The notes under the pieces: generated by a model
Databases searched by the model: none
Told to the model about the DNA's origin: nothing
The model's input: only the letters and a program-made list of their open reading frames with translations
Assembly (NCBI RefSeq): GCF_014696715.1
Contig: NZ_JACJQO010000001.1
Coordinates: forward strand, 1-64,000
Length of the DNA stretch: 64,000 nucleotides
DNA from: Pseudanabaena sp. FACHB-2040
Lineage (GTDB): Bacteria; Cyanobacteriota; Cyanobacteriia; Phormidesmidales; Phormidesmidaceae
Direction of reading: 5' to 3'
Program-made: the position numbers and the translations under genes
Shown here: positions 1 through 64,000 of the stretch, piece after piece
Layout of the letters: each line of letters starts with the position of its first letter
How positions within the stretch are numbered: the first letter of the stretch is position 1

Positions 1-47
1 TCATCTACAAAACCAACGGTCTGACGGGCAAGGCGAGGGACAACCAT
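1..47 (-). mobile_element. possible 5' end of an IS701-type transposase gene (partial)
   Basis: On the minus strand an ATG at 47 opens a frame that runs off the left edge of the window. Its 15 visible residues begin MVVPRLARQTVGFVD. This resembles the N-terminus I associate with IS701-family transposases, where an xVxFVDEYC stretch follows a short basic leader. Only 15 codons can be seen and no terminal inverted repeat was identified, so this is a weak call. A transposase here would fit the edge of an exopolysaccharide island. Confidence 0.3.
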
Positions 48-519
48 TGTTCCTACCCCTACTACAGTTCTTCTTCCTTCACTTTACTTCCCCTGAAGTG
101 ATTAAAGAGGGATGATTCAGAACTTGCGTTCTTGAGGGCACTGATTGCTGTGCACATCCTACAGTGGATGCTCTGCTCGCGTCTTGCCACGCAGGTAATA
201 AGCTGGCACAGCCTGCAGCACATCCATGAGGCTATCAGGATTTGAAAGAAGCGGGCAATAAGTTTGAAAAGCCCAAGCACAGTCTTTAAAGGTGGTTATG
301 CTGACCTCTAAACAATGCCAAATGAAAGTCAAGCAGGCCCAGCAAGAAACAAAAAGGTTGCTGTAACATTGCTGAGTAACAGCAGGCTGAATTGAGTCGC
401 AGTCCAACTTGAGATAACTTACGTCCTGCTGCTAGAAAGCTTTGTCACAGATTATCTCGATACCACTACCTGCATTTTTTGAAGCATCAAAAGTGTTAAT
501 TCAGCTGGAGTGTTAAACA
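48..519. other. intergenic stretch, no supported gene
   Basis: Short open frames on the minus strand here have no ribosome binding site, no recognisable domain and overlap one another. The stretch is A/T-rich and probably holds the promoter of the downstream polysaccharide gene pair. If the fragment at 1-47 is a transposase, the end of that element should also lie here, but I could not define it. Confidence 0.5.
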
Positions 520-1431
520 ATGTTTATCGAGAGTCAGCAACCTAGATGTCACGGTCTATCAATTGATGTTGAAGAGTGGTTTCATATTCTTGAATGTGGA
601 CAAACTCAACCTGTCACTTGCTGGAGCAAGCTAGATAGTCGAGTAAATCGTAATACAGAGCATGTTTTAAATATTCTCGATAGATATGGGGTGCACGCCA
701 CTTTTTTTGTATTGGGTTGGGTTGCGAAGCAACACCCTACTGTTATTCAACAAATTTGTGAGCGAGGACATCAACTTGGCTCACATGGATATACACATGT
801 CATGGTTTCCCACATGAAGCCAGATGAATTTGCTAAAGACCTTGATATGTCACTAACTGCAATTTCTCAAGCAGCCAATAAAGATGTTTTGGCTTATCGT
901 GCTCCAGGCTTCTCTATTACTAACGCTCACTTATGGGCATTTGAAATCTTGGCTTCGCAAGGCATTAAAATCGATTCTTCTCTGTTTATGGGCTCTCATG
1001 CTCATGGAGGAATTTCATTAGACCGAGATAGCCCTTTCGAGATTGTTTTACCCAGCGGAAAGAGGCTGATAGAAGTTCCCATTGTATCTTTGTCTATTCT
1101 CAAGAAGCAAATTCCATTTTCAGGAGGCGGATATCTTCGTTTATTGCCAACTCCTGTAGTAAAAAAAATGTTTAAGTTGGCAGAAGGAAGAGGCTCAACT
1201 CTTACAGTATATGTGCATCCTCGTGATTTTGATTTATATCAGCCGAGGATGAAACTCTCGCCGACTAGATACTTCAAATACTATGTTGGACTGAATGGCT
1301 TCTCAAAGAAGTTCGAAGAATTGCTAGCATCATTTAAATTTGATTCTCTTGAAAACGTTACAAAAAACATTAGGTTTAGCGAGACCTTTTCTCTAGAAAC
1401 ACCTTTTGAAGATAAGCAGTCGATCTCCTGA
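520..1431 (+). CDS. polysaccharide deacetylase family protein (DUF3473 / PEP-CTERM-locus type)
   Basis: This 303-residue protein is a NodB-type carbohydrate esterase expected to remove N-acetyl groups from an exopolysaccharide. The opening SIDVEEW motif holds the presumed catalytic base D16; ATFFVLG at 60-66 and GHQLGSHGYTH at 83-93 supply the metal-binding histidines H89 and H93; YRAPGFS follows near 117. The late VYVHPRDFD segment corresponds to the DUF3473 region of deacetylases found in exosortase/PEP-CTERM exopolysaccharide loci. There is no signal peptide, so it is probably cytoplasmic. It lies 38 bases before a glycosyltransferase on the same strand, and the two probably form an operon. 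Codons are clearly richer in A/T than those of the genes after 2700, suggesting transfer. Class assignment is secure; the substrate is unknown. Confidence 0.88.
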   Translation: MFIESQQPRCHGLSIDVEEWFHILECGQTQPVTCWSKLDSRVNRNTEHVLNILDRYGVHATFFVLGWVAKQHPTVIQQICERGHQLGSHGYTHVMVSHMKPDEFAKDLDMSLTAISQAANKDVLAYRAPGFSITNAHLWAFEILASQGIKIDSSLFMGSHAHGGISLDRDSPFEIVLPSGKRLIEVPIVSLSILKKQIPFSGGGYLRLLPTPVVKKMFKLAEGRGSTLTVYVHPRDFDLYQPRMKLSPTRYFKYYVGLNGFSKKFEELLASFKFDSLENVTKNIRFSETFSLETPFEDKQSIS

Positions 1432-1469
1432 GAAAGCATCTTGTTTAGGAATGAAGGAAGCTTCAAATA

Positions 1470-2612
1470 ATGAATATTGCCAACCTTAGAATTGCTGTTG
1501 TTCACGATTGGCTAGTTATTTCTGGTGGTGCTGAGAAAGTATTAGAGCAGATCCTCTTATGTTTTCCTCAAGCACATGTTTATTCCATTGTCGATTTCTT
1601 GCCCGAGAACCAGAGAAAGTTTTTGGGAAATGCTTCTGTTACCTCCTCATTCATACAAAGTCTGCCCCTATCTAAGCGCTATTATTGGTACTATCTGCCG
1701 TTGATGCCGCTAGCAATTGAACAATTTGACCTTTCAGACTATGACATTGTAATTTCGAGTAGCCATGCTGTTGCTAAGGGTGTAATTACTCACCCACATC
1801 AGCTGCATATTAGCTATATTCATTCACCAGTTCGATTTGCTTGGGATTTGCAGAACTACTATCTAAACGTTTTCGGTTATCAACGTGGCATCAAAAGCTT
1901 GCTAGCCCGGACACTATTTCATTATCTGCGCCTTTGGGATAGTCGAACCGCAAATGGCATTGATTTAATTATTGCCAACTCTCGGTTTATTGCTCGTCGA
2001 ATTAAAAAGACCTATGGGTGCGAATCAACAATAATTTATCCCCCTGTTGACGTTGAAAGATTTAGCTTAAGTAATTCCAAGCAAGATTTTTACTTAACAG
2101 CTTCTTTCATGAATCCCTTCAAAAAGATTGACCTAATTGTGGAAGCTTTTGCTGAGCTACCAAACCAAAAACTAATTGTCATTGGAGATGGTCCTGAGTT
2201 TAAAAGGATTCAGGCTAAGGCGACATCTAATGTAGAGCTTGTAGGCTATCAGGAAACTGACACGTTAAAGTCCTATATGCAACAAGCAAGAGCGTTTATA
2301 TTTGCTGCTCCAGAAGACTTTGGAATTATTATGGCGGAAGCCCAGGCTTGTGGAACACCTGTTATTGCCTATGGACGAGGGGGAGCGACAGAGATTATTC
2401 AGGGACTCGATCAAGAGCATCCAACAGGGGTTTTCTTCCCTAAGCAGAATATACCGTCTCTTATTCAGGCAATAGAGCAGTTTGAGCAATCACGCGATCT
2501 CATAAGTCCTGAAACTTGCCGGCAAAATGCTCTTCGTTTTGCGCCAAATTTTTTCCAGGAATCTTTCCGATCAATTGTGGATGCAGAATGGCTTAAGTTT
2601 TGCCATAACTAG
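1470..2612 (+). CDS. glycosyltransferase family 4 protein
   Basis: A 380-residue GT-B fold retaining glycosyltransferase that would transfer a sugar from a nucleotide-sugar donor during exopolysaccharide assembly at the cytoplasmic face. The N-terminal acceptor domain begins with the GGAEKVLEQI motif (about 18-27), typical of GT4 enzymes. The C-terminal donor domain carries EDFGIIMAEAQACGTPVIAY (about 275-294), which contains the E-x7-E-like signature. The length is normal for the family. It follows the deacetylase closely and shares its A/T-rich codon use. An ATG at 1470 follows GGAAGC. A hairpin with a T-run ends the unit at 2650. The sugar and linkage cannot be deduced. Confidence 0.9.
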   Translation: MNIANLRIAVVHDWLVISGGAEKVLEQILLCFPQAHVYSIVDFLPENQRKFLGNASVTSSFIQSLPLSKRYYWYYLPLMPLAIEQFDLSDYDIVISSSHAVAKGVITHPHQLHISYIHSPVRFAWDLQNYYLNVFGYQRGIKSLLARTLFHYLRLWDSRTANGIDLIIANSRFIARRIKKTYGCESTIIYPPVDVERFSLSNSKQDFYLTASFMNPFKKIDLIVEAFAELPNQKLIVIGDGPEFKRIQAKATSNVELVGYQETDTLKSYMQQARAFIFAAPEDFGIIMAEAQACGTPVIAYGRGGATEIIQGLDQEHPTGVFFPKQNIPSLIQAIEQFEQSRDLISPETCRQNALRFAPNFFQESFRSIVDAEWLKFCHN

Positions 2613-2618
2613 TGAAGT

Positions 2619-2650
2619 AGTCAGACTTCTTGTTTATTGGTCTGACTTTT
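2619..2650 (+). terminator. Rho-independent terminator after the polysaccharide gene pair
   Basis: The perfect 8-base arms AGTCAGAC (2619-2626) and GTCTGACT (2640-2647) enclose a 13-base loop and lead into TTTT. It starts 7 bases after the glycosyltransferase stop codon and separates this unit from the convergent gene that ends at 2713. Confidence 0.75.
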
Positions 2651-2712
2651 AGAGTATTTACAATGATTTGTTCCTAGAGGCATTGGCCTCAAGCAATGTC
2701 CTACAGCTAGCG

Positions 2713-3540
2713 CTACTGAAAATGCTGCTCCTTAAGAAAAGCAACCACCCGCTGAAATACTCGGTAGGCTGGGTGGCCTGCTTCTTGGTAGCCCAGAGTC
2801 AAAACTGCGTGGGAGTTAGCTGGAATTTCAAAGGGGTTGCCGGGGCTGGAGTTGATTTCCAGGGTTTCCAGGCTTTTGCCGCGTCGCCAGCAGAGTTCGG
2901 GGCTGTCTTCCACCACTTCGGGCGTATCGCCAAAGGCCTGACGTAGGGCAGCAAACTTTTCGGGTGGACAGAGGGCGTCTTCCGAATAGCGCAGGGCCAG
3001 CAGCGGTATACCCTGGGCAGCCCTGGCCTTGGCCCCTTCTAGCTCGTCGGGATACACGCCCAGAGCAGCTTTTGCGTCAGCGGTTAGGCCAAAGGGTAGC
3101 GAAGGCTGACTGGCCACTGGGGCAATCACCGTTGAGTCGGCCATCAGCGACAGCACAAAGCCACCGGTCAGACACATGCCGATTACCCCCACCCCCCGTC
3201 CGCCGCAGTCAACATGGGCCTTGCGGCATAATGCTCGCAGCCAGTCGGTAATGGGGCTGGACTGGTATCGGGCAAAGCAATAAAACTCCTGGCTGATACA
3301 GAGTTCAACCATGTTGCCCGCCATCTTCAGCCCGGAGAAGGGCCGATTGGGTTCACCAAACAGCAGCGGTAGATAGACTGTGAACCCGGCATCTGCAATT
3401 CGTCGCGCCAGATCTACACATTCGGGAATCATGCCGGGCAGCTCATGCAGAATGACTACGGCAGGCCCGCTGCCCTTGCGGTAGACTCGCCGAGGCAAAA
3501 AGCTCTCGCTGGCAAAGTCGAAGGTTAAAAAGTCTTCCAT
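2713..3540 (-). CDS. dienelactone hydrolase family protein
   Basis: A 275-residue alpha/beta hydrolase. The N-terminal HELPGMIPECVDLARRIADAG stretch matches the HE.xG..p...D.A.RLA..G pattern of dienelactone hydrolases. The nucleophile sits in GVIGMCLTGG, where a Cys replaces the usual Ser, as in that family. A later acidic residue near YSEDALCPP and the EAGHPAYRVF histidine could complete a Cys-Asp-His triad. It is soluble with no signal peptide. It ends convergently with the glycosyltransferase across a terminator and has no clear operon partner, as the next minus-strand gene lies 74 bases upstream. Many members have no known physiological substrate, so only the hydrolase class is claimed. 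Confidence 0.85.
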   Translation of the reverse strand: MEDFLTFDFASESFLPRRVYRKGSGPAVVILHELPGMIPECVDLARRIADAGFTVYLPLLFGEPNRPFSGLKMAGNMVELCISQEFYCFARYQSSPITDWLRALCRKAHVDCGGRGVGVIGMCLTGGFVLSLMADSTVIAPVASQPSLPFGLTADAKAALGVYPDELEGAKARAAQGIPLLALRYSEDALCPPEKFAALRQAFGDTPEVVEDSPELCWRRGKSLETLEINSSPGNPFEIPANSHAVLTLGYQEAGHPAYRVFQRVVAFLKEQHFQ

Positions 3541-3614
3541 GCGATCGCACGCCTACCCATCAGACTAGACAGAACCAGGTTAGCGAATTTTCAGCACTGT
3601 TCAGGGTACACAGA

Positions 3615-4403
3615 CTACCTAGCTCTAGAGGCTGCCGTGACCGTGACTTCATAGGAAGACTCAAACCGTTCATTTAGATCCGGGTAGGTCTGCTGCACCC
3701 AGGTTTTGAGGTCTTCGATGGCCGGGGTGAAGATTGGCTCTGGAATTTGCCATAGGTTGCTGTAGATGCGATCGCAATACGTCTGCAAAGCCTCTGCTGC
3801 CGTCCGAATGCGGGGCAGTTCGGCTACCGAGACAGTCTCTATCGCTAAATTCTGTGCCTGAAAATAGCCCAGCACATCCTCAGTAACGGCCCCCACAAAA
3901 TCAGCCTGATAGCTATAGCGCTCAAGAATAGTTCGCCACTGCTGGTCAATGGGGTCGTTGCGGGTGGCCCCGCTGCCGGGATGGTGAAAGTAGATCAGCA
4001 CACCCTGTGGCTTAAGCACCCGCTGGATTTCTGCCAGGGCACTGCGCCAGTCGGCAACAAGATGCAGAATATGGGCTGCGATCGCAACATCAAACACCCC
4101 CGACTCAAGGGGCAGCGTCGTGATATCGGCGTTAATCAGGGTGAGCTGATGGGGTTTGCCTACCAGCTTCTGCCGCAGCTTATCCATCATCTGCTCAGAA
4201 ATATCGACTCCAGTGTAGGCATAGCCCCGCTCAACTAGGGGCAAAGCGATTCGGCCCGTCCCGATACCAGGTTCAAAAAAGGTGGTCTCGGGCGTGGCTC
4301 GACTGAGCCTCAGAATGCACTCGGTTACTTGATCAGCCACCTCCGGCGGCAGGGCCCGAGTCTGATCGTAAAAGTCGGCTGCCCGATCAAAGGAAATTGC
4401 CAT
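3615..4403 (-). CDS. class I SAM-dependent methyltransferase
   Basis: A 262-residue Rossmann-fold methyltransferase. Motif I is FEPGIGTGRIALPLVERG (about 43-60), followed by the acidic TGVDIS strand end, then NADITTLPL and the IAAHILHLVADW motif typical of the methyltransf_11/25 group. It would transfer the S-adenosylmethionine methyl group to a small molecule in the cytoplasm; the substrate is not evident. It lies upstream of the dienelactone-hydrolase-like gene on the same strand with 74 bases between, so joint transcription is possible. The intergenic stretch to the next, divergent gene (4404-4616) should contain promoters for both directions. Confidence 0.85.
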   Translation of the reverse strand: MAISFDRAADFYDQTRALPPEVADQVTECILRLSRATPETTFFEPGIGTGRIALPLVERGYAYTGVDISEQMMDKLRQKLVGKPHQLTLINADITTLPLESGVFDVAIAAHILHLVADWRSALAEIQRVLKPQGVLIYFHHPGSGATRNDPIDQQWRTILERYSYQADFVGAVTEDVLGYFQAQNLAIETVSVAELPRIRTAAEALQTYCDRIYSNLWQIPEPIFTPAIEDLKTWVQQTYPDLNERFESSYEVTVTAASRAR

Positions 4404-4616
4404 ATTTGAGGATAGAACCGTTGCAGCATCAGCCTAACCCATCGCTGCGCCCCCCCTCGCTGTAAAGCTTAAAACCCTAGTCAGGCAGCCGAGCCCAGGC
4501 AACAGAACTTAGCTATTTCAAAGCGTTAAGAATAATTGCCCTATACCTTTAGAGGGAGTTCTTCACAAAGCACACCTGCCTATCGTCAAGAATAAGGCCA
4601 TTTGTGAGAGAGCTTA

Positions 4617-5999
4617 ATGCCGATAGCGGCAGCTTTTCGGATAAAAATGCCACAATTTTCGAAAGATAACTTAAAAAACAACGAAAGCGTTCCGCTCCAG
4701 CGGCGGTTTGCGCCGCTCTTCCTGTGCGGACTCGGCCTTGCTTTAGTCACTGCCTGCGGCAGGAGCCCCGAGGCAACTGACGGTGGTGAGAATAACGACA
4801 CCCGGACGGTCACCGTTCTAGGTGCGGTCACTGGGGGGCAGCTAGACGACTTGCGGGCTGCCCTAGCTCCCTTCGAAGAGCAGACAGGCATTCGGATAAT
4901 TTATGAGGGCACCGATGCCTTTACAACCCTGCTGCCGATTCGGGTTGACTCGGGAAATGCCCCTGATGTTGCCCTGTTTCCTCAGCCGGGCTTGATGACA
5001 GAGTTCATTGCCAATGGTCAGATGGTGCCCATTGATGATTTCATCGAGCAGGAGCAACTGACACAAGCCTTTCCAGAAGATTGGCTAGCGCTAGCCACCT
5101 TTGATGATGAACTGTATGGAGTCTGGCTGCGGGCTGCTGTCAAGAGCCTGGTTTGGTACAACCCCCAACAGTTTGCCGAGCAGGGCTACACGGTGCCCAC
5201 CACCTGGGACGAGATGATAGCGCTGAGCGATCGCATCGTCGCTGATGGCGGTACTCCCTGGTGCCTGGGCGTTGCCGCTGGTGATGCTACGGGTTGGGTT
5301 GGCACCGACTGGGTAGAAGACATCATGCTGCGCACCGCTGGGCCAGAGGTCTATGACCAGTGGGTCACGAACGAACTGCCCTTCGACTCGCCGCCTGTAG
5401 AGAGGGCATTTACCATCTTTGGCGAAATTGCCCGCAACCCCGAGTATGTGCCCGGAGGTGGGGTGGGTGCCCTCAGCACCCCGTTTGGTGACGCTATTCA
5501 GGGGCTGTTTACAGAGCCGCCCCGCTGCTTCCTGCACCGCCAGGGCAATTTTATCAGCGCCTTCATTCCAGACGGGGTGGATGTGGATGAACAGGTCGAC
5601 ATTTTCCCACTGCCGCCGATTGAGCCTCAGTTCGGTACGCCGATTTTGGTCGGGGGTGACCTGTTTGGCGTCTTTAATGCAACGCCTGAAGCGCAGGCTT
5701 TGATTGAGTACTTGCTGACCCCAACCCCTCACGAAATTTGGGCCTCTCTAGGAGGGTTCCTATCGCCCCATCGGCAGGTTCCCCCAGAGGCTTACCCCGA
5801 TGAGCTGACACAGCGGCAGGCAGAGATCTTAGTCAACGCAGATGTGCTGCGGTTCGATGCCTCAGACCTGATGCCCTCGACGGTAGGAACTGGCACCTTC
5901 TGGAGTGGGGCTGTGGACTACATCGCTGGAAGCGATCTCAACCGGGTTTTGTCCAGAATTCAGGGCAGTTGGCCTGATCCGGAGGAGGGGGTTTACTAA
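4617..5999 (+). CDS. ABC transporter substrate-binding lipoprotein (sugar / compatible-solute type)
   Basis: A 460-residue family 1 (MalE/AglE-like) solute-binding protein. A basic N-terminus, a hydrophobic stretch and a LVTAC lipobox place the lipidated cysteine at C47, so the mature protein is anchored outside the cytoplasmic membrane. The mature part starts with TVTVLGAVTGGQLDDLRAALAPFEEQTGI, the usual first beta-alpha unit of this family, and YGVWLRAAVKSLVWYNPQ forms the hinge region. An ATG at 4617 after a purine-rich GAGAGAG gives a long lead before the signal; M11 is an alternative start. Its stop codon overlaps the next start (TAATG), indicating translational coupling to the permeases. 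The set resembles aglEFGK and the cyanobacterial glucosylglycerol (Ggt) importer, but the ligand is inferred. Confidence 0.88.
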   Translation: MPIAAAFRIKMPQFSKDNLKNNESVPLQRRFAPLFLCGLGLALVTACGRSPEATDGGENNDTRTVTVLGAVTGGQLDDLRAALAPFEEQTGIRIIYEGTDAFTTLLPIRVDSGNAPDVALFPQPGLMTEFIANGQMVPIDDFIEQEQLTQAFPEDWLALATFDDELYGVWLRAAVKSLVWYNPQQFAEQGYTVPTTWDEMIALSDRIVADGGTPWCLGVAAGDATGWVGTDWVEDIMLRTAGPEVYDQWVTNELPFDSPPVERAFTIFGEIARNPEYVPGGGVGALSTPFGDAIQGLFTEPPRCFLHRQGNFISAFIPDGVDVDEQVDIFPLPPIEPQFGTPILVGGDLFGVFNATPEAQALIEYLLTPTPHEIWASLGGFLSPHRQVPPEAYPDELTQRQAEILVNADVLRFDASDLMPSTVGTGTFWSGAVDYIAGSDLNRVLSRIQGSWPDPEEGVY

Positions 6000-6982
6000 T
6001 GACGACTGAAAATTTATTGAGAGTTTTAAGTGCGATCGCAGCCGTCGTCCTAGGCTCAGGCGGCATTGTGGTTCTCTTCTTTGTAGCGAACTGGCTAGTC
6101 GATCGGCTGCCCAGAAACGTTAGGCCGCGCCTGTTGCCGCTGGTTTACCTGGCCCCAGCGGTGTTGCTGCTGTTTATTTATCTGGTCGTGCCCAGTCTGC
6201 GCACCTTTTACCTGAGCTTTTTTGATGCGCGATCGCGAAACTTTGTCGGGCTAGCCAACTACATCTTTGCCTTCACCGACCGGGGCATGCTGATTGCCTT
6301 TCGCAACAACATTCTTTGGCTGGTGCTGGTGACGGGCATCAGCGTGGGTCTGGGCCTGATCATTGCGGTGCTGGTAGATCGGGTCAAATACGAACCTCTG
6401 GCTAAGGCGCTGATCTTTTTGCCTATGGCAATTTCCTTTGTGGGCGCTAGCGTCATCTGGCGCTTTATCTATGCCTACAACCCGCCAGATGTGGCTCAAA
6501 TTGGCCTGCTTAATGCCATCGTAGTCTCCCTCGGCTTTGAACCCGTGGGCTGGCTGGTCAATAGAACCGTCAACAACTTGGCCCTGATCACCATCATGAT
6601 CTGGCTGCAGACTGGGTTTGCCATGGTGCTGCTGTCGGCGGCGGTCAAGGGCATTCCCAAAGATGTGATTGAAGCGGCCCGCATTGATGGCGCGAATGAA
6701 CTGCAAATCTTCCGCCGCATCACCGTGCCCATGATCAGCTCCACCATTGTGGTAGTCGCAACCACCATCATCGTGGCAGTGCTGAAGGTGTTTGACATTG
6801 TGTTTGTGATGACGGGCGGCCTGCTCGACACTGACGTAATCGCCAGCCGCATGATTCGCGAAATGTTTAACTTCCGCCACTTTGGTCGGGGCAGCGCCAT
6901 TGCCGTCATTCTGCTGCTAGCGGTGGTTCCGGTGATGCTCACCAATATCAAACGATTCCGCCAGCAGGAGGCCACCCGATGA
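5999..6982 (+). CDS. ABC sugar/solute importer permease, AglF/MalF-like
   Basis: A 327-residue inner-membrane permease with about seven hydrophobic segments. The ATPase-coupling EAA loop is seen as EAARIDGANELQIFRRITVP (about 224-243). LAPAVLLLFIYLVVPSLRTFYLSF near the N-terminus is the typical first long transmembrane and periplasmic turn of MalF-type subunits, without the large periplasmic domain of enterobacterial MalF. The start codon shares bases with the upstream stop, and the 3' end overlaps the next gene in an ATGA arrangement. It should form the heterodimeric channel with the following permease. Confidence 0.9.
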   Translation: MTTENLLRVLSAIAAVVLGSGGIVVLFFVANWLVDRLPRNVRPRLLPLVYLAPAVLLLFIYLVVPSLRTFYLSFFDARSRNFVGLANYIFAFTDRGMLIAFRNNILWLVLVTGISVGLGLIIAVLVDRVKYEPLAKALIFLPMAISFVGASVIWRFIYAYNPPDVAQIGLLNAIVVSLGFEPVGWLVNRTVNNLALITIMIWLQTGFAMVLLSAAVKGIPKDVIEAARIDGANELQIFRRITVPMISSTIVVVATTIIVAVLKVFDIVFVMTGGLLDTDVIASRMIREMFNFRHFGRGSAIAVILLLAVVPVMLTNIKRFRQQEATR

Positions 6983-7878
6983 CGACACTGCCCAGAAGAC
7001 GACGCGGCTCCAGCAAATTTATGGATCGGCTGGAGAAGGCGCTTTCCTCTGCTCCGGTTCACATTGCCGTGATCGGCATCGCCGTCCTTTGGACGATTCC
7101 TACAGCCGGGCTGCTGATCAGCTCCTTTCGCTACCGCGAAGCTCTGACCCAGACCGGCTGGTGGACGGTGTTTCAAGAGCCGCTTAACTTTGCTCAGTTT
7201 CACCTGGGCAACTATGTCGATGTGCTCACCAGTCAGGGCATGGGGCAGGCGTTTCTCAATAGCCTGGTGATTTCTATCCCAGCGACGATCATTCCCCTCT
7301 TCATCGCTACTCTGGCTGCCTATGCCTTAGCCTGGATGCAGTTTCCCGGACGGCAGCTCTTGTTTGTGTCGATGGTGGCGCTGCTGGTAGTGCCCCTGCA
7401 AATGACGCTGATTCCGGTGCTGCGCACCTACAACCTATTAGGTCTAGCGGGCACGTTTTTAGGGGTGTGGCTGGCCCACGCTGCCTATGGTCTGCCTCTC
7501 GGGATCTACCTAATTCGCAACTACATTGGTTCCCTGCCGGCAGACTTGATTGAGGCGGCAGCGGTAGATGGCGCGTCGCATCTGAAGATCTTTACGCGGG
7601 TGGTGCTGCCGCTGTCGGTGCCTGCGATCGCATCTTTCGCCGTCTTCCAGTTTCTCTGGGTTTGGAATGACCTGCTAGTGGCCCTAGTGTACCTGGGCGG
7701 CAATCAGAACGTGGCCCCCGTCACCCTGGTACTGCGCAACCTGGTAGGCGATCGGGGTCAAGATTGGCACCTGCTGACGGCAGGAGCGTTTGTATCGATG
7801 TTTGTGCCGCTGCTGGTGTTCTTTGCTTTGCAGCGATACTTTGTGCGCGGATTGTTAGCCGGATCAGTTAAGGGATAG
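6979..7878 (+). CDS. ABC sugar/solute importer permease, AglG/MalG-like
   Basis: A 299-residue MalG-type permease with six predicted transmembrane helices. The EAA loop is EAAAVDGASHLKIFTRVVLP (about 193-212). A basic N-terminus (LPRRRRGSSKF) fits positive-inside topology. It overlaps the previous permease by four bases (ATGA) and is followed 12 bases later by the ATPase gene, so the order is binding protein, MalF-like, MalG-like, ATPase. The Rhizobium aglG product is longer by my recollection; here the loops are compact. Confidence 0.9.
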   Translation: MTTLPRRRRGSSKFMDRLEKALSSAPVHIAVIGIAVLWTIPTAGLLISSFRYREALTQTGWWTVFQEPLNFAQFHLGNYVDVLTSQGMGQAFLNSLVISIPATIIPLFIATLAAYALAWMQFPGRQLLFVSMVALLVVPLQMTLIPVLRTYNLLGLAGTFLGVWLAHAAYGLPLGIYLIRNYIGSLPADLIEAAAVDGASHLKIFTRVVLPLSVPAIASFAVFQFLWVWNDLLVALVYLGGNQNVAPVTLVLRNLVGDRGQDWHLLTAGAFVSMFVPLLVFFALQRYFVRGLLAGSVKG

Positions 7879-7890
7879 GGGTGAGAACCA

Positions 7891-8994
7891 ATGGCAAATG
7901 TAGTGTTTGAGCAGGTCACAAAGCAGTACGAAAACGGGTACACAGCAGTCAAAGACCTCAACCTGGCGATCGGTGAAGACGAGTTTCTCGTGCTGGTTGG
8001 CCCCTCTGGCTGCGGCAAAAGCACCACCCTGCGGATGCTAGCAGGGCTAGAGTCGATTTCTAGAGGGAACCTACTGATCGACGGCAGACGGGTAAATGAC
8101 CTATCGCCCAGAGAGCGAGACATTGCCATGGTGTTTCAGTCCTACGCCCTCTATCCTCACATGTCGATCTTTGAAAACATGGCCTTTAGCCTCGATCTCC
8201 AGGGCATGCCCAAGACTGAAATCCAGGAGCGAGTACTGTCGGCGGCCAAGCAGCTCGGCATTGAGGAACTGCTCGATCGCAAGCCCAAGCAGCTCTCCGG
8301 CGGTCAGCGGCAGCGGGTAGCGCTCGGCCGCACCATCGTTCGCGACCCGGCTGTGTTTTTGATGGATGAGCCGCTGTCTAACCTCGATGCCAAGCTGCGA
8401 GTGCAGGCCCGCTCCGAACTCAGCCGCCTGCACCAAAAGCTGGGCACCACCTTTGTCTATGTCACCCACGACCAGGTCGAGGCTATGACTATGGGCAACC
8501 GCATTGCTGTCATGAACAAAGGGGTTTTGCAGCAGGTAGACACCCCCGAAAACCTCTATAACAATCCAGTAAATCTCTTTGTTGCTGGGTTTATGGGCAG
8601 CCCTGCAATGAACTTCTTCCAGGCCACGCTGCAGCCCCACGGAGACAGCCTTTCTGTTGTCACCGATGCGCTGAAAATGCCGGTTCACGAGAATCAGGTG
8701 TCGCGCTACATGCCTTCTAAAGGCAAGCCTATCATCTTCGGGATCCGCCCCGAAAATATCTACAGCCCTCAATACGCCCCGCCCGGCATCAATCCTCTAC
8801 CGGTCAAGGCTAAGGTCGTCATGATCGAGAAAATGGGCCATGAGCTCATCGTCTACCTGACTTTGCCGGATGACCAGGAGTTTGTAGCTAGAATCGACCC
8901 GCGTTCCCAATACACGCCTGGAGAGGTGGTCGAGGTACTGTTTGACCGCAATCGCTTCCACCTGTTTGATCGAGAAACCGAATATGCGCTGTAA
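7891..8994 (+). CDS. ABC importer ATP-binding protein, UgpC/MalK/AglK type
   Basis: A 367-residue ATPase that energises the importer encoded upstream. Walker A is GPSGCGKST (about 37-45); the Q-loop is VFQSYALYPHMSIFENM; the signature is LSGGQRQRVALGR, followed directly by Walker B VFLMDEPLSNLDAKLR and the switch histidine in YVTHDQVEA. The C-terminal third forms the TOBE/regulatory domain (IFGIRPENI onward) that defines MalK/UgpC types and can bind regulators or inducers. It starts at an ATG after GGGGTGAGAA. It closes the operon; the inverted repeat 20 bases beyond the stop may form the transcript end although it has no T-run. Confidence 0.93.
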   Translation: MANVVFEQVTKQYENGYTAVKDLNLAIGEDEFLVLVGPSGCGKSTTLRMLAGLESISRGNLLIDGRRVNDLSPRERDIAMVFQSYALYPHMSIFENMAFSLDLQGMPKTEIQERVLSAAKQLGIEELLDRKPKQLSGGQRQRVALGRTIVRDPAVFLMDEPLSNLDAKLRVQARSELSRLHQKLGTTFVYVTHDQVEAMTMGNRIAVMNKGVLQQVDTPENLYNNPVNLFVAGFMGSPAMNFFQATLQPHGDSLSVVTDALKMPVHENQVSRYMPSKGKPIIFGIRPENIYSPQYAPPGINPLPVKAKVVMIEKMGHELIVYLTLPDDQEFVARIDPRSQYTPGEVVEVLFDRNRFHLFDRETEYAL

Positions 8995-9013
8995 GTAGCT
9001 AGCTTGGAGCTAT

Positions 9014-9072
9014 AAACCGGGGTTCTTTGGCAGTACTGGATGTTTCAGGGCATTGTTAAAGAACCCCGGTTT
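9014..9072. repeat. perfect 15-base inverted repeat
   Basis: Arms AAACCGGGGTTCTTT (9014-9028) and AAAGAACCCCGGTTT (9058-9072) are exact reverse complements across a 29-base spacer. It begins 20 bases after the importer ATPase stop codon. No T-run follows, so it may be a transcript-stabilising hairpin or a dispersed intergenic repeat rather than a classical terminator. Confidence 0.7.
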
Positions 9073-9551
9073 CTCTGTCTTGACGCGTTTCAATAAGCCG
9101 TTACACACTTAAGTCTTCTGAAATATTTCTCCATGATCTTGAAAGCGTAGAAACTTCCCCTAAAGTGATTACTCCCCAAAAGTAAACTTTGTTAATCAGG
9201 GCTAGCTCTTCTCTCGAAAGCGTCTATAGTAATTACATGAAGCAAACCAAGCTTCTTTTGACAGAAAGAACAGTCAAGTGCAAACCTGAGTGTAAACCCT
9301 ATAAGAGGTAAATTTCTGTTCGATTTCAATTGCTTCAAGTTCGATCTGTCTTGTTTCACCTATTGCATTCAGTCCGAAATCTAGGCTTCCTAAACTAAAA
9401 GTTGAGGGCTCTGTAACTGGCAATTTAATCATCGCTTCTGTAGCCAGCTTAGCTATCCCTACTTATCCTCGTATTTCGTGAGGAAGTTTCTAAGGAAATC
9501 GATTGAGTGCCCAATCCTCAAAGTGAAACATAACTTGTCCTACTTACCCTG

Positions 9552-9574
9552 GAGGCGCAGCTAAGCTGCGCCTC
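9552..9574. repeat. tight palindrome, 11-base arms
   Basis: GAGGCGCAGCT and AGCTGCGCCTC are exact reverse complements around a single A. In RNA this would be a G/C-rich hairpin with a tiny loop. It lies in a gene-free stretch, and the same motif followed by TACGC looks like a dispersed intergenic repeat. No function is assigned. Confidence 0.6.
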
Positions 9575-9982
9575 TACGCGTTTGTATAAGAGTGCTGCAA
9601 GTAGTTCTAAGGTTTGGGTGCTAAATCCAAAAGCACTACCTGTTTTTTTACGGCATGAGCCAGTCTGTCTTAGCCCAGAAGATGTAAAGCTAGCAGCCTA
9701 CCATCTATCACACCATATTCGAACTACTAAAGGTAGCTAAGCACTTCTCCTTGCTCCAGCGTGAGCACAACGCCCGACGCTGGGATAGTAAATAGCTTGC
9801 TCCCTTTGCTGCATTTGCTTGGCATACTTGAGTAGATGCAGGTGGTTAATGCACCTCGCACGCCTTCCCGTGAACCAATAGTTATAGAGCGCAGTTGTTT
9901 TCGTCCTGATTGAGCTGAGCTACACTTGACACCTAGCTATGCTCTACCACTAGGTAAAAACAAATAGAATTACCCGGAAAAA

Positions 9983-11488
9983 TCACTTAAGAAAGCTCAC
10001 ATAACCATCAGCAAAGTCTTCCTCATGTATCTGCTTTTTACTAACCCCTAAGGTTTTCAAATAGGCTTTTATCGAGGTCTTGAGCTTGGAAGGACCACAG
10101 ATATATATTTCTGGACTTGTGTGATTTTGCAAGTATTGAGCAAGAATATCTTCATTTAAGCGTTTTTGGTCACTAATAAAGTCTAGAGCTATAAAGTTCC
10201 TAAATTTGCCTGTAAGCTCTTCGATCTCCTTGGAAAAAATGACAGTTTCTTTTCTCTTACTGGCATAAAGTAAAGTCACTTTGCTATTCTTTTCTTTGGC
10301 AAGGATCGATTTAATCATCGAATAGAGAGGAGTAATGCCGCTTCCTCCAGCAATCATTAGGTAATTTCTGGCTTGATTGGGGTTCAACCTTACATTAAAG
10401 TTTCCCCAGGGATACAGAGCTTGAATTTCATCACCAATTTTTGCTGCAGTCGCGAGGTGGTTAGTTACCACACCATGTTTCTTTACGGTGATCCTTAGAA
10501 AATCATCGACATCTGGAGAACTGCTAAGGGAGAAGATGCGGTGGTAAACTTTTCCTTTAACCTTAATGCGAAGGTTAATGTGTTGTCCTGGCAAGTAATT
10601 ATAAAAGTTTTTGTCCTCGGGCTCGAAATAGATTGAAGTTGCCTCGGAAGTCTCAGGTACAATTTTGGAGATCTTAAGCGCTTTATAAGTTGAATTATCA
10701 ACTATTTGCACTGATCTCCTACGACCTTTTACCTGGCTTACAAGACGGTCATAATCATCAAACTCGGTTCCAAAAACAAGATCCCAGAATCTGAGAGACA
10801 ACCCATAGTTACCGTTGTATTGCGTATGGTGCTGGTTATGATGGGTACTATTTACTAAATATCTAAGAGGCGTTCTATCGAAAAACTTTGGATAGAATTC
10901 GTATCCAAGATGGGATTTGATGTTGTTGAAAAGACCTACTACCTGATTGATTCCAATTGCTAAAACGCTGACAGGGAACATAAAGATGACAATGTAGATC
11001 CACCCCGAGAGAATCAGGGGTTCTAGAAAGTGAAATGAAAGAGCGGTATAGGGCGTGGTATCCAGGCTCTGGTGGTGAACGGCATGGATATATCTATAGA
11101 CCTTTGAGTGATGCAGCAGCCTATGGGCGAAATAAAACCAAGCATCGCCGATAAGCCACAGAATAAGCGTGTTAAGAATGAGGTACCCAACACCATATTG
11201 ATTGATATCCACATAGATTTTGGTGTAGCCCATCTGCTGCAAAATCAGAACGACAGGCGTGGTAACTATACCCCCAACTATGACGATAATACTGTTCTTA
11301 ATTTCTTCTCGAATTTGTGTTGGGCCAGCCCGTTTAACTGATTGAATGCGAAAGCGTTTGAAGCTGGAGGCAAAAAATCTCCAAACCACCAGGTAAGCAA
11401 TAGTTATTACAAACAGTTGAGATACCAGTGACTGGAAAAAACCCTGAATGACAGTTTCGAGAAATTGGTAGATTTGCTGTGGGTCCAT
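9983..11488 (-). CDS. fatty-acid hydroxylase / sterol-desaturase domain fused to FAD/NAD(P) reductase
   Basis: A 501-residue two-domain membrane enzyme. Residues 1-255 form a membrane di-iron hydroxylase: hydrophobic helices at about 20-40, 65-85, 100-120 and 155-185, with histidine clusters HRLLHH (122-127), HAVHHQ (135-140) and HHNQHH (216-221). Residues 265-501 form a ferredoxin-reductase-type electron-transfer domain: flavin motif HRIFSLSSSP (316-325), nucleotide-binding GGSGITPLYS (381-390) and the CGP motif (464-466). No C-terminal Cys-rich 2Fe-2S domain is present. The protein should oxidise a lipid, with NAD(P)H electrons passing from flavin either directly or through an external carrier. 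It lies 5 bases after a MarR regulator. Codons are A/T-rich compared with neighbours, suggesting acquisition. The substrate is unknown. Confidence 0.87.
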   Translation of the reverse strand: MDPQQIYQFLETVIQGFFQSLVSQLFVITIAYLVVWRFFASSFKRFRIQSVKRAGPTQIREEIKNSIIVIVGGIVTTPVVLILQQMGYTKIYVDINQYGVGYLILNTLILWLIGDAWFYFAHRLLHHSKVYRYIHAVHHQSLDTTPYTALSFHFLEPLILSGWIYIVIFMFPVSVLAIGINQVVGLFNNIKSHLGYEFYPKFFDRTPLRYLVNSTHHNQHHTQYNGNYGLSLRFWDLVFGTEFDDYDRLVSQVKGRRRSVQIVDNSTYKALKISKIVPETSEATSIYFEPEDKNFYNYLPGQHINLRIKVKGKVYHRIFSLSSSPDVDDFLRITVKKHGVVTNHLATAAKIGDEIQALYPWGNFNVRLNPNQARNYLMIAGGSGITPLYSMIKSILAKEKNSKVTLLYASKRKETVIFSKEIEELTGKFRNFIALDFISDQKRLNEDILAQYLQNHTSPEIYICGPSKLKTSIKAYLKTLGVSKKQIHEEDFADGYVSFLK

Positions 11489-11493
11489 GTGAG

Positions 11494-11949
11494 TTACCTG
11501 TGACTGTGAATTTGATTAATCTTCTGAAGTATGGCGATAAATTCTTGAGTGTGATTTGTACTGTAAAAATCTTGGTTTGCTGTTCCCAAAACTTTAGCCA
11601 CATCTATTGATACTGCTATGCCTGCTTCGGTGACGGTCACTTTTTTGGCTCGTGAATCGGAAGCAGTCCGGCGGGTTATCCACTGCTTCTTCTCTAAGCT
11701 CTTTAATATCTTGGAGGTGTTCATGATTGACCCTCCTGTTGCATGGGCGATATCAACCTGAGTGACTTCACTCAGCTTTTTAGATAACTGCAGGATCGAG
11801 ATGAGATGAAAACATTCACCTTGATTGATGTCAAATTCCTTGAGTTTTTGGTTGACATATTTTTCCCACTTGTTTGACAGCTGCCAGATCAGAAACCCAG
11901 CAAAATCTTCTGGGTTAGGCGCGTCTATGGGTAATGACTCTAGGTTCAT
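11494..11949 (-). CDS. MarR family transcriptional regulator
   Basis: A 151-residue winged-helix regulator. The central region LSKKLSEVTQVDIAHATGGSIMNTSKILKSLEKKQWITRR is the MarR helix-turn-helix with wing; the dimerising helices flank it. It would bind an operator as a dimer and release DNA when a small ligand or oxidant binds. It is the first gene of a two-gene unit with the hydroxylase-reductase, which is the obvious target, and it probably also controls itself through the promoter at 11966-11995. It shares the A/T-rich codon use of its partner. Confidence 0.87.
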   Translation of the reverse strand: MNLESLPIDAPNPEDFAGFLIWQLSNKWEKYVNQKLKEFDINQGECFHLISILQLSKKLSEVTQVDIAHATGGSIMNTSKILKSLEKKQWITRRTASDSRAKKVTVTEAGIAVSIDVAKVLGTANQDFYSTNHTQEFIAILQKINQIHSHR

Positions 11950-11965
11950 TTTACTATCTTAATTT

Positions 11966-11995
11966 ACTATAAACTAATTTAGCAAAAAGAGTCAA
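11966..11995 (-). promoter_or_regulatory. sigma-70-type promoter of the marR-hydroxylase unit
   Basis: Read on the minus strand, a -35 TTGACT (11995-11990) is followed by an 18-base A/T-rich spacer and a -10 TATAGT (11971-11966). Transcription would begin near 11959, only about ten bases before the ATG at 11949, so the mRNA would have an unusually short leader. Direct TTACTAT repeats at 11951-11957 and 11964-11970 overlap the -10 and could be part of an operator. Confidence 0.6.
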
Positions 11996-12273
11996 GTTGT
12001 GCCCTCAAACACGAAACCGACACGAGATCGTCATGGTTTAGGGCTAGTTCAGAATACGCTCACGCTTTTTGTCTGTTGCGATCGCACCCACAAAGCAGCA
12101 CAAGGCAGCACCCATAAAGCAGCAATGCTCGTGCAAACCGATCGCCGGGAGCCGATCATCTGCGGCAGGTGAGGGGCAACATGCTGCAAGTCCTTGTTGG
12201 TGCGCCACGCTTGACGATGACGCACCGAGATCTATGCCTGATCGGCGCGTTGCGCTAAAGCGGCAACAGCACC
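11996..12273. other. intergenic stretch, no supported gene
   Basis: A plus-strand frame starting near 12069 is Ser/Ala/Gln-rich with no domain and no ribosome binding site. The near-duplicate phrases CACCCACAAAGCAGCA and CACCCATAAAGCAGCA (about 12086-12125) give it a repetitive look. A GCGATCGC octamer lies at 12078. Nothing else was recognised. Confidence 0.45.
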
Positions 12274-12516
12274 CTATTCACTAACTTGCGCAGCGGGTCT
12301 AGACGCGCTCTTTCTGATGAGCACGCTGATGTACTCGCTGCTAGTGCCTATCGGCTGCGGATTGCTCCAGAACTTTTTCTCTGCGAACTTAACCACGGCT
12401 AAAAAATCCTGTGTTCTAAGCACCGCATCAAGATCGCCCATCAAGACGACTTTTAGCTGCTCTTGATTGCCAGACGGAATTGCCCGGAGAATGTCCAGGT
12501 TTAGAGATGTTGTCAT
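12274..12516 (-). CDS. small protein of unknown function
   Basis: An 80-residue protein from the ATG at 12516; a frame with an in-phase GTG at 12567 is longer but less likely. The sequence begins MTTSLNLDILRAIPSGNQEQ and has a mixed, globular composition (VVLMGDLDAVLRTQDFLAVVKFAEKKFW), with no membrane segment or signal peptide. I do not recognise a family. The ribosome binding site is weak (AGTAGGGC). It stands alone between intergenic stretches. The composition looks protein-like, but coding status is uncertain. Confidence 0.4.
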   Translation of the reverse strand: MTTSLNLDILRAIPSGNQEQLKVVLMGDLDAVLRTQDFLAVVKFAEKKFWSNPQPIGTSSEYISVLIRKSASRPAAQVSE

Positions 12517-12833
12517 TTTTGCCCTACTTTTTTGGGTAAAGGAAAGCAAGGCGGCAGCGCTAGCCACGCCTCAAAGTAGGTTAAAGAGTTCGCCGTGATC
12601 TTATGATTGATCCAGCGTTTCAGCCTACTGCGTTTAGGTTGGACGTTAGGGGGGATTGGGGTGTGCTAGACCTCTTTCCTCCCGCTAGGCTCATCGCCTT
12701 GCACCTCTCAAATTATCAGAACCGGTTAGGAATCACAAGCATGGAGGTCAAGAAGCACCTCCCATTCGCAACCCCAGGCACAGCACCCGAGACCAGCCTC
12801 TCTACCGCCTCAGCGTGAAGGCTAAGGAGGCCC
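12517..12833. other. intergenic stretch, no supported gene
   Basis: A plus-strand frame from 12603 lacks a ribosome binding site and a recognisable domain. The stretch should contain the promoter of the small minus-strand gene and the end of the oxygenase gene's transcript. No hairpin with a T-run was seen. Confidence 0.4.
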
Positions 12834-13766
12834 CTATTTCATCTTTAGGCTGGGCAAAGACAGGCGGGCAAACTGAGTTGGCTCAGCCTCAGTTTCTAGC
12901 TGAGTTGGCAGAGAAATCGAGGCATCAGACGACTCGCCCCCCATCAGATCGTCAATGTAGCGCTGCAAGCATTCGGGGTTTTCTAGGGCAGCGATTAGCT
13001 GCTGTTTTAGGGTCAGCAGATGTGCCTTGAGGGCGCTGGGGTCGCTGTTTGCGATCGCAGGTAAACTCCGCCGCCACTCCGTTTGAGTCTGCAAGTCCCG
13101 CTGCAGCCAGTCCAGCCAGTCCAAGCCCGTAAGGCAAGTCACGCCCACCGTTAGGTGGAGAGAGGGGCGATCGCAGGCAATGCCGTAGTGCCAGTGGCCT
13201 CTGGGAATATAGAGCACATCTCCAGGCTGGAGAACGCACTTCAGGTAGGGTGGTGACTGGGGCGGCTCTTGGGGCAAAGCCCGCAGGGCTTCAGTCGGGC
13301 TGGGCATTGTTTCCGGGTAGACAAACCACTCCTTGGCCCCGTCAATCTGCAGAATAAACACCTCATGGGTGTCGTAGTGACAGGTCAGGCCCTGCTGCTG
13401 AGACGGTGAGCAGTAGAGATTGGCATGGGTGCGATAGCCCAACTCTTGGCGCAGGTCATCCACCAGCCCAGAAATGCTGGGCACTCGATGATGCACTCCA
13501 TTGACAATCAGCGTCGCTCCCTGATTGAGATAGGTTTGCCACACCTGAGGGTCAGAGCTTTCTGGCAGCGACTCCCCATTGAGCGAAAACCGCACATCCG
13601 ATTCCGAGAGCCGGTGGTAGTTCAGCAGATAATTCAGCGCATTCCACGAAAAGAGGGCCTGAAATTTATCCGGCTGTCCTTTGCAATGAAAACCCTGCTG
13701 GGTCCAATAGTGAGAGAGAAACTGATCAACAGAGTAAGGAGCTAGTAAATACTCTAAAGTTTGCAT
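12834..13766 (-). CDS. JmjC/cupin-4-type Fe(II)/2-oxoglutarate oxygenase-like protein
   Basis: A 310-residue protein of the cupin-like JmjC group that includes bacterial ribosomal-protein hydroxylases (YcfD/RoxA). The N-terminal segment YSVDQFLSHYWTQQGFHCKG (about 11-30) is the usual entry to the fold. The iron triad appears as H130-x-D132 in CHYDTHEVF, with the distal H193 in YIPRGHWHYG. K145 in DGAKEWFVY could help bind 2-oxoglutarate. It is soluble. It would hydroxylate a protein or small molecule, with the target unknown. The C-terminal dimerisation and winged regions of YcfD are not obvious, so ribosomal oxygenase is only one possibility. Confidence 0.82.
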   Translation of the reverse strand: MQTLEYLLAPYSVDQFLSHYWTQQGFHCKGQPDKFQALFSWNALNYLLNYHRLSESDVRFSLNGESLPESSDPQVWQTYLNQGATLIVNGVHHRVPSISGLVDDLRQELGYRTHANLYCSPSQQQGLTCHYDTHEVFILQIDGAKEWFVYPETMPSPTEALRALPQEPPQSPPYLKCVLQPGDVLYIPRGHWHYGIACDRPSLHLTVGVTCLTGLDWLDWLQRDLQTQTEWRRSLPAIANSDPSALKAHLLTLKQQLIAALENPECLQRYIDDLMGGESSDASISLPTQLETEAEPTQFARLSLPSLKMK

Positions 13767-14166
13767 GGCAGGCAGATGCGTTTGTACCTGAGGAAAGGCT
13801 AACCAAACTGCCAGATAAGAGCCCTAGCCCAGAATTCGTTGCTAAGAGAAACTACCTGCGGCAACATTCTCACTTCAGTCAAGAAAGAGAAGGTTTAAGC
13901 AGGCAAAACAGACCAGTTTGCAACTGGTTCAAAAAGGGTTGGCTTAAAAGGGTTAACCTGGCAAACTCCTGTATAGTTGACTCAAAAGTGTTCCAAAGGT
14001 TCCAAAGAACATTATCTGGCTAAACCTCTAAAGAAAAGCGTTGCAAGATGAATCTTTGTGAGATTTAGCCTACTAATGAGGACTAAAGCATTGCATCTGA
14101 GAACTTGGCCAAGTCACCAGATGCAATGCTTGGCAATGCGGGGTTCTAAGAACGGAACCTGCAGTT
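13767..14166. other. intergenic stretch between oxygenase and permease genes
   Basis: The right part contains a nested palindrome at 14087-14130. The left part, next to the oxygenase start, is A/T-rich and probably carries its promoter. No open frame with a ribosome binding site was found. Confidence 0.5.
14087..14130 (-). terminator. nested hairpin downstream of the permease gene
   Basis: Outer arms AGCATTGCATCTG (14087-14099) and CAGATGCAATGCT (14118-14130) are exact reverse complements, and the loop itself contains the palindrome CTTGGCCAAG. It begins 37 bases beyond the permease stop codon on the minus strand. The following minus-strand bases are CTTTAG, a weak T-run, so termination is likely but not certain. 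Confidence 0.55.
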
Positions 14167-15390
14167 TTAAGCGCTCCGCAAGGCCACAATAGGATCGAGC
14201 TTGGCTGCCTGCCGGGCTGGCACCACGCCAAAAAACAGGCCAATGCCGCCAGACACGCTAACTGCCATCACCACCGCTCCAACGGATAGGCTGGGGCTGA
14301 AGGGTGAGAAAATCCCGACTAGAAAAATGCCGCCAGCGCCCAACATCGTGCCAATCACGCCGCCTGCCACTGACAAGATGATGGCCTCAATCAGAAACTG
14401 CAGCAGCACATCCTGTTGAGATGCGCCAATCGCTTTACGCAAGCCAATTTCCTGGGTGCGCTCTCGCACCGACACCAGCATGATGTTCATAATGCCAATG
14501 CCGCCTACCACTAGGGAGATGCCTGCGATCGCAGCTAGCAGCAGAGTCAACGCTCCCGTGATAGTCCCGGCAATGTTCAGCAGAGTATCTTGGCTGTTGA
14601 TAAAAAAGTCGTCTTCCCCTCGAATGTTGTGGCGCAGGCGCAGCAGGTTGGTGATCTGGAACTGGGCAGTCTGCATGCTTTCCCGGTTGCGGGCCGATAC
14701 CGCAATGTACGACACCTCAATGCCGTAGGGCGAGCGGCGCTGGCCCACCAGGCGGCTCGCCATTGTCGTTAGGGGAGTGAGCACAGCATCGTCATAGTCC
14801 AGGCCCAGGTTAGACCCCTTGGCAGCCATTACGCCAATCACCTCAAGGCTCACACCATCCACGCGGATTTGCTGACCCACGGGCGACTGCTGGTCAAACA
14901 GCCGCTCAGCTAAAGTCGCTCCCATCACTGCAACCTGACCGCGCCGCCGAATGTCTAGGTCTGAAAAGAAGCGGCCCTGGGACATTTCAAAGCTGCGCAC
15001 CAGCAAAAAGTCTTCAGTGGTGCCGACAACGCTGGTATTGGTGTTGCGGTTGCCGACATTAACCAGGCTGCGGGTACTATACTCTGGAGCAACCCCGGCC
15101 ACTGAGGGCACCTGACTTGCGATCGCTTCTGCGTCTGAGAGCACCAGCGTTCGGGGCGCATCTAGCCCCCCTAGCTCACGAGTTTGCCGGTTGCCCGGAA
15201 TCACAAACAGCACGTTTGGCCCCAAGGTTTCAAGCTCATCGTTGACAAAGCGCTGAGCTCCTTCGCCAATGCCCACCATGGCAATCACCGAAGCATTGCC
15301 GATGATAATGCCGAGCATGGTTAAAGTACTGCGCATTCGATTGGCCATCAAAGTCTTGAAGGCCATTTGCAGACTTTCACGCATATCCAT
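14167..15390 (-). CDS. MacB/FtsX-family ABC transporter permease (no ATPase domain)
   Basis: A 407-residue permease. After a cytoplasmic start (MDMRESLQMAFKTLMANRMRSTLTMLGIIIG), the first transmembrane helix is followed by a large MacB-PCD periplasmic domain (about 45-270) and a three-helix FtsX core with LVSVRERTQEIGLRKAIGASQQDVLLQFLIEA, the coupling motif that contacts the ATPase. Unlike enterobacterial MacB it has no N-terminal nucleotide-binding domain. It follows its adaptor gene by 3 bases. Such systems take substrates from the periplasm or inner-membrane leaflet and drive them toward an outer-membrane channel by mechanotransmission. The ATPase is not encoded next to it. Confidence 0.88.
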   Translation of the reverse strand: MDMRESLQMAFKTLMANRMRSTLTMLGIIIGNASVIAMVGIGEGAQRFVNDELETLGPNVLFVIPGNRQTRELGGLDAPRTLVLSDAEAIASQVPSVAGVAPEYSTRSLVNVGNRNTNTSVVGTTEDFLLVRSFEMSQGRFFSDLDIRRRGQVAVMGATLAERLFDQQSPVGQQIRVDGVSLEVIGVMAAKGSNLGLDYDDAVLTPLTTMASRLVGQRRSPYGIEVSYIAVSARNRESMQTAQFQITNLLRLRHNIRGEDDFFINSQDTLLNIAGTITGALTLLLAAIAGISLVVGGIGIMNIMLVSVRERTQEIGLRKAIGASQQDVLLQFLIEAIILSVAGGVIGTMLGAGGIFLVGIFSPFSPSLSVGAVVMAVSVSGGIGLFFGVVPARQAAKLDPIVALRSA

Positions 15391-15393
15391 AAG

Positions 15394-16764
15394 CTATTCC
15401 CCCTCCTCAGATGGGTTATCCCGGCCCACATTGCCCAGGGTTAAGTTTTCCAGCGTCCTGCCGGGTGGCAGGTCTACAAACACCCGTTCCCCAGGCTGCA
15501 GACCGTCTAGCACCTGGATCTGGTCGCCTACCTGCGGCCCTAGCGTCACGGCCTGAAAGCGAATTTCGTTACTGCGATCGCCAGGCACTAGCACGCCAGT
15601 CACGCCCGCCTGTGTGACAACAGAAACCGTTGGCACCACCAGGGCATTCTCTAGCTGGTCGCCGATGAAATCAACGTTGACGTTCATATTCGAGCGCAGA
15701 ATGTCTTTGCCTGAGAGCAACTCGACCCGCACCTGAAACAGCGTCACGCTCTGACGCTCAATGGCCTCGGGAGCAATCAGCCGTACCTGCCCCTGAAACA
15801 CCTGATCGGGGAAGGCATCAGCCCGGATTTCAACCGACTGCCCAACTCGAATCTGACCAATATCTGCTTCGGGCACCTCAGCTAAAATTTCCAGATCCCT
15901 AGCCAAAGCCACGATGGCGGTAGAGGTGGCAGAGGTTGCGTCAGAGGCAGAGGTCGTGGGGGTGACAAAAGCTCCCTGGGTAGCAAACCGCTGGGTAATC
16001 ACACCGTCAAAGGGAGCGCGGATCAAGGTGTCGTCCAAAGTGACCTGGGCTGCCTGCACCTGGGCACGGGCGCGCTCTACGCGAGCTTGAGCCTGGGCCA
16101 CAGCCTCCGGCTCCGGCGTCCGCCCCACATCCTGAAGCCGCTGCTGTAGCTCTTCAACTCGGGCCTGGGCCTGCTCATAGCCTGCCTGGGCACTGCGGCT
16201 TTCCCGACGAGCGTTCTCCAGCTCTGTTTCAGAGATAGCCCCCCGCTCAAATAGCTGCTGATTGCGGTTGAGCTGATCTTGGGCCAGGCTGAGGCGGGCC
16301 TCGGCGTCTCGCACCTGGGCTTCGGCAACATTGACAGCCGCCTGAGCTTGCCCGATCTCCCCAGTGCGGCTGCCGCGCAGTACTTCCTGCAGCTGAGCTT
16401 CAGCTTCGGCCACTGCCGCCTGGTTTTGGCGCAGCTGAGCTCGAATGTCTTCATTGTTCATGCGGGCAATTAGCTCGCCTGTGGTAACGGTTTCGCCCTG
16501 CTCCACATAGAGTTCTTCTAAAATACCGGAGGTCTTGGGACTCAGGTTGACGGTCTGCACCGGCTGTACAGTGCCGCTAGCGCTAATTCTGACGGTTAGG
16601 GCTTCCTCAGCTACGGGCACCGTGAGGGCAGCGACGTCGTACTCAGGCGTGCGGGAGCGCAGCACCAAGGCGGTTCCTGTCCCCGTCACCACCAGTCCAG
16701 CGGCAGCTAACCCTAGGAGCCAGGGGAGCGGACGACGAACTTTGCCGATCAAGGGAAATTTCAT
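15394..16764 (-). CDS. efflux periplasmic adaptor subunit (MacA/HlyD type)
   Basis: A 456-residue membrane-fusion protein. An N-terminal signal-anchor (PLPWLLGLAAAGLVVTGTGTALVL, about 12-35) leads to a lipoyl half-motif (VRISASGTVQPVQTVNLSPKTSGILEELYVEQGETV), then an Ala/Gln-rich coiled-coil hairpin (about 100-225), the second lipoyl half ending IRAPFDGVITQRFATQGAFV, and beta-barrel and membrane-proximal domains. The long hairpin fits contact with a TolC-like outer-membrane channel. It overlaps no gene and precedes the permease by 3 bases as one operon. A divergent oxidoreductase gene starts 130 bases away. Confidence 0.9.
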   Translation of the reverse strand: MKFPLIGKVRRPLPWLLGLAAAGLVVTGTGTALVLRSRTPEYDVAALTVPVAEEALTVRISASGTVQPVQTVNLSPKTSGILEELYVEQGETVTTGELIARMNNEDIRAQLRQNQAAVAEAEAQLQEVLRGSRTGEIGQAQAAVNVAEAQVRDAEARLSLAQDQLNRNQQLFERGAISETELENARRESRSAQAGYEQAQARVEELQQRLQDVGRTPEPEAVAQAQARVERARAQVQAAQVTLDDTLIRAPFDGVITQRFATQGAFVTPTTSASDATSATSTAIVALARDLEILAEVPEADIGQIRVGQSVEIRADAFPDQVFQGQVRLIAPEAIERQSVTLFQVRVELLSGKDILRSNMNVNVDFIGDQLENALVVPTVSVVTQAGVTGVLVPGDRSNEIRFQAVTLGPQVGDQIQVLDGLQPGERVFVDLPPGRTLENLTLGNVGRDNPSEEGE

Positions 16765-16894
16765 AACAAAGGGTTAAGCACCTTTTCTATTGTGGGCTTA
16801 CTCGCTTGAATTGTGCATGCGGCAGTGCCAGTTCCGGTTTTTGCCGAGGCCAGTACCGTAAAATACGGGGGCAAAACTGGAGTTAGAACATCGC

Positions 16895-17989
16895 ATGGTA
16901 GAGGCAACGATTGGCGTAGCCGTCGTCGGTACCGGATTTGGGCAGAAGGTGCATATTCCCGGACTGCAGGCCCATCACCGGACTGAGGTGGTGGCTGTGT
17001 ACCACCGAGATGGGGAAAAGGGACGTGCGATCGCACAGGCCCACGACATTCCCCACGCTTGCACCACCCTTGAGGATTTGCTGGCCCTGCCCGAGGTGCA
17101 GGCAGTCAGCATTGCCACACCGCCATTTCTGCACTTTGACCAGGCTAGAGACGTGCTTACAGCAGGTAAGCACCTGCTCTTGGAAAAACCCACGGCTTTG
17201 ACGCTAGATGAGGCTAGAGCCCTAGCTGATTTGGCCGAGCGCAACCGAGTAGCGGTCACGATGGACTTTGAGTTTCGCTTTGTACCTGCCTGGCAGCGGC
17301 TAGCAGACCTGTTGCAGGAAGGATATGTGGGCCAGCCGCGCTTAGTCAAGGTCGACTGGTTAGTTCCAGGTCGGGCCGATGCCAGCCGTCCCTGGAACTG
17401 GTACGCCCGCAAAGACCAGGGAGGAGGCGCGCTAGGAGCCTTTGCCTCCCATACCTTTGACTATATTGCCTGGCTGTTTGGTTCAGTGCGGCGGCTTAGC
17501 GCCCAGCTCTATACAGCTATTCCCCAGCGGCCCGACCCAGCGACAGGAGAGCTCAAGCCCGTGGATGCCGACGACACCTGTAGCCTGCAGCTGGAATTGA
17601 CCAACGGCACCCCTTGCCAGATAACCATTAGCTCGGTTGCCTATGCCGGACGCGGGCACTGGCTTGAGGTCTACGGCGACCGGGGCACGCTGGTTTTGGG
17701 CAGCGATAACCTGAGCGACTATGTTCATGGCTTTAAGCTTTACGGCAGCCAGAACGGTGCTCCCTTAGCCGAGCTGCCGATCCCAGAACGGTTGGCCTTC
17801 CCCAAAACCTATCCCGATGGTCGCATTGCCCCCTTCGTGCGGGTGGTCGATCACTGGGTTGAAGGCATCGCACGGGGTCGCTCCACCGCACCATCTATAG
17901 TTGAAGGCGTGCATTCTCAGCTGATGATGGATCTAGCCTACCAGTCGAATACCCTGAGCAGATGGGTGGATGTGCCTCAGGAGATGTAG
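16895..17989 (+). CDS. Gfo/Idh/MocA family NAD(P)-dependent oxidoreductase
   Basis: A 364-residue two-domain dehydrogenase. The Rossmann fold begins VAVVGTGFGQKVHIPGL (about 8-24), and the family's EKP motif is present as LLEKPTALTLDEA (about 95-107). The C-terminal alpha/beta domain includes RPWNWYARKDQGGGALGAFASHTFDYIAWLFG, with the histidine used for substrate contact. It would oxidise or reduce a sugar, inositol or related compound. The ATG at 16895 gives the expected family N-terminus. It is divergent from the efflux operon, with a 130-base shared promoter region. Its substrate is not predictable from context. Confidence 0.9.
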   Translation: MVEATIGVAVVGTGFGQKVHIPGLQAHHRTEVVAVYHRDGEKGRAIAQAHDIPHACTTLEDLLALPEVQAVSIATPPFLHFDQARDVLTAGKHLLLEKPTALTLDEARALADLAERNRVAVTMDFEFRFVPAWQRLADLLQEGYVGQPRLVKVDWLVPGRADASRPWNWYARKDQGGGALGAFASHTFDYIAWLFGSVRRLSAQLYTAIPQRPDPATGELKPVDADDTCSLQLELTNGTPCQITISSVAYAGRGHWLEVYGDRGTLVLGSDNLSDYVHGFKLYGSQNGAPLAELPIPERLAFPKTYPDGRIAPFVRVVDHWVEGIARGRSTAPSIVEGVHSQLMMDLAYQSNTLSRWVDVPQEM

Positions 17990-18150
17990 AAAGTTTGAAT
18001 GGCCGCACCCTGCGGCCAAAGCTGGGAATCATTAGGGAGTAGCTTTTCAAAGCACAAAGTCGGACTGCCGTTGGCTAGAGCTGAAAAAACCTCCCTAGCG
18101 GCTGATTCTACTGGCAGACAGGTGCATTCAGCTCCAACGGTTGTGATTCA

Positions 18151-18945
18151 ATGTCTTTTCAGAGATATCCCCTATCTACCGTTCAAAAGGTCAGCCAGTT
18201 CATCCGTGAGACTCTGGTGCTGCCCGCTGTTGAGCCGTCTGCGCTCTCGACAACGGCAGACCCAGAGTGGCTGCAGCCAGATTCCCTAGACGCCCTAGGC
18301 GACCTCTTTCGAGTAGGCGATCCGGCAGAGGAGACAATCCCTGCCCCCAATGACGAGGGCCGCTGGTACATCAGCACAATTGATCCGGCAGATGCCCTGT
18401 TTAAGCTGCCTGGGCTCTGGACCAAAGCAGGCATTCGCTTAGTTACTTACCTACAGCGTCAGCCTGAGGGGGGGCTGGGCTTAACCTGGGCCCTGCCCGA
18501 ACTGCTCAGCACCACCGAGCATCTAGAAGCTGCGATCGCAACTGCTGGCACCAACCCGCCTCACCCCGTCGGCGCTTTGCCCAATGTGGTGGAGGCCTTA
18601 GAGGGAGATGGTTCGCTGTCTTCATTTTTATCAGCCTCGATCTTTCTGCGGGAGCTGCGCGAGTTTGGCCGCTTTGGCAACCAGGCCCGCTGGACCTATC
18701 ACCGCTTCGTCGATGCCGTTCCGCCCAAGGCCAACTGGCAGTGGCGCACTAAACCGCCCCAAGACCTTGCTCCTAAGGTCGTTACTTTACCCGATGGTCA
18801 GATCGTCGTTGAATTTTTTAGCTGCCGCGTCGTCAAGCCGATTGCCCTATTTCGCCACGTCGATCGCTACAGCCCCAACAACTATCAGGCCCAGAATGCT
18901 GACCAGGTGATTGCAGTTATTGCGACCCCTTCTCGCAGCGCTTGA
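18151..18945 (+). CDS. conserved-looking protein of unknown function
   Basis: A 264-residue soluble protein that I cannot place in a family. It has a globular composition with many aromatic residues (PNDEGRWYISTIDPADALFKLPGLWTKAG; FGNQARWTYHRFVDAVPPKANWQW) and no signal peptide or membrane helix. Proline-rich turns suggest a compact beta-rich domain. The ATG at 18151 has no strong ribosome binding site; codon use matches the G/C-rich neighbours. It sits between the Gfo/Idh oxidoreductase and hppD on the same strand but at distances (160 and 306 bases) that do not require co-transcription. Confidence 0.65.
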   Translation: MSFQRYPLSTVQKVSQFIRETLVLPAVEPSALSTTADPEWLQPDSLDALGDLFRVGDPAEETIPAPNDEGRWYISTIDPADALFKLPGLWTKAGIRLVTYLQRQPEGGLGLTWALPELLSTTEHLEAAIATAGTNPPHPVGALPNVVEALEGDGSLSSFLSASIFLRELREFGRFGNQARWTYHRFVDAVPPKANWQWRTKPPQDLAPKVVTLPDGQIVVEFFSCRVVKPIALFRHVDRYSPNNYQAQNADQVIAVIATPSRSA

Positions 18946-19251
18946 TGCCAACCTACAGGGTTTTCCCGCGTCTCTGCGTCCCTCCTTCCCCGCGTCTTCT
19001 GAGCAAGTGCCGCGAACGCTCGTCAGATCTGGCATACTGCAAGCGGGAGCCCCTGCTCTGCCGGGACAGTTCATCCTTTTCCGGCGAAAACCTCCTATAG
19101 ATAGACTTTTGGCGGTCAAATCTGCCTCATAATACTCGCCAGTCTGGGGATCATGGCTGGAGCGGCCTTCCAGCAGCTCAGATGGCTTTTTTAAAGTGTT
19201 TATAAATCTGTGGGGCCAAGGTTTTGACTGCAAACGGGCGAAGACAGGCTT
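18946..19251. repeat. intergenic stretch with CGCGTCTC/CGTCCC-type low-complexity repeat
   Basis: At about 18966-19002 the sequence repeats CCCGCGTCT, CTGCGTCCC and CCCCGCGTCTTC. The same words recur near 34451-34572 and, in reverse complement, near 39710-39775, so this appears to be a dispersed intergenic repeat. No gene is supported in the rest of the stretch. Confidence 0.5.
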
Positions 19252-20370
19252 ATGGATATTGATCACTTACACTTTTACGTTAACGATGGGGTCGCCTGGC
19301 GGGATTGGTTTGTCCGCCACTGCGGCTGCCGTCGAGTAGTGACCTGGCAGGATGAGCAGGTTTTTCGCTGTTTGCTGAGCTTGGGTCAGGTGTCGATTTT
19401 GCTGTCAGCGCCGTTGGGGAAAGACAATGCGATCGCAACCTACCTATCTGCCCACCCGAATGGCTTGGGAGATTTGGCCTTTCGCGTCACCGATTTGGAG
19501 TCAGTTGTTGGGCGAGTTTTGCGTCAGGGCGGCTCTTTGTGTCAGCCCATTCAGACCGTTACTCGACCCGAAGGCCATTTTCGCTGGTGCCAGATCCAGG
19601 GTTGGGGTTCGCTGCGCCACACCCTGATTGAACGACATGGGCCTTGGTATCTGCTGCCGTGGCTGCCCCATGTACCGGCTCAGAGCCTAGAACCTAGCCA
19701 TAGCGACAGTGCTGTTACGGCTATTGACCATGCGGTGCTCAACGTCTGCCAAGGCGATCTAGAACCCGCTGCCGCCTGGTACGAAGCGGTCTTGGGGTTT
19801 CAGCGGCAGCAGCAGTTTGTCATTGAAACGGCCCACTCTGGTCTACAGAGCTACGTCCTCAGCCACCCAGATGGGCAGGCACAAATCCCAATCAATGAGC
19901 CGGGCACGCCCAATTCTCAAATTCAGGAATTTCTCACCCACCATCGGGGCGCAGGCATCCAGCATGTGGCCCTGCGAACTCCTGATATTGTCAAAACCGT
20001 CACCGCCCTAAGGCAGCTGGGGCTGGCTTTTCTAGACGTGCCCCCGACCTACTACGAGGAGCTGATTCAGCGCCCAGAGTGGGGCAAAATCTCAGCCGAT
20101 CTAGCAGCTGTGCAGGCCCACCAAATCCTGCTGGACTGGTCGCCGGGTCTGCCTCAAAACTGCCTACTGCAAACCTTTACTCAGCCCGTGTTTGGTCTAC
20201 CGACGTTCTTTTTTGAGGTGATTGAGCGGCAACGGTTTTGGCAGGGCGGCGCGCTCAAGCTGGCCCAGGGCTTTGGCGAGGGCAACTTCCAGGCGCTGTT
20301 TGAGGCCATTGAGCGAGAACAGATGAAGCGGGGCAGCCTGCAGGCAGAGACTATCTCAGAAAGCTGCTAG
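19252..20370 (+). CDS. hppD: 4-hydroxyphenylpyruvate dioxygenase
   Basis: A 372-residue Fe(II) dioxygenase built of two vicinal-oxygen-chelate modules. It converts 4-hydroxyphenylpyruvate to homogentisate, the head-group precursor of tocopherols in cyanobacteria. Iron ligands are visible in the C-terminal module as H160 (AIDHAVLNV), H238 (IQHVALRT) and E322 (FFFEVIERQ). The length is normal. The N-terminal module is less conserved, as usual. It ends tail to tail with the CPP1-like gene, the two overlapping by 20 bases (20351-20370), so their transcripts are antisense at the ends. The ATG at 19252 has no obvious ribosome binding site. Confidence 0.9.
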   Translation: MDIDHLHFYVNDGVAWRDWFVRHCGCRRVVTWQDEQVFRCLLSLGQVSILLSAPLGKDNAIATYLSAHPNGLGDLAFRVTDLESVVGRVLRQGGSLCQPIQTVTRPEGHFRWCQIQGWGSLRHTLIERHGPWYLLPWLPHVPAQSLEPSHSDSAVTAIDHAVLNVCQGDLEPAAAWYEAVLGFQRQQQFVIETAHSGLQSYVLSHPDGQAQIPINEPGTPNSQIQEFLTHHRGAGIQHVALRTPDIVKTVTALRQLGLAFLDVPPTYYEELIQRPEWGKISADLAAVQAHQILLDWSPGLPQNCLLQTFTQPVFGLPTFFFEVIERQRFWQGGALKLAQGFGEGNFQALFEAIEREQMKRGSLQAETISESC

Positions 20371-20959
20371 ACACCCAAAGCATCAGGCAGGTAAGGGCAG
20401 CTGCGATCGCATCTGGCCTAGCCCAACCAAACTGAGCCCCCTGGGGAATCAGGAACTGGGCCGCAACCACGCCTAAGCCAAAGCCGACAAATAGCCCTGC
20501 CAGCGTCAGCAGGACAGACCGCCAAAACTTATTTTCCTTACGGTTGAGGAAGTAGATAGCACAGCCCACGCCCAGCGCCAGCGCCAGCGAGGGCGCATAA
20601 AAGCCAAACAAAGCCAGGCCCAAAAACGCCACAGAGGGCCACACCACTTCTTCGCGACTGGGGGTATCAATAAACCCGCTGAGCCAATCCGGACGGCTGA
20701 CCGGCAGTGGAGCCGGAGCGCTAGGAGCAGGTTCGCTGGCATTTTCAGCAAAACGAATCCGGTCGGGGACTTTGATCTTGCCCTCCTGACGCAGCCGCAG
20801 CCGCTCCATCAAAATCGCATCGTAGGCTGTTTCAATCATCTCAACCCGCTTGCGATCCTCGGCGTGTTCTTCAACCAGCCGATTACGCGCTTCTTGAATC
20901 TCATCAAAAGACGAGGATTCGGTCAACCCCAAGGTTTCGTATGAATTCTGATCGCTCAT
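20351..20959 (-). CDS. CPP1-like (DnaJ-related) membrane protein
   Basis: A 202-residue protein with an N-terminal J-like domain that lacks the HPD motif (SYETLGLTESSSFDEIQEARNRLVEEHAEDRKRVEMIETAYDAI, about 6-49). A linker and three to four C-terminal transmembrane helices follow (about 105-200). This is the architecture of the plant and cyanobacterial CPP1 family, described in plants as a holdase for light-dependent protochlorophyllide oxidoreductase and related to chloroplast import. It would act at the thylakoid or plasma membrane. It converges on hppD with overlapping 3' ends. The family call is good; the exact cyanobacterial role is inferred. Confidence 0.85.
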   Translation of the reverse strand: MSDQNSYETLGLTESSSFDEIQEARNRLVEEHAEDRKRVEMIETAYDAILMERLRLRQEGKIKVPDRIRFAENASEPAPSAPAPLPVSRPDWLSGFIDTPSREEVVWPSVAFLGLALFGFYAPSLALALGVGCAIYFLNRKENKFWRSVLLTLAGLFVGFGLGVVAAQFLIPQGAQFGWARPDAIAAALTCLMLWVSSSFLR

Positions 20960-21596
20960 CTAAAACCTCCGAGAGTCCCCCCGATAACATTTAGTCTGTA
21001 GCCAGGCAGTAAGCCTAGCCTCTGCCAGAGCCGGTTAAGAGACACCTGCCCCTGCACGTTGCCCCTGCAATTAGTGTAACCAGCGATGCCTACAATCGGA
21101 AGTATATACATTAGGACACGAACAAGATGCTTGTCAGCAAGATCCCAGGCATCCTGTCAAAACTTGATAAATTCCTGCTTCCATAAAGCTCTCCTGAGGT
21201 AGCCCTTGATAGCTCAGCAGCTACCGCCTGTCATTGCCCCGCCTTCTATATAGGCTCACCCCCTCGCTCCATAACTCCCAGCATCCCATTAGTTAAAGCC
21301 TAGCCCAGCACGACCCGAGCATCGAAACAATAGGGCTTTAGAGTTTAAACATCCTGACAGAAAAGTTTACGCTTCCCCAAGAAATCAGGGTTTTGTTGGC
21401 AACGACTGAAGCTGCTGAGATACAATCTCTTGTGAATCCAGGCTTTATTTGTAAGGAGTAAGGATTCATTGGGCAAATTAGTGCTGAAAATTCGTAAATC
21501 CTTTGAAAGACGCTTAAGGGGCAGTCGCGCCGCCTCGTCTGTTTAGCCGAGTCGGATTTCTGCCCATGGTGTTCATCTCGCGGCGAAGGTACAAAC
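20960..21596. other. long upstream region of the response-regulator gene
   Basis: About 640 bases with no supported gene. A minus-strand frame at 21338-21652 overlaps the real regulator start and has no domain. The stretch serves the divergent CPP1-like and regulator genes and leaves room for a long 5' leader. I found no clear terminator or recognisable riboswitch. Confidence 0.45.
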
Positions 21597-22307
21597 ATGG
21601 CTGATGCCAAAATTCTTGTGGTTGATGACGACCCTGCGATTCGCAATCTCATTCACCGGTTCTTGGCCAAACAAGACTATCAGATGGAATCGGCTGAAGA
21701 CGGCAAGACGGCTTTAGCAGTGTTTGAGCAGTTCAACCCTGATCTGGTCATTCTCGATTTGAATCTGCCTGACACTAACGGCTACGATCTGTGTAAAGAG
21801 ATGCAGAGCCGCACTGCGGTCTTTGTTCTGATGTTGACTAGCCGCACCGATGAGTCAGACAAAATTCGGGGCTTTAACGAAGGTGCTGATGACTATCTCA
21901 CAAAACCTTTTAGTCTGGGCGAACTGGAGGTCCGAGTCGGGGCTGTACTGAAGCGAAAGCGCCCCCTCATGGTGGCCGAACAGCAGTGCCTAGTCTTCAA
22001 TGCTTTGGCGATCGACCCGGTGCGCCGGGAGGTCATGCTAGACGATCAGATGGTGCCGCTGACAGCCCTGGAATTTGACCTACTGCACTTTCTAGCCAGT
22101 CATCCGGGCCGCGTTTGGCGACGCTCAGAGCTGATCCAGAAGGTCTGGGATTACGACTACGTGGGCGATCAGCGGGTAGTCGATGTGCATATTGGCCAGA
22201 TTCGTAAAAAGATTGAGAAGGATACCACCCAGCCAGCCCTGATCCAGACAGTGCGGGGAGTGGGCTATAAGTTTGAGCCTCCTGGCAGCGCCAGCGAGGC
22301 TTCTTAA
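21597..22307 (+). CDS. OmpR-family response regulator
   Basis: A 236-residue two-domain regulator. The receiver (about 5-115) has acidic pocket residues D10-D12, phospho-acceptor D54 in VILDLNLPDT and K103 in YLTKPF. The C-terminal winged helix (about 135-232) ends VVDVHIGQIRKKIEKDTTQPALIQTVRGVGYKF, the usual OmpR/PhoB recognition region. It would bind DNA as a dimer after phosphorylation. No histidine kinase is adjacent, so it is an orphan, and the next gene (HetZ-like) is convergent. The segment EFDLLHFLASHPGRVWRRSELIQKVWDYDY is typical. The target genes are unknown. Confidence 0.92.
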   Translation: MADAKILVVDDDPAIRNLIHRFLAKQDYQMESAEDGKTALAVFEQFNPDLVILDLNLPDTNGYDLCKEMQSRTAVFVLMLTSRTDESDKIRGFNEGADDYLTKPFSLGELEVRVGAVLKRKRPLMVAEQQCLVFNALAIDPVRREVMLDDQMVPLTALEFDLLHFLASHPGRVWRRSELIQKVWDYDYVGDQRVVDVHIGQIRKKIEKDTTQPALIQTVRGVGYKFEPPGSASEAS

Positions 22308-22412
22308 GGGCAACCGTAGGGGCGAAGCATTTGCACAAAGGACTTAGGGCTTTGGCCTGAGGAACTTGAACTCAGAGCTATAGGCCCAGAGAGTTGCGCG
22401 AATGCTTCGCTC

Positions 22413-23633
22413 CTACTCATTGCGGTGCTTCCAGGCTAGGCTCAACACTTCGCCCCAGGTGCGCTTGACCTTCTTAGGAGTCCAGTTAAGGGCTTCGCCG
22501 ATGGCCTGGTCAGTGAGAGCCGAAGAGGCAGATTGCTCCTGCTTGAGCCGCACCAACTCTTGCTGAGCGGGTGTCAACTCGCTCAAAAATCGGGACCACT
22601 CCTCGGGGGTGAGCCCTAGCCGCTTATCGACTTCGGCCCCCAGCCACTGGTGCACCAGTTCCCAGTGATGGATCTGGGCAAACTTTTCGATGTGGTACTT
22701 AAAGCGCTGCTGCAGGTAGTCGCGTTCTCGAGGCGACAGGCTCAAAATCTGATCGATCTCGGAGGCAGAGCAGTCTTCTAGCTTGAGCACAAGGTAGTCA
22801 ACACAGTCGGGCTGATTCTGGCTTTCTAAATAGGTAATTAGGGTCTGGACGATGCGATCGCGAATCACTCCATCCGCCGGATCGGTAGCATCAGCCACCA
22901 TTTGCTCCCGTACCTGCTGCAGGGCCGCGCTGTGGGCGCTGATGTCGCTCTCTTCGCCGCGAGGAGTATCGACAGCCATCGCCAAATCAACGCTGGTTTC
23001 GGGCGGCAGACGACGGGCAAAGGCCTGAGCCCGCAGCACGATCAGCTGCTGGCTACCGCTACGCAGGGGAATGCGGCGCTTGGCGTACTGCTCGCTAAAG
23101 GCCATATACTCGGCCAGCTCTAGGCGAGAACGGGGGCTATAGTCAGCCGCCAGCCCGTGCTCTCGCCGAAAGGCATTGAGCACCTCAATATAAAAGGTTT
23201 GCATAAAGTCTTCGAGCAGAGCATAGCGACCCTCAAAGCCAAACTGGCTGCTGGGAGGTGCTATGTAGCGATAGACAATGGCACTGAGGGCGCTGTGCAG
23301 CTCTACCCGGCCTCGGTTAGACCCTAGTCGGTAGTAGTGGAGACACTTGTTCACCCGGTGCTGGGACAGGGACTGCTGCCAGCCATTGATTTGCCCAGAG
23401 GCTTGAATGCGATCGCTCATTTGGCAGATCCGTTCGACTTCGGCTGCCATTCGTTGAGTCACCCGTTCAACCCCAGAGGGGCGGGCATTGAGAGCTTGAT
23501 CAAAGCTTCGCAGGATGTAACTTGCCAAAGAACTGCCTGTCTCCGCAGCTTCGGCAGAGGCCGAATAGGGCTCGGAGGAAGGCGCTGAGCCGGACGCAGA
23601 CATACACATGGAGGGGGTAGATGCGGCAATCAT
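22413..23633 (-). CDS. HetZ-family protein
   Basis: About 406 residues from the ATG at 23633; an in-frame TTG four codons earlier is possible, and the start is uncertain because the first 50 residues are low-complexity and no ribosome binding site is clear. The core SQHRVNKCLHYYRLGSNRGRVELHSALSAIVYRYI and LEDFMQTFYIEVLNAFRREHGL, then LELAEYMAFSEQYAKRRIPL, closely follow my memory of HetZ of heterocyst-forming cyanobacteria, a factor acting early in differentiation. A C-terminal helix-turn-helix-like segment (LTDQAIGEALNWTPKKVKRTW) suggests DNA binding. HetZ-like proteins also occur in filamentous strains without heterocysts, so a heterocyst role should not be assumed. It converges with the response regulator. 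Confidence 0.8.
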   Translation of the reverse strand: MIAASTPSMCMSASGSAPSSEPYSASAEAAETGSSLASYILRSFDQALNARPSGVERVTQRMAAEVERICQMSDRIQASGQINGWQQSLSQHRVNKCLHYYRLGSNRGRVELHSALSAIVYRYIAPPSSQFGFEGRYALLEDFMQTFYIEVLNAFRREHGLAADYSPRSRLELAEYMAFSEQYAKRRIPLRSGSQQLIVLRAQAFARRLPPETSVDLAMAVDTPRGEESDISAHSAALQQVREQMVADATDPADGVIRDRIVQTLITYLESQNQPDCVDYLVLKLEDCSASEIDQILSLSPRERDYLQQRFKYHIEKFAQIHHWELVHQWLGAEVDKRLGLTPEEWSRFLSELTPAQQELVRLKQEQSASSALTDQAIGEALNWTPKKVKRTWGEVLSLAWKHRNE

Positions 23634-24194
23634 AAGGATACTCAATCGTAACAGCAGGGACTAAACCTTTTGCCATTGCCGTGGTTGGCTTTCAGCAGTG
23701 GTCTTGGAAAGGATTTCAGAGCTTCTCCGGACGATTCCGCCTAGGGTGTGGCAATTTTTTTTGCTGGTCCGCCCGCAATGCTTGATAGGAGGGCGCAGGC
23801 AGCCACCGCAAAGCCCCTACACCCCCTGCTGAAAGCGTCTTTAGACCAATATTTTTGGCTTTAATAATTTCTGGCAGTGGTGGAAAAATCCGGAAATTAG
23901 TAGACAGTTGAATGAATTGGTTCGTCCTCGGGCTCAAAAGCAGGTAGAGGCAGGCTGCTTACCCTGCCCTCCGATTCGCCTAATACCAGTTCAGAAAAAA
24001 GTGCTGTAGATAGGGGGTAGGAGAGTGGATAGGTGGGAGAGTGGATGAGTAGCGGCTATTTAGAGAATTGGTGTACGCCTTCAAAAAATCAGGCCGTTTG
24101 GGGTCAAATCTGTAGCAGCAACATCAACCTCAGCGGCCATGCCAGGAAGGGAGTGGCCCAGTAGGATAAGAACAGCCTCCTAAGAGAACCCTCT
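23634..24194. other. intergenic stretch with short direct repeats
   Basis: Between 24015 and 24050 AGGAGAGTGGAT and GGGAGAGTGGAT form an imperfect direct repeat. The stretch contains the promoters of the divergent HetZ-like and dynamin-like genes. A minus-strand frame at 23716-23937 has no ribosome binding site or domain. Nothing else was recognised. Confidence 0.45.
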
Positions 24195-25928
24195 ATGAGC
24201 AGCCAGATCATTAACCCTAGGCTCCAAGCGTATCGCTCAGAGCTAGATGCCCTGCTCATTCAGGTCCAGCAGCTGGCCAGTGACATCAATCACGAAGAAC
24301 TGCAGCACACGACTGAAAACCTACGGCGCAACATCACAGAGCCGTTTCTGTTTGTGGTGGTTGGCGAGGTTAAGGCAGGCAAAAGCAGCTTTGTCAATGC
24401 GCTGCTAGGGGCAGAGGTGTGTGCCACCGATATTGAGCCCTGCACCGACTCAATTCAGCAAATCGTGTATGCAGCCGAGCCCTTTGTCCAGCAGCTTGAG
24501 CCAAACCTGCGGAAGATCGGGCGGCCGGTCGACATCCTGCAAAACATTTCCATCGTAGACACCCCTGGCACTAATACAGTCATTCAGGAGCACCAGATCG
24601 TTACCGAGCGCTATATCCCCAACAGCGACCTCACCTTTTTTGTGCTGTTTGCCAAAAACCCTTACCAAAAGAGCGCCTGGGACTTCTTGGACTTTGTGAG
24701 TGCTGAGTGGCGCAAAAAAGTGGTGTTTATCCTGCAGCAGGCCGATCTGCTCAAGCCAGAGGATCTAGAGAAAAATGTGGAGCGGGTGCGCGAATATGCT
24801 CACCAAAAGCGGATTCAGTCGCCGACCATCTTCACCACCTCAGCTGAACTAGAGTTGGCAGGCCAGTCTGAGTCCAGCGGGTTCGAGCCTGTCCGTAGCT
24901 ACATTCGCAGTATGGTGTCTTCGGGTGAGAGCTACCGAATTAAGCTGCGATCGGTCAGCGACACGACCCGCAAAATTATCGAAAACCTCTCTACTGACGT
25001 GCGTGCCCTGCAAACCCAGCTCGACATTGACCGCGAAACCAGCGCCACCATTCAGCAAAAAATTCAGGCAGGTAGGAAGCGATCGCACTATGAAATCGAC
25101 ACCCTCGCCGAACGCCTAGTGGCTCGCTATGACACCATTGCTGCCCGCATTAAGCAAGAGTTTCGCGAGAGCCTTTCGGTACTCACTGTGGTACGGCGCT
25201 CCTTCGTCGGTCTCTTCAACAAAGAAGAGTCTATGCAGACCTGGATCAACGACTTCAAAAGTCACTGTGAACAAACCCTAAAAGAGTCCTTAGAAGAGGT
25301 GTCTCGAGAAGGCGCGCAGCACTTTGTAGACGGCATTCGCCAGCTACTAGAGGGGTTGACCCAAGACCTAAACCATTTACAGTCCCACCAGGTTCAGACC
25401 AGCTTAATCTCGGTTAAGGTGCTAGAGCGTCGCCAGGAAGTGATCGAGAGCGTCAAAGCCAAGGTCATGACCCTACTCACCGATCAGGGCCTGGTACACA
25501 CGCTATCCGCCGACGCCGAAAGCATGGCCTCTGAGATCGTAGGGGGAGCTTTTGTCGCGGTGACCGGCATGATTCTCAAAATTGTCGAATTTGCCGTTGC
25601 CGAAGCCTTGTTAGACGCCATCGGTATTGCCTTTGCTGGCATTGGCCTGGTGGTCTTTGCCGTGGGGTTGGTTTGGCAGCGCGATCGCATCATCCGCCGC
25701 TTTGAAAACGCCCTAGATAATGAAAAAGAGCGCTTCCGCATCGATGTCTCCACCCGCCTTAGCGAAAAGCTCAGCATCATCAGCGAAGAGGTCGAGCGCA
25801 CCTTTCTTCAGTTCTATGAGTATGTGGAGCGCGAAGAGCAGGCTGTTGGGCCGATTTTGGAACGCTACAAAACCGTCGAAGCCCAAGCCCAAGCCCTGTT
25901 TAACCAGATGGACGGAAGGCTAAAGTAG
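24195..25928 (+). CDS. dynamin-like GTPase
   Basis: A 577-residue bacterial dynamin-like protein. The GTPase domain shows a P-loop GEVKAGKSS (57-65), a switch threonine region (CTDSIQQIVY) and the G3 motif VDTPGTNT (121-128), with QQADLL as a G4-like motif. Long helical arms follow (about 250-440 and 500-575) and surround a hydrophobic hairpin of about 450-495 (VGGAFVAVTGMILKIVEFAVAEALLDAIGIAFAGIGLVVF is the core) that should insert in the membrane as the paddle. Such proteins remodel or hold membranes in bacteria. It is probably single, with a lysozyme-like gene 110 bases downstream. Two-gene tandem dynamins are common, but no partner is seen here. Confidence 0.85.
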   Translation: MSSQIINPRLQAYRSELDALLIQVQQLASDINHEELQHTTENLRRNITEPFLFVVVGEVKAGKSSFVNALLGAEVCATDIEPCTDSIQQIVYAAEPFVQQLEPNLRKIGRPVDILQNISIVDTPGTNTVIQEHQIVTERYIPNSDLTFFVLFAKNPYQKSAWDFLDFVSAEWRKKVVFILQQADLLKPEDLEKNVERVREYAHQKRIQSPTIFTTSAELELAGQSESSGFEPVRSYIRSMVSSGESYRIKLRSVSDTTRKIIENLSTDVRALQTQLDIDRETSATIQQKIQAGRKRSHYEIDTLAERLVARYDTIAARIKQEFRESLSVLTVVRRSFVGLFNKEESMQTWINDFKSHCEQTLKESLEEVSREGAQHFVDGIRQLLEGLTQDLNHLQSHQVQTSLISVKVLERRQEVIESVKAKVMTLLTDQGLVHTLSADAESMASEIVGGAFVAVTGMILKIVEFAVAEALLDAIGIAFAGIGLVVFAVGLVWQRDRIIRRFENALDNEKERFRIDVSTRLSEKLSIISEEVERTFLQFYEYVEREEQAVGPILERYKTVEAQAQALFNQMDGRLK

Positions 25929-26037
25929 CCAACCACTAAACTTTTAAAAGTATTTCGCTCAGCCTTCCGTGGTTCGGGGTAGAACTGGTGAAGTTAAAAC
26001 CTGACGTTAAACCCGTGATCGGGAAAAGGAAGCAGTT

Positions 26038-27132
26038 ATGGTACGGGTGCCTGCTCCAGGGATAGAACTGATCAAAAAATTTGAGGGTAGCCACCTAGCT
26101 GCCTACCCTGACCCTTTAACTAAGGGCAGACCTTACACCATTGGTTGGGGCAGCACGCGCAGAAAGGATGGACGCCCCTTTGAGCTAGGTGAGCAAATTA
26201 CTGCGCAGGAGGCAGAAGACCTGCTGATTTGGCAGATCGAGCAGGACTACCTACCGCCTCAAGAACGCATTCCGGGCTGGGCCAGCTTTAATGACAACCA
26301 GCGGGGGGCCGTTCTCAGTTTTGCCTACAACTTGGGAGCCCGATTCTACGGCTCTAGCGGCTTTGAAACTCTGTCTCGCACTTTACGCAACCAGGACTGG
26401 GCCCAGATTGAGTATGCCTTTGTGCTGTACCGCAACCCTGGCACCAACGTTGAGGAAGGGCTTTTGCGGCGGCGGTTGACTGAGGCCGATGTCTTTTTAA
26501 CTGGAATGTCTGGCTTTAGCTTGAGCGCGGCTGGCCGCACCTACCTCAATGTCGGCAGGCGCACCTACAGTGGCAACTCCAACATCAGCAACGAAGCTCG
26601 CACTTACCTGGCATCTCGCTCAGGTAGCGGCACCGTAGCTCCCAGTGGCGGCACTGGCTCGACTCCCACAACCGGATCGTCTACTGGAAATGGCCCGGCT
26701 CCTGCAACCGTGAATCGACGCACCCTGTTTCTCACAACTCCCAATATGCAGGGTGATGATGTGCTAGAGGCGCAGCGGGCACTGGTTCGCAAAGGGGCTG
26801 GAGTGGTGGCCGATGGGGTCTTTGGCCCAGCTACCCGGACTGCCGTGGAGCGGTTTCAGCAGGTCAATGGGCTAGTGGCCGATGGGGCCGTGGGGCCTGT
26901 TACCTGGGCGCGACTGCTAGAGCGGGTTCTCTACCTGGCCAATCCTCCACTGACAGGGGATGACGTGGTGCGGGTGCAGCGAGCTTTGACGTCCCAAGGG
27001 TACAACCTGACGGCTGACGGAGTTTTCGGTTCTGCCACAGAGCAGGCCATCAGACAGTTTCAAAGCCGCCAGGGACTGGTGGCCGATGGTGTGGCTGGGC
27101 CGCTTACCCTAGCTCGATTAGGGTTGCGCTAG
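26038..27132 (+). CDS. GH24 lysozyme with two peptidoglycan-binding repeats
   Basis: A 364-residue protein. Residues 1-160 form a phage-type (T4-like) lysozyme with the catalytic Glu in LIKKFEGSHLAAYPDP (E16), D25 and the following TIGWGST. A Gly/Ser/Thr linker (about 195-220) leads to two PG_binding_1 repeats (about 222-290 and 295-363), each ending with the DGxxGPxT pattern. It would cleave the glycan chain of peptidoglycan. No signal peptide is visible, so export needs another route or lysis; the start has a good AAGGA site. No phage genes surround it, so it is probably a host cell-wall enzyme of phage origin. It overlaps the convergent MFS gene by four bases. Confidence 0.87.
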   Translation: MVRVPAPGIELIKKFEGSHLAAYPDPLTKGRPYTIGWGSTRRKDGRPFELGEQITAQEAEDLLIWQIEQDYLPPQERIPGWASFNDNQRGAVLSFAYNLGARFYGSSGFETLSRTLRNQDWAQIEYAFVLYRNPGTNVEEGLLRRRLTEADVFLTGMSGFSLSAAGRTYLNVGRRTYSGNSNISNEARTYLASRSGSGTVAPSGGTGSTPTTGSSTGNGPAPATVNRRTLFLTTPNMQGDDVLEAQRALVRKGAGVVADGVFGPATRTAVERFQQVNGLVADGAVGPVTWARLLERVLYLANPPLTGDDVVRVQRALTSQGYNLTADGVFGSATEQAIRQFQSRQGLVADGVAGPLTLARLGLR

Positions 27133-28298
27133 AGGGCTCGCTGGGATTTTTGCTTGGCAGAAAAGCCCAGCATGACGACTGCCAAAACGCCCACGCCCGC
27201 ACCCACGACCCCGTAGGTGCGGGCAAGACCCAGGGGCTGCAGCGGCTGGGTGAGAATGGGCGAGGCAAACTGACCCAGGAACAGGCAGGTCGTGAGGCCG
27301 CCCACGGCCCTGCCGCGAAGGGTAGGCGGTGCGATCGCATTTACCCAGACATTAACATTGGGTATCAGCAGCCCCAGCCCTAGCCCTGCTGCCGCTAGCC
27401 CCACCACTACCCAGGTATAGGTACTGGCCTGAGCGATAATTCCATAGCCCAGAGCCATTCCAAGAAAGCCAACACCCATAATTGCCGGGAAACTCAGGCG
27501 AGATTTGACGGCCCGATAGCGCGTAGACACCAGAGCACTGGTCAGATTCATCAGACCGATGGCAATGCCGGTGCTAGTGTTGCTGGTTGGCCCCTGAGAG
27601 AGCCCCTGCAGGTAAAAAGGCAGCTGCACTGGCACTAGGTAAAAGGCCGTCATCGTGCCAAAAACCAGCAGATAAATAACGGCCAGCCCGGCCACGGGAG
27701 CATGGGCTGGAGAAGCCGTTTCTTGTAGGGCGACCTGGGAAGAAGGCTTCTGCCTAGGTTCAGTAATCGCAACCAGCACTAGGCCAAAGACGACAAAGGC
27801 CATCAGGTAAATCAAAAAGGGAAAGCGCCAGCCCACATCGGCCAATACTCCCCCCAAAATCAAAAAGGCCACGCCGCCAAAGCTCACAAAAGCAGCCTGG
27901 ACGCCCATTACCTGATTGCGCTGCGTTCCCTGGTAGTAGTCGGCAATCAGCGTCGTTGAGCTTGTCATGATAGCTCCAACCGCGACTCCCAACACTGCTC
28001 GACTCACCAGCAGACCGCTGATCGAACTCAGCACCAAACCCGCTCCGCCCGCGAAGCCATAGAGCAGCGTGGCCGCCAGCAGCAGCGGCTTGCGTCCTAG
28101 CCGATCGACCAAAATGCCCGATACTGGCGCACTCAGCGCTGTAAACAGGCCCGGCATTGTCAGCATCAGCTTGACCCAGAAGCTGGCATCGGGCACGTCC
28201 TGAAAGAACCGCTGGATCTGAGGTAGGGCGGGGGCCAGGGTAGATCCAGCCATCACGGTCATGCTGCTGGCTAAGAGCAGCGTTATCAGCTTCAGCAT
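27129..28298 (-). CDS. major facilitator superfamily transporter
   Basis: A 389-residue carrier with about twelve transmembrane helices. The loop between helices 2 and 3 carries GILVDRLGRKPLL, the MFS motif A, and ADYYQGTQRNQVMGVQAAFVSFGG resembles drug-efflux (DHA1) members. It is likely a proton-coupled exporter of a small hydrophobic compound or sugar; the substrate is unknown. The N-terminus (MLKLITLLLASSMTVMAGSTLAPALPQIQ) is also typical of the DHA1 group. It converges on the lysozyme gene with a four-base overlap and follows the PPC-domain gene on the same strand. Confidence 0.88.
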   Translation of the reverse strand: MLKLITLLLASSMTVMAGSTLAPALPQIQRFFQDVPDASFWVKLMLTMPGLFTALSAPVSGILVDRLGRKPLLLAATLLYGFAGGAGLVLSSISGLLVSRAVLGVAVGAIMTSSTTLIADYYQGTQRNQVMGVQAAFVSFGGVAFLILGGVLADVGWRFPFLIYLMAFVVFGLVLVAITEPRQKPSSQVALQETASPAHAPVAGLAVIYLLVFGTMTAFYLVPVQLPFYLQGLSQGPTSNTSTGIAIGLMNLTSALVSTRYRAVKSRLSFPAIMGVGFLGMALGYGIIAQASTYTWVVVGLAAAGLGLGLLIPNVNVWVNAIAPPTLRGRAVGGLTTCLFLGQFASPILTQPLQPLGLARTYGVVGAGVGVLAVVMLGFSAKQKSQRAL

Positions 28299-28339
28299 GG
28301 CAAGAGGTAGGGGAAAGGCCCTAAAAAGCTGTCCTATGA

Positions 28340-28747
28340 TTATGCGTCAGGCTTAAGATTAAGGGTCTCAATCATCAGCTCTCGATAGCCAGTGCAAGCA
28401 TCAACCTGCCGCCGGAAAACGGTTTGGGGCACCTCGCCCACCACAATTTCGGCAGTGGTATAGATCAAGCAGCCATCCATGATGTGACCGCCTAGAGTGT
28501 GGCCCTGGGCATCTGCGATCGCACCATGCAGGTGCAAACCTTCAACCGACAGCGTCCCCACCAAAGACACCAGCTCAAAAGGACCTAGCAATACCGTTGC
28601 CTCAGACTGCCCAGCAAAACGTAGCGCCGCCTGCCGCAGGCTGCCTACCGCCGTCAAGATAATTCCAGCCTGAATTTCATGGGCCTGGGCCAGTTCGCCC
28701 AACGCCTGCTTGAGATCTTGACCTGGCACTAGCCTGAGAGCGTGCAT
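28340..28747 (-). CDS. PPC (DUF296) domain protein
   Basis: A 135-residue protein from the ATG at 28747; a frame starting earlier would overlap the upstream gene by nearly 100 bases and adds no conserved sequence. It is a single PPC domain: MHALRLVPGQDLKQALGELAQAHEIQAGIILTAVGSLRQAALRF, then GTLSVEGLHLHGAIADAQGHTLGGHIMDGCLIYTTAEIVV, containing the conserved GxHLH and GGHx6G motifs. Bacterial stand-alone PPC proteins form trimers; in plants the domain is attached to AT-hook DNA-binding proteins. A DNA-binding role here is not supported by the sequence itself. It lies between the SH3-domain gene and the MFS gene on one strand. Confidence 0.87.
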   Translation of the reverse strand: MHALRLVPGQDLKQALGELAQAHEIQAGIILTAVGSLRQAALRFAGQSEATVLLGPFELVSLVGTLSVEGLHLHGAIADAQGHTLGGHIMDGCLIYTTAEIVVGEVPQTVFRRQVDACTGYRELMIETLNLKPDA

Positions 28748-28763
28748 CAAAACGCCAGACCGC

Positions 28764-30248
28764 TTACTGAACAGGCTGTAGCCATAGAGAGAAAATCCAG
28801 CTGCCGTCAGATAGCTCGCTCCAGTTGCCAGAGGTGCGGCCTGTAGTGGTGACAAGAGAGCCGTTGGGCAAAGTTCTTAGCAGGTTAAACTCTGGGCCAG
28901 GACCATTAAAGACCAGGGTATCTTCTCCATCAGTGACAACCCGCGCCTGTTGCCCAACGCCTGCAGAGGGCGTTTCAGTGGGTGTTGGCGTCGGTGTCGG
29001 CGTCGGGGTAGGAGCAGGCGACAGGGTAGGAATGGGTGTTGGGGTTGGAGTTGGAGTTGGCGTTGGCGTCGGAGTTGGAGTCGGAGTCGGTGTGGCAGTC
29101 GGCGTAGGAGTTGGCGTCGGGGTAGCGGTCGCAGTTGGGGCTGGGGTCGGCGTAGTTAAGTTGCGAATATCGGCATTGATGGCATTAACGGTTTCAGGCC
29201 CAGCCACACCATTGGCCGTTAACCCTTTCACCTGCTGGTAAGTCCGCACCGCTTCCTGAGTTGTGCTGTCGTTGACACCTGTTGCTGTGTAGGTTGGCGA
29301 CAAATAGCCCAGAATTTTGAGCTGAGACTGTAGTTCGGCCACTCTAGGATCTGTGGTGGGCTGTGGGGTGGTGGCCTGTGGGCTTGTGTTCGTCGCGCCT
29401 TGGGCGCTGCCTCGAATCGCCGTTTCGGTCTCTGACCCTAAAACGCCATCGATAGCCAATCCATTAACCCGCTGGAAGCTTCGCACCGCTTCTTGGGTTT
29501 GTTCGTCGTAGATGCCGGTTGAGGTGAAGTTGATGGGTAGATAGCCCAACAGCTTGAGCTGATCCTGCACCGCCACAATTCTAGGATCTGAGGTGGGGGC
29601 GGGCGGGGTTGTGACGGGTTGAGTGACCTGAAGGGGTGGAGTGGTCGCTAAGCCTGCGGTTTCCCGAATATAGTTAGCGGCTACCCAAGTGCCGTCGATT
29701 AACTGCGCCCAGCCGTTTTGAGAGCGCCCAGTTAATTCCAATGTTTCGCCGGGGGCTAGCTTGCGATAGACGCCGTAGTTCTCACCAGGGCCCCAGCGGG
29801 CATTGAGCGCATAGCCAGGGGGAGCTGACACGACCGCAAAGATGCGATCGCTACCTACCCCACCGCCAGCCCCTGCTGTTCCCTGCAAATAGCCATTAAA
29901 AGCCCAAGTAGCGTCGGTCAGCTGTGCCCAACCATTTTCGGATCGACCCGTTAGCTCAACAGCCGCTCCTCGCCAGAGCTTGCGATACACCCCATACTGG
30001 GTGCCCGGCCCCCAGCGAGCATTGAGGGCATAGCCTTCGGGTGTATTGACCACAGCATAGGCAGCCCATGCCTGGTTAAACGCTCCCAACACCACAAAAA
30101 AAGCCGCCACGCCAGCCAGTCGATCCCAGCGGAGCAGCGTTAAGTCTGGCAAATTCCTATCAGGCAAAGACCGCAGCCGATCCACTTCGGAGGGGATTTC
30201 TAGCCTCTCATAGATAGCCCAATTGTGGGTATCTGCCAGCATATCCAT
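28764..30248 (-). CDS. SH3b and peptidoglycan-binding multidomain protein
   Basis: A 494-residue envelope protein. A cytoplasmic lead and a signal-anchor (about 44-62, [16 protein letters not shown]) are followed by SH3b domains at about 62-123 and 135-197. Each holds [20 protein letters not shown] and ends NGWAQL.D.TW. Peptidoglycan-binding repeats follow at about 221-280 and 299-360 (LLGYL...TGxxDxxTQEAVRxxQ...NGVxGxET). A (Thr-Pro)n spacer spans 365-427, and a third SH3b domain closes the protein (434-494). It should bind peptidoglycan and stems while the Thr-Pro stalk crosses the wall. No catalytic domain was recognised. It lies next to lysozyme and SGNH genes. Confidence 0.85.
28968..29156. 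repeat. hexanucleotide-like tandem repeat encoding a Thr-Pro stalk
   Basis: The minus strand repeats (ACN CCN) about thirty times with synonymous variation, interrupted by a few Ala, Ile, Leu and Ser codons. On the plus strand it reads as GTNGGN repeats. Such tracts can vary in length between strains through slippage. Confidence 0.9.
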
Positions 30249-30353
30249 AGCCGTATCCTTGCCCGTGATCTCTAATGCTTCTATGGTAAGGGCCAGTTTT
30301 GGTTTGTCGATCCCCTTTTTGCTCTATTTTTCTAAAATCCGAGCAAAATCCAA

Positions 30354-30587
30354 CTATTGGCGGAGGGACTCGACCACCGCGCTCGCCGCCATCAGGCAGA
30401 GCACTACAATTGCCAGCCGCCAAAACCCCTGTAAAACCACCTCAACTAGGGTTTCTAGAATCTGAAAATTGCCGAAGATTGGGGTAATCAGGCAAACCAT
30501 CCCAAAGCCAAACAGGGCCAGCAGCAGATACTTAATCACCTGGCTAGTGAAAAGAAAGATCCAGCTGCGGCGTTTAGAAGGCGTCAT
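30354..30587 (-). CDS. small two-helix membrane protein, unknown function
   Basis: A 77-residue protein with two hydrophobic segments (about 14-38 and 52-72) and a basic N-terminus (MTPSKRRSW), so both ends are probably cytoplasmic. A strong GGAGGG site lies 6 bases before the ATG. I do not recognise a family. It follows the NfeD-like OB-domain gene, separated by 123 bases. It could supply the membrane part that the NfeD-like protein lacks, but this is speculation. Confidence 0.55.
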   Translation of the reverse strand: MTPSKRRSWIFLFTSQVIKYLLLALFGFGMVCLITPIFGNFQILETLVEVVLQGFWRLAIVVLCLMAASAVVESLRQ

Positions 30588-30710
30588 AGCAAACCCTCCA
30601 ATTGGTTGATCAGGTCTATTAAGTGGGGGGAAGCTGCCGCCTCCCCAGCAACCCTGACTAGAAGCTCATTCAAAGAATTTGCTGTACTTTGCCCTGGTGT
30701 TAATACGGCC

Positions 30711-30941
30711 TTAGCAGACCACCAGCAGCAGTGGCTGAACCAGCAGGGCATTACCCTGCCGACCAATCACAGTCACCCGCTCAGCCACCTCGACTTGAAC
30801 CTGCTGGTTCAGGGAATAAAACCGGGCGTGCCAGTAGGTTCCTTCGTAATACACTCGGCCTCTCTGGTCTGTGGCTATAGCCCGCTCAACTCTGGCAGTT
30901 CCCGGCTTTTCAAAAAGCTCGACGGTCGGCATTAGATTCAT
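30711..30941 (-). CDS. NfeD-like OB-fold protein (short form)
   Basis: A 76-residue protein from an ATG that follows GAGAGGA at good spacing. RGRVYYEGTYWHARFYSLNQQVQVEVAERVTVIGRQGNALLV matches the C-terminal OB domain of NfeD proteins (G.v...G..w.A......i..G..V.V....G..L.V). The usual transmembrane part is absent. Full NfeD proteins partner with SPFH/flotillin-type proteins; no flotillin gene is seen here. Short forms of this kind are familiar from cyanobacteria. The membrane protein gene downstream may be co-transcribed. Confidence 0.7.
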   Translation of the reverse strand: MNLMPTVELFEKPGTARVERAIATDQRGRVYYEGTYWHARFYSLNQQVQVEVAERVTVIGRQGNALLVQPLLLVVC

Positions 30942-31180
30942 GGCGTCCTCTCAGGAAACGTGGGGGATTCAGTCAGTCAATCGATGAAGCGGATGAAGTC
31001 TTGAGTACTCGTAAGATAAGGGCTACCGCTAGGCGCTCCGTGATTTCACTGTGCCAGATCTTGTTTTGACTGCTGTTCGCTTCACCAAAGCTTCAAAAAC
31101 CCCAGCATTTTCACCCTGTCAAGGGAGGGTAACCGTGCCAGTTGGGCGGACTGCCCCCCTGCCTCCGTGTCAGCCAACCT

Positions 31181-32203
31181 CTACTGCCAAAGATCACTAT
31201 CATCCCCGGCTAGCTCCTCAAAGGAGGCAGAGGCTAAAGCCCCCGAGGCAGCAAGGATCGTCTCTAGTAGATGAGTTAAATGCTGGCTCACGAGCTGGTT
31301 GCCTTGGGTGCTGAGGTGAATGTGGTCGCGATAGAGATCGGCAAAACTAGAACTTTGCTGAAACAGGGGTAGAAAGTCGAGGTAGGGAACTTGCTCTGCT
31401 TGCGTAAAGGTAAGCAAGCGTTGACGGGCGATCACCTCGTAATCTCTAGGGCCTTCCTCCAGTTCACGCCGCAGAGGCGTCATGGCCAGCAGCAGGCGGC
31501 TGTGAGACTCGGCTGCCCGCAGGTTAATTTGGCGTAGGGCTTCTAGGTTGCTGCCGACTCGGTCACCGCCCTGCTGCTGTAGGATTTCTAGCTCGGGCAG
31601 GGGCCGGGGCTTTTGCAGTCGAGTTAGGGCTTCGACTAGGGCCAGCGGCGGACGGCGACGAGGGTAACTGCGATCGCGTCCTACCTGAATCGAGGTGGGT
31701 GCGATCGCAAATAAATCATCGGTATTGAGCACCACCAGCACAACCTGCGACTCAAACAGGCCAAACCGCGCCACATAGCCCAGTTCATGGCGCGGCCCCC
31801 AAGAGTTGGCCGAGGCGTTGAGCACTTCCACCTGGGCAAACTGCCCCCCCAGAACCTGCCTGAGCTGGGTTTGTACGAGCTGAGAAATCAGATCGGCCTG
31901 ATCAGTCCACCAGCCGCCATTGATAATCGAGTCCCCCAGCATCAGAACTCGCAGCGTGTTGTCAGGCCGCTGCGGATGGATCGCCCCGCCGCGCATAGAA
32001 AAGGCATTGACTTCGATGCGATTGCCAAACCGCCTGATCCGCTGTCCAGGAGCCAGCCGGTACCCCATTCGAGTATCGGCCACATAGAGCGGCGGGCTGC
32101 CCAACCCATAGCGCCACCGCAAAAACACCTCGGCCAACCCCACCAACACAAGACCTGCAACCAGGATTAACAGCCCAACTCTCAATCCTTCTCCCCCAAA
32201 CAC
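31181..32203 (-). CDS. SGNH/GDSL-hydrolase family protein, membrane-anchored
   Basis: A 340-residue protein with an N-terminal helix (GLLILVAGLVLVGLAEVFLRW, about 9-29) that anchors the catalytic part outside the cytoplasm. Block I is LMLGDSIINGG, with the catalytic Ser in GDS. The Asn of block III is probably in NASANSWG, and the catalytic Asp-x-x-His is DHIHLSTQG near the C-terminus. The family removes acyl groups from carbohydrates or lipids. The GTG start at 32203 follows GAGGA but with short spacing. Its place near envelope genes suggests an exopolysaccharide or peptidoglycan ester substrate; this is inference. Confidence 0.8.
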   Translation of the reverse strand: MFGGEGLRVGLLILVAGLVLVGLAEVFLRWRYGLGSPPLYVADTRMGYRLAPGQRIRRFGNRIEVNAFSMRGGAIHPQRPDNTLRVLMLGDSIINGGWWTDQADLISQLVQTQLRQVLGGQFAQVEVLNASANSWGPRHELGYVARFGLFESQVVLVVLNTDDLFAIAPTSIQVGRDRSYPRRRPPLALVEALTRLQKPRPLPELEILQQQGGDRVGSNLEALRQINLRAAESHSRLLLAMTPLRRELEEGPRDYEVIARQRLLTFTQAEQVPYLDFLPLFQQSSSFADLYRDHIHLSTQGNQLVSQHLTHLLETILAASGALASASFEELAGDDSDLWQ

Positions 32204-32389
32204 GCTTCCTCAGTCTAAGGGGATTTTCTCACCGCACTGTCCCTTTGCCGATTTTTGAATAGGGTTTATACTACAAGTGTTACAAAGTCCGACTAGCTCT
32301 GGGAAAGAAGGGAAAGGAAGAAGCAAAGGGAAAGGGTAGTTGCTTTTGCTTCGTAGCTGAAGCGAGGCCAAAATTTCTGCCCGTATTGA

Positions 32390-32420
32390 TTGGGTCGCAC
32401 TACACCTGACGCTAACCTAC
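32390..32420 (+). repeat. dispersed 31-base repeat, copy 1
   Basis: Starts TTGGGTCGCACTACACCTGA and ends CTAACCTAC. It differs from copy 2 (32491-32521) at five positions, all transitions, and matches the reverse complement of the copy at 61070-61100. Confidence 0.75.
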
Positions 32421-32490
32421 GAGGCTTCCCTACCTCCCTCACCTCCCCGATCTTCCTCACCTCCCCGACCTCCCCGACCTTCTAAAAATG

Positions 32491-32521
32491 TTGGGTCGCG
32501 CTGCGCTTGACGCCAACCTAC
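32491..32521 (+). repeat. dispersed 31-base repeat, copy 2
   Basis: Starts TTGGGTCGCGCTGCGCTTGA and ends GCCAACCTAC. Its reverse complement differs from the copy at 61070-61100 by one base. The pyrimidine-rich tract between copies 1 and 2 is spacer. Confidence 0.8.
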
Positions 32522-32578
32522 GGGACTACGAAGTTGCCCCATTTTCATTTCCCTGCGTCTCCCCTCTCCTCGTCGAAA

Positions 32579-32605
32579 ACTACAATGTAGTATTTGTAGT
32601 ATAAT
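32579..32605 (+). promoter_or_regulatory. operator-like palindrome overlapping a consensus -10 box
   Basis: ACTACAATGTAGT (32579-32591) is a perfect odd palindrome, followed by a half-site TTGTAGTA and a consensus TATAAT at 32600-32605. The next gene's ATG is 32 bases past the -10. The palindrome occupies the spacer and the expected -35 position, as for a repressor. The ACTACA/TGTAGT arms recall BlaI/CopY-type operators; no such regulator gene is in the window. Confidence 0.5.
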
Positions 32606-32636
32606 AGGCCAATAGCTCAGACGGGCCTAAGTTCTT

Positions 32637-34451
32637 ATGGCGACCTTTAAAGACGTAATTCGTTATTACCGCCAGTATCAGGGGGTAGTTATCTTTAGCA
32701 TTGCGGCCAGCAGCCTGTTTCAGGTGATTGATCTGGCCGTTCCGTATGCGATTGGGCAAATTCTCAACCTGCTGTCGGAGCAGGGGCTAGACCCAGTGAG
32801 TCAGAGGCTGATAGGTGCGATCGCAACTCTCCTGCGGCAGCCCGAAACGCAGTCTCTGTCTTTGGCGGTGCTGCTAGGCATTATCTTTTTGGTGACGGTC
32901 GTGCGGGCTCCGATTCAGCCGTGGGCGGCAGACTGGTTTCACTGGGACATTGCCCTACGCACCCGGCGCGACCACTCAAAGCGGGTGCTGGAAAAGATTC
33001 TGACGCTGCCGCTGTCTTTTTACGAAGAAAACAATCCGGGTCGTGTGGCTGGACGGGCAGCACGGGGGCTGTATAACCATACCTGGACTTATCCAGAAAT
33101 TGCTGGACAGGCTATTCCTAAGCTGGTTCGGGTGACCGGTATTTTCTTTGTGATCTGGTGGATTGAGTGGCCGATTGCGCTGCTGTTTTTGATGTCGTTT
33201 ATCGTCATTTTGGGATACAGCCTGCAGGAGCTGATTCGCATCAACAAAAAAGAGCAGCTGTTCGATAGTTACGTAGAGAACACCGAAAGCCGCACCTCAG
33301 AAATCATTACCAACATCAAAACGGTAAAGGCATTTGCCACTGAAGGCGAAGAACTAAGACGGCAACAGCAGCGGCTACAGCGGGAGTTCACGCTGGTAGA
33401 CAAGGTGATTCACAAAGGCTACGTGATGCTGATCACCTGGCAAGAGCTGGTGATTCAGAGCTGTGTTTTTGTGATTTTGGGTTTAACGCTGTGGGCAACC
33501 CTGCGGGGACAGGTTTCGCTAGGGCATTTTGTCACGACCCTGACCGTCTCTAGCATGGCTTACTCAGAGCTAGAGCCGATTAGCAACCTAGCCGAAATCT
33601 TTGCCCGCCGCTATGCTTCCATGCTGCGATTCCATGAATTCATGGAGCTGCCGCCAGGCAATGACAACGTGGTGCTGAGCGCCCCCGAAGGCACACCTAC
33701 CTACCAATTCACAGGAAAGGTGCACTTTGAGAACCTGAGCTTTGGATACGACAGCGAGCGACTCGTTCTAGAAAACATCGATCTGCTGATCGAGCCCCGG
33801 CAAACGGTGGCGCTAGTAGGCCGTTCCGGCTCCGGCAAATCTACCCTGGTGAAGCTGCTGTTTCGCTACTTCGAACCCCAGTCAGGCCGCATTTTGATCG
33901 ATGGGGAAGACATTCGCCGCCTGGATACAGTGGGCTACCGCCGCAGGCTGGCAATTGTCCACCAGGAAGTAGACGTATTCAATGGCACCTTGCTGGAAAA
34001 CCTGACCTACGGCAACCCCCAGGCTACAGTGGCGGAGATCGAAGCCGCCTGCCAAATTGCCCGAGTCGATGAGTTTGCCCAGCGGCTGCCCCAGAGCTAC
34101 TACACGGTTGTCGGTGAACGAGGCATGCGGTTATCGGGCGGGCAGCGGCAGCGGTTGGGCATTGCCCGTGCCCTGCTAGTCAACCCCGACGTGCTGGTCT
34201 TTGACGAAGCCACCTCCAGCCTCGACTACGAGTCTGAAAGGTCTATCCAGCTAGCCATGAGTTCGATTCTCGGCACCCGCACCACCTTGATCATCGCTCA
34301 CCGCCTGAGTACAGTGCGCGAAGCTGACAAGATTGTTGTCCTAGACCAAGGCCGCATCGTCGAAGCCGGCAGCCATGAAGAACTGCTGCAACAGCAGGGG
34401 CTTTATCACCGTCTGCATGTGCTGCAGGAGACGGGTGAGCTGTTGGGGTAG
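32637..34451 (+). CDS. ABC transporter, fused permease and ATPase (exporter type)
   Basis: A 604-residue half-transporter that would function as a homodimer. Six transmembrane helices (about 15-315) precede a nucleotide-binding domain with Walker A ALVGRSGSGKST (about 397-408), signature RLSGGQRQRLGIARALL, Walker B VLVFDEATSSLD and switch H in LIIAHRLSTV. The transmembrane part contains YGRRxD-like 'RTRRDHSKRVLEKILTLPLSFYEENNPGRVAGRAARG', as in MsbA/lipid and multidrug exporters. It is transcribed alone from a promoter with an operator-like palindrome. Whether lipid, peptide or drug is moved cannot be told. Confidence 0.92.
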   Translation: MATFKDVIRYYRQYQGVVIFSIAASSLFQVIDLAVPYAIGQILNLLSEQGLDPVSQRLIGAIATLLRQPETQSLSLAVLLGIIFLVTVVRAPIQPWAADWFHWDIALRTRRDHSKRVLEKILTLPLSFYEENNPGRVAGRAARGLYNHTWTYPEIAGQAIPKLVRVTGIFFVIWWIEWPIALLFLMSFIVILGYSLQELIRINKKEQLFDSYVENTESRTSEIITNIKTVKAFATEGEELRRQQQRLQREFTLVDKVIHKGYVMLITWQELVIQSCVFVILGLTLWATLRGQVSLGHFVTTLTVSSMAYSELEPISNLAEIFARRYASMLRFHEFMELPPGNDNVVLSAPEGTPTYQFTGKVHFENLSFGYDSERLVLENIDLLIEPRQTVALVGRSGSGKSTLVKLLFRYFEPQSGRILIDGEDIRRLDTVGYRRRLAIVHQEVDVFNGTLLENLTYGNPQATVAEIEAACQIARVDEFAQRLPQSYYTVVGERGMRLSGGQRQRLGIARALLVNPDVLVFDEATSSLDYESERSIQLAMSSILGTRTTLIIAHRLSTVREADKIVVLDQGRIVEAGSHEELLQQQGLYHRLHVLQETGELLG

Positions 34452-34572
34452 GGAAGACAGACGCGGGGGCAGGGGTAGAGAAAATGGGCTTCTGTTTTAG
34501 ACTTTTAGATGGAAGCGTGGGAGCTGCTCCCCTTCTCCGCGTCCCCGCGTCTCCCTCTGTATCTGTCTTCCC
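34451..34572. repeat. foldback (MITE-like) intergenic element
   Basis: Terminal arms GGGAAGACAGA (34451-34461) and TCTGTCTTCCC (34562-34572) are exact reverse complements; inside them GACGCGGGG (34460-34468) pairs with CCCCGCGTC (34543-34551). The 122-base unit fills almost the whole gap between the ABC exporter and the DNA glycosylase. It shares words with the repeats at 18966 and 39710. No flanking target duplication is obvious. Confidence 0.5.
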
Positions 34573-34581
34573 CGCGTTCTT

Positions 34582-35178
34582 ATGACACCTCCCCCAAGCC
34601 TTTCCTCAGAACTCACACGGTGCGGTTGGGTTCACGCCGACCCCATTGAGGTGGCCTATCACGATGAGGAATGGGGGGTGCCGCTGCATTGCGATCGCAA
34701 GCACTTTGAGTTTTTAGTGTTAGATGCTTTTCAGGCCGGATTAAGCTGGCTCACGATATTGAGAAAGCGGGAAAACTTTCGCCACGCCTTTGACCAGTTT
34801 GACCCTGAAAAAATTGCCCGCTACGACCTGCTCAAGCATGAAAGTTTGCTGCAAGATGCCGGCATCATCCGCAACCGATTGAAGATTGAGGCTACCACCC
34901 GCAACGCCCAGGCATTTCTCACGGTGCAGGAAGCTTTCGGCAGCTTCGATGCCTATATCTGGCAGTTTGTTGAAGGTCAACCCGTTCAAAATGCTTGGGC
35001 CACCTTGGCCGAAGTCCCGGCAACCTCCCCCATTTCCGACGCTATGAGTAAAGACCTTAAAAAGCGAGGCTTCAAATTCGTCGGCTCGACCATTTGCTAT
35101 GCCTACATGCAGGCTGCTGGCCTAGTCAACGACCATACCCAAGACTGCTTTCGCTATAGCGCTGTGCAACACACCTAA
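34582..35178 (+). CDS. tag: DNA-3-methyladenine glycosylase I
   Basis: A 198-residue base-excision repair enzyme that removes 3-methyladenine from alkylated DNA. The family signature is clear: RCGWVHADPIEVAYHDEEWGVPLHCDRKHFEFLVLDAFQAGLSWLTILRKRENFRHAFDQFD (about 12-75), with the catalytic-pocket Glu in DAFQAGLSW, and VGSTICYAYMQAAGLVNDHTQDCFRY near the end. The zinc site of Tag (Cys near the N-terminus, His and Cys at the C-terminus) is represented by C13, H17 and the C-terminal HTQDC. The start at 34582 lies 9 bases after the foldback repeat, so its promoter would have to lie within or before that repeat. Confidence 0.93.
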   Translation: MTPPPSLSSELTRCGWVHADPIEVAYHDEEWGVPLHCDRKHFEFLVLDAFQAGLSWLTILRKRENFRHAFDQFDPEKIARYDLLKHESLLQDAGIIRNRLKIEATTRNAQAFLTVQEAFGSFDAYIWQFVEGQPVQNAWATLAEVPATSPISDAMSKDLKKRGFKFVGSTICYAYMQAAGLVNDHTQDCFRYSAVQHT

Positions 35179-35333
35179 AAACCTATCAAATGGAGCGTGG
35201 GCAACTTCTAAGCCGTTCTTCTAGGTCATCTAAGGACGAGCAATCCATGCCTCATGATCAGGTACAGCTGAACTAAAATTTTATGTATTGATAGGGCCTT
35301 CATAAACGGCAACTGTTGCTGTAGACTCTGGTA

Positions 35334-35708
35334 TTGCGTTTGAGGCTAGCTGTGCTTGACCCACAACAAAAAATGATTTACCTGCTGCGAGATGCCCTAT
35401 TGCAAGGTGGGCATTTGTCGCGCGAAGTCTATGAAAATGAACTGGAAGACAACATTCCTCGCTGGCATGTTGGGCTGCAGATTAGTGGGGAAAACTTTCT
35501 CTTTGTCGTAGCCGAAAGGTCAGAGGAGATTGCCCTGGTGCTGCTTGAATCTCAAAAGCGCCTTTACATCAACGAGGCAGCCCGCGAAAAACTGGCCGAG
35601 CTCTGGCCGGGCACCTATGCTACTCAAATGGAATATTTGATTCCTCTAATGGCAGAAGATCTGGTGGAGGGGGCACTCTCGGTTACCGGCGTGCAGCATG
35701 TGAGTTGA
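35334..35708 (+). CDS. unknown protein, possibly small signalling/unknown domain
   Basis: Up to 124 residues from a TTG at 35334; an ATG thirteen codons later (35373) is an equally likely start, and neither has a good ribosome binding site. The protein has an alternating beta/alpha pattern (LRLAVLDPQQKMIYLLRDALLQGG; IPRWHVGLQISGENFLFVVAERSEEIALVLLES) and no membrane segment. I do not recognise the family. The following hybrid kinase gene starts 124 bases later on the same strand. Confidence 0.6.
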   Translation: MRLRLAVLDPQQKMIYLLRDALLQGGHLSREVYENELEDNIPRWHVGLQISGENFLFVVAERSEEIALVLLESQKRLYINEAAREKLAELWPGTYATQMEYLIPLMAEDLVEGALSVTGVQHVS

Positions 35709-35831
35709 GGCTAGAGAGTTAGCTTTTCATCTGTTTTCAGCAGCGCATAGCTATCATTCTGGGGTAGCCCGATAGCTATAATCAAACAGGCGGCCACAGG
35801 GCGTCTCGGGTTCTTTCGGGCCAAAAGCGAG

Positions 35832-38186
35832 ATGAGATTGAGCAAAGCCAAGCCTTCTCTACCTAAGGGAACTGAGCCACCCCAAAACATCAGGCCAGGT
35901 GCAGTTTCTTTTAGCGATCGCACACTTTCCCTCAAGTGGCACTTGGTGCTGTTGATCGCAGGGGCTTTGCTGCCGGTGGCTCTGTTCTCGGTGGTGATTG
36001 TTCACCGGCTATCGAGTCAAGAGCAAGAGGCTAGCGAGCGGCGAGCGCTCTTGGCGGCTCGTAATCTGGCAGAGTCGGTTGATCGCGAAGTTACAAGCAC
36101 CGTTGGAACACTTTTAGCGCTGGCCGAATCTGAGCAGCTAGACCAGGGCGATCTTCAGTCTTTTTACACCGAGGCGCAAAGAGTCGCGTTGACACAGCCA
36201 ACCTGGCTCAGCGTGCTGCTTTCGACCCCTCAGGGAAATCAGGTTGTAAACTCCCGCCAACCCTTTGGAACTCCGCTGCCGCCTGTGCGTGAGGTAGTGA
36301 GTCTGAGGCGAGTTGTTCAAAACCCAAGGCCTACTGTCGGCGATCTGGTGCTAGGTCACTCTGGGACTTGGGCCTTCCCAGTTCGCGTTCCGGTGATTCG
36401 CGATGGCGAGCTACGCTATGTCTTGACTGCTGCCATTACCCCTCAATCGTTGGCTGAAGTCGTGAGAAGACAAACGGCGATAAACGAGGAGTGGACCCGC
36501 ACCGTGGTCGATAGTCAGGGGGTTGTGGTCGCCCGCACTCGTGACCCGGAGCGTTTTATCGGGCAGCAGGGTACGCCGTCCTTTTTAAAGCAAATTAATG
36601 CTGCTTCAGAAGGGGTCTATCGCGATACCACTCTCGAAGGGGTACAGGTCTATGTAGCGTTTAGCCGCACCCGCGATTTCCGCTGGACAGCTGCCGTCAC
36701 GGTGCCTGTCGACACAATCGAAGGTCCGGCCCGACGGGCTATGGGGCTAGTCATCGGAACGGGGCTGGTGCTGCTTTTTCTCAGCACAGCAGGAGCGATT
36801 GCCCTATCCTGGCGAATTTCTCGGGCAATTGCCTCTGCTACTGCTGCCGCAGAGGCCCTGGCTAAAGGCCAGCCTCCAAACCTGAAGCCAACCTCCATTG
36901 CAGAAGTTGCCCAGTTGGGAGCAGCCCTCGACTATTCTGCCAGCCTGCTGCTACAGCGGGAACAGGAGCGAGACCAGCACCTCGCCTTGGCCGAAGCTGC
37001 TCGCGCCGAGGCGGAAACGGCCAGTCGCTTAAAGGATGAGTTTCTGATCACGGTCTCCCATGAACTCAGAACGCCGCTAAACGCCATTTTGGGATGGGCC
37101 GCACTGCTGCAGGCCGGGCAACTCGATGAGGCCAAAGCCCGCCGCGCCCTCGAAACAATTGAGCGCAATGCCAAGACTCAAGCCCAGCTGGTTAACGATT
37201 TGCTCGACACATCGCGCATTATCAGCGGCAAGCTGCACCTAGAAACTCAAGCCGTAGATCTGGCTGCTGTAGTTGCGATCGCAATCGACTCCGTTCGCCA
37301 CAGTGCCAACGCCAAAGCCATTGAGCTGAGCTTTCAGAACGACACCAACCCTGGGCCTGTTTTGGGGGACCAGAACCGGCTCCAGCAGGTTGTCTGGAAC
37401 CTTCTCTCCAATGCCATCAAATTCACGCCAACGGGTGGGCGAGTTGAAGTGGAGCTATCGGGCGTCAACGGCCCCTTGTCAGCTGAGGAAGACCAAAAAC
37501 ACTTCGCTCAACTCACGATCAAAGACACAGGTATAGGTATCAAACCAGAATTTTTGCCCTATGTCTTTGATCGCTTTCGTCAGGCCGATGGCTCGACCAC
37601 TAGATCCTTTGGAGGCTTGGGCCTAGGCCTGGCGATCGTGCGCCATCTCATCGAGATTCATGGCGGCACTGTGCGGGCCGACAGCGATGGCGAAGGCCAG
37701 GGGGCTACCTTCACCCTCAAACTTCCCCTTGCCCCGACTTACCTAGAGGATGGCCCCTTGCTTAGACGGTCAACACTCCCCATTGAGACAGGTGAGGCCC
37801 ATGCACTCGCAGGCGTGCGGGTACTAGTCGTAGACGACGAGCCCGATGCCTGTGACTTTGTGGCAGCCGTGCTTCAGCACCAGGGCGCAACCGTACAAAC
37901 CTGCACCTCAGCGGCAGCAGCTTTCAGCCAGGTCACGGCCTGGCAGCCCAACGTTATCCTCTCAGACATCGGTATGCCCCATCAGGATGGCTACGCCTTC
38001 ATTCGTCAGGTCAGACAGTGGGAAGGAGAAGCTGGCGGCAAAATTCCCGCAGCGGCCCTCACTGCCCTCACCCGCGATGAAGATGCGCTTAATGCGATCG
38101 CATCCGGTTTTCAAATCCATATTGCTAAACCCGTTCAGCCCACCAAACTGATTGCGGTTGTGACAGAGCTTTTAGGCCTCAAATAG
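35832..38186 (+). CDS. hybrid sensor histidine kinase with extracytoplasmic sensor
   Basis: A 784-residue membrane kinase. Transmembrane helices at about 37-58 and 297-322 frame a dCache-like sensor domain (about 60-295). A HAMP-like linker leads to HisKA with phospho-acceptor H410 in VSHELRTPL, then the HATPase_c boxes: N-box LQQVVWNLLSNAIKFTP, DTGIGI and FGGLGLGLAIV. A C-terminal receiver (about 662-784) has D712 in VILSDIGMP. It senses an external signal and passes phosphate internally to D712, then presumably to a separate phosphotransfer protein. The transmitter and receiver halves resemble those of the kinase at 52021-54576. Confidence 0.92.
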   Translation: MRLSKAKPSLPKGTEPPQNIRPGAVSFSDRTLSLKWHLVLLIAGALLPVALFSVVIVHRLSSQEQEASERRALLAARNLAESVDREVTSTVGTLLALAESEQLDQGDLQSFYTEAQRVALTQPTWLSVLLSTPQGNQVVNSRQPFGTPLPPVREVVSLRRVVQNPRPTVGDLVLGHSGTWAFPVRVPVIRDGELRYVLTAAITPQSLAEVVRRQTAINEEWTRTVVDSQGVVVARTRDPERFIGQQGTPSFLKQINAASEGVYRDTTLEGVQVYVAFSRTRDFRWTAAVTVPVDTIEGPARRAMGLVIGTGLVLLFLSTAGAIALSWRISRAIASATAAAEALAKGQPPNLKPTSIAEVAQLGAALDYSASLLLQREQERDQHLALAEAARAEAETASRLKDEFLITVSHELRTPLNAILGWAALLQAGQLDEAKARRALETIERNAKTQAQLVNDLLDTSRIISGKLHLETQAVDLAAVVAIAIDSVRHSANAKAIELSFQNDTNPGPVLGDQNRLQQVVWNLLSNAIKFTPTGGRVEVELSGVNGPLSAEEDQKHFAQLTIKDTGIGIKPEFLPYVFDRFRQADGSTTRSFGGLGLGLAIVRHLIEIHGGTVRADSDGEGQGATFTLKLPLAPTYLEDGPLLRRSTLPIETGEAHALAGVRVLVVDDEPDACDFVAAVLQHQGATVQTCTSAAAAFSQVTAWQPNVILSDIGMPHQDGYAFIRQVRQWEGEAGGKIPAAALTALTRDEDALNAIASGFQIHIAKPVQPTKLIAVVTELLGLK

Positions 38187-38320
38187 GTTAAAGGCAATTG
38201 AGATTCGCTATAACCCTCTGCATTGCAGTTTTCTGCAAACAGATTGGTAGCTTTGCGGATTTAAACAACCAGTGCAGATCCCTAATATGGGGTTAAAGCG
38301 GTCAAGAAACCACACTGTGA

Positions 38321-38344
38321 GGATACTGCAATGGATACTGCAAT
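38321..38344 (+). repeat. 12-base tandem duplication over a start codon
   Basis: GGATACTGCAAT occurs twice in a row (38321-38332 and 38333-38344), each copy running into an ATG. The first copy follows TGTGAGGAT, which is a usable ribosome binding site for the first ATG; the second copy provides its own GGAT before the second ATG. Confidence 0.85.
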
Positions 38345-38813
38345 GGAGCCCAAAAAAGTTAACGTCTGGAAGTGGATTGGTCTAGGTCTAGGCATCCCCG
38401 CAGGTGCCCTGTTAGTTTTATTTACAGGGCTCATTATTTTCTTTGGTTCAGGCCCTGAAGGGGGTGTTCGAGTTGGCAGCAACATGGAGGATTATGCCCT
38501 CGAATATCTAGAGGGAAGCGATCTGCTGGAATCTGATGAAAAGGTAGTCGCCTATTATGATGCAACGGTTGCTTTAAACAGCTCTGAAGCCGTCATCTTA
38601 ACCAATGACCGCGTTATCTATCACAAAAACAACACCAATAGCGTTATTCCCCTCTCTCAAATAGAGCGCATCAAACATGAGGAGCAAACGCTAGTAGGAG
38701 ACGTGATTCAAGTATTCTCTAAAACTGGCGAGATTATGGTAATTGAGATTGCCCCTCTAAACAACGGTAAGCTGTTTCTAAGTGCCCTTCAAAATCAGGT
38801 TGATCAACTGTAG
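38331..38813 (+). CDS. membrane-anchored PH-like domain protein
   Basis: A 160-residue protein with one transmembrane helix (VWKWIGLGLGIPAGALLVLFTGLIIFFG, about 11-38) followed by a soluble domain (about 65-160). The pattern ILTNDRVIYHKNNTNSVIPLSQIERIKHEEQTLVGDVIQVFSKTGEIMVIEIAPLNNGKLFLSALQNQ resembles bacterial pleckstrin-homology (bPH) domains: beta strands with a final helix. Ligand and role are unknown. A 12-base tandem duplication (38321-38344) spans the start codon and gives a second in-frame ATG five codons later. Confidence 0.65.
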   Translation: MDTAMEPKKVNVWKWIGLGLGIPAGALLVLFTGLIIFFGSGPEGGVRVGSNMEDYALEYLEGSDLLESDEKVVAYYDATVALNSSEAVILTNDRVIYHKNNTNSVIPLSQIERIKHEEQTLVGDVIQVFSKTGEIMVIEIAPLNNGKLFLSALQNQVDQL

Positions 38814-38843
38814 ATATACAGCCTCAGCAGCTTGTTTTTTACA

Positions 38844-38890
38844 TAAACTCGTAGGTTGGGAAGTGCTGCGCGACCCAACCTACGAGTTTA
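38844..38890. repeat. perfect 17-base inverted repeat
   Basis: TAAACTCGTAGGTTGGG (38844-38860) and CCCAACCTACGAGTTTA (38874-38890) are exact reverse complements with a 13-base loop holding GCTGCGCGA. It belongs to the same GTAGGTTGGG/GCGCGACCCAACC family as the repeats at 32390, 32491 and 61070. It lies 30 bases past the PH-like gene and before the convergent anti-sigma gene, so it could act as a two-way terminator. Confidence 0.8.
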
Positions 38891-38971
38891 TAGCGTTGGG
38901 TTTCGCTATGCTCAATCCAACCTACTGTGTGTCTATTCTAGCCTTGTTGAACTGATAGCTTCTGAGGCAAT

Positions 38972-39709
38972 TTAGGAACCACTTTGCAGCACCAATGGAC
39001 CCGCTGGAACTAGCGGAGCAGTAGCCGACTCAGCGGTAATCAGCAATTGGGCTGTGGCCAGACTGCAGGCTGGATCAGGCAAAGACCAGCGGATAAACAT
39101 TTCATGACTAGGCTGACTGTTGAACTGGCCGCAGTAGACTGGTTCACTGTCAGCCAAAGCCCACAAACGGTAGGCTTGCCCCTCGGGCAGTACAGGGAGA
39201 TCTGTGACAATAGCCGCTGCCTCAAGGGCTGGGTCAATCACCAGCCGTCCGCTTGCCTGGGGCTGGGCCTCGGTGCCGGCCAGTGCATAAAAGCGGGTGG
39301 CCGGCTGACTAAAGCTGGCAACTACAGTTTCTAGCTGCTCCTGGGCCTGGCGTAGACGGTAGTTATCCACCGCCAGGGCGGCCAAGGCTAGGGCCGTGAC
39401 TGCCCAGCCCACCCCTAGCCACGGAACCAACCGCCATCGACGGTTGGGAGAGCGAATGACGGGTGGAGCCGCAGGAACTGATTGGGCAGCGGCCATAATG
39501 CGGCTGCGGAGCGGTGGTGGCGGGGCCTGTGGCTCCAGCGCATAGGGCAGTGTGTCAAAGGTGGCCTGGAGCGATCGCACTTCGTCACCCAGTTCGGGAT
39601 GGTCTGCCAGCAGTTGCTGCACTTGGGCCAGTTCTTCCGGGTCTAGGTCTCCCAGGACGTAGCCTGCTAGGAGTTCTTGCCAGTTGTCGGGGCGGAGGGA
39701 TGGGGTCAT
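38972..39709 (-). CDS. anti-sigma factor (RskA-like, membrane)
   Basis: A 245-residue single-pass membrane protein. The N-terminal cytoplasmic part NWQELLAGYVLGDLDPEELAQVQQLLADHPEL... (about 9-60) matches the YaLGeLspeE..a.e.hL..cp pattern of anti-sigma domains but lacks the zinc HxxxCxxC motif. A transmembrane helix (about 93-113) precedes an extracytoplasmic RskA domain, including YRLWALADSEPVYCGQF. It would hold the neighbouring sigma factor at the membrane until a signal triggers proteolysis. It lies downstream of the sigma gene on the same strand, 71 bases apart. Confidence 0.82.
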   Translation of the reverse strand: MTPSLRPDNWQELLAGYVLGDLDPEELAQVQQLLADHPELGDEVRSLQATFDTLPYALEPQAPPPPLRSRIMAAAQSVPAAPPVIRSPNRRWRLVPWLGVGWAVTALALAALAVDNYRLRQAQEQLETVVASFSQPATRFYALAGTEAQPQASGRLVIDPALEAAAIVTDLPVLPEGQAYRLWALADSEPVYCGQFNSQPSHEMFIRWSLPDPACSLATAQLLITAESATAPLVPAGPLVLQSGS

Positions 39710-39780
39710 GGAAAAGATGCGGGGACGGGAAGGGAGACGCGGGGACGGGAGTAGGGGGCAGGAAAGTAAGGGGGCGGGGG
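39710..39780. repeat. G/C-rich low-complexity intergenic repeat
   Basis: GCGGGGACGGGA occurs twice (about 39719-39730 and 39736-39750) with GAGACGCGGGG between, then a G-rich run. This is the reverse-complement form of words in the repeats at 18966 and 34543. Confidence 0.55.
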
Positions 39781-40368
39781 TTAGCGGTGATCGTCGAGGA
39801 TCTGGCGTAGGCGGAGTAGGCCTTGGCGGCAGCGGGTTTTGACGGTGCCTAGGGGGATGTTTAGCTTTTGGGCAATTTGGGACTGGCTTAGGTCCTCAAA
39901 GTAGGCGATTTCTAGCACTTGCTGTTCTGAGGCAGGTAGCTGGCTAAGGGCCTCTCGGATTTGTTGCGATCGCTCTTCTAGAGAGGCTTTTTCTAGTGGC
40001 GTTTCGGCTCTAGGGCTGGGCTGGGCCAGCCCCTGCAGCCGCTCTAAGGCTCGATAGCGCACGCTCCGGTTGCGGAGCCGATCGAGTGCCCGAGAGCGGG
40101 TAAAAGTGACCAGGAAACTGCTCAGACTGCCCCGCTCTGAGTCATATTTGTCTCGCTGCCAAAAGGCCAAAAAGACTTCTTGAGTCAGGTCTTCAGCTTC
40201 CTCTGCGTTGCTCAGCATCCGTAAGGCCAGGGAATAGACCAGCCTAGCGTAGCGGTCGTATAACACGCCCAGGGCATCAGTCTGGCCTGCTCGTAGGCGG
40301 GCCACTAGAGTCTGATCAGCGGCCTGACGCAGGTTAGCAGGATCGGGCATAGAGAGATCGGGCGGCAT
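39781..40368 (-). CDS. ECF-type sigma-70 family RNA polymerase sigma factor
   Basis: A 195-residue sigma factor from the ATG at 40368; a longer open frame adds 34 residues without sigma similarity. Region 2 reads GVLYDRYARLVYSLALRMLSNAEEAEDLTQEVFLAFWQ, with RSRALDRLRNRSVRYR as region 2.4. Region 4 is LPASEQQVLEIAYFEDLSQSQIAQKLNIPLGTVKTRCRQGLLRLRQIL, a clear helix-turn-helix that contacts the -35. It recruits RNA polymerase to a small regulon, and its activity is presumably gated by the downstream anti-sigma gene. The divergent ferritin-like gene is a natural candidate target. Confidence 0.9.
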   Translation of the reverse strand: MPPDLSMPDPANLRQAADQTLVARLRAGQTDALGVLYDRYARLVYSLALRMLSNAEEAEDLTQEVFLAFWQRDKYDSERGSLSSFLVTFTRSRALDRLRNRSVRYRALERLQGLAQPSPRAETPLEKASLEERSQQIREALSQLPASEQQVLEIAYFEDLSQSQIAQKLNIPLGTVKTRCRQGLLRLRQILDDHR

Positions 40369-40634
40369 GCCTGCAGTCCAAAATAGCCAGGGGACACATA
40401 GCCACCCTGGAAAATCAGAGTCACCCCAGTCTGCTGATTCGACCAAGCTAACAACCGGGCAACTGTCCATAATCGGTTTCGCCTAGTTAGCTCTACATAC
40501 ATTGAATACGCGAGCCGCTGAAGATCAGATTTTTGGAAAGGGGTGCAATCCAATTCTAGGGGCTGCTCGTATTGTGATCAGTTCTGCAGCAATTGAGAAC
40601 TGGTTCAGACCGACTTGTAGAGGAGAATTCCAGA

Positions 40635-41294
40635 ATGGAACGCAGATTGACCTTCCCCCAAAAGCCCCACGGCCTATCGGTTTCTCGTCGCCGCATGGTG
40701 ATTGGGGGCTTGTTTGCTGGGGCGACCAGTGCCGTTGGGCTGTCAGCCCTAGCCGCCCGCCCCGCCAAGGCCGATGATGAGGCTGCCGCTAACGATGCTG
40801 CTATCCTCAATGGCGCTTTGTACTACGAGCACCAGGCGATCTGGGCGTACAGCACTGCTGCCGGTTTCTTGAGCAATACAGACGTGGGCAAGGCCGTTCT
40901 CAAGCTAGCTCTGGCTAACCAGGCCGACCACAAAGTTCACCGCGATACCCTGGCCGAGGTAATCACTAGCCTTGGTGGCACCCCCGTAGATGCGGAATCT
41001 GAATATGATTTGTCGGCTTACCTAGAGCGCGGCGACGGCGGGCTTGACTCAGACGCCAACATCGCCAAGCTAGCCCTAGCGCTAGAAACGGATGCTGCGA
41101 TCGCATACGCCACCGAAGTCTCCATGCTCAAAACCCCAGCCCTGATCACAGCTGGAGCCTCCATCGCCGCCACCGAAGCCTCCCACGCCACTGCCATTCG
41201 AGCGGCCTTTATTTCCCTAGGCATGGATATTGCTTTTGTGCCTGCTCCCTTCTTTAACGGTGATAACCGTGATGAGTGGGTGATTAAGGTCTAG
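40635..41294 (+). CDS. Tat-exported ferritin-like domain protein
   Basis: A 219-residue protein. The ATG at 40635 is chosen because AGGAGA lies 9 bases upstream; an earlier TTG-started frame has none. A twin-arginine-type signal (SRRRMVIGGLFAGATSAVGLSALAARPAKA) sends the folded protein across the membrane. The mature part is helical, with Glu/His motifs NGALYYEHQAIWAY, NQADHKVHRDTL, LETDAAIAYATEVSML and ATEASHATAIRAAF, matching a four-helix ferritin-like (DUF4439/Ferritin_2-type) bundle. It may bind a metal cofactor in the periplasm. A terminator follows at 41353. It is divergent from the sigma/anti-sigma pair. Confidence 0.82.
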   Translation: MERRLTFPQKPHGLSVSRRRMVIGGLFAGATSAVGLSALAARPAKADDEAAANDAAILNGALYYEHQAIWAYSTAAGFLSNTDVGKAVLKLALANQADHKVHRDTLAEVITSLGGTPVDAESEYDLSAYLERGDGGLDSDANIAKLALALETDAAIAYATEVSMLKTPALITAGASIAATEASHATAIRAAFISLGMDIAFVPAPFFNGDNRDEWVIKV

Positions 41295-41352
41295 TCGGCT
41301 GGTTGTTCCCTGTTAAATCTCAGTTAAATCGCACGTTCCTGAAAAGTTGGTT

Positions 41353-41382
41353 CCCGGCAGATGGATGACCTGCCGGGTTTTT
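41353..41382 (+). terminator. Rho-independent terminator after the ferritin-like gene
   Basis: CCCGGCAG (41353-41360) pairs with CTGCCGGG (41370-41377) across a 9-base loop, and TTTTT follows. It lies 59 bases beyond the ferritin-like stop codon and isolates that gene from rbcL. Confidence 0.85.
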
Positions 41383-41828
41383 CTTTACAAGTCAACCCTG
41401 AGACAAGCCCCATAGCGTTAGACAATAGCTTAAGAAAAACGCAAGAAGCGGAATTTTACCATCTTGCGGTGCCAAAATTAGCCTTATACGTCAACCTGGA
41501 TCGCTTCAAAGGGCAGCGTTACATAAAGAGAAGAAGTGAAACGCTGCGACACGACTATTCATAACCGGGAGTTATGAATATATACAGAACTTCCAACATT
41601 AACCTTATCCAAAGGCTGGTAGTATTCTAAGTCATGGGGTACTGCAGGATACCCAAGATGCTTACAGAGCAGCCGATCTAGGCTTTGCTCTTGTTCTTGC
41701 TGCCGTCTCAAGCAATATGAACGTCTCAATCATATTTGCCTGGAGGTTCCCGATTAGTGTCGGGGTCTATCTAGGCTGATGTGTGCGGAGTTCTTGAGGA
41801 GATTTCGTAGATTCACAGGAAGGGAGAT
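41383..41828. promoter_or_regulatory. rbcL upstream region / 5' leader
   Basis: About 450 bases without a supported gene; the frame starting in the terminator loop at 41361 is not believed. This must hold the rbc promoter, probably with a leader of more than 100 bases. A good ribosome binding site (GGAAGGGAGAT) sits just before the rbcL ATG. I could not define -35/-10 boxes or a LysR-type site with confidence. Confidence 0.5.
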
Positions 41829-43259
41829 ATGTCTTACTCTCAGACAACAACTCAGTCAAAATCTGGATATAAGGCCGGTGTACAGGACTACAAACTGACC
41901 TATTACACACCGGACTACACCCCCAAAGATACAGACATTCTGGCAGCTTTCCGGATGACTCCCCAGCCTGGGGTTCCGCCCGAAGAGTGCGCAGCTGCTG
42001 TAGCAGCAGAATCCTCCACCGGTACCTGGACCACCGTGTGGACCGATTTGCTGACCGACATGGATCGCTACAAGGGTCGCTGCTACGATATCGAGCCCGT
42101 TCCCGGCGAAGACAACCAGTACATCTGCTACGTCGCCTATCCTTTGGATCTGTTTGAAGAAGGATCGGTCACCAACCTACTGACCTCCCTAGTAGGTAAC
42201 GTGTTTGGCTTTAAGGCCCTGCGCGCCCTGCGTCTGGAAGACCTCCGCATTCCCGTGGCTTACCTGAAGACCTTCCAAGGGCCTCCCCACGGTATTCAAG
42301 TAGAGCGCGATCGTCTGAACAAGTACGGTCGTCCCCTACTGGGCTGCACCATTAAGCCCAAACTAGGTCTGTCGGCGAAGAACTATGGCCGCGCCGTCTA
42401 TGAGTGCCTACGCGGTGGTCTAGACTTCACCAAAGACGACGAAAACATCAACTCCCAGCCCTTCCAGCGCTGGCGCGACCGTTTCCTGTTTGTGGCTGAT
42501 GCAATCCACAAGTCCCAAGCAGAAACCGGCGAAATCAAAGGCCACTACCTCAACGTGACCGCCGCCACCTGCGAAGAAATGCTGAAGCGGGCCGAGTACG
42601 CCAAAGAACTCGACATGCCCATCATCATGCACGACTTCTTGACTGCTGGCTTTACCGCCAACACCACCCTGTCTCACTGGTGCCGCGACAACGGTGTGCT
42701 GCTGCACATCCACCGCGCTATGCACGCTGTGATCGACCGTCAGAAGAACCACGGTATTCACTTCCGTGTGCTGGCCAAGTGTCTGCGGATGTCTGGTGGT
42801 GACCACATCCACACCGGTACGGTGGTCGGCAAGCTAGAGGGCGACCGCGCTGGCACCCTCGGCTTTGTAGACCTGCTGCGTGAGAACTACATCGAGCAAG
42901 ACAAGTCTCGCGGTATCTACTTCACCCAAGACTGGGCTTCCTTAGGCGGCGTTATGGCCGTGGCTTCCGGCGGTATTCACGTATGGCACATGCCTGCCCT
43001 AGTGGAAATCTTCGGCGATGACTCTGTACTGCAGTTTGGTGGTGGTACTCTGGGTCACCCCTGGGGTAACGCGCCTGGTGCTACCGCTAACCGCGTGGCG
43101 CTGGAAGCTTGCGTTCAGGCTCGTAACGAAGGCCGTGACCTGGTTCGTGAAGGTGGCGATGTCATTCGTGAAGCCTGTAAGTGGTCTCCTGAACTGGCTG
43201 CCGCTTGCGAACTGTGGAAGGAAATCAAGTTCGAGTTCGACACCGTTGACACCATCTAA
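41829..43259 (+). CDS. rbcL: ribulose bisphosphate carboxylase large subunit (form IB)
   Basis: A 476-residue RuBisCO catalytic subunit that fixes CO2 onto ribulose 1,5-bisphosphate in the carboxysome. The carbamylated lysine is K202 in [10 protein letters not shown]. Other active-site motifs are [37 protein letters not shown] (loop 6 Lys) and [15 protein letters not shown]. The N-terminal [30 protein letters not shown] and the overall sequence are of green-type form IB. The first ribosomal site is strong. It is the first gene of rbcL-rbcX-rbcS. A UUCG hairpin follows 8 bases after the stop. Confidence 0.99.
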
Positions 43260-43267
43260 GAATGCCA

Positions 43268-43287
43268 AGAGGTACTTCGGTACCTCT
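43268..43287 (+). other. UUCG-tetraloop hairpin just after rbcL
   Basis: AGAGGTAC (43268-43275) and GTACCTCT (43280-43287) form a perfect 8-pair stem closed by C(TTCG)G, an exceptionally stable RNA tetraloop. No T-run follows, so it is more likely an mRNA 3'-end stabiliser or attenuator that sets the ratio of rbcL to rbcX/rbcS. Confidence 0.75.
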
Positions 43288-43452
43288 GACGGGACAGATT
43301 GAGGCGGGTTAGGTAGACCATCTGACCAGCAGTTTCTTGAAGAAGCTTTGAGAATGCTGCTCAGGTTACCGAATCTCCAAAGGCTTCGGGCTTAGATCAG
43401 GGCTACCAACTGCCTACAGGCGGGGTCTACGTCAACCGTTCGAGAGACACTG

Positions 43453-43866
43453 ATGGACCTCAAGCAAGCGGCTAAAGACACCGCTAAGGTGCTCACCAGC
43501 TATCTAACGTTTCAGGCAGTGAAGACTGTTCTGAACCAGCTTAGAGAAACCGACCCCCCTCGTGCCTTTTGGCTCAATGCCTTTTCTTCTAAGGAAACGC
43601 TTCAGGACGGCGAAGCTTACCTGGACGCATTACTTAGGGAAAACGCCGATCTGGCAATCCGGATCATGACCGTGCGGCAGACCATTGCCGAGGAGGTCTG
43701 TGAGTTCTTGCCGGAGATGGTGACTACAGGCATTCAACGGGCCAATATGGAGCACCGTCGCTGCCATTTAGAGCGCATTACCCAAATGGGATCAGCCGAA
43801 CTCGCTGCTGAGTCTGAACTGGGCCAAAGCCCGGATTCGAGTTCTGAGAGTTCATCCAGTTCGTAG
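43453..43866 (+). CDS. rbcX: RuBisCO assembly chaperone RbcX
   Basis: A 137-residue helical homodimer that binds the C-terminal peptide of RbcL and helps form the L8 core before RbcS joins. MDLKQAAKDTAKVLTSYLTFQAVKTVLNQLRETDPPRAFWLNAFSSKETLQDGEAYLDALLRENADLAIRIMTVRQTIAEEVCEFLPEM is the conserved RbcX fold; the Y-x-x-F-Q and RxxxE residues line the peptide groove. The tail is Ser/Glu-rich. It lies between rbcL (193 bases) and rbcS (114 bases), the normal cyanobacterial order. Confidence 0.97.
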   Translation: MDLKQAAKDTAKVLTSYLTFQAVKTVLNQLRETDPPRAFWLNAFSSKETLQDGEAYLDALLRENADLAIRIMTVRQTIAEEVCEFLPEMVTTGIQRANMEHRRCHLERITQMGSAELAAESELGQSPDSSSESSSSS

Positions 43867-43980
43867 GCTGTCGTGTTGTGTCAAAAGCATGCAGCTAGAG
43901 GTCTTTCTCCCTGGCCTTAAAGGCAGTCTACGACTACTTTCTAGCTATTTCTGCACATTCGTACAACGAGACGAGGAACC

Positions 43981-44325
43981 ATGAAAACTCTTCCTAAAGA
44001 GCGTCGCTATGAAACTCTGTCCTATCTGCCGCCGCTGACCGACGCGCAGATTGAGAAGCAAATCGCTTACATTCTTCGTATGGGCTATATCCCTGCGGTT
44101 GAGTTCAACGAAAACTCTGATCCCGAGGTCTACTACTGGACCATGTGGAAGCTGCCCCTGTTCAACGCCCGCAGCACCTCTGAAGTGCTCAGCGAAGTGC
44201 AGGCTTGCCGCTCTGAGTACCCCAACTGCTTCGTTCGCGTCGTCGGCTTTGACAACGTGAAGCAGTGCCAGATCCTCAGCTTTATCGTGCACAAGCCCGG
44301 ATCTAACAACTCCTACCGCTACTAA
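43981..44325 (+). CDS. rbcS: ribulose bisphosphate carboxylase small subunit
   Basis: A 114-residue form IB small subunit that caps the L8 core and is needed for full activity and carboxysome packaging. [44 protein letters not shown] and [55 protein letters not shown] are the conserved blocks. A GACGAGGAA site precedes the ATG. It is the last gene of the operon, with a terminator 42 bases beyond the stop. Confidence 0.98.
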
Positions 44326-44366
44326 GGCGTCGGTCAATCACCTAATTTCCGTTTGAAGCGTTTTTG

Positions 44367-44400
44367 GGGGGAGAAGCAGCACAACTGCTCTCCCCTTTTT
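44367..44400 (+). terminator. Rho-independent terminator of the rbc operon
   Basis: GGGGAGAAGCAG pairs with CTGCTCTCCCC with one bulged A and a short loop, followed by TTTTT. The T-run reaches the stop codon of the convergent CAP-domain gene. Confidence 0.88.
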
Positions 44401-45134
44401 CATTGCTCTTTCTGATTGAAGCGCTCCATCGGCAGCTGATCTACGGCCCACCGAGATATTCCCTGCAGCAGTTCCACCGGGGTTGGTGGCCGAAACATTT
44501 GGACTGCGTAAATCGCATCGCCCGCTGGAGAAGTCGCCACGCCATAGCCAAAGGCTCGATAGCCTGGGCTGAGCAGGTTGGCCCGGTGTCCATCGCTCTC
44601 CATCCAGCCCTTTTGGACACGCTCAGCCAGACTGTAAGACACAGCGGCTGAGCCTCCGGTCTGCCGGTAAATATTTTCGGCTGCGCCCATCTGCCCTCCC
44701 ACAGCTCGAAAGCGACCAGAGGGGGTGACCCCATCAAGGTTGACATGGGCAAAAAATTGGCGCTCTAGCATGTCTTCAGCGTGTTTCTGGGCGGCCAGAT
44801 GCAGCAGCGGATCTTCGACCAGAGGCAGTAGGCCGTTGACCTTGCGATCGCGATTGACCAGCTCCAGCGCATAAGCTCTCATCTCTGGCAAGGGGCGCGG
44901 GTTGATACTGTTTGCCCCAGAGAGGGGTTGGCCCATCTGCCAGCTTGAAGGGTCTCGCCGCTGAAGCTGCAGTTGAGGCGGCAGATCAAGATTTTCAATA
45001 TTCTCGATCTGGGGGGCTACGCTCAACAGCAGGGCAAAGGCCAGGAGCCACCCCAACCGACCGGGAAAGCGAAACCTAGGTCGGCTACGGTGCGAGTGAG
45101 AACGGTGCGCTCCAGAGCGGTGAGGACGGGCCAT
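44400..45134 (-). CDS. CAP-domain (SCP/PR1) secreted protein
   Basis: A 244-residue protein from the ATG at 45134; a longer frame overlaps the next gene and looks non-coding. An Arg/His-rich N-terminus and a hydrophobic segment (LGWLLAFALLLSVAP) suggest export or membrane anchoring. The CAP domain (about 90-240) shows LVNRDRKVNGLLPLVEDPLLHLAAQKHAEDMLERQFFAHVNLDGVTPSGRFRAVG, AENIY and GWMESDGHRANLLSPGYRAFGYGV, containing the conserved His and Glu. Bacterial CAP proteins are extracellular with uncertain activity; calcium and lipid binding have been proposed. It converges with rbcS. Confidence 0.86.
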   Translation of the reverse strand: MARPHRSGAHRSHSHRSRPRFRFPGRLGWLLAFALLLSVAPQIENIENLDLPPQLQLQRRDPSSWQMGQPLSGANSINPRPLPEMRAYALELVNRDRKVNGLLPLVEDPLLHLAAQKHAEDMLERQFFAHVNLDGVTPSGRFRAVGGQMGAAENIYRQTGGSAAVSYSLAERVQKGWMESDGHRANLLSPGYRAFGYGVATSPAGDAIYAVQMFRPPTPVELLQGISRWAVDQLPMERFNQKEQ

Positions 45135-45285
45135 AGGAAGACAGTACAGGGGACCGTTACCCACCCTAGCGAATTCGGGCAAGGGTTGTCTGAACTCTAT
45201 CCTCGTCGGAGAGATCAGACCAGCAGCCGTATTATGCCGAAATCCTGCTGGGCGTTTTGGGTCTGGCCTCAGGTAGAGCCTGCCT

Positions 45286-46062
45286 CTAAAGACCTGGCGT
45301 AGTTTGCTCAAAAAGAGCTTTGAAATCAGAAGTAACCGCTGCCCCTGGGGCATCTTCCGGCTTAGAAATTAGGTCAAAGGCTTTGTTGCGGGCCGCTGGT
45401 TCTAATAAGGCCTGAACAACGACCTCTGCCACATCTGCTCTGGGAACTGAGGTAGGTATGCCATCGGGCGGATTGGCCAGCAGCGTATCGTCTTTACCGA
45501 CCAGCAGCTCTCGCTGGCCGCCGGGCTGATCTAATAGCCCCCCGGCTCGAATCACGGTGTAGTCAATGCCGGAATCGATCAGAAACTGCTCGGCTTTGCG
45601 CTTCCAGATCAAGATCTTGCCGTCGCCCAGGCTGTTGAGGGGGTGATCTGCTTGGGTGCCGCCCATGGAACCCACTAGCACAATGTGCTCTACCCCGGCT
45701 GCCTGGGCTGCTTTGATTTGACTGACCTGGCCCTGGTAGTCGATCACCTCTGGCGGTTCACCGGGCGCGAAGGCAAAGTTGGGCCGCTGGCCCGGCTGGG
45801 GTGCTCCCTGCATCTGAGGCACAGCACTGGTCAAAATCACGAGCGCCTGACAGGCCGATAGCGCGGCAGTCAAGGTTTCGGGCTGTCGAATATCGCCGAA
45901 GAAAAATGAGTCGGGGCTGCCAAAGCGCTGAGCTGCCTTTTCAGGCGACCGGGCAAAGCCGCGAACGCTGAACGTTTGGGGCCGCTGGCGCAGCTTTTCA
46001 ACCACGAGAGCGCCGGTGCGTCCGGTTGCGCCAGTAACCAGTACGGAGAGGGGAGCTGCCAT
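45286..46062 (-). CDS. NAD(P)-binding SDR-like protein (NmrA/atypical SDR)
   Basis: A 258-residue atypical short-chain dehydrogenase-like protein from the ATG at 46062. The dinucleotide motif is VLVTGATGRTGALVVEKL at the N-terminus; the later VEHIVLVGSMGGTQAD, SGIDYTVIRAGGLLDQPGGQRELLVGKDD and PRADVAEVVVQALLE match the NmrA/HSCARG and Ycf39-like group, which often lack the Tyr-x-x-x-Lys catalytic pair. It may act as a redox sensor or assembly factor rather than an enzyme. The gene is divergent from the thioredoxin-NHL gene and lies upstream of the CAP gene on the same strand. Confidence 0.84.
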   Translation of the reverse strand: MAAPLSVLVTGATGRTGALVVEKLRQRPQTFSVRGFARSPEKAAQRFGSPDSFFFGDIRQPETLTAALSACQALVILTSAVPQMQGAPQPGQRPNFAFAPGEPPEVIDYQGQVSQIKAAQAAGVEHIVLVGSMGGTQADHPLNSLGDGKILIWKRKAEQFLIDSGIDYTVIRAGGLLDQPGGQRELLVGKDDTLLANPPDGIPTSVPRADVAEVVVQALLEPAARNKAFDLISKPEDAPGAAVTSDFKALFEQTTPGL

Positions 46063-46172
46063 TTGCCTGCAACCAAAAAAACTGCTGCTGGCCATTTTCC
46101 CACCTCGACCTCACTTCAGTGCGCTATCTGGCTGAATTGGTAGATTAGAGGTGGCTAGATAGGGATAAGACT

Positions 46173-47681
46173 ATGCGGGTGAGAGCCCCTGAACTGCCTC
46201 AAGCTGGCCCTTGGCTAAATACCCTTCAGCCGCTGTCCCTCAAGGAATTGCGGGGGCAAGTGGTGATTTTAGACTTTTGGACCTATGGCTGCATCAACTG
46301 CCTTCACGTTCTGCCGGATCTACAGTTTTTAGAGCAGAGCTATGCGCCGCATCTGGTCGTGATTGGGGTACACACGGCAAAGTTTGAGCACGAGCGCAGT
46401 GTGGCTAGTGTGGAGAGTGCGATCGCACGTTACCAAATCCATCACCCGGTGCTGGTAGATTGCGATCGCACCCTCTGGGACCAATACGCTGTCAGAGCCT
46501 GGCCAACCTTTGTAGTAATCGATCCGCATGGCTACGTCGTCGCAACCCTGGCCGGAGAAGGGCAGCGCCCAACCTTAGAGGCCCTAGTCCAGCAACTGAT
46601 CACCTCGCAGTCTGATGGCACTGCTGTCGGCCCAGCCGCGCCTCTACTTCCCCCGCCTCCCGCTTTACTAACACCGCTGGCCTTTCCTGGCAAAGTGCTG
46701 GCCGACCCCCAGAGCGACACCCTGTTTATTGCTGACAGCGGGCACCACCGCATTGTCATTACTCGGCTCGATGGCACCCTAGTTGCTGTCGTGGGTAGCG
46801 GCCAGGCTGGATGGCGCGATGGCGAAGGGCAGACGGCCCAGTTCTCTTCGCCCCAGGGCATGGCTTTGGACTCCCAGCAGCAGCGGCTCTACCTAGCCGA
46901 TGCCGGCAACCATCAGCTCCGCCAGATCGACCTAGCCTCGCTGCAGGTCAGCACCTTGGCGGGCACCGGAGCCCAGAGTCGAGTCCTGTTTCCCCACGGA
47001 GGTAAGGCTTTAGAAGTTGACCTCAATTCCCCGTGGGATTTGGTGCAGGTAGGTAAAACGCTTTACATCGCGATGGCTGGTAGCCACCAGATCTGGGAGC
47101 TAGACTTGGCCCAGGGAACAGCGCAGACCTTTATCGGCACTGGAGCCGAATTTTGCGTTGACGGTCCGCCTGAGGTAGCCGCCTTTGCCCAGCCCAGCGG
47201 CATTGCTACCAATGGCCAGCACCTGTTTGTGGCCGACAGCGAAACCAGTTCGATTCGGGCAATTACCCTGGCTGCTCCACCTCAGGTACAAACCCTCTGC
47301 GGCAGCGGCGACCTGTTTGAGTTTGGCGATGTGGATGGAGTTGGCGATCAAGCCCGACTACAGCACTGCCTAGGCCTGACCCAAGCAGCAGGCACGCTGT
47401 GGATTGCCGACACCTATAACCATAAAATTAAGCGCCTTGACCCCATCACAGGCACCTGCCAGACCATCTTTGGCGAGGGCTTAGCAGGGCATCAAGATGG
47501 CGCAGGGATCGCTGCTCAGTTCTCAGAACCCGCTGGTATCACCGCCACCCAAGATTATCTTTATGTCGCTGATACCAACAACCATGTCATTCGCCGCCTG
47601 CACCTGCCCTCGTTCAGTGTGACCACGCTGCCCCTGCCCCAGCTTTGCTCTCCTCAAGTTTGTTGGCCCGTCTTTTCGTAA
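46173..47681 (+). CDS. thioredoxin-like domain fused to NHL-repeat propeller
   Basis: A 502-residue protein resembling animal NHLRC2. Residues 1-150 are a TlpA/AhpC-type thioredoxin fold with the redox pair C40 and C43 in WTYGCINCLH, then the family His/Pro motifs (RAWPTFVVIDPHG). From about 168 to 490 there are five or six NHL repeats (such as LFIADSGHHRIVI, LYLADAGNHQLRQI, LFVADSETSSIRAI, LWIADTYNHKIKRL, LYVADTNNHVIRRL) forming a beta-propeller. No signal peptide is visible. It may bring disulfide or thiol chemistry to a bound target. It lies 111 bases upstream of the CrtI/CrtO-like oxidoreductase gene. Confidence 0.9.
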   Translation: MRVRAPELPQAGPWLNTLQPLSLKELRGQVVILDFWTYGCINCLHVLPDLQFLEQSYAPHLVVIGVHTAKFEHERSVASVESAIARYQIHHPVLVDCDRTLWDQYAVRAWPTFVVIDPHGYVVATLAGEGQRPTLEALVQQLITSQSDGTAVGPAAPLLPPPPALLTPLAFPGKVLADPQSDTLFIADSGHHRIVITRLDGTLVAVVGSGQAGWRDGEGQTAQFSSPQGMALDSQQQRLYLADAGNHQLRQIDLASLQVSTLAGTGAQSRVLFPHGGKALEVDLNSPWDLVQVGKTLYIAMAGSHQIWELDLAQGTAQTFIGTGAEFCVDGPPEVAAFAQPSGIATNGQHLFVADSETSSIRAITLAAPPQVQTLCGSGDLFEFGDVDGVGDQARLQHCLGLTQAAGTLWIADTYNHKIKRLDPITGTCQTIFGEGLAGHQDGAGIAAQFSEPAGITATQDYLYVADTNNHVIRRLHLPSFSVTTLPLPQLCSPQVCWPVFS

Positions 47682-47793
47682 CGGCTAAAAAACGAGGCTT
47701 AGAAAATAGGCTTAAAAAAACTGTCTACAGCCAGGTTTACTCCACTGATCCAGCGCTATAGAGTTCCTGAAAGCAAAGTTCCTGAAGATCTCG

Positions 47794-49308
47794 ATGGCTA
47801 ACGAACCGGACATTCTCATTATTGGAGCGGGTATTGCGGGGCTAGCCGCCGGTTGCTACGCCCAGATGAACGGTTACCGCACCCAGATTTTTGAGTCAAA
47901 TACGGAACCTGGCGGCCTTTGCACCGCTGTGCAGCGCCAGGGCTATACCTTCGATAGCTGCATTCACTACCTGTTTGGCTCTGGTCCCGGCCAGCCCTTC
48001 CATAGCCTTTGGCAAGAACTGGGAGCCGTGCAAAATCGCCAGTTTGTCAACCACGAAGAGTTTACCCGGGTCGTAGAACCTGGTGGCAAGACCCTAATTG
48101 CCTACTGCAACCCTGACCGACTAGGACAGCACTTGCTGTCGCTATCGCCTGCTGACAGCCAGCCCATCAAAGCCTTTTGTGATGGGGTTAGAACCTTCAA
48201 AAACTTTGACCTGTCGCTCTTTCAGCAAAAGCCTAAGGCGCTGATGGGGCCGGGAGACTGGGCTGGGCTGATAAAGCGGCTGCTGCCCTTCGCCCGCTCT
48301 CTGGGCAAGTGGGGCATGTTGCCGCTGACAGAATTTGTCACCCAATTTCAAGATCCTTTCCTTAAAAGGGCGCTGCCGCAGGTGTTTCCTTTGCCGGGCA
48401 TTCCCTCGATGGTAGCAATGTCTCTGCTAGCCTACCTGGATAACGGCAATGCCGGATTTCCAGTGGGGGCATCGCTCGATTTTGCCCGCGCCCTTGAGCG
48501 CCGCTATCTGGGCCTAGGCGGTGAGATTCACTATGGCTCTCGGGTTGAGCGGATCTTGATTGAGAATGATCAAGCCGTGGGCATTCGGCTTGATGATGGG
48601 GCAGAGCACTCAGCACAGCGGGTAATTTCAGCCTGTGATGGCCGCAGCACTTTATTTAATATGCTAGGCGGGCAATACCTCAATCGCCCAATTCAAGAGC
48701 TTTACGACGGTCACATGCCGGTTTATTCTCAGCTGCAGGTTTCGCTGGGGGTGAACCGCGACTGCTCTGACCAGCCCCACTGGGTGACCTATCTGCTGGA
48801 TGAGCCGATTGCGATCGCAGGCGAAACCCGCTCCGAAATCAGCGTTAAGCACTACTGCTTTGATCCGTCTCTAGCCCCTCCGGGCAAGTCCGTGATGATG
48901 ATCCTAATGACCACGACCTACGACTACTGGCACCGTACCTATGGGCGCTCCCCCGAAGGAACCGCAGCCATCCAGGAAGCAAACGCCTTAGTAGATCGGC
49001 TAGAGCCGTTTTACCCTGGCCTCAAAGCCGATATTGAACATATGGAGGTGACAACGCCCCTTACCTACGAGCGCCAAACAGGCAACTGGCAAGGCGCAAG
49101 CAATGGTTGGGTGCTCAACAAAGACACTCTGCCCCAAATGGTCAAAGGATTGCCCAAAACCCTGCCCGGCCTGCGCCGCTTCTACATGGTAGGGCAGTGG
49201 ACCGAGCTCGGCGGTGGAGTGCCCATTGTGGCGATGTCGGGCCGCAATACGATCCAGCAAATTTGCCACGAGGACCGCCGGAGGTTTGAGGCCAGCATTC
49301 CAAAGTAG
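47794..49308 (+). CDS. FAD-dependent phytoene-desaturase/CrtO-like oxidoreductase
   Basis: A 504-residue flavoprotein. The dinucleotide motif ILIIGAGIAGLAAGCYAQMNGYRTQIFESNTEPGGLCTA (about 6-44) is typical of the CrtI/CRTISO/CrtO superfamily, and the C-terminal FYMVGQWTELGGGVPIVAMSGRNTIQQIC is the FAD-closing motif. No signal peptide is seen. Members desaturate, isomerise or ketolate carotenoids or reduce retinoids; the sequence does not show which. The neighbouring YtpB-like terpenoid synthase could use or supply a related isoprenoid. Confidence 0.87.
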   Translation: MANEPDILIIGAGIAGLAAGCYAQMNGYRTQIFESNTEPGGLCTAVQRQGYTFDSCIHYLFGSGPGQPFHSLWQELGAVQNRQFVNHEEFTRVVEPGGKTLIAYCNPDRLGQHLLSLSPADSQPIKAFCDGVRTFKNFDLSLFQQKPKALMGPGDWAGLIKRLLPFARSLGKWGMLPLTEFVTQFQDPFLKRALPQVFPLPGIPSMVAMSLLAYLDNGNAGFPVGASLDFARALERRYLGLGGEIHYGSRVERILIENDQAVGIRLDDGAEHSAQRVISACDGRSTLFNMLGGQYLNRPIQELYDGHMPVYSQLQVSLGVNRDCSDQPHWVTYLLDEPIAIAGETRSEISVKHYCFDPSLAPPGKSVMMILMTTTYDYWHRTYGRSPEGTAAIQEANALVDRLEPFYPGLKADIEHMEVTTPLTYERQTGNWQGASNGWVLNKDTLPQMVKGLPKTLPGLRRFYMVGQWTELGGGVPIVAMSGRNTIQQICHEDRRRFEASIPK

Positions 49309-49467
49309 ACCTCTTATAGCGATTTCCTAAGGTCAGGACAAGCTGGATCTCTGGTAGAGGCAGACCTTGCGCTCAGTGCAGCATTCAGAGAACCCATAGG
49401 AGGAACGGTATTTTCCCTGGCTGCAAAATATTTTTTGAGAAGAGAAAGCCTCTGCCCCCAAAGCAGC

Positions 49468-49500
49468 AACAAAATAAAACAGGTGGGCAAATGCCCACCT
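49468..49500 (-). terminator. Rho-independent terminator of the membrane-protein gene
   Basis: AGGTGGGCA (49481-49489) and TGCCCACCT (49492-49500) form a 9-pair stem with a minimal loop. Read on the minus strand it is followed by GTTTTATTTTGTTG, a good U-run, 42 bases after the stop codon of the gene ending at 49543. Confidence 0.85.
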
Positions 49501-49542
49501 GGATATCCTTTGTCTCGTGCTGTTGGCGCATGGCCAGCAGAT

Positions 49543-50202
49543 TTAGCGCACTGGTGCGTTGTTGTAAGGACGGGGATGACGAACACCCACTGCAGCGCCA
49601 ATCATAGCGGCCACTAGACCCAGCAGAGAGCCCAAAGCGAAGGACCAGCCCACAGTCGCGGCGTTGCCAGCAATGTTCTGAGCTTGCTGAGTTGATACGT
49701 TGGGGTCTGGAATGGCAGAGGGATCTGGAACTGCACCACCGCCAGGCAGAGCCCCTGTAGGAATCTGGCTAGCCACAGCACCTGCACCCTGAGCCGCAAT
49801 ACCAAAGGCTCCAGCCACACCGCTAGACAGCAGCCAAGCGCTGACAGCCAGGGTGGTCGCCCACAGAATGGCACCGTTGAGGAGGGCAGTTTTGCGGTTC
49901 ATCGGACCGCAGGCACGGGCAGTCACCCAGCCGCCCAAGAACAGTGAAATCAGCAGGCTGATAATTGACCAGATACCGACTGCTGCACCCACTTCGCCAG
50001 CATTGGATTGAGGTGCACCCGTGTTAGCCAAGGTGGTGAGGCCCACTGCTGCGCCCAGTCCTGTCAGGACGAGCTGGGATGCGATCGAAACCACCAAACC
50101 CGCAAAGATTGGACCCCAGCGAACGAGGTCATGATATTCAGTGACCGGAAGAACGGTGGAGGTTTCCATAACCCGGTTGACGGGTTCATTTGTGTAAGCC
50201 AT
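49543..50202 (-). CDS. multi-pass membrane protein, unknown function
   Basis: A 219-residue protein with four hydrophobic segments (about 29-60, 72-92, 107-135 and 184-207) and Gly/Ala-rich stretches (LGSLLGLVAAMIGAAVGVRHPRP). A GGGAG site precedes the ATG. The N-terminus is polar with no signal peptide. Cyanobacteria often carry such small membrane proteins, and I do not recognise a named family. It has its own terminator and stands between the CrtO-like and YtpB-like genes on the opposite strand. Confidence 0.72.
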   Translation of the reverse strand: MAYTNEPVNRVMETSTVLPVTEYHDLVRWGPIFAGLVVSIASQLVLTGLGAAVGLTTLANTGAPQSNAGEVGAAVGIWSIISLLISLFLGGWVTARACGPMNRKTALLNGAILWATTLAVSAWLLSSGVAGAFGIAAQGAGAVASQIPTGALPGGGAVPDPSAIPDPNVSTQQAQNIAGNAATVGWSFALGSLLGLVAAMIGAAVGVRHPRPYNNAPVR

Positions 50203-50388
50203 GAGTTAGTAACTCCCGCTAAGCGTAGGAAAGTAGAGGTCGAGTAATTCTTAACTTCAAAATATTGCTCTGTTCGGATAACTACACCTACCAATGGACG
50301 GAAGGAGAGTTTCCTAAAGAGGTAGTCATTTTTTGCACAAATTCTGCATAAATGTTGGCAATCAGGCATTAATCAACCTGAACTCGGT
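50203..50388. promoter_or_regulatory. promoter region of the membrane-protein gene
   Basis: An A/T-rich stretch left of the possible broken frame at 50389. It should contain the minus-strand promoter; no clear boxes could be set. Confidence 0.35.
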
Positions 50389-50649
50389 ATGAGGGTTTAG
50401 CAACTAGAGGATCCTGCCAACGAATCAAAATCAGGCTACATTTCCTCGTTCCTAGGCTTTGCTCTGAGTTCTCAGGCCGGTTTATCTACTCAAACCGACG
50501 AGGGTGCGCCCAGAATAGTTACTCTGGCAACGCTTCAGGGCATGGGAGCTGAGGAGATTTGGCAACATGACTTTAAAGTTGCAGCTAGTCAGCTAAGCAC
50601 CCCATCGAAAAATGCTGATCTAGCAACGGCAACAACTCTTCCTTTCTAA
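50389..50649 (+). pseudogene. possible small gene with an in-frame amber codon
   Basis: An ATG at 50389 reads M-R-V then TAG (50398-50400), after which the same frame stays open for 82 codons to a TAA at 50647. The open part looks protein-like (LGFALSSQAGLSTQTDEGAP; VTLATLQGMGAEEIWQHDF) but matches no family I know. A strong AAGGAGG directly follows its stop. Either the gene is disrupted or it starts elsewhere; a non-coding explanation is possible. Confidence 0.3.
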
Positions 50650-50730
50650 GGAGGTTAAATTTTTGTAACTCTTCTTAAAGTGACACCAACAGCAGAATAC
50701 TGCGCTCAGGCTTTTAAAGAATTTTTGGCT

Positions 50731-51828
50731 ATGGCTATTCCAGCTTCTCCCCTGAGCCTAATCACTGCGGCTCACTTTAAAGTTTTGCCAGCCGTCCGGC
50801 GCTGCTTAAGTACGTGGACCTTACAGGCTCAAAAAATTCCAAACTTGGAGCTGCGCCACCAAGCTTTAGCCAGCCTCGAAACTAAGAAGTTTCACTGCGA
50901 GGGAGGCGGGCTCTATAGCCTACTAGCCAAAAGTCACTGGTACGAAGCCATCAACTTCATAGTGGCCTACCAGACCATTAGCGATTATCTGGACAATTTG
51001 TGCGATCGCAGTACCTCCCTAGACCCCGAAGACTTCCGGGCCTTGCACGAATCGCTGCTCCACGCATTAATGCCTGACTCCCCCAGCACCAACTATTACC
51101 GGGTTCGAGACGACCAGGAAGATGGCGGCTATCTAAAGAGCCTAGTAAGCACCTGCCAGGCTAGCCTTCGCAAGATTCCAAACTACTCCAGAATCGCTCC
51201 TACTTTGCAGCAGTTAGCTAGCTACTACTGCGACCTTCAGGTTCACAAACACGTCCGGGTAGAAGAGCGAGTACCCCGTCTAAAAAACTGGTTTTCTCGC
51301 TACCAAGACAAACTGCCCGACTTGAGCTGGTATGAATTTTCGGCCTCTGCCGGTTCAACCCTGGGCGTTTTTTGCCTAGTCTCTTCCGCCTTTGATGGCG
51401 ATTTTTCAGAAGACCAAACAAAACAGGTTGAACGCAGCTACTTCCCCTGGGTGCAGGGTCTGCATATCCTACTGGACTATCTGATTGACCAACAGGAAGA
51501 TCGCGCCAATGGTGACTTAAATTTCTGCTTTTATTACCCCAACAAAGACGAAATGATGGGTCGATTCCGGCATTTTTTAGAGCAGGCTACCCAAAGCGTT
51601 GCCAGACTGCCCCACGCCCGCTTTCACAAAATGATCAATCAAGCTCTGTTAGGCGTTTACCTATCAGACCACAAGGTGCAGGAGCAGCCGGAGATTCAGC
51701 TAATGGCCCAAAACCTCATCAAGCTAGGAGGAAGACCTGCCTCTTTCTTTTACTGGAGCCGCCTGGGGATTTCCCAATTGGGAGCAAGCCCAAAAGCAGT
51801 AGAGAGTTACGAGCACGCTGGCACCTAG
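50731..51828 (+). CDS. YtpB-like (DUF2600) terpenoid synthase
   Basis: A 365-residue protein from the ATG at 50731; an in-frame GTG at 50680 is 24 bases past an AAGGAGG and would add 17 residues. The N-terminal MAIPASPLSLITAAHFKVLPAVRRCLSTW and the length fit Bacillus YtpB (tetraprenyl-beta-curcumene synthase, DUF2600), a class IB terpene synthase. Candidate diphosphate-binding motifs are ISDYLDNLCDR (about 83-93) and LLDYLIDQQEDR (about 249-260), with YRVRDDQEDGGYL and FHKMINQALLGVYLSDHK further on. It would act on a long prenyl diphosphate. The product is unknown. A CrtO-like oxidoreductase lies nearby. Confidence 0.85.
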   Translation: MAIPASPLSLITAAHFKVLPAVRRCLSTWTLQAQKIPNLELRHQALASLETKKFHCEGGGLYSLLAKSHWYEAINFIVAYQTISDYLDNLCDRSTSLDPEDFRALHESLLHALMPDSPSTNYYRVRDDQEDGGYLKSLVSTCQASLRKIPNYSRIAPTLQQLASYYCDLQVHKHVRVEERVPRLKNWFSRYQDKLPDLSWYEFSASAGSTLGVFCLVSSAFDGDFSEDQTKQVERSYFPWVQGLHILLDYLIDQQEDRANGDLNFCFYYPNKDEMMGRFRHFLEQATQSVARLPHARFHKMINQALLGVYLSDHKVQEQPEIQLMAQNLIKLGGRPASFFYWSRLGISQLGASPKAVESYEHAGT

Positions 51829-51930
51829 CTGGTCAAGGCCAACAACAACACGACCAGTTTCTTTCTGAGAGATAGGCAGGAAACGTCAGCCTCTAAACAG
51901 GCAGCTAGGCTTGCACAAAAACCCCAAACT

Positions 51931-51962
51931 TTCTTCAGTCTATAGGTAGATAGGCTGAAGAA
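51931..51962. repeat. inverted repeat between terpenoid synthase and kinase genes
   Basis: TTCTTCAGTCTAT (51931-51943) and ATAGGCTGAAGAA (51950-51962) are complementary except for one G-T pair. No T-run follows on the plus strand (the trailing run is A), so it is probably a stabilising hairpin or an operator upstream of the kinase. Confidence 0.55.
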
Positions 51963-52020
51963 AAAAGTTAGATTCAATATATAAAGAGTCCACTGGGGCA
52001 CACTAACTGTATTGCACAAC

Positions 52021-54576
52021 ATGAGCGATCGCACGCAAACCGAGAACGCTTTGAAAGAAAGCGAGGAACGGTTTCGCCAGCTGGCAAATGCCGTCCCCCA
52101 AATGGTTTGGGTGGTCAGCGCCAATCGGGAACTGGAATACGCCAATGACCAGTGGTATGAGTACTCTGGGCTGCCGCCAGGAAAGTTAGATCAGCCCGAT
52201 CAGACTCTCAAGTCCCTGCATCCTGAGGACAGAGATGGGGCTGTACAGGTCTGGTACCAAGCTATTGAAGCCGGGCAGCCTTACCAATATGAGTGCCGCA
52301 TTCAGCGGGCCGTAGATAGAGCCTACCGCTGGTTTTTAGTTCGGGCTGTGCCCAGCTATGACGAGCACGGTCAGATTGTGCGATGGTACGGCACCTCAAC
52401 CGATATTGACGATCGCAAACGCGCCGAGCAAGAGCGCGAACAAATTTTAGAGCGGGAACGGATAGCTCGGGCCGAGGCCGAAGCAGCTCAGCGGCAGCTA
52501 GCGACCCTGTTTGAATCTGCCTCCATTGGCATGGCTTTGCTCGACAGCAACCAGCGCTTTGTCTCAATTAACGCTGCCCTAGCAGAGATTAATGGGCTGA
52601 GCCCAGAAGATCACCTGGGCCGCACACCGGTAGAACTGTTCGGTCACCGAAATTCGACGCTAGTCGACATTTGTAACGAGATTTACGCAACCGGGAAGCC
52701 ATTCACTGCCTCCAATCTTGAAATCAGCCTGCCTTACAGAACCGATCGTCGCCCTGGCTACTACAGCTTGCATTACCTACCCATGCTGCGCCCTACTGGC
52801 GAGGTGGAATCTATGCTGGCCTACGTTATTGACATTACAGATCGGTTTCGTTTAGAACAGGCCCAACGGTTTCTAGCCGATTCTAGCCAGGTGCTTTCGT
52901 CCTCGCTAGACTACCAAACGACTCTGAGCAGCATTGCTCGACTGGTCGTACCGCACTTGGCCGACTGGTGCAGCGTTCATATTATCGATGAGGCTGGAGT
53001 GACCCGGCGGCTGGCCGTAGCCCACGTCAACCCGGATAAAGTCGCTTGGGCAGATGAACTGGAAAAACGCTATCCTTATGACCCCAACGAACCTCGGGGT
53101 GTGCCCGAAGTCATTCGTACCGGGCAGTCCGAACTCTACCCTGAAATTCCAGATCACCTGCTGGTAGAAGCCGCTAAAGATGCTGACCACCTGCAAATTT
53201 TGCGGGAGGTCGGCTTTAGCTCAGTCATGATTGTGCCCCTGCTGGTGCAGGGGCGATCGCTAGGCGCAATTTCGTTTGTGGCTGCAGAGTCGGGCCGACG
53301 CTACGCCCAGAGCGACTTAGAACTAGCCGAAGAGCTAGGTAGACGGGCCGCCCTAGCCGTCGAAAATGCTCAACTCTACGCCCGGGCCCAGCAGGATCGC
53401 GATCGCGCCGAAGCCGCCAATCGGGTGAAGGATGAATTTTTAGCGGTGCTGTCCCATGAGCTTAGGTCGCCGCTCAACCCCATCTTGGGTTGGGCCGGAC
53501 TGTTGCGCCAGGGCAAACTAGACCCCGCCAAAGCAGCCTATGCCATAGAAACCATCGAGCGCAACGCCAAGCTTCAGGTGCAGCTCATTGAAGACTTGCT
53601 AGACGTGTCGCGCATTTTGCGTGGCAAGCTGAGCTTCAACAAAGCCCCAGTCAATCTCGCTTTGGTCATTGAAGCTGCGCTAGAAACCGTGAAGCTAGCC
53701 ATAGAAGTTAAGTCTATTAAAGTTAAAACCCTAGTAAAAGCGCAGCCTGCAGATCCGACAAACGCTCCCCTTTTCGTTTTAGGAGATGCTGCCCGTCTAC
53801 AGCAGGTGATCTGGAATCTCCTTTCCAACGCAGTCAAGTTTACGCCAGTCGGCGGGCAGATAGATGTGCAGATGGAGCAAGTGGGCTCTCAAGTGCAGAT
53901 CACCGTCAGCGATACGGGGAAAGGTATTTCTGCCGACTTTTTGCCCTATGTATTTGACTACTTCCGTCAGGCTGATGCTACGACCACCCGCAAGTTCGGT
54001 GGGTTGGGCCTGGGTTTGGCGATTGTTCACCATCTAGTCGAGATGCACGGCGGCACTGTTGGTGCCGATAGCCCAGGTGAGGGGCAGGGGGCGACTTTTA
54101 CTGTTATGCTGCCTATCCTGCAAACTTTGCAAGAAACCGAGCAAGCCTTTGAGCCGCCGGGGCTGTTGCTAGATCTCGATGGCATCAAGGTTCTAGTCGT
54201 TGACGATGAGGCCGACACTAGAGAATTTGTCGCCTTTTTGCTAGAGCAGTACGGGGCTAAAGTTACAGCGGTGACTTCAGCCAGAGAGGTGCTAACGATT
54301 TTGCCTCAGCTCAGCCCAGATCTACTGCTTAGCGATATTGGCATGCCAGAAACAGACGGCTATATGCTGCTCCAGCAGATTAGAAACCTGCCCCCAGAAA
54401 TGGGCGGGCAGGTTCCGGCAATTGCTCTTACGGCCTACGCCGGAGAAATCAACTACCAGCGTGCTCTGGCCGTGGGTTTTCAAAAGCACATCGCTAAGCC
54501 TGTAGAACCTGCAGAGTTGGTTGCTGCTGTCGCCAACTTAACTAGGCTTAGCCGCCGAACTCAGATGGCGCGCTAG
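52021..54576 (+). CDS. cytoplasmic hybrid histidine kinase (PAS-PAS-GAF-HisKA-HATPase-REC)
   Basis: About 851 residues from the ATG at 52021; a TTG three codons earlier is possible. Two PAS domains (about 10-130, FRQLANAVPQMVWVVSANRELEYANDQWYEYSGL; and about 155-285, LFESASIGMALLDSNQRFVSINAALAEINGL) are followed by a GAF domain (about 300-455). HisKA has phospho-acceptor H479 in LSHELRSPL; HATPase boxes are LQQVIWNLLSNAVKFTP, DTGKGI and FGGLGLGLAIV. The receiver carries D772 in LLSDIGMP. No transmembrane helix is present, so it senses an internal signal. Its transmitter and receiver resemble those at 35832-38186. Confidence 0.92.
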   Translation: MSDRTQTENALKESEERFRQLANAVPQMVWVVSANRELEYANDQWYEYSGLPPGKLDQPDQTLKSLHPEDRDGAVQVWYQAIEAGQPYQYECRIQRAVDRAYRWFLVRAVPSYDEHGQIVRWYGTSTDIDDRKRAEQEREQILERERIARAEAEAAQRQLATLFESASIGMALLDSNQRFVSINAALAEINGLSPEDHLGRTPVELFGHRNSTLVDICNEIYATGKPFTASNLEISLPYRTDRRPGYYSLHYLPMLRPTGEVESMLAYVIDITDRFRLEQAQRFLADSSQVLSSSLDYQTTLSSIARLVVPHLADWCSVHIIDEAGVTRRLAVAHVNPDKVAWADELEKRYPYDPNEPRGVPEVIRTGQSELYPEIPDHLLVEAAKDADHLQILREVGFSSVMIVPLLVQGRSLGAISFVAAESGRRYAQSDLELAEELGRRAALAVENAQLYARAQQDRDRAEAANRVKDEFLAVLSHELRSPLNPILGWAGLLRQGKLDPAKAAYAIETIERNAKLQVQLIEDLLDVSRILRGKLSFNKAPVNLALVIEAALETVKLAIEVKSIKVKTLVKAQPADPTNAPLFVLGDAARLQQVIWNLLSNAVKFTPVGGQIDVQMEQVGSQVQITVSDTGKGISADFLPYVFDYFRQADATTTRKFGGLGLGLAIVHHLVEMHGGTVGADSPGEGQGATFTVMLPILQTLQETEQAFEPPGLLLDLDGIKVLVVDDEADTREFVAFLLEQYGAKVTAVTSAREVLTILPQLSPDLLLSDIGMPETDGYMLLQQIRNLPPEMGGQVPAIALTAYAGEINYQRALAVGFQKHIAKPVEPAELVAAVANLTRLSRRTQMAR

Positions 54577-54602
54577 CTCTAGTTCATCTGCTACACGCTG
54601 GC

Positions 54603-54914
54603 TTACTGCTCCTGCACTAGGCGCAAATAGTTTTGCTGGATCTGCAGGCTGTTTTCGGTCACCTTTTGGGCCAAATCTTTTTCGGCATCGCTCAAGTTCT
54701 GCCAAAAGAAGACAGAGCGCTGCTGCGTGATGTATTCTTCCCAGAGCTGCTTGAGCAGGTCTGCCATTACCGGGTTGTCAGCAGCTAGCTGAGCGTATAG
54801 CTCCTCAAATTGCTCATTGGCCTGAGGGTGAGTTTTGACATCTTGGGCTAATGCGATCGCACCCTTCAAAACTGTCTTAAATACGTTAGAAGGGTTGTTA
54901 GCAGAGTTAGTCAT
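54603..54914 (-). CDS. small helical protein of unknown function
   Basis: A 103-residue soluble, mostly helical protein (LAQDVKTHPQANEQFEELYAQLAADNPVMADLLKQLWEEYITQQRSVFFWQNLSDAEKDLAQKVTENSLQIQQ). I do not recognise the family. The composition and codon use look like a real protein and it starts with a normal ATG. It converges on the kinase gene. Confidence 0.65.
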   Translation of the reverse strand: MTNSANNPSNVFKTVLKGAIALAQDVKTHPQANEQFEELYAQLAADNPVMADLLKQLWEEYITQQRSVFFWQNLSDAEKDLAQKVTENSLQIQQNYLRLVQEQ

Positions 54915-55156
54915 CGTTGAGTGCCTAAGTTCAGCAGGTAGACCAGTGTACCTTTAGAATCAATCTTTCCACATGCCTTGAGTGAGAATCATCTGCAATA
55001 TTGCACATTTGAGCCGCTCTAAAATCCACGCCTCCCGCCACGCCGTTTGCTTGACAAGACCTCCCTTTCTACTCGGCAGAATGTACCCTTGGTCGGAATC
55101 TATCTCTGTTATGGGTCACTAAACTAAGGCAGAGATTCACTGTAGGTTTCGCTTAG

Positions 55157-55342
55157 ATGAACCGAAAAACCTTAGCAGTTTGCCTGCTGATTCTAATAGC
55201 AACCTTAGTCTTTTCTCCCTTTGGAGTTCTGTCATTCCTGCTGCTGTTTCTGTTTCTATCCTCAGTGGTAGCGCTGATCAGCGCCGTCTTTTCACCCGCT
55301 TCAGGGCAGAAGATAGCCGAGACACCGTCAGATTCCAATTAG
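55157..55342 (+). CDS. possible small membrane peptide
   Basis: Sixty-one residues with a hydrophobic core (VCLLILIATLVFSPFGVLSFLLLFLFLSSVVALISAVF) and a short polar tail. The ATG has no strong ribosome binding site. It may be a small membrane protein; the call is weak. Confidence 0.4.
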   Translation: MNRKTLAVCLLILIATLVFSPFGVLSFLLLFLFLSSVVALISAVFSPASGQKIAETPSDSN

Positions 55343-55386
55343 GGCAAGAGAGGATCTAGATGAGCTCTGGTACTTCTCAACACCTC

Positions 55387-55734
55387 TCAACTATCTTCCT
55401 CAATTTCAGCTTTCAGGCGCTCTAAATGTTCCTCTCCCCAGTTACAGAGTGCCTGCAAAACTGGCACTAAAGTTTTGCCATAGGCGGTGAAGGAATACTC
55501 AACTTTAGGCGGCAATTCTGAATAAGCTTTACGGCTAATAATGCCGTCATTGGCCAACTCTCTTAGCTGCTGTGACAGCATTTTTTCGGTAATTTCAGGT
55601 ATTAAACGCTTCAATTCACTAAAGCGTCGGGTCTCTTCTTTGAGGTGCCACAGGATTAAAATTTTCCATTTGCCACCCAAAATCTTGAGCGTTGTCTGAA
55701 CAAACAGGGTACCTTCAGTCAGCGCTTCTGACAT
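55387..55734 (-). CDS. HxlR family transcriptional regulator
   Basis: A 115-residue winged-helix regulator. TLKILGGKWKILILWHLKEETRRFSELKRLIPEITEKMLSQQLRELANDGIISRKAYSELPPKVEYSFTAYGKTLVPVLQALCNWGEEH is the complete HxlR domain. Family members such as YodB and HypR often sense electrophiles or oxidants through a Cys near the N-terminus; no Cys is present at that position here, though one occurs in ALCNWG. It is divergent from the SDR gene with a palindromic operator between them, so it probably controls both. Confidence 0.9.
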   Translation of the reverse strand: MSEALTEGTLFVQTTLKILGGKWKILILWHLKEETRRFSELKRLIPEITEKMLSQQLRELANDGIISRKAYSELPPKVEYSFTAYGKTLVPVLQALCNWGEEHLERLKAEIEEDS

Positions 55735-55764
55735 GTGCTCTACTTAACAATTAGGGCAATAGGA

Positions 55765-55782
55765 ACTTACTAAAAAGTAAGT
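55765..55782. promoter_or_regulatory. probable HxlR operator
   Basis: ACTTACTAAAAAGTAAGT is a palindrome with perfect 7-base arms around AAAA, placed between the divergent HxlR and SDR genes. TTACT...AGTAA half-sites recall HxlR-family operators. A further AAGTACTTTT follows directly. Confidence 0.6.
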
Positions 55783-55849
55783 ACTTTTCAAAAAATTAAG
55801 AGAAGTATACCTTGGTGATTGCTTAGCCAACGCAATCGTAGGGATAACT

Positions 55850-56587
55850 ATGCAAGTTGAAGGCGCGATCGCATTGGTTACAGGAGCCAACGGTGGCTTG
55901 GGTCGATACTACGTGGAGGGGTTGCGATCGCTAGGGGCGGCCAAAATTTATGCCGCTGCTCGCAAGCTAAATGCCCTGACGGACCTGGTCAATCTCGACC
56001 CTGACCGAATTGTGCCCGTTCAGCTAGATATCGTCGATGAGGCTGCGGTGCAGCAGGCAGCCCTAAGATACCAGGACGTAAACTTGTTAGTGAACAATGC
56101 CGGAGTTGGCCTCAACCAGGGGCTAATTGCCGCAAACGACCTGTCTGCTGCCAGAGCCGAAATGGATGTCAACTACTTCGGTACGCTAATCATGTGCCGA
56201 GCCTTTGCCCCAATCTTGCAGCAAAATGGCGGCGGTGCCATTGTCAACATGCTGTCGATGGTGGCACGGGTAAACCTGCCTTTCAACGGTAGCTATGGAG
56301 CCTCCAAAGCGGCGGTACTAGCGCTGACCCAGGCAGTGCGGGCAGAACTGGCGGCGCAGCAAACTCTCGTTGTCGGTGTGCTGCCTGCCACCATCGATAT
56401 TGGTATGGGCAAGGGCTTTCCTGACCCCAAAGTATCGCCCGAGGAAGTGGTGCGCGATGCCCTGCAGGCCGTGATCGATGAGACCGAGGAGGTCTATCCA
56501 GGTGAGCAGGCCAAGCAGCTCAATGCTCAGTTCCTGCAAGATCCCAAGGTGGTGGAAAAGATGGTCGCTAGCTTTTTACCCGCTTAA
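55850..56587 (+). CDS. SDR family oxidoreductase
   Basis: A 245-residue classical short-chain dehydrogenase. Cofactor motif VTGANGGLGRYYVEG (TGxxxGxG), the NNAGVG motif in LLVNNAGVGLNQG, and catalytic SYGASKAAV (Y-x-x-x-K) with an upstream Ser in MLSMVARV. It would reduce or oxidise a carbonyl/alcohol with NAD(P)H. Its divergent HxlR regulator suggests induction by an electrophile or oxidative stress. The DUF1400 lipase follows on the same strand after 137 bases. Confidence 0.92.
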   Translation: MQVEGAIALVTGANGGLGRYYVEGLRSLGAAKIYAAARKLNALTDLVNLDPDRIVPVQLDIVDEAAVQQAALRYQDVNLLVNNAGVGLNQGLIAANDLSAARAEMDVNYFGTLIMCRAFAPILQQNGGGAIVNMLSMVARVNLPFNGSYGASKAAVLALTQAVRAELAAQQTLVVGVLPATIDIGMGKGFPDPKVSPEEVVRDALQAVIDETEEVYPGEQAKQLNAQFLQDPKVVEKMVASFLPA

Positions 56588-56724
56588 GCCTGAAAAACCT
56601 TAGGCAAATGCTGGGGCGCTGCAGCGGTAGGATTAAGTTGGATTGCAAATGGACTATGGCCAAAGGCCAAACGCAGAAAGTAGCCTTGCTTTTGCTGAGA
56701 TGCGGTTGGGGGTCTATTAAAGAA

Positions 56725-58362
56725 ATGCAAGGGTCAAAGATTGGCTTACGGTTGCGATGGTTAAGGACTGGCCTTTGGGGGCCATTGCGCCTAGCTGCCC
56801 TGCTGACCACCGCTGCCTTGCTTTTGCCTGGCCCTAGTCGTGCCGCCGAGCGAATTCAGTTTTTCTTAGGCCCCTTTGAGCCCACTATCTACGTCGAAGA
56901 TCTAGAGCAATTTGCCGCTACCGGCCAGATTAACCAGCGCTTCGCCCCCTTTGCCAATCGCCTCAGCGCTAGCCAACTTAATGAGCTGCGGACGGTACTA
57001 AACTCGCGTTTCAACTTGAACCAGACAACCATTGGCGAGCTGGCTTACTCCCCGGTTGGGGTGCGGCTGCTGCGGCAACTGGGCCAGGTAGTGCAGACCG
57101 ATAATCGGCTAAACGGCTTTTCAGCCCTACGGGCCAGCGTGATTTTAGCCGCCTCTGACGCAGAAGGCCTGACGATAATCAACCTGCTACGCCAGTTCCC
57201 CCTCGACACCATTCAGATCAACTACCCGCTATTGCAGCAGCTGATCCAGGAAAACCGCCAGTTCTTTCAAGCGCGCGATCGCACCGTAGCAGCTTTACGG
57301 GCAGCGGCTCTGCAAGAGGCCACCAGCCTGCCCGATGCCTCTTCCCTCGATCCTCGTCAGCCCGGCCCTACGACTTGGGAAAAACGCGCCCTCGCCATTG
57401 AAAATTCGCTGCGGCTGTTCTCCTCAAGGGCAGAGTTATATTTGCCTAGTTCACCAGGCTCTACAGTGACCATCCCTGTCGTTATTATTAGCCACGGAGC
57501 AGCCTCTCGCCGCACGACCTTTGCTTACCTGGCAGAGCACCTGGCCTCTCACGGATACGCAGTGGTGGCCCTCGACCACGAAGACAACGCCGATCGCTTT
57601 GAGCGCTTTTTACTGGGTATTGATGGGGCTCCTAATCCGGCAATATTAATCAACCGTCCTCGCGACGTGACGGCAGCTTTAGATGCCCTAGAAGTGCTGG
57701 CCGAAACCGACCCCCTGATCCGTCGTCTAAACTTGACGGAGGTCGGCGTCATCGGCCAATCGCTGGGCGGATACACGGCTTTGGCGGTAGCTGGAGCGAC
57801 CCTCAACCCAGCAGCGCTGGCGGCAAGCTGCCCTAGCCCAGCGCAGGACTTGCCTTCTTTAAACCTGTCGATGCTGGTGCAGTGTGATCTGCTCGAGGCT
57901 CAAATTGAGCTGCCCACTTCGCTGCGAGATGAGCGGGTGAGCAGTGCGATCGCAATCAACCCCCTAACCAGCAAAATTTTTGGGGAAGCGGGTCTAAACC
58001 AAGTGCAAATTCCGGTGATGGTGATTGCCAATACCCACGACTACCTCACCCCTGCTCTGCCGGAGCAGATTGAGCCCTTCGCCTGGCTCTCTAGCCCCAA
58101 CAAGCACTTGGTCGTGGTAGAGCAGGGCACCCACTTTTCCTTCTTAGGGGACAACACTGGTGGTGGGGTTTTGCCCTTGCCCGCAGGCTTGCAAGGCCCT
58201 CCTAGCACCGCTGCCCACCCCTACCTGCGGGCGCTCAGCCTGGCCTTTTTCAACCGCTACAGCCTAGGCCAGCCCGAAGCCACTGCCTATCTTAGTCAGC
58301 CTTACTTAGAAACCTTTGACCAGGATCCCTTTCGCGTCACCATTGTTCGAGACGTGCCCTAA
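56725..58362 (+). CDS. DUF1400 alpha/beta hydrolase, secreted
   Basis: A 545-residue protein from the ATG at 56725, which gives a normal signal peptide (basic start, then LAALLTTAALLLPGPSRAAE). An earlier ATG at 56608 would add 39 residues of unlikely leader. The DUF1400 region follows the signal peptide (ERIQFFLGPFEPTIYVEDLEQFAATGQI). The hydrolase core includes VVIISHGAASRRTTFAYLAEHLASHGYAVVALDH, the nucleophile Ser346 in IGQSLGGYTALA, an acidic NTHDYLTPA region and the histidine in EQGTHFSFL. It is likely an exported lipase or esterase. DUF1400 is mainly a cyanobacterial domain of unknown role. Confidence 0.86.
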   Translation: MQGSKIGLRLRWLRTGLWGPLRLAALLTTAALLLPGPSRAAERIQFFLGPFEPTIYVEDLEQFAATGQINQRFAPFANRLSASQLNELRTVLNSRFNLNQTTIGELAYSPVGVRLLRQLGQVVQTDNRLNGFSALRASVILAASDAEGLTIINLLRQFPLDTIQINYPLLQQLIQENRQFFQARDRTVAALRAAALQEATSLPDASSLDPRQPGPTTWEKRALAIENSLRLFSSRAELYLPSSPGSTVTIPVVIISHGAASRRTTFAYLAEHLASHGYAVVALDHEDNADRFERFLLGIDGAPNPAILINRPRDVTAALDALEVLAETDPLIRRLNLTEVGVIGQSLGGYTALAVAGATLNPAALAASCPSPAQDLPSLNLSMLVQCDLLEAQIELPTSLRDERVSSAIAINPLTSKIFGEAGLNQVQIPVMVIANTHDYLTPALPEQIEPFAWLSSPNKHLVVVEQGTHFSFLGDNTGGGVLPLPAGLQGPPSTAAHPYLRALSLAFFNRYSLGQPEATAYLSQPYLETFDQDPFRVTIVRDVP

Positions 58363-58453
58363 GCGAGTCCAGCCAGCAGTGGAAATCTGCGTTGGGGAAG
58401 CTTCTGCTGGAGTCGCTACACCCCATTACAGGCTTGACTAAAAGGACACCCAG

Positions 58454-58855
58454 CTACTTTCTGATCCTGCAGCCCAGATCAAGGTCTTCTAGCTCCACTT
58501 CAATGGCTCGAGTACTAATGGCAATCTCGTACAGCGACACCAGTAGAGAAGCCACCAACAGCAGCAGGCTCAACCCAAACAGGTATTCTGCCAGCATCTG
58601 GTAGTTAACAAACAGGGCAAACATTGACAGCGTGCAAACAATAAAGCTAGACACGCCCAGAGCCTGCATTCGGCGGATCAAAACAATCCGCTGCCGCAGG
58701 TTGTAGATCTGCCGCTGCACCAGATCTCGGACGTGTTCTCTATCAGAGCCATGTAGCTGACGAATCAGCTGGGCCAGCACCAAAAAGCGATTGGTGTAGG
58801 CCAGCAGCAGCAGGGAAATGGCCGGGAATAAGAGCGCAGGGGTCGTGAGCTGCAT
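58454..58855 (-). CDS. DUF2721 family membrane protein
   Basis: A 133-residue protein with three hydrophobic segments (about 1-28, 66-84 and 88-110). The pattern LTTPALLFPAISLLLLAYTNRFLVLAQLIRQLH, then ALGVSSFIVCTLSMFALFVNY, matches the DUF2721 family, a small membrane family common in cyanobacteria and proteobacteria. Its function is not known. It lies 3 bases after the amidase gene on the same strand, suggesting co-transcription. Confidence 0.82.
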   Translation of the reverse strand: MQLTTPALLFPAISLLLLAYTNRFLVLAQLIRQLHGSDREHVRDLVQRQIYNLRQRIVLIRRMQALGVSSFIVCTLSMFALFVNYQMLAEYLFGLSLLLLVASLLVSLYEIAISTRAIEVELEDLDLGCRIRK

Positions 58856-58858
58856 GGC

Positions 58859-60493
58859 TCATGAGGGCTGGCGGCGCAGCGCTATTGCTCCTGAGGCCAC
58901 AACAAACAGCGCCACGGCAAAGCCCGGTTCAGGGATCTTTTCCCCTGCTAGCGAGGGTGTAGTGCGGGGCGGGGTGCGGAAGCGGGTGCCCTGCTCAAAA
59001 GCATAGGTCAGCTTCAGCAGCGTCGGCTCATCATAGGCCCGACCCAAAAACTCCAGCCCCACCGGTAGGCCGTCTTCAGTAAAGCCTGCTGGCACGGTTA
59101 CAGCCGGAAAGCCGGAGAACGGGCTGAGTCGGTTGCCAGCCCCAGAGGCTAACGGTTCACCCAAAATGTTGGCAGGGCTGGCTACAGAGGGATAAATCAA
59201 CGCATCAAACCCAGTTAGGGCCGTCAGCAGGGAGGACTGGGTCAACCCCGGACGGGTGGTGATGATCTCGACGTAGGCAGGGTCATCTTCGGGGGCAGGT
59301 CGGTTGTTGCGATCGATATAAGCCGCCTCAAATTCCTCTAGGTAAAGGCCGCTGTCGAGAATGTCGCCCAGGGTTCGTACCCCCGAAGGCGGTACGGGCC
59401 GTGCTGCTAAGTAAGCGTTCAAATCCCGCTTAAACTCGAACCCACTGAGGCTGGGAAAGGACAAAATTTCTGCCAAGTTAGGAATGGTGACATCCTCAAC
59501 GGCTGCGCCCAGACCGACCAGAGCATCAATAGCTTGATTGATTACCGCATTGGTTTTGGCACTCTCTGGGTTAGAGTCGAGGCCAAAGACTTCGCGCACA
59601 ACTCCAATACGGGCTCCCTGTAGCCCTTCAGAGTCGAGGAAGGCCGTGTAATCTTCTGGGAGTTTGCCGATGCTGCCTGCGGTCGCCGGGTCTTCTGGGT
59701 CAAAGCCCACGGTCACGTTCAGGGCCAGCGCGGCATCTTTGACGGTGCGGGTCATGGGCCCACCCACGTCCTGCGACAGGGCTAGGGGCACAATGCCCGA
59801 TCGGCTCGATAGGCCGATGGTCGGGCGTACCCCAACGAGGCTGTTAAAAGAAGAAGGCACTCGAATCGAACCGCCTGTGTCGGTGCCAAAGCCGAGAATG
59901 CCAAAGTTAGCTGCGATCGCAGCCCCAGTACCGCCGCTAGAGCCGCCAGCATTGCGGGCTGGGTCGTAGGGAGTGACCGTTGTGCCGCCCAGCGAACTAG
60001 TGCTGGTAAAGGAAAACGCAAACTCAGACAGGTTGGACTTTGCCAAAATCAGCGCCCCTGCTTCCCGCAGTTTAGCGACTTGAAAAGCGTCTTCTCCAGT
60101 AAAAAATCCTTCCAGGGCCAGTGCGCCTGCCGTTGTGGGCATGTCAAAAGTATCGTAGTTGTCCTTCAGCACGACAGGAACGCAGTGCAGAGAACCCACT
60201 GGGCCGCCAGCGGCGTACTTGGCATCTAGATCAGCCGCAATGCTGAGGGCATTGGGATTGGTTGCGACGATGGCCTTTAACGTTGGGCCTTGATCGTCAA
60301 AAGCATCAATGCGGTTGAGGTAGAGCTGAGTGATCTCAGTACAGGTAACCGCCCCTGACTCAAACCCCGCCTGAAGGCTGTCAACAGTTGCTTCTGATAG
60401 GTTGAAGGTAAATGCGATCGCATCTGAGCTAAAGACTAAGACTGTAGCGGGCAGAGCCGTCAGATAAACCGCTTTTTTGACAAGATTGATCAT
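58859..60493 (-). CDS. secreted amidase with PEP-CTERM sorting signal
   Basis: A 544-residue amidase-signature enzyme. An N-terminal signal peptide (AVYLTALPATVLVFSSDAIA) sends it out. The catalytic triad is K110 (VVLKDNYD), S185 (GGSSGG) and S209 (DTGGSIRVPSS). The C-terminus reads EKIPEPGFAVALFVV, then hydrophobic residues and RRQPS: a PEP-CTERM sorting tag for exosortase processing and surface anchoring or release. It would hydrolyse an amide at the cell surface. It is the upstream gene of a unit with DUF2721. The first gene of the window is also of a type linked to PEP-CTERM systems. Confidence 0.9.
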   Translation of the reverse strand: MINLVKKAVYLTALPATVLVFSSDAIAFTFNLSEATVDSLQAGFESGAVTCTEITQLYLNRIDAFDDQGPTLKAIVATNPNALSIAADLDAKYAAGGPVGSLHCVPVVLKDNYDTFDMPTTAGALALEGFFTGEDAFQVAKLREAGALILAKSNLSEFAFSFTSTSSLGGTTVTPYDPARNAGGSSGGTGAAIAANFGILGFGTDTGGSIRVPSSFNSLVGVRPTIGLSSRSGIVPLALSQDVGGPMTRTVKDAALALNVTVGFDPEDPATAGSIGKLPEDYTAFLDSEGLQGARIGVVREVFGLDSNPESAKTNAVINQAIDALVGLGAAVEDVTIPNLAEILSFPSLSGFEFKRDLNAYLAARPVPPSGVRTLGDILDSGLYLEEFEAAYIDRNNRPAPEDDPAYVEIITTRPGLTQSSLLTALTGFDALIYPSVASPANILGEPLASGAGNRLSPFSGFPAVTVPAGFTEDGLPVGLEFLGRAYDEPTLLKLTYAFEQGTRFRTPPRTTPSLAGEKIPEPGFAVALFVVASGAIALRRQPS

Positions 60494-60644
60494 GATCCGC
60501 AGAATTCCTCACAGGTGATGCAGCCGATTGCGTGACGCGTTGACAGCCTTACAGAACAAGCTCCACGCGAAAGATAGGCGGGGAATTTGGGAAACTTTGT
60601 GACGACAGATACGGTTGCTTAGGGCTTTACAGTAACTTCAAAAA

Positions 60645-61028
60645 CTAGTTAAACCCGGTGTCTCTAATGCAGCGCCCAACAGCTCGTCCAAAGGTGCTGT
60701 CTTCCACATGAAAGGTGAGACCCGGATCGAGGGCTTTTAAGCGAATATTGCGACCATCGTCTGCTTGCCCAGAGGCACTGATGGCGACGCCCTCACCCGG
60801 CTCCCGATTGACCTGAACAGTTTCTACCAGGTTGCCATATTGAGAGTCGCCATAAAAACTCAGTTCGTAAACTGAAGCGGCTGGGTTTAGCACTGCGCGG
60901 TAGGAATGCCCTGCCCCAGTAGCCTCACACTGCCAAAAGACGGTTTCAGCGGGAAGCATCGTAGCCTGCCCTACCCCTTGAAATGGCTGCCCCAAAAGTA
61001 ACAGAATCAGCATTCCTGCAAGCACCAT
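60645..61028 (-). CDS. secreted protein of unknown function
   Basis: A 127-residue protein from the ATG at 61028, which has GAGGAAAC just upstream; a GTG at 61052 is less likely. A signal peptide (VLAGMLILLLLGQPFQGVGQA) precedes a small domain with two cysteines (FWQCEATGAGHSY and VGRCIRDTGF) that could form a disulfide. The composition is beta-rich. I do not recognise the family. It stands between the PEP-CTERM amidase and the TPR gene. Confidence 0.6.
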   Translation of the reverse strand: MVLAGMLILLLLGQPFQGVGQATMLPAETVFWQCEATGAGHSYRAVLNPAASVYELSFYGDSQYGNLVETVQVNREPGEGVAISASGQADDGRNIRLKALDPGLTFHVEDSTFGRAVGRCIRDTGFN

Positions 61029-61494
61029 CAACGTTTCCTCGTGGCACGACACGCCTCAAACAGTCATTAGTAGGTTGGTGTCAAGCGCAGCGCGACCCAA
61101 CGTTAGAGAGGATTGCCGTCTCTGCCAAAGCTCAACCCAACCCACAAATTCCAATAGGGTGTGTCATCGCAGCCCGTAACACGCCAAAACGAATCAAAAG
61201 AGCAATCTGCTAAAGCATCAGGAATCGTTAGAGTTGTTAAGCTTTGTAAAGCCTTTCTTCCTTACCAAAGCTGAGCAGAAACCAGAATTCTATGTAAAAG
61301 ATAAAAGCAGCGGCATTTGTCAATAGATTGTGCTTGAGTAATATTCATCGGTTCTGATCAGAAATACTAAAACTCACTTTGAAGATACCTGCTGAAATCT
61401 CAAGGCAGCCTGTTTCAAAGTTGGGCCTCTTTCAGGTATTTCCCAAAGACTTTTAGGTTGAAATTTATTAGGTTTTCTAAGGAGTTAGTGCCCT
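61029..61494. other. intergenic stretch with a dispersed repeat, upstream of the TPR gene
   Basis: Contains the dispersed repeat at 61070-61100 and the leader of the TPR gene. A strong AAGGAG site at 61480-61485 serves the GTG at 61495. No other gene is supported, and no NtcA-type GTAN8TAC box was recognised. Confidence 0.5.
61070..61100 (-). repeat. dispersed 31-base repeat, third copy
   Basis: GTAGGTTGGTGTCAAGCGCA...CGACCCAA differs by one base from the reverse complement of the copy at 32491-32521 and by six from that at 32390-32420. Confidence 0.8.
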
Positions 61495-62478
61495 GTGAAG
61501 CCGAGCTTGTCCGATGTGGCGGTAGAGGCTGCGATCGCAGCCCTTGAGATCACTGCAATTACCCCAGTTGAGAAGATTGAAAAGCTGATTGACATTGCCC
61601 AGCAGGTACAAAATCAGCCCCAATCGTCTCAGCAGTTAGAGGGGGCCGTGCATCTCTACTGTCAGGCGCTAGAGCTGTGTGAAGAGGGCCTGTATCCGCT
61701 GTTAGAGGCACGGGCTTTGGTGGGTTTGGGAGCAGCGCTGCGCTCGTTTCCGGCAGGTCTGGCCGATCCGCTGATAGAAGCTCAGGCGGCCTACCAAAAA
61801 GCGCTCCCGCTGCTGCAAGAACATGCTGAGCCAGCAGAAATTGCCGCTGCAGAGATGAACCTGGGGCTAGTCTTTCAGGCGCTGGCTCCCTTTGGTTTGG
61901 CTAAACTGCCCGAAGCCCTGCAGAGCTATCAGCGGGCGCTGCGGGTCTTTACGGGCGAGCGCTACCCCAAAGAGCACGCGATTGTGCAAAACAACATTGC
62001 GATCGCTTACCTCTCAATACCCCGATTCCACCAACAGGAAGACCCACAGCCCGAGCTAGCAGTGCAGGCTTTTGAGCAGGCCCTAAAATACATCAGCCCC
62101 AGCAATCACCCTACCGAGTACGCCCTGCTGCAGAACAACTTGGGCAACGCCCTACAGTACTCCGCCGCTGCCCAATCCACAGCCGGCTGTCGCCGCGCCT
62201 TAACCGCCTACGACGAGGCCCTTAAGGTTCGCAGCCGCCGCGACACTCCCCTAGACTACGCCCATACCCTGGCCAACAAAGCCAATGTCCTGTTCAATCT
62301 GCCCGACCACGACGATCGACCTGAAGCGGGCAACCTGGCAAATCTGTCTCAGGCCAAGGCTCTTTACGAAGAAGCTCAGACGATTTTTCAACAGCAGGGC
62401 CTGCCTAAACAGGCTGGCGTGGTAGCCGTGGCCCTAGCCGATGTAGAGCAGGCTTTGGGACAGCAAATAAGCGAGTAG
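61495..62478 (+). CDS. TPR protein linked to hydrogenase maturation genes
   Basis: A 327-residue all-helical protein starting with GTG at 61495 after an AAGGAG site 9 bases upstream. At least five tetratricopeptide-like units follow, such as LIEAQAAYQKALPLL, PEALQSYQRALRVF, ELAVQAFEQALKYI, RRALTAYDEALKVR and SQAKALYEEAQTIF. The sequence resembles TPR proteins that I associate with the conserved region between hupSL and hyp genes in nitrogen-fixing cyanobacteria. Here it lies immediately upstream of hypF. It may act as a scaffold for uptake-hydrogenase small-subunit maturation, which is an inference from position. Confidence 0.8.
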   Translation: MKPSLSDVAVEAAIAALEITAITPVEKIEKLIDIAQQVQNQPQSSQQLEGAVHLYCQALELCEEGLYPLLEARALVGLGAALRSFPAGLADPLIEAQAAYQKALPLLQEHAEPAEIAAAEMNLGLVFQALAPFGLAKLPEALQSYQRALRVFTGERYPKEHAIVQNNIAIAYLSIPRFHQQEDPQPELAVQAFEQALKYISPSNHPTEYALLQNNLGNALQYSAAAQSTAGCRRALTAYDEALKVRSRRDTPLDYAHTLANKANVLFNLPDHDDRPEAGNLANLSQAKALYEEAQTIFQQQGLPKQAGVVAVALADVEQALGQQISE

Positions 62479-62826
62479 AGCCGCCCGGCTGGTCAAAATC
62501 TCAAATAAAAGGGGTTTTTATAGCGGCAAAGCTCTTGAAAAGCCCCTGAAAAGCCCTTGAAGAGACACTGGCAATTCACCTTAGTGGGTGAAAAACATTG
62601 CGAATTGTCTCAAAGATTGAAAACTGAAGTTAAGAAATTCGGACGGTGAGCACTCAGTTCCTACCGTAGGTATAGCCGTTGCCACGGATCTTTTGGCAAT
62701 AGTGTCAAAAAGTCTAACCAGGCTTCGGTTTAGACTTGGATCTAAACTCGGTGACTACATGCCCCCTCTTCTGGCGCAATTCCTGACCAACTCCCTTTGC
62801 AGTGCGGGTTCCCTGTCGATTCATAC
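62479..62826. other. intergenic stretch before hypF
   Basis: Holds TTGAAAAGCCCC/CTGAAAAGCCCT direct repeats (about 62535-62560) and a weak hairpin TTGCCA...TGGCAA (about 62678-62697). No gene supported. It would hold a hypF promoter if hypF is not read through from the TPR gene. Confidence 0.4.
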
Positions 62827-64000
62827 ATGAGTATTTCTCCATTTACCTCTCAACACGAAGCACACAGCCTTAAGGCCGAGCAAATTCGAGTTGAGGGAAC
62901 CATCTACGGAGTAGAGTTTGGGCGAATTGTCTACCGACTGGCCAAACAGGGGGGCCTGAGGGGGGAAGTGTGCAGCGATAGCACCAGCGTTTATATCGTT
63001 GTGCTGGGAAAGCCGCAGGCCATCGATAGGCTGGTAACCGACTTGCGATCGCACCCCTCCTTTTCAACCGCCATCCAGGCCATCACCCGCACACCCTACG
63101 AAGGCAACCTGACGTTCTCAGATTTCAACATTATTTCCAGCCAGCCCAGCCCGATTCAGACTCTGATGCCGCCCGATGCAGCAACCTGCCTCGACTGCCA
63201 GCGCGAGATCTTCGATCCTCACAGCCGCTACTATCGCTACCCCTTCACCAGCTGTACCAGCTGCGGCCCTCGCCTGAGCATTCTGCCAGCGCCTCCCGCC
63301 GTGCGTACTCAAACGAGTCTGGCAGCATTTCCTTTGTGCGCTGCCTGCCAGCAAGAGACCCAAGATGCCAATGACCGTCGCTTTCAATCGCTATCTGCTG
63401 CCTGTCCCCGCTGCGGCCCTCACGTCCGGCTAGCGCGCCCAGATGGGAGCCCAGTTGATACTGCCAACCTCTCCTCTTTAGATGACCTAGATGCGGTTTG
63501 CACCCTGCTGCTCCAGGGAGATATTGTGGCGATTAAAGGGCTGAGCGGCGTGCAGCTAGCCTGCGATGCCACCAACGAAGTCACTGTTCGCAGACTGCGC
63601 CAGCAGAGTTCTGGCAGGCCCCTGACCCTGATGGCGCGGAACTTGCCGATGGTCGAACGTTACTGCCAAGTCAGCCCAGAAGAAAAAGCGCTGCTAGAGA
63701 GTCCGGTGGCTCCGGTTGTCTTATTGCCGTCAAAGGTGGGCCAGCTTCCCGGTTTTTGGCTAGAAGCTGAGTTTTTGAGCTTTCACCGAGGCGATTTTGC
63801 CGATCAAATTCCTAGCTCTTGGGAAGCCGAAAGCACAGGGCTGCCGTCAACATCAGAGGCCGCTTCAGACAATCCACCCAATAGCGCCCAAACCCCTCAG
63901 AGCAGAGCTTTAAAGCCCATTGCACCCTCCGTTGCCCCCGGCCAACGCCGCCTTGGGTTCATGCTGCCCTACACCCCCCTGCACCACCTGATGCTGCAGC
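62827..64000 (+). CDS. hypF: HypF-like carbamoyltransferase, divergent, 3' truncated by the window
   Basis: The ATG at 62827 opens 391 codons to the window end. HypF makes the carbamoyl group that becomes cyanide ligands of [NiFe]-hydrogenase. Residues 20-100 match the acylphosphatase-like domain but read GTIYGVEFGRIVYRLA, so the normal catalytic Arg of VQGVGFRPFV aligns with G32, and S50 replaces the usual Asn. Zinc fingers are complete: C121/C124/C143/C146 and C171/C174/C193/C196. The YrdC-like domain (about 221 on) has KGLSGVQLACDATNE but lacks the usual KxRxxKPF basic motif (reads LRQQSSGRPLTLM). An insertion of about 60 residues precedes RLGFMLPYTPLHHL. It may be a divergent or degenerating HypF. 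Confidence 0.85.
   Translation, partial: MSISPFTSQHEAHSLKAEQIRVEGTIYGVEFGRIVYRLAKQGGLRGEVCSDSTSVYIVVLGKPQAIDRLVTDLRSHPSFSTAIQAITRTPYEGNLTFSDFNIISSQPSPIQTLMPPDAATCLDCQREIFDPHSRYYRYPFTSCTSCGPRLSILPAPPAVRTQTSLAAFPLCAACQQETQDANDRRFQSLSAACPRCGPHVRLARPDGSPVDTANLSSLDDLDAVCTLLLQGDIVAIKGLSGVQLACDATNEVTVRRLRQQSSGRPLTLMARNLPMVERYCQVSPEEKALLESPVAPVVLLPSKVGQLPGFWLEAEFLSFHRGDFADQIPSSWEAESTGLPSTSEAASDNPPNSAQTPQSRALKPIAPSVAPGQRRLGFMLPYTPLHHLMLQ

Follow-up and report, generated by a model that had tools for sequence, protein, structure and literature searches.

A membrane histidine-box hydroxylase fused to a flavin reductase module without an iron-sulfur centre in five cyanobacterial species

Membrane histidine-box non-heme di-iron oxygenases that share one chain with their redox partners have been described. 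In the AlkB fusions, either AlkB-rubredoxin (AlkBG) or ferr_ferrR_AlkB, rubredoxin or ferredoxin provides the relay (PMC8918992, PMC10113152). The rubredoxin iron of FtAlkBG lies 13.6 Angstrom from the nearer iron of the hydroxylase, and rubredoxin must leave for re-reduction by FAD (PMC10113152). Fatty acid 2-hydroxylases (Fah1/Scs7, FA2H) also combine an FA_hydroxylase-type membrane enzyme with an electron donor domain. In this case the donor is an N-terminal cytochrome b5 and there is no flavin domain (PMC8918992). No reductase is fused to OlsE or to the other bacterial proteins of the 'sterol desaturase family'.

Flavin modules are paired with oxygen-activating metal sites elsewhere. PaaE, the reductase of phenylacetyl-CoA epoxidase, uses NADPH, FAD and a C-terminal 2Fe-2S centre to supply a soluble, carboxylate-bridged di-iron oxygenase, from which it is a separate subunit (PMC4498308). 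In the flavohemoglobin Hmp, an NO dioxygenase, an N-terminal O2-activating globin is followed by a C-terminal FNR-type FAD/NAD module without iron-sulfur, and this FNR-family reductase serves the attached metal domain (PMC3820574). The cyanobacterial flavodiiron proteins Flv1-4 have flavin and di-iron domains within one chain (PMC4390876). They are soluble, have an unrelated fold and reduce O2 rather than hydroxylate lipid.

Here we describe a gene in a 64,000-nucleotide stretch of Pseudanabaena sp. FACHB-2040 DNA (contig NZ_JACJQO010000001.1; hereafter the window) that combines these features differently. The hydroxylase module is homologous to OlsE and its relatives; AlkB belongs to a different histidine-box branch. 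Whereas the described AlkB fusions always include an iron-sulfur or rubredoxin centre, the window fusion has none. Its reductase is C-terminal, whereas the ferredoxin and ferredoxin reductase of ferr_ferrR_AlkB are N-terminal and the cytochrome b5 of Fah1/Scs7 and FA2H is likewise. The layout resembles that of Hmp, except that the soluble heme globin gives way to a membrane di-iron hydroxylase. Unlike PaaE, the reductase is neither a separate subunit nor in possession of a 2Fe-2S domain, and the oxygenase is not of the soluble type. Fusions between histidine-box oxygenases and redox partners are already known; in the papers and collections that we searched, none joined the oxygenase to a flavin reductase without an iron-sulfur or heme relay. 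The open-access literature that we searched contained no FA_hydroxylase-FNR fusion and no characterised member of this layout.

Domain layout and absence of an iron-sulfur centre

The open reading frame is intact, begins with ATG and has exactly the coordinates that the initial annotation had given (Table 1). The first domain matched Pfam FA_hydroxylase (PF04116) with an E value of 3.8e-24 (86 bits, gathering score 31). FAD_binding_6 (E 9.6e-9) and NAD_binding_1 (E 3.8e-14) followed, both over the curated cutoff, and NAD_binding_6 (ferric reductase) was a secondary match. Hydrophobic stretches occupy residues 13-43, 65-83, 100-118 and 158-176, and a short linker of ~25 residues connects the hydroxylase domain to the FAD module. 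The initial reading of three histidine boxes followed by FAD and NAD(P) motifs was therefore borne out by the Pfam domains and by the aligned boxes and motifs.

Table 1. Positions of the fusion gene, its domains and motifs, and the upstream features in the window
Feature	Coordinates	Strand	Basis
Fusion gene, FA_hydroxylase (PF04116)-FAD_binding_6-NAD_binding_1, 501 aa	9983..11488	-	ORF, Pfam, 501-aa orthologues L004, L005, L007
FA_hydroxylase domain, aa 108-241	10766..11167	-	Pfam
His box 1, H122xxxH126H127	11108..11125	-	Alignment; H127 is Gln in L006
His box 2, H135xxH138H139	11072..11086	-	Alignment
His box 3, H217xxH220H221; H216 just before, Asn in L004	10826..10840	-	Alignment
FAD-binding domain, aa 292-364, FAD motif R317-x-F-S320	10397..10615	-	Pfam, alignment
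NAD(P)-binding domain, aa 378-472, GGSGITP (381-387), CGP (464-466)	10073..10357	-	Pfam, alignment
MarR/SlyA-type regulator, 151 aa, 5 bp ahead of the fusion gene	11494..11949	-	ORF, Pfam, NCBIfam
Operator-like palindrome TAAACTAATTTA, 12 bp	11970..11981		Upstream of MarR gene; five-locus alignment

The HxxxH, HxxHH, HxxHH ligand set of the FA_hydroxylase superfamily is present and is kept in the fusions and their homologues. We aligned 24-27 sequences, comprising the fusions and homologues from Rhizobiaceae, Bacteroidota and a viral-collection contig. Residues H135, H138, H139, H193, H217, H220 and H221 were invariant, and H122 and H126 were invariant or nearly so. H127 was the only box histidine outside this set. 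A bound di-iron site and O2-dependent hydroxylation are predicted. The initial annotation named the protein a lipid hydroxylase. The hydroxylase part of that name stands; 'lipid' is a family-level guess. The nearest curated hydroxylase model, the ornithine lipid hydroxylase OlsE (NF052566), scored 27.9 bits against a cutoff of 475, and no neighbouring gene indicated a substrate. PF04116 also takes in sterol and carotenoid enzymes. By family membership, the substrate is probably of the lipid class.

The RxFS and GxGxTP motifs of the FNR superfamily are present in the second half, as R317-F319-S320 (RIFS 317-320) and GGSGITP, together with CGP and HEEDF (488-492). The chain ends with HEEDF followed by ADGYVSFLK, with no Fer2 domain, and the HEEDF motif agrees with the ends of ferredoxin-free FNR modules. 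The Pfam scan found no Fer2 in the four fusions and did detect it in homologous control reductases, a PaaE (L075) and a cyanobacterial FHA-FNR-Fer2 protein (L085). No globin domain (PF00042) was matched. The only cysteine of the window protein is C464, inside the CGP motif. In L004 the equivalent residue is serine and the single cysteine is at another site; the L005 and L007 proteins have two and three cysteines respectively, and none is common to all four full-length copies. With one, non-conserved, cysteine in the chain there is no room for a 2Fe-2S or rubredoxin centre of the kind found in AlkB-type fusions. An end near residue 501 with no cysteine cluster, as first proposed, was thus confirmed.

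An artefact, in which a frameshift conceals a 2Fe-2S domain or a sequencing error joins two genes, would undermine this description. The L006 frame does end early. However, it does so ~30 bp from a contig end, and that copy says nothing about the C-terminus. In four genomes the protein is 501 residues long, to the residue, with the same C-terminal sequence, and a frameshift is therefore excluded. We also read the three frames downstream of the stop in four genomes, and no CxxxxCxxC motif was present. A chance open reading frame, a frameshift and truncation are ruled out, and we give the artefact a negligible probability. An ordinary PaaE-like protein with Fer2 was also rejected; the protein scores below the PaaE cutoff and has no Fer2.

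Distribution and origin of the two modules

Four orthologues were identified, in Phormidium tenue FACHB-886 (84% identity), the filamentous cyanobacteria CCP2 (76%) and CCP3 (75%, partial), and Nodosilinea sp. LEGE 06152 (75%; L007). Full-length copies are thus the window's and three of 75-84% identity. Of 65 genomes from the window's own family that were searched whole, 3 carried the fusion, and a class-wide sample of 390 genomes added two carriers from another family. This gives five species in two cyanobacterial families, with both modules joined in every one. A separate phylum sample (386 genomes) returned the window's own fusion only. No plasmid record, out of 72,556, had a place covering 80% of the query, and within these genome samples and plasmid records no fusion lay outside the five cyanobacterial species. 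In comparisons of full-length copies, the hydroxylase half gave dN/dS values of 0.04-0.09 and the reductase half gave 0.07-0.13; synonymous sites were close to saturation where the pairs were more divergent. Strong purifying selection thus acts on both halves. Among the sampled genomes the fusion is rare and patchy, yet maintained, and old enough to have diverged by 25%.

Other cyanobacterial FNR matches of 446-622 residues were considered as sister fusions. None of the ten that we examined was a hydroxylase fusion. One was a bare FNR, another a membrane protein resembling ferric reductases, and the rest FHA-FNR-Fer2 proteins. Eight cyanobacterial proteins (L085-L092, from G367, G155, G169, G340, G012, G187, G342 and G126; ~460-620 residues) combine FHA and FNR modules with a 2Fe-2S domain at the C-terminus, as judged by Pfam for L085 and by eye for the others. 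The attachment of a phosphopeptide-binding FHA domain to a reductase is unusual. A match in genome G567 with an in-frame stop was rejected as a split hydroxylase/reductase pair; it is a standalone hydroxylase with no neighbouring reductase.

The hydroxylase tree, built from 78 modules, placed the five fusions in a single group (100/99). This group lay outside the main cyanobacterial cluster of 48 standalone hydroxylases (100/97). It stood next to a rhizobial group, a placement (89/91) that is insecure and involves long branches. The rhizobial homologues could not be supported as OlsE, and the genes flanking two of them gave no hint of function. Scans of viral contigs contributed a few sequences only. 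One contig classed as viral (IMGVR_UViG_3300008266_000142; L105/L107) has a sterol-desaturase-family gene that branches among the cyanobacterial copies and adjoins genes that are phage-like by eye, a possible phage-carried hydroxylase.

The fusions also formed one group (100/99) in a tree of 23 reductase modules. Their position among PaaE-type, Vibrio/Flammeovirga FNR-Fer2 and Hmp/FHA-FNR modules was not resolved, and they fell outside Hmp. The top NCBIfam score of the reductase half was with PaaE (TIGR02160; 139.6 bits, cutoff 420.8), and the match covered positions 1-242 of 352, which is all but the 2Fe-2S domain. Flavohemoglobin was second (128.5 bits, positions 154-392 of 399). Among solved structures, the top sequence matches were flavohemoglobin, which was also the top fold match, and cytochrome b5 reductase; both are without iron-sulfur. 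The reductase half is therefore nearest by sequence to the PaaE type, which has a 2Fe-2S domain, and like flavohemoglobin, which has not, in layout. A PaaE-like ancestor that lost its Fer2 domain is plausible. A single fusion event, perhaps with horizontal transfer, is the simplest reading. As a separate observation, a lipoxygenase family gene lies directly upstream of the hmpA flavohemoglobin gene on Aureibacter tunicatorum plasmid pAT1 (L079:1-2717).

The upstream MarR gene and its palindrome

A MarR-family gene lies directly upstream of the fusion at all five loci; the gap measures 5 bp for the window and L004 copies and 9 bp for those of L005-L007. The PF01047 match of the encoded protein is marginal (24.9, cutoff 24.6), and its match to SlyA (NF002926; E 2.9e-11) is under that model's cutoff. 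The palindrome precedes the MarR start by ~20 bp and was aligned at 5/5 loci. It is perfect, as TAAACTAGTTTA, in L006 and L007. Within one mismatch it has a single match in the window, where 0.04 would be expected by chance. It is a probable operator. Because the MarR-fusion tandem and the palindrome are both conserved at five loci, an autoregulated two-gene operon is suggested. Thus, the search for further fusions and their context, which the initial annotation had called for, yielded five species in two families with a MarR gene no more than 9 bp upstream throughout.

Reading of the flanks at the five loci revealed no other conserved gene around the pair, and the open reading frames flanking the window fusion and those of L004, L005, L006 and L007 included no ferredoxin, rubredoxin or cytochrome b5 gene. 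In Nodosilinea sp. LEGE 06152, a gene that resembles a Rieske-type oxygenase by eye (L007:2539-3528) precedes the MarR gene by ~1 kb, and a TetR-like regulator lies between the two; this arrangement was not seen at the other fusion loci. The host genome encodes two further PF04116 proteins besides the fusion. The third PF04116 match (C6:255793-256239) is in a 399-aa open frame, which is long for a single-domain member.

Proposed electron transfer to the di-iron site

We consider it slightly more probable than an even chance that the fusion, under MarR control, is a self-contained membrane monooxygenase dependent on NAD(P)H, with electrons passing from FAD to the di-iron site within the chain. 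The complete hydroxylase and FNR modules, the absence of iron-sulfur ligands, the constraint on both halves and the lack of a linked carrier gene in the flanks read support this reading, as do the union of both modules in every carrier species and the matches to flavohemoglobin and cytochrome b5 reductase. The MarR protein would keep its operon repressed until a ligand, hydrophobic or redox-active, arrives. NAD(P)H would then reduce FAD in the FNR module. On its ~25-residue tether, this module would take up the place on the cytosolic side at which related enzymes would receive ferredoxin, rubredoxin or cytochrome b5. Two electrons would move, one at a time, from FAD directly to the di-iron site, which would activate O2 for hydroxylation or desaturation of a membrane-soluble substrate. 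The fusion would work as flavohemoglobin does, with a globin and an FNR module and no iron-sulfur, the globin being replaced by a di-iron membrane hydroxylase. In flavodiiron proteins, electrons pass from FMN to a di-iron site. Two AlphaFold models had pLDDT values of 57 and 65 and pTM values of 0.42 and 0.47, and the linker and several FAD-domain loops were below pLDDT 50. With low TM-scores, they suggest an FNR-like C-terminal half. Given this low confidence, the models give no reading of the interface or of FAD position relative to the irons.

The initial annotation offered a choice between direct flavin-to-di-iron transfer and an external carrier. With no iron-sulfur centre in the chain that choice was fairly put, and the data do not pick one; we judge the direct route about as probable as its negation. 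In the papers that we read, wherever the donor of a membrane histidine-box hydroxylase or desaturase is known, it is rubredoxin, ferredoxin or cytochrome b5 (PMC8918992, PMC10113152). This counts against direct transfer, as does the normal route in PaaE, the nearest reductase by profile, from FAD to a 2Fe-2S centre (PMC4498308). Alternatively, the FNR module would pass its electrons to a carrier encoded separately in the genome, a 2Fe-2S ferredoxin or flavodoxin, which would then dock on the hydroxylase of the same or another molecule, and the fusion would serve just to bring donor and acceptor together. This has perhaps one chance in three. In the host genome, 9 Fer2 matches exceed the family cut-off. 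Several of them lie in open frames (103-143 aa) compatible with free ferredoxins, and a carrier is therefore available to the fused FNR. Related reductases, PaaE and the cyanobacterial FHA-FNR-Fer2 proteins, bear a 2Fe-2S domain (PMC4498308), and the rubredoxin of FtAlkBG must dissociate to travel back and forth between the reductase and its hydroxylase (PMC10113152). Soluble donors presumably feed the many cyanobacterial PF04116-like proteins that stand alone. However, if photosynthetic ferredoxin suffices, a fused reductase gains little except in the dark; moreover, no carrier gene is linked to the fusion at the five loci, and purifying selection has kept the fusion intact.

It is improbable that the halves are only physically joined, with the reductase mainly serving another acceptor (ferric iron, quinone or O2) or the hydroxylase having another role. 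FNR modules do function in ferric reductases and NADPH oxidases, and NAD_binding_6 was matched here. Conversely, the canonical histidine-box ligands are kept in five fusions and in distant homologues, and constraint on the two halves is similar. An idle hydroxylase would decay.

Membrane di-iron hydroxylases and desaturases are difficult to study and engineer because the electron carriers on which they depend are separate and often unidentified. With a natural version that brings its own reductase and has no iron-sulfur relay, flavin-only feeding of a histidine-box di-iron site could be tested directly. We tentatively suggest, at somewhat less than an even chance, that this is the first integral-membrane histidine-box di-iron hydroxylase to be reduced directly by FAD of its own chain, without iron-sulfur, rubredoxin or cytochrome b5. 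If self-contained, the fusion would accomplish NAD(P)H-driven membrane monooxygenation in a single protein, as the di-iron membrane equivalent of flavohemoglobin and the self-sufficient P450s. The linked MarR gene and palindrome provide a handle on the inducer and hence on the substrate class, and the fusion would serve as a one-component scaffold for lipid or hydrocarbon oxidation.
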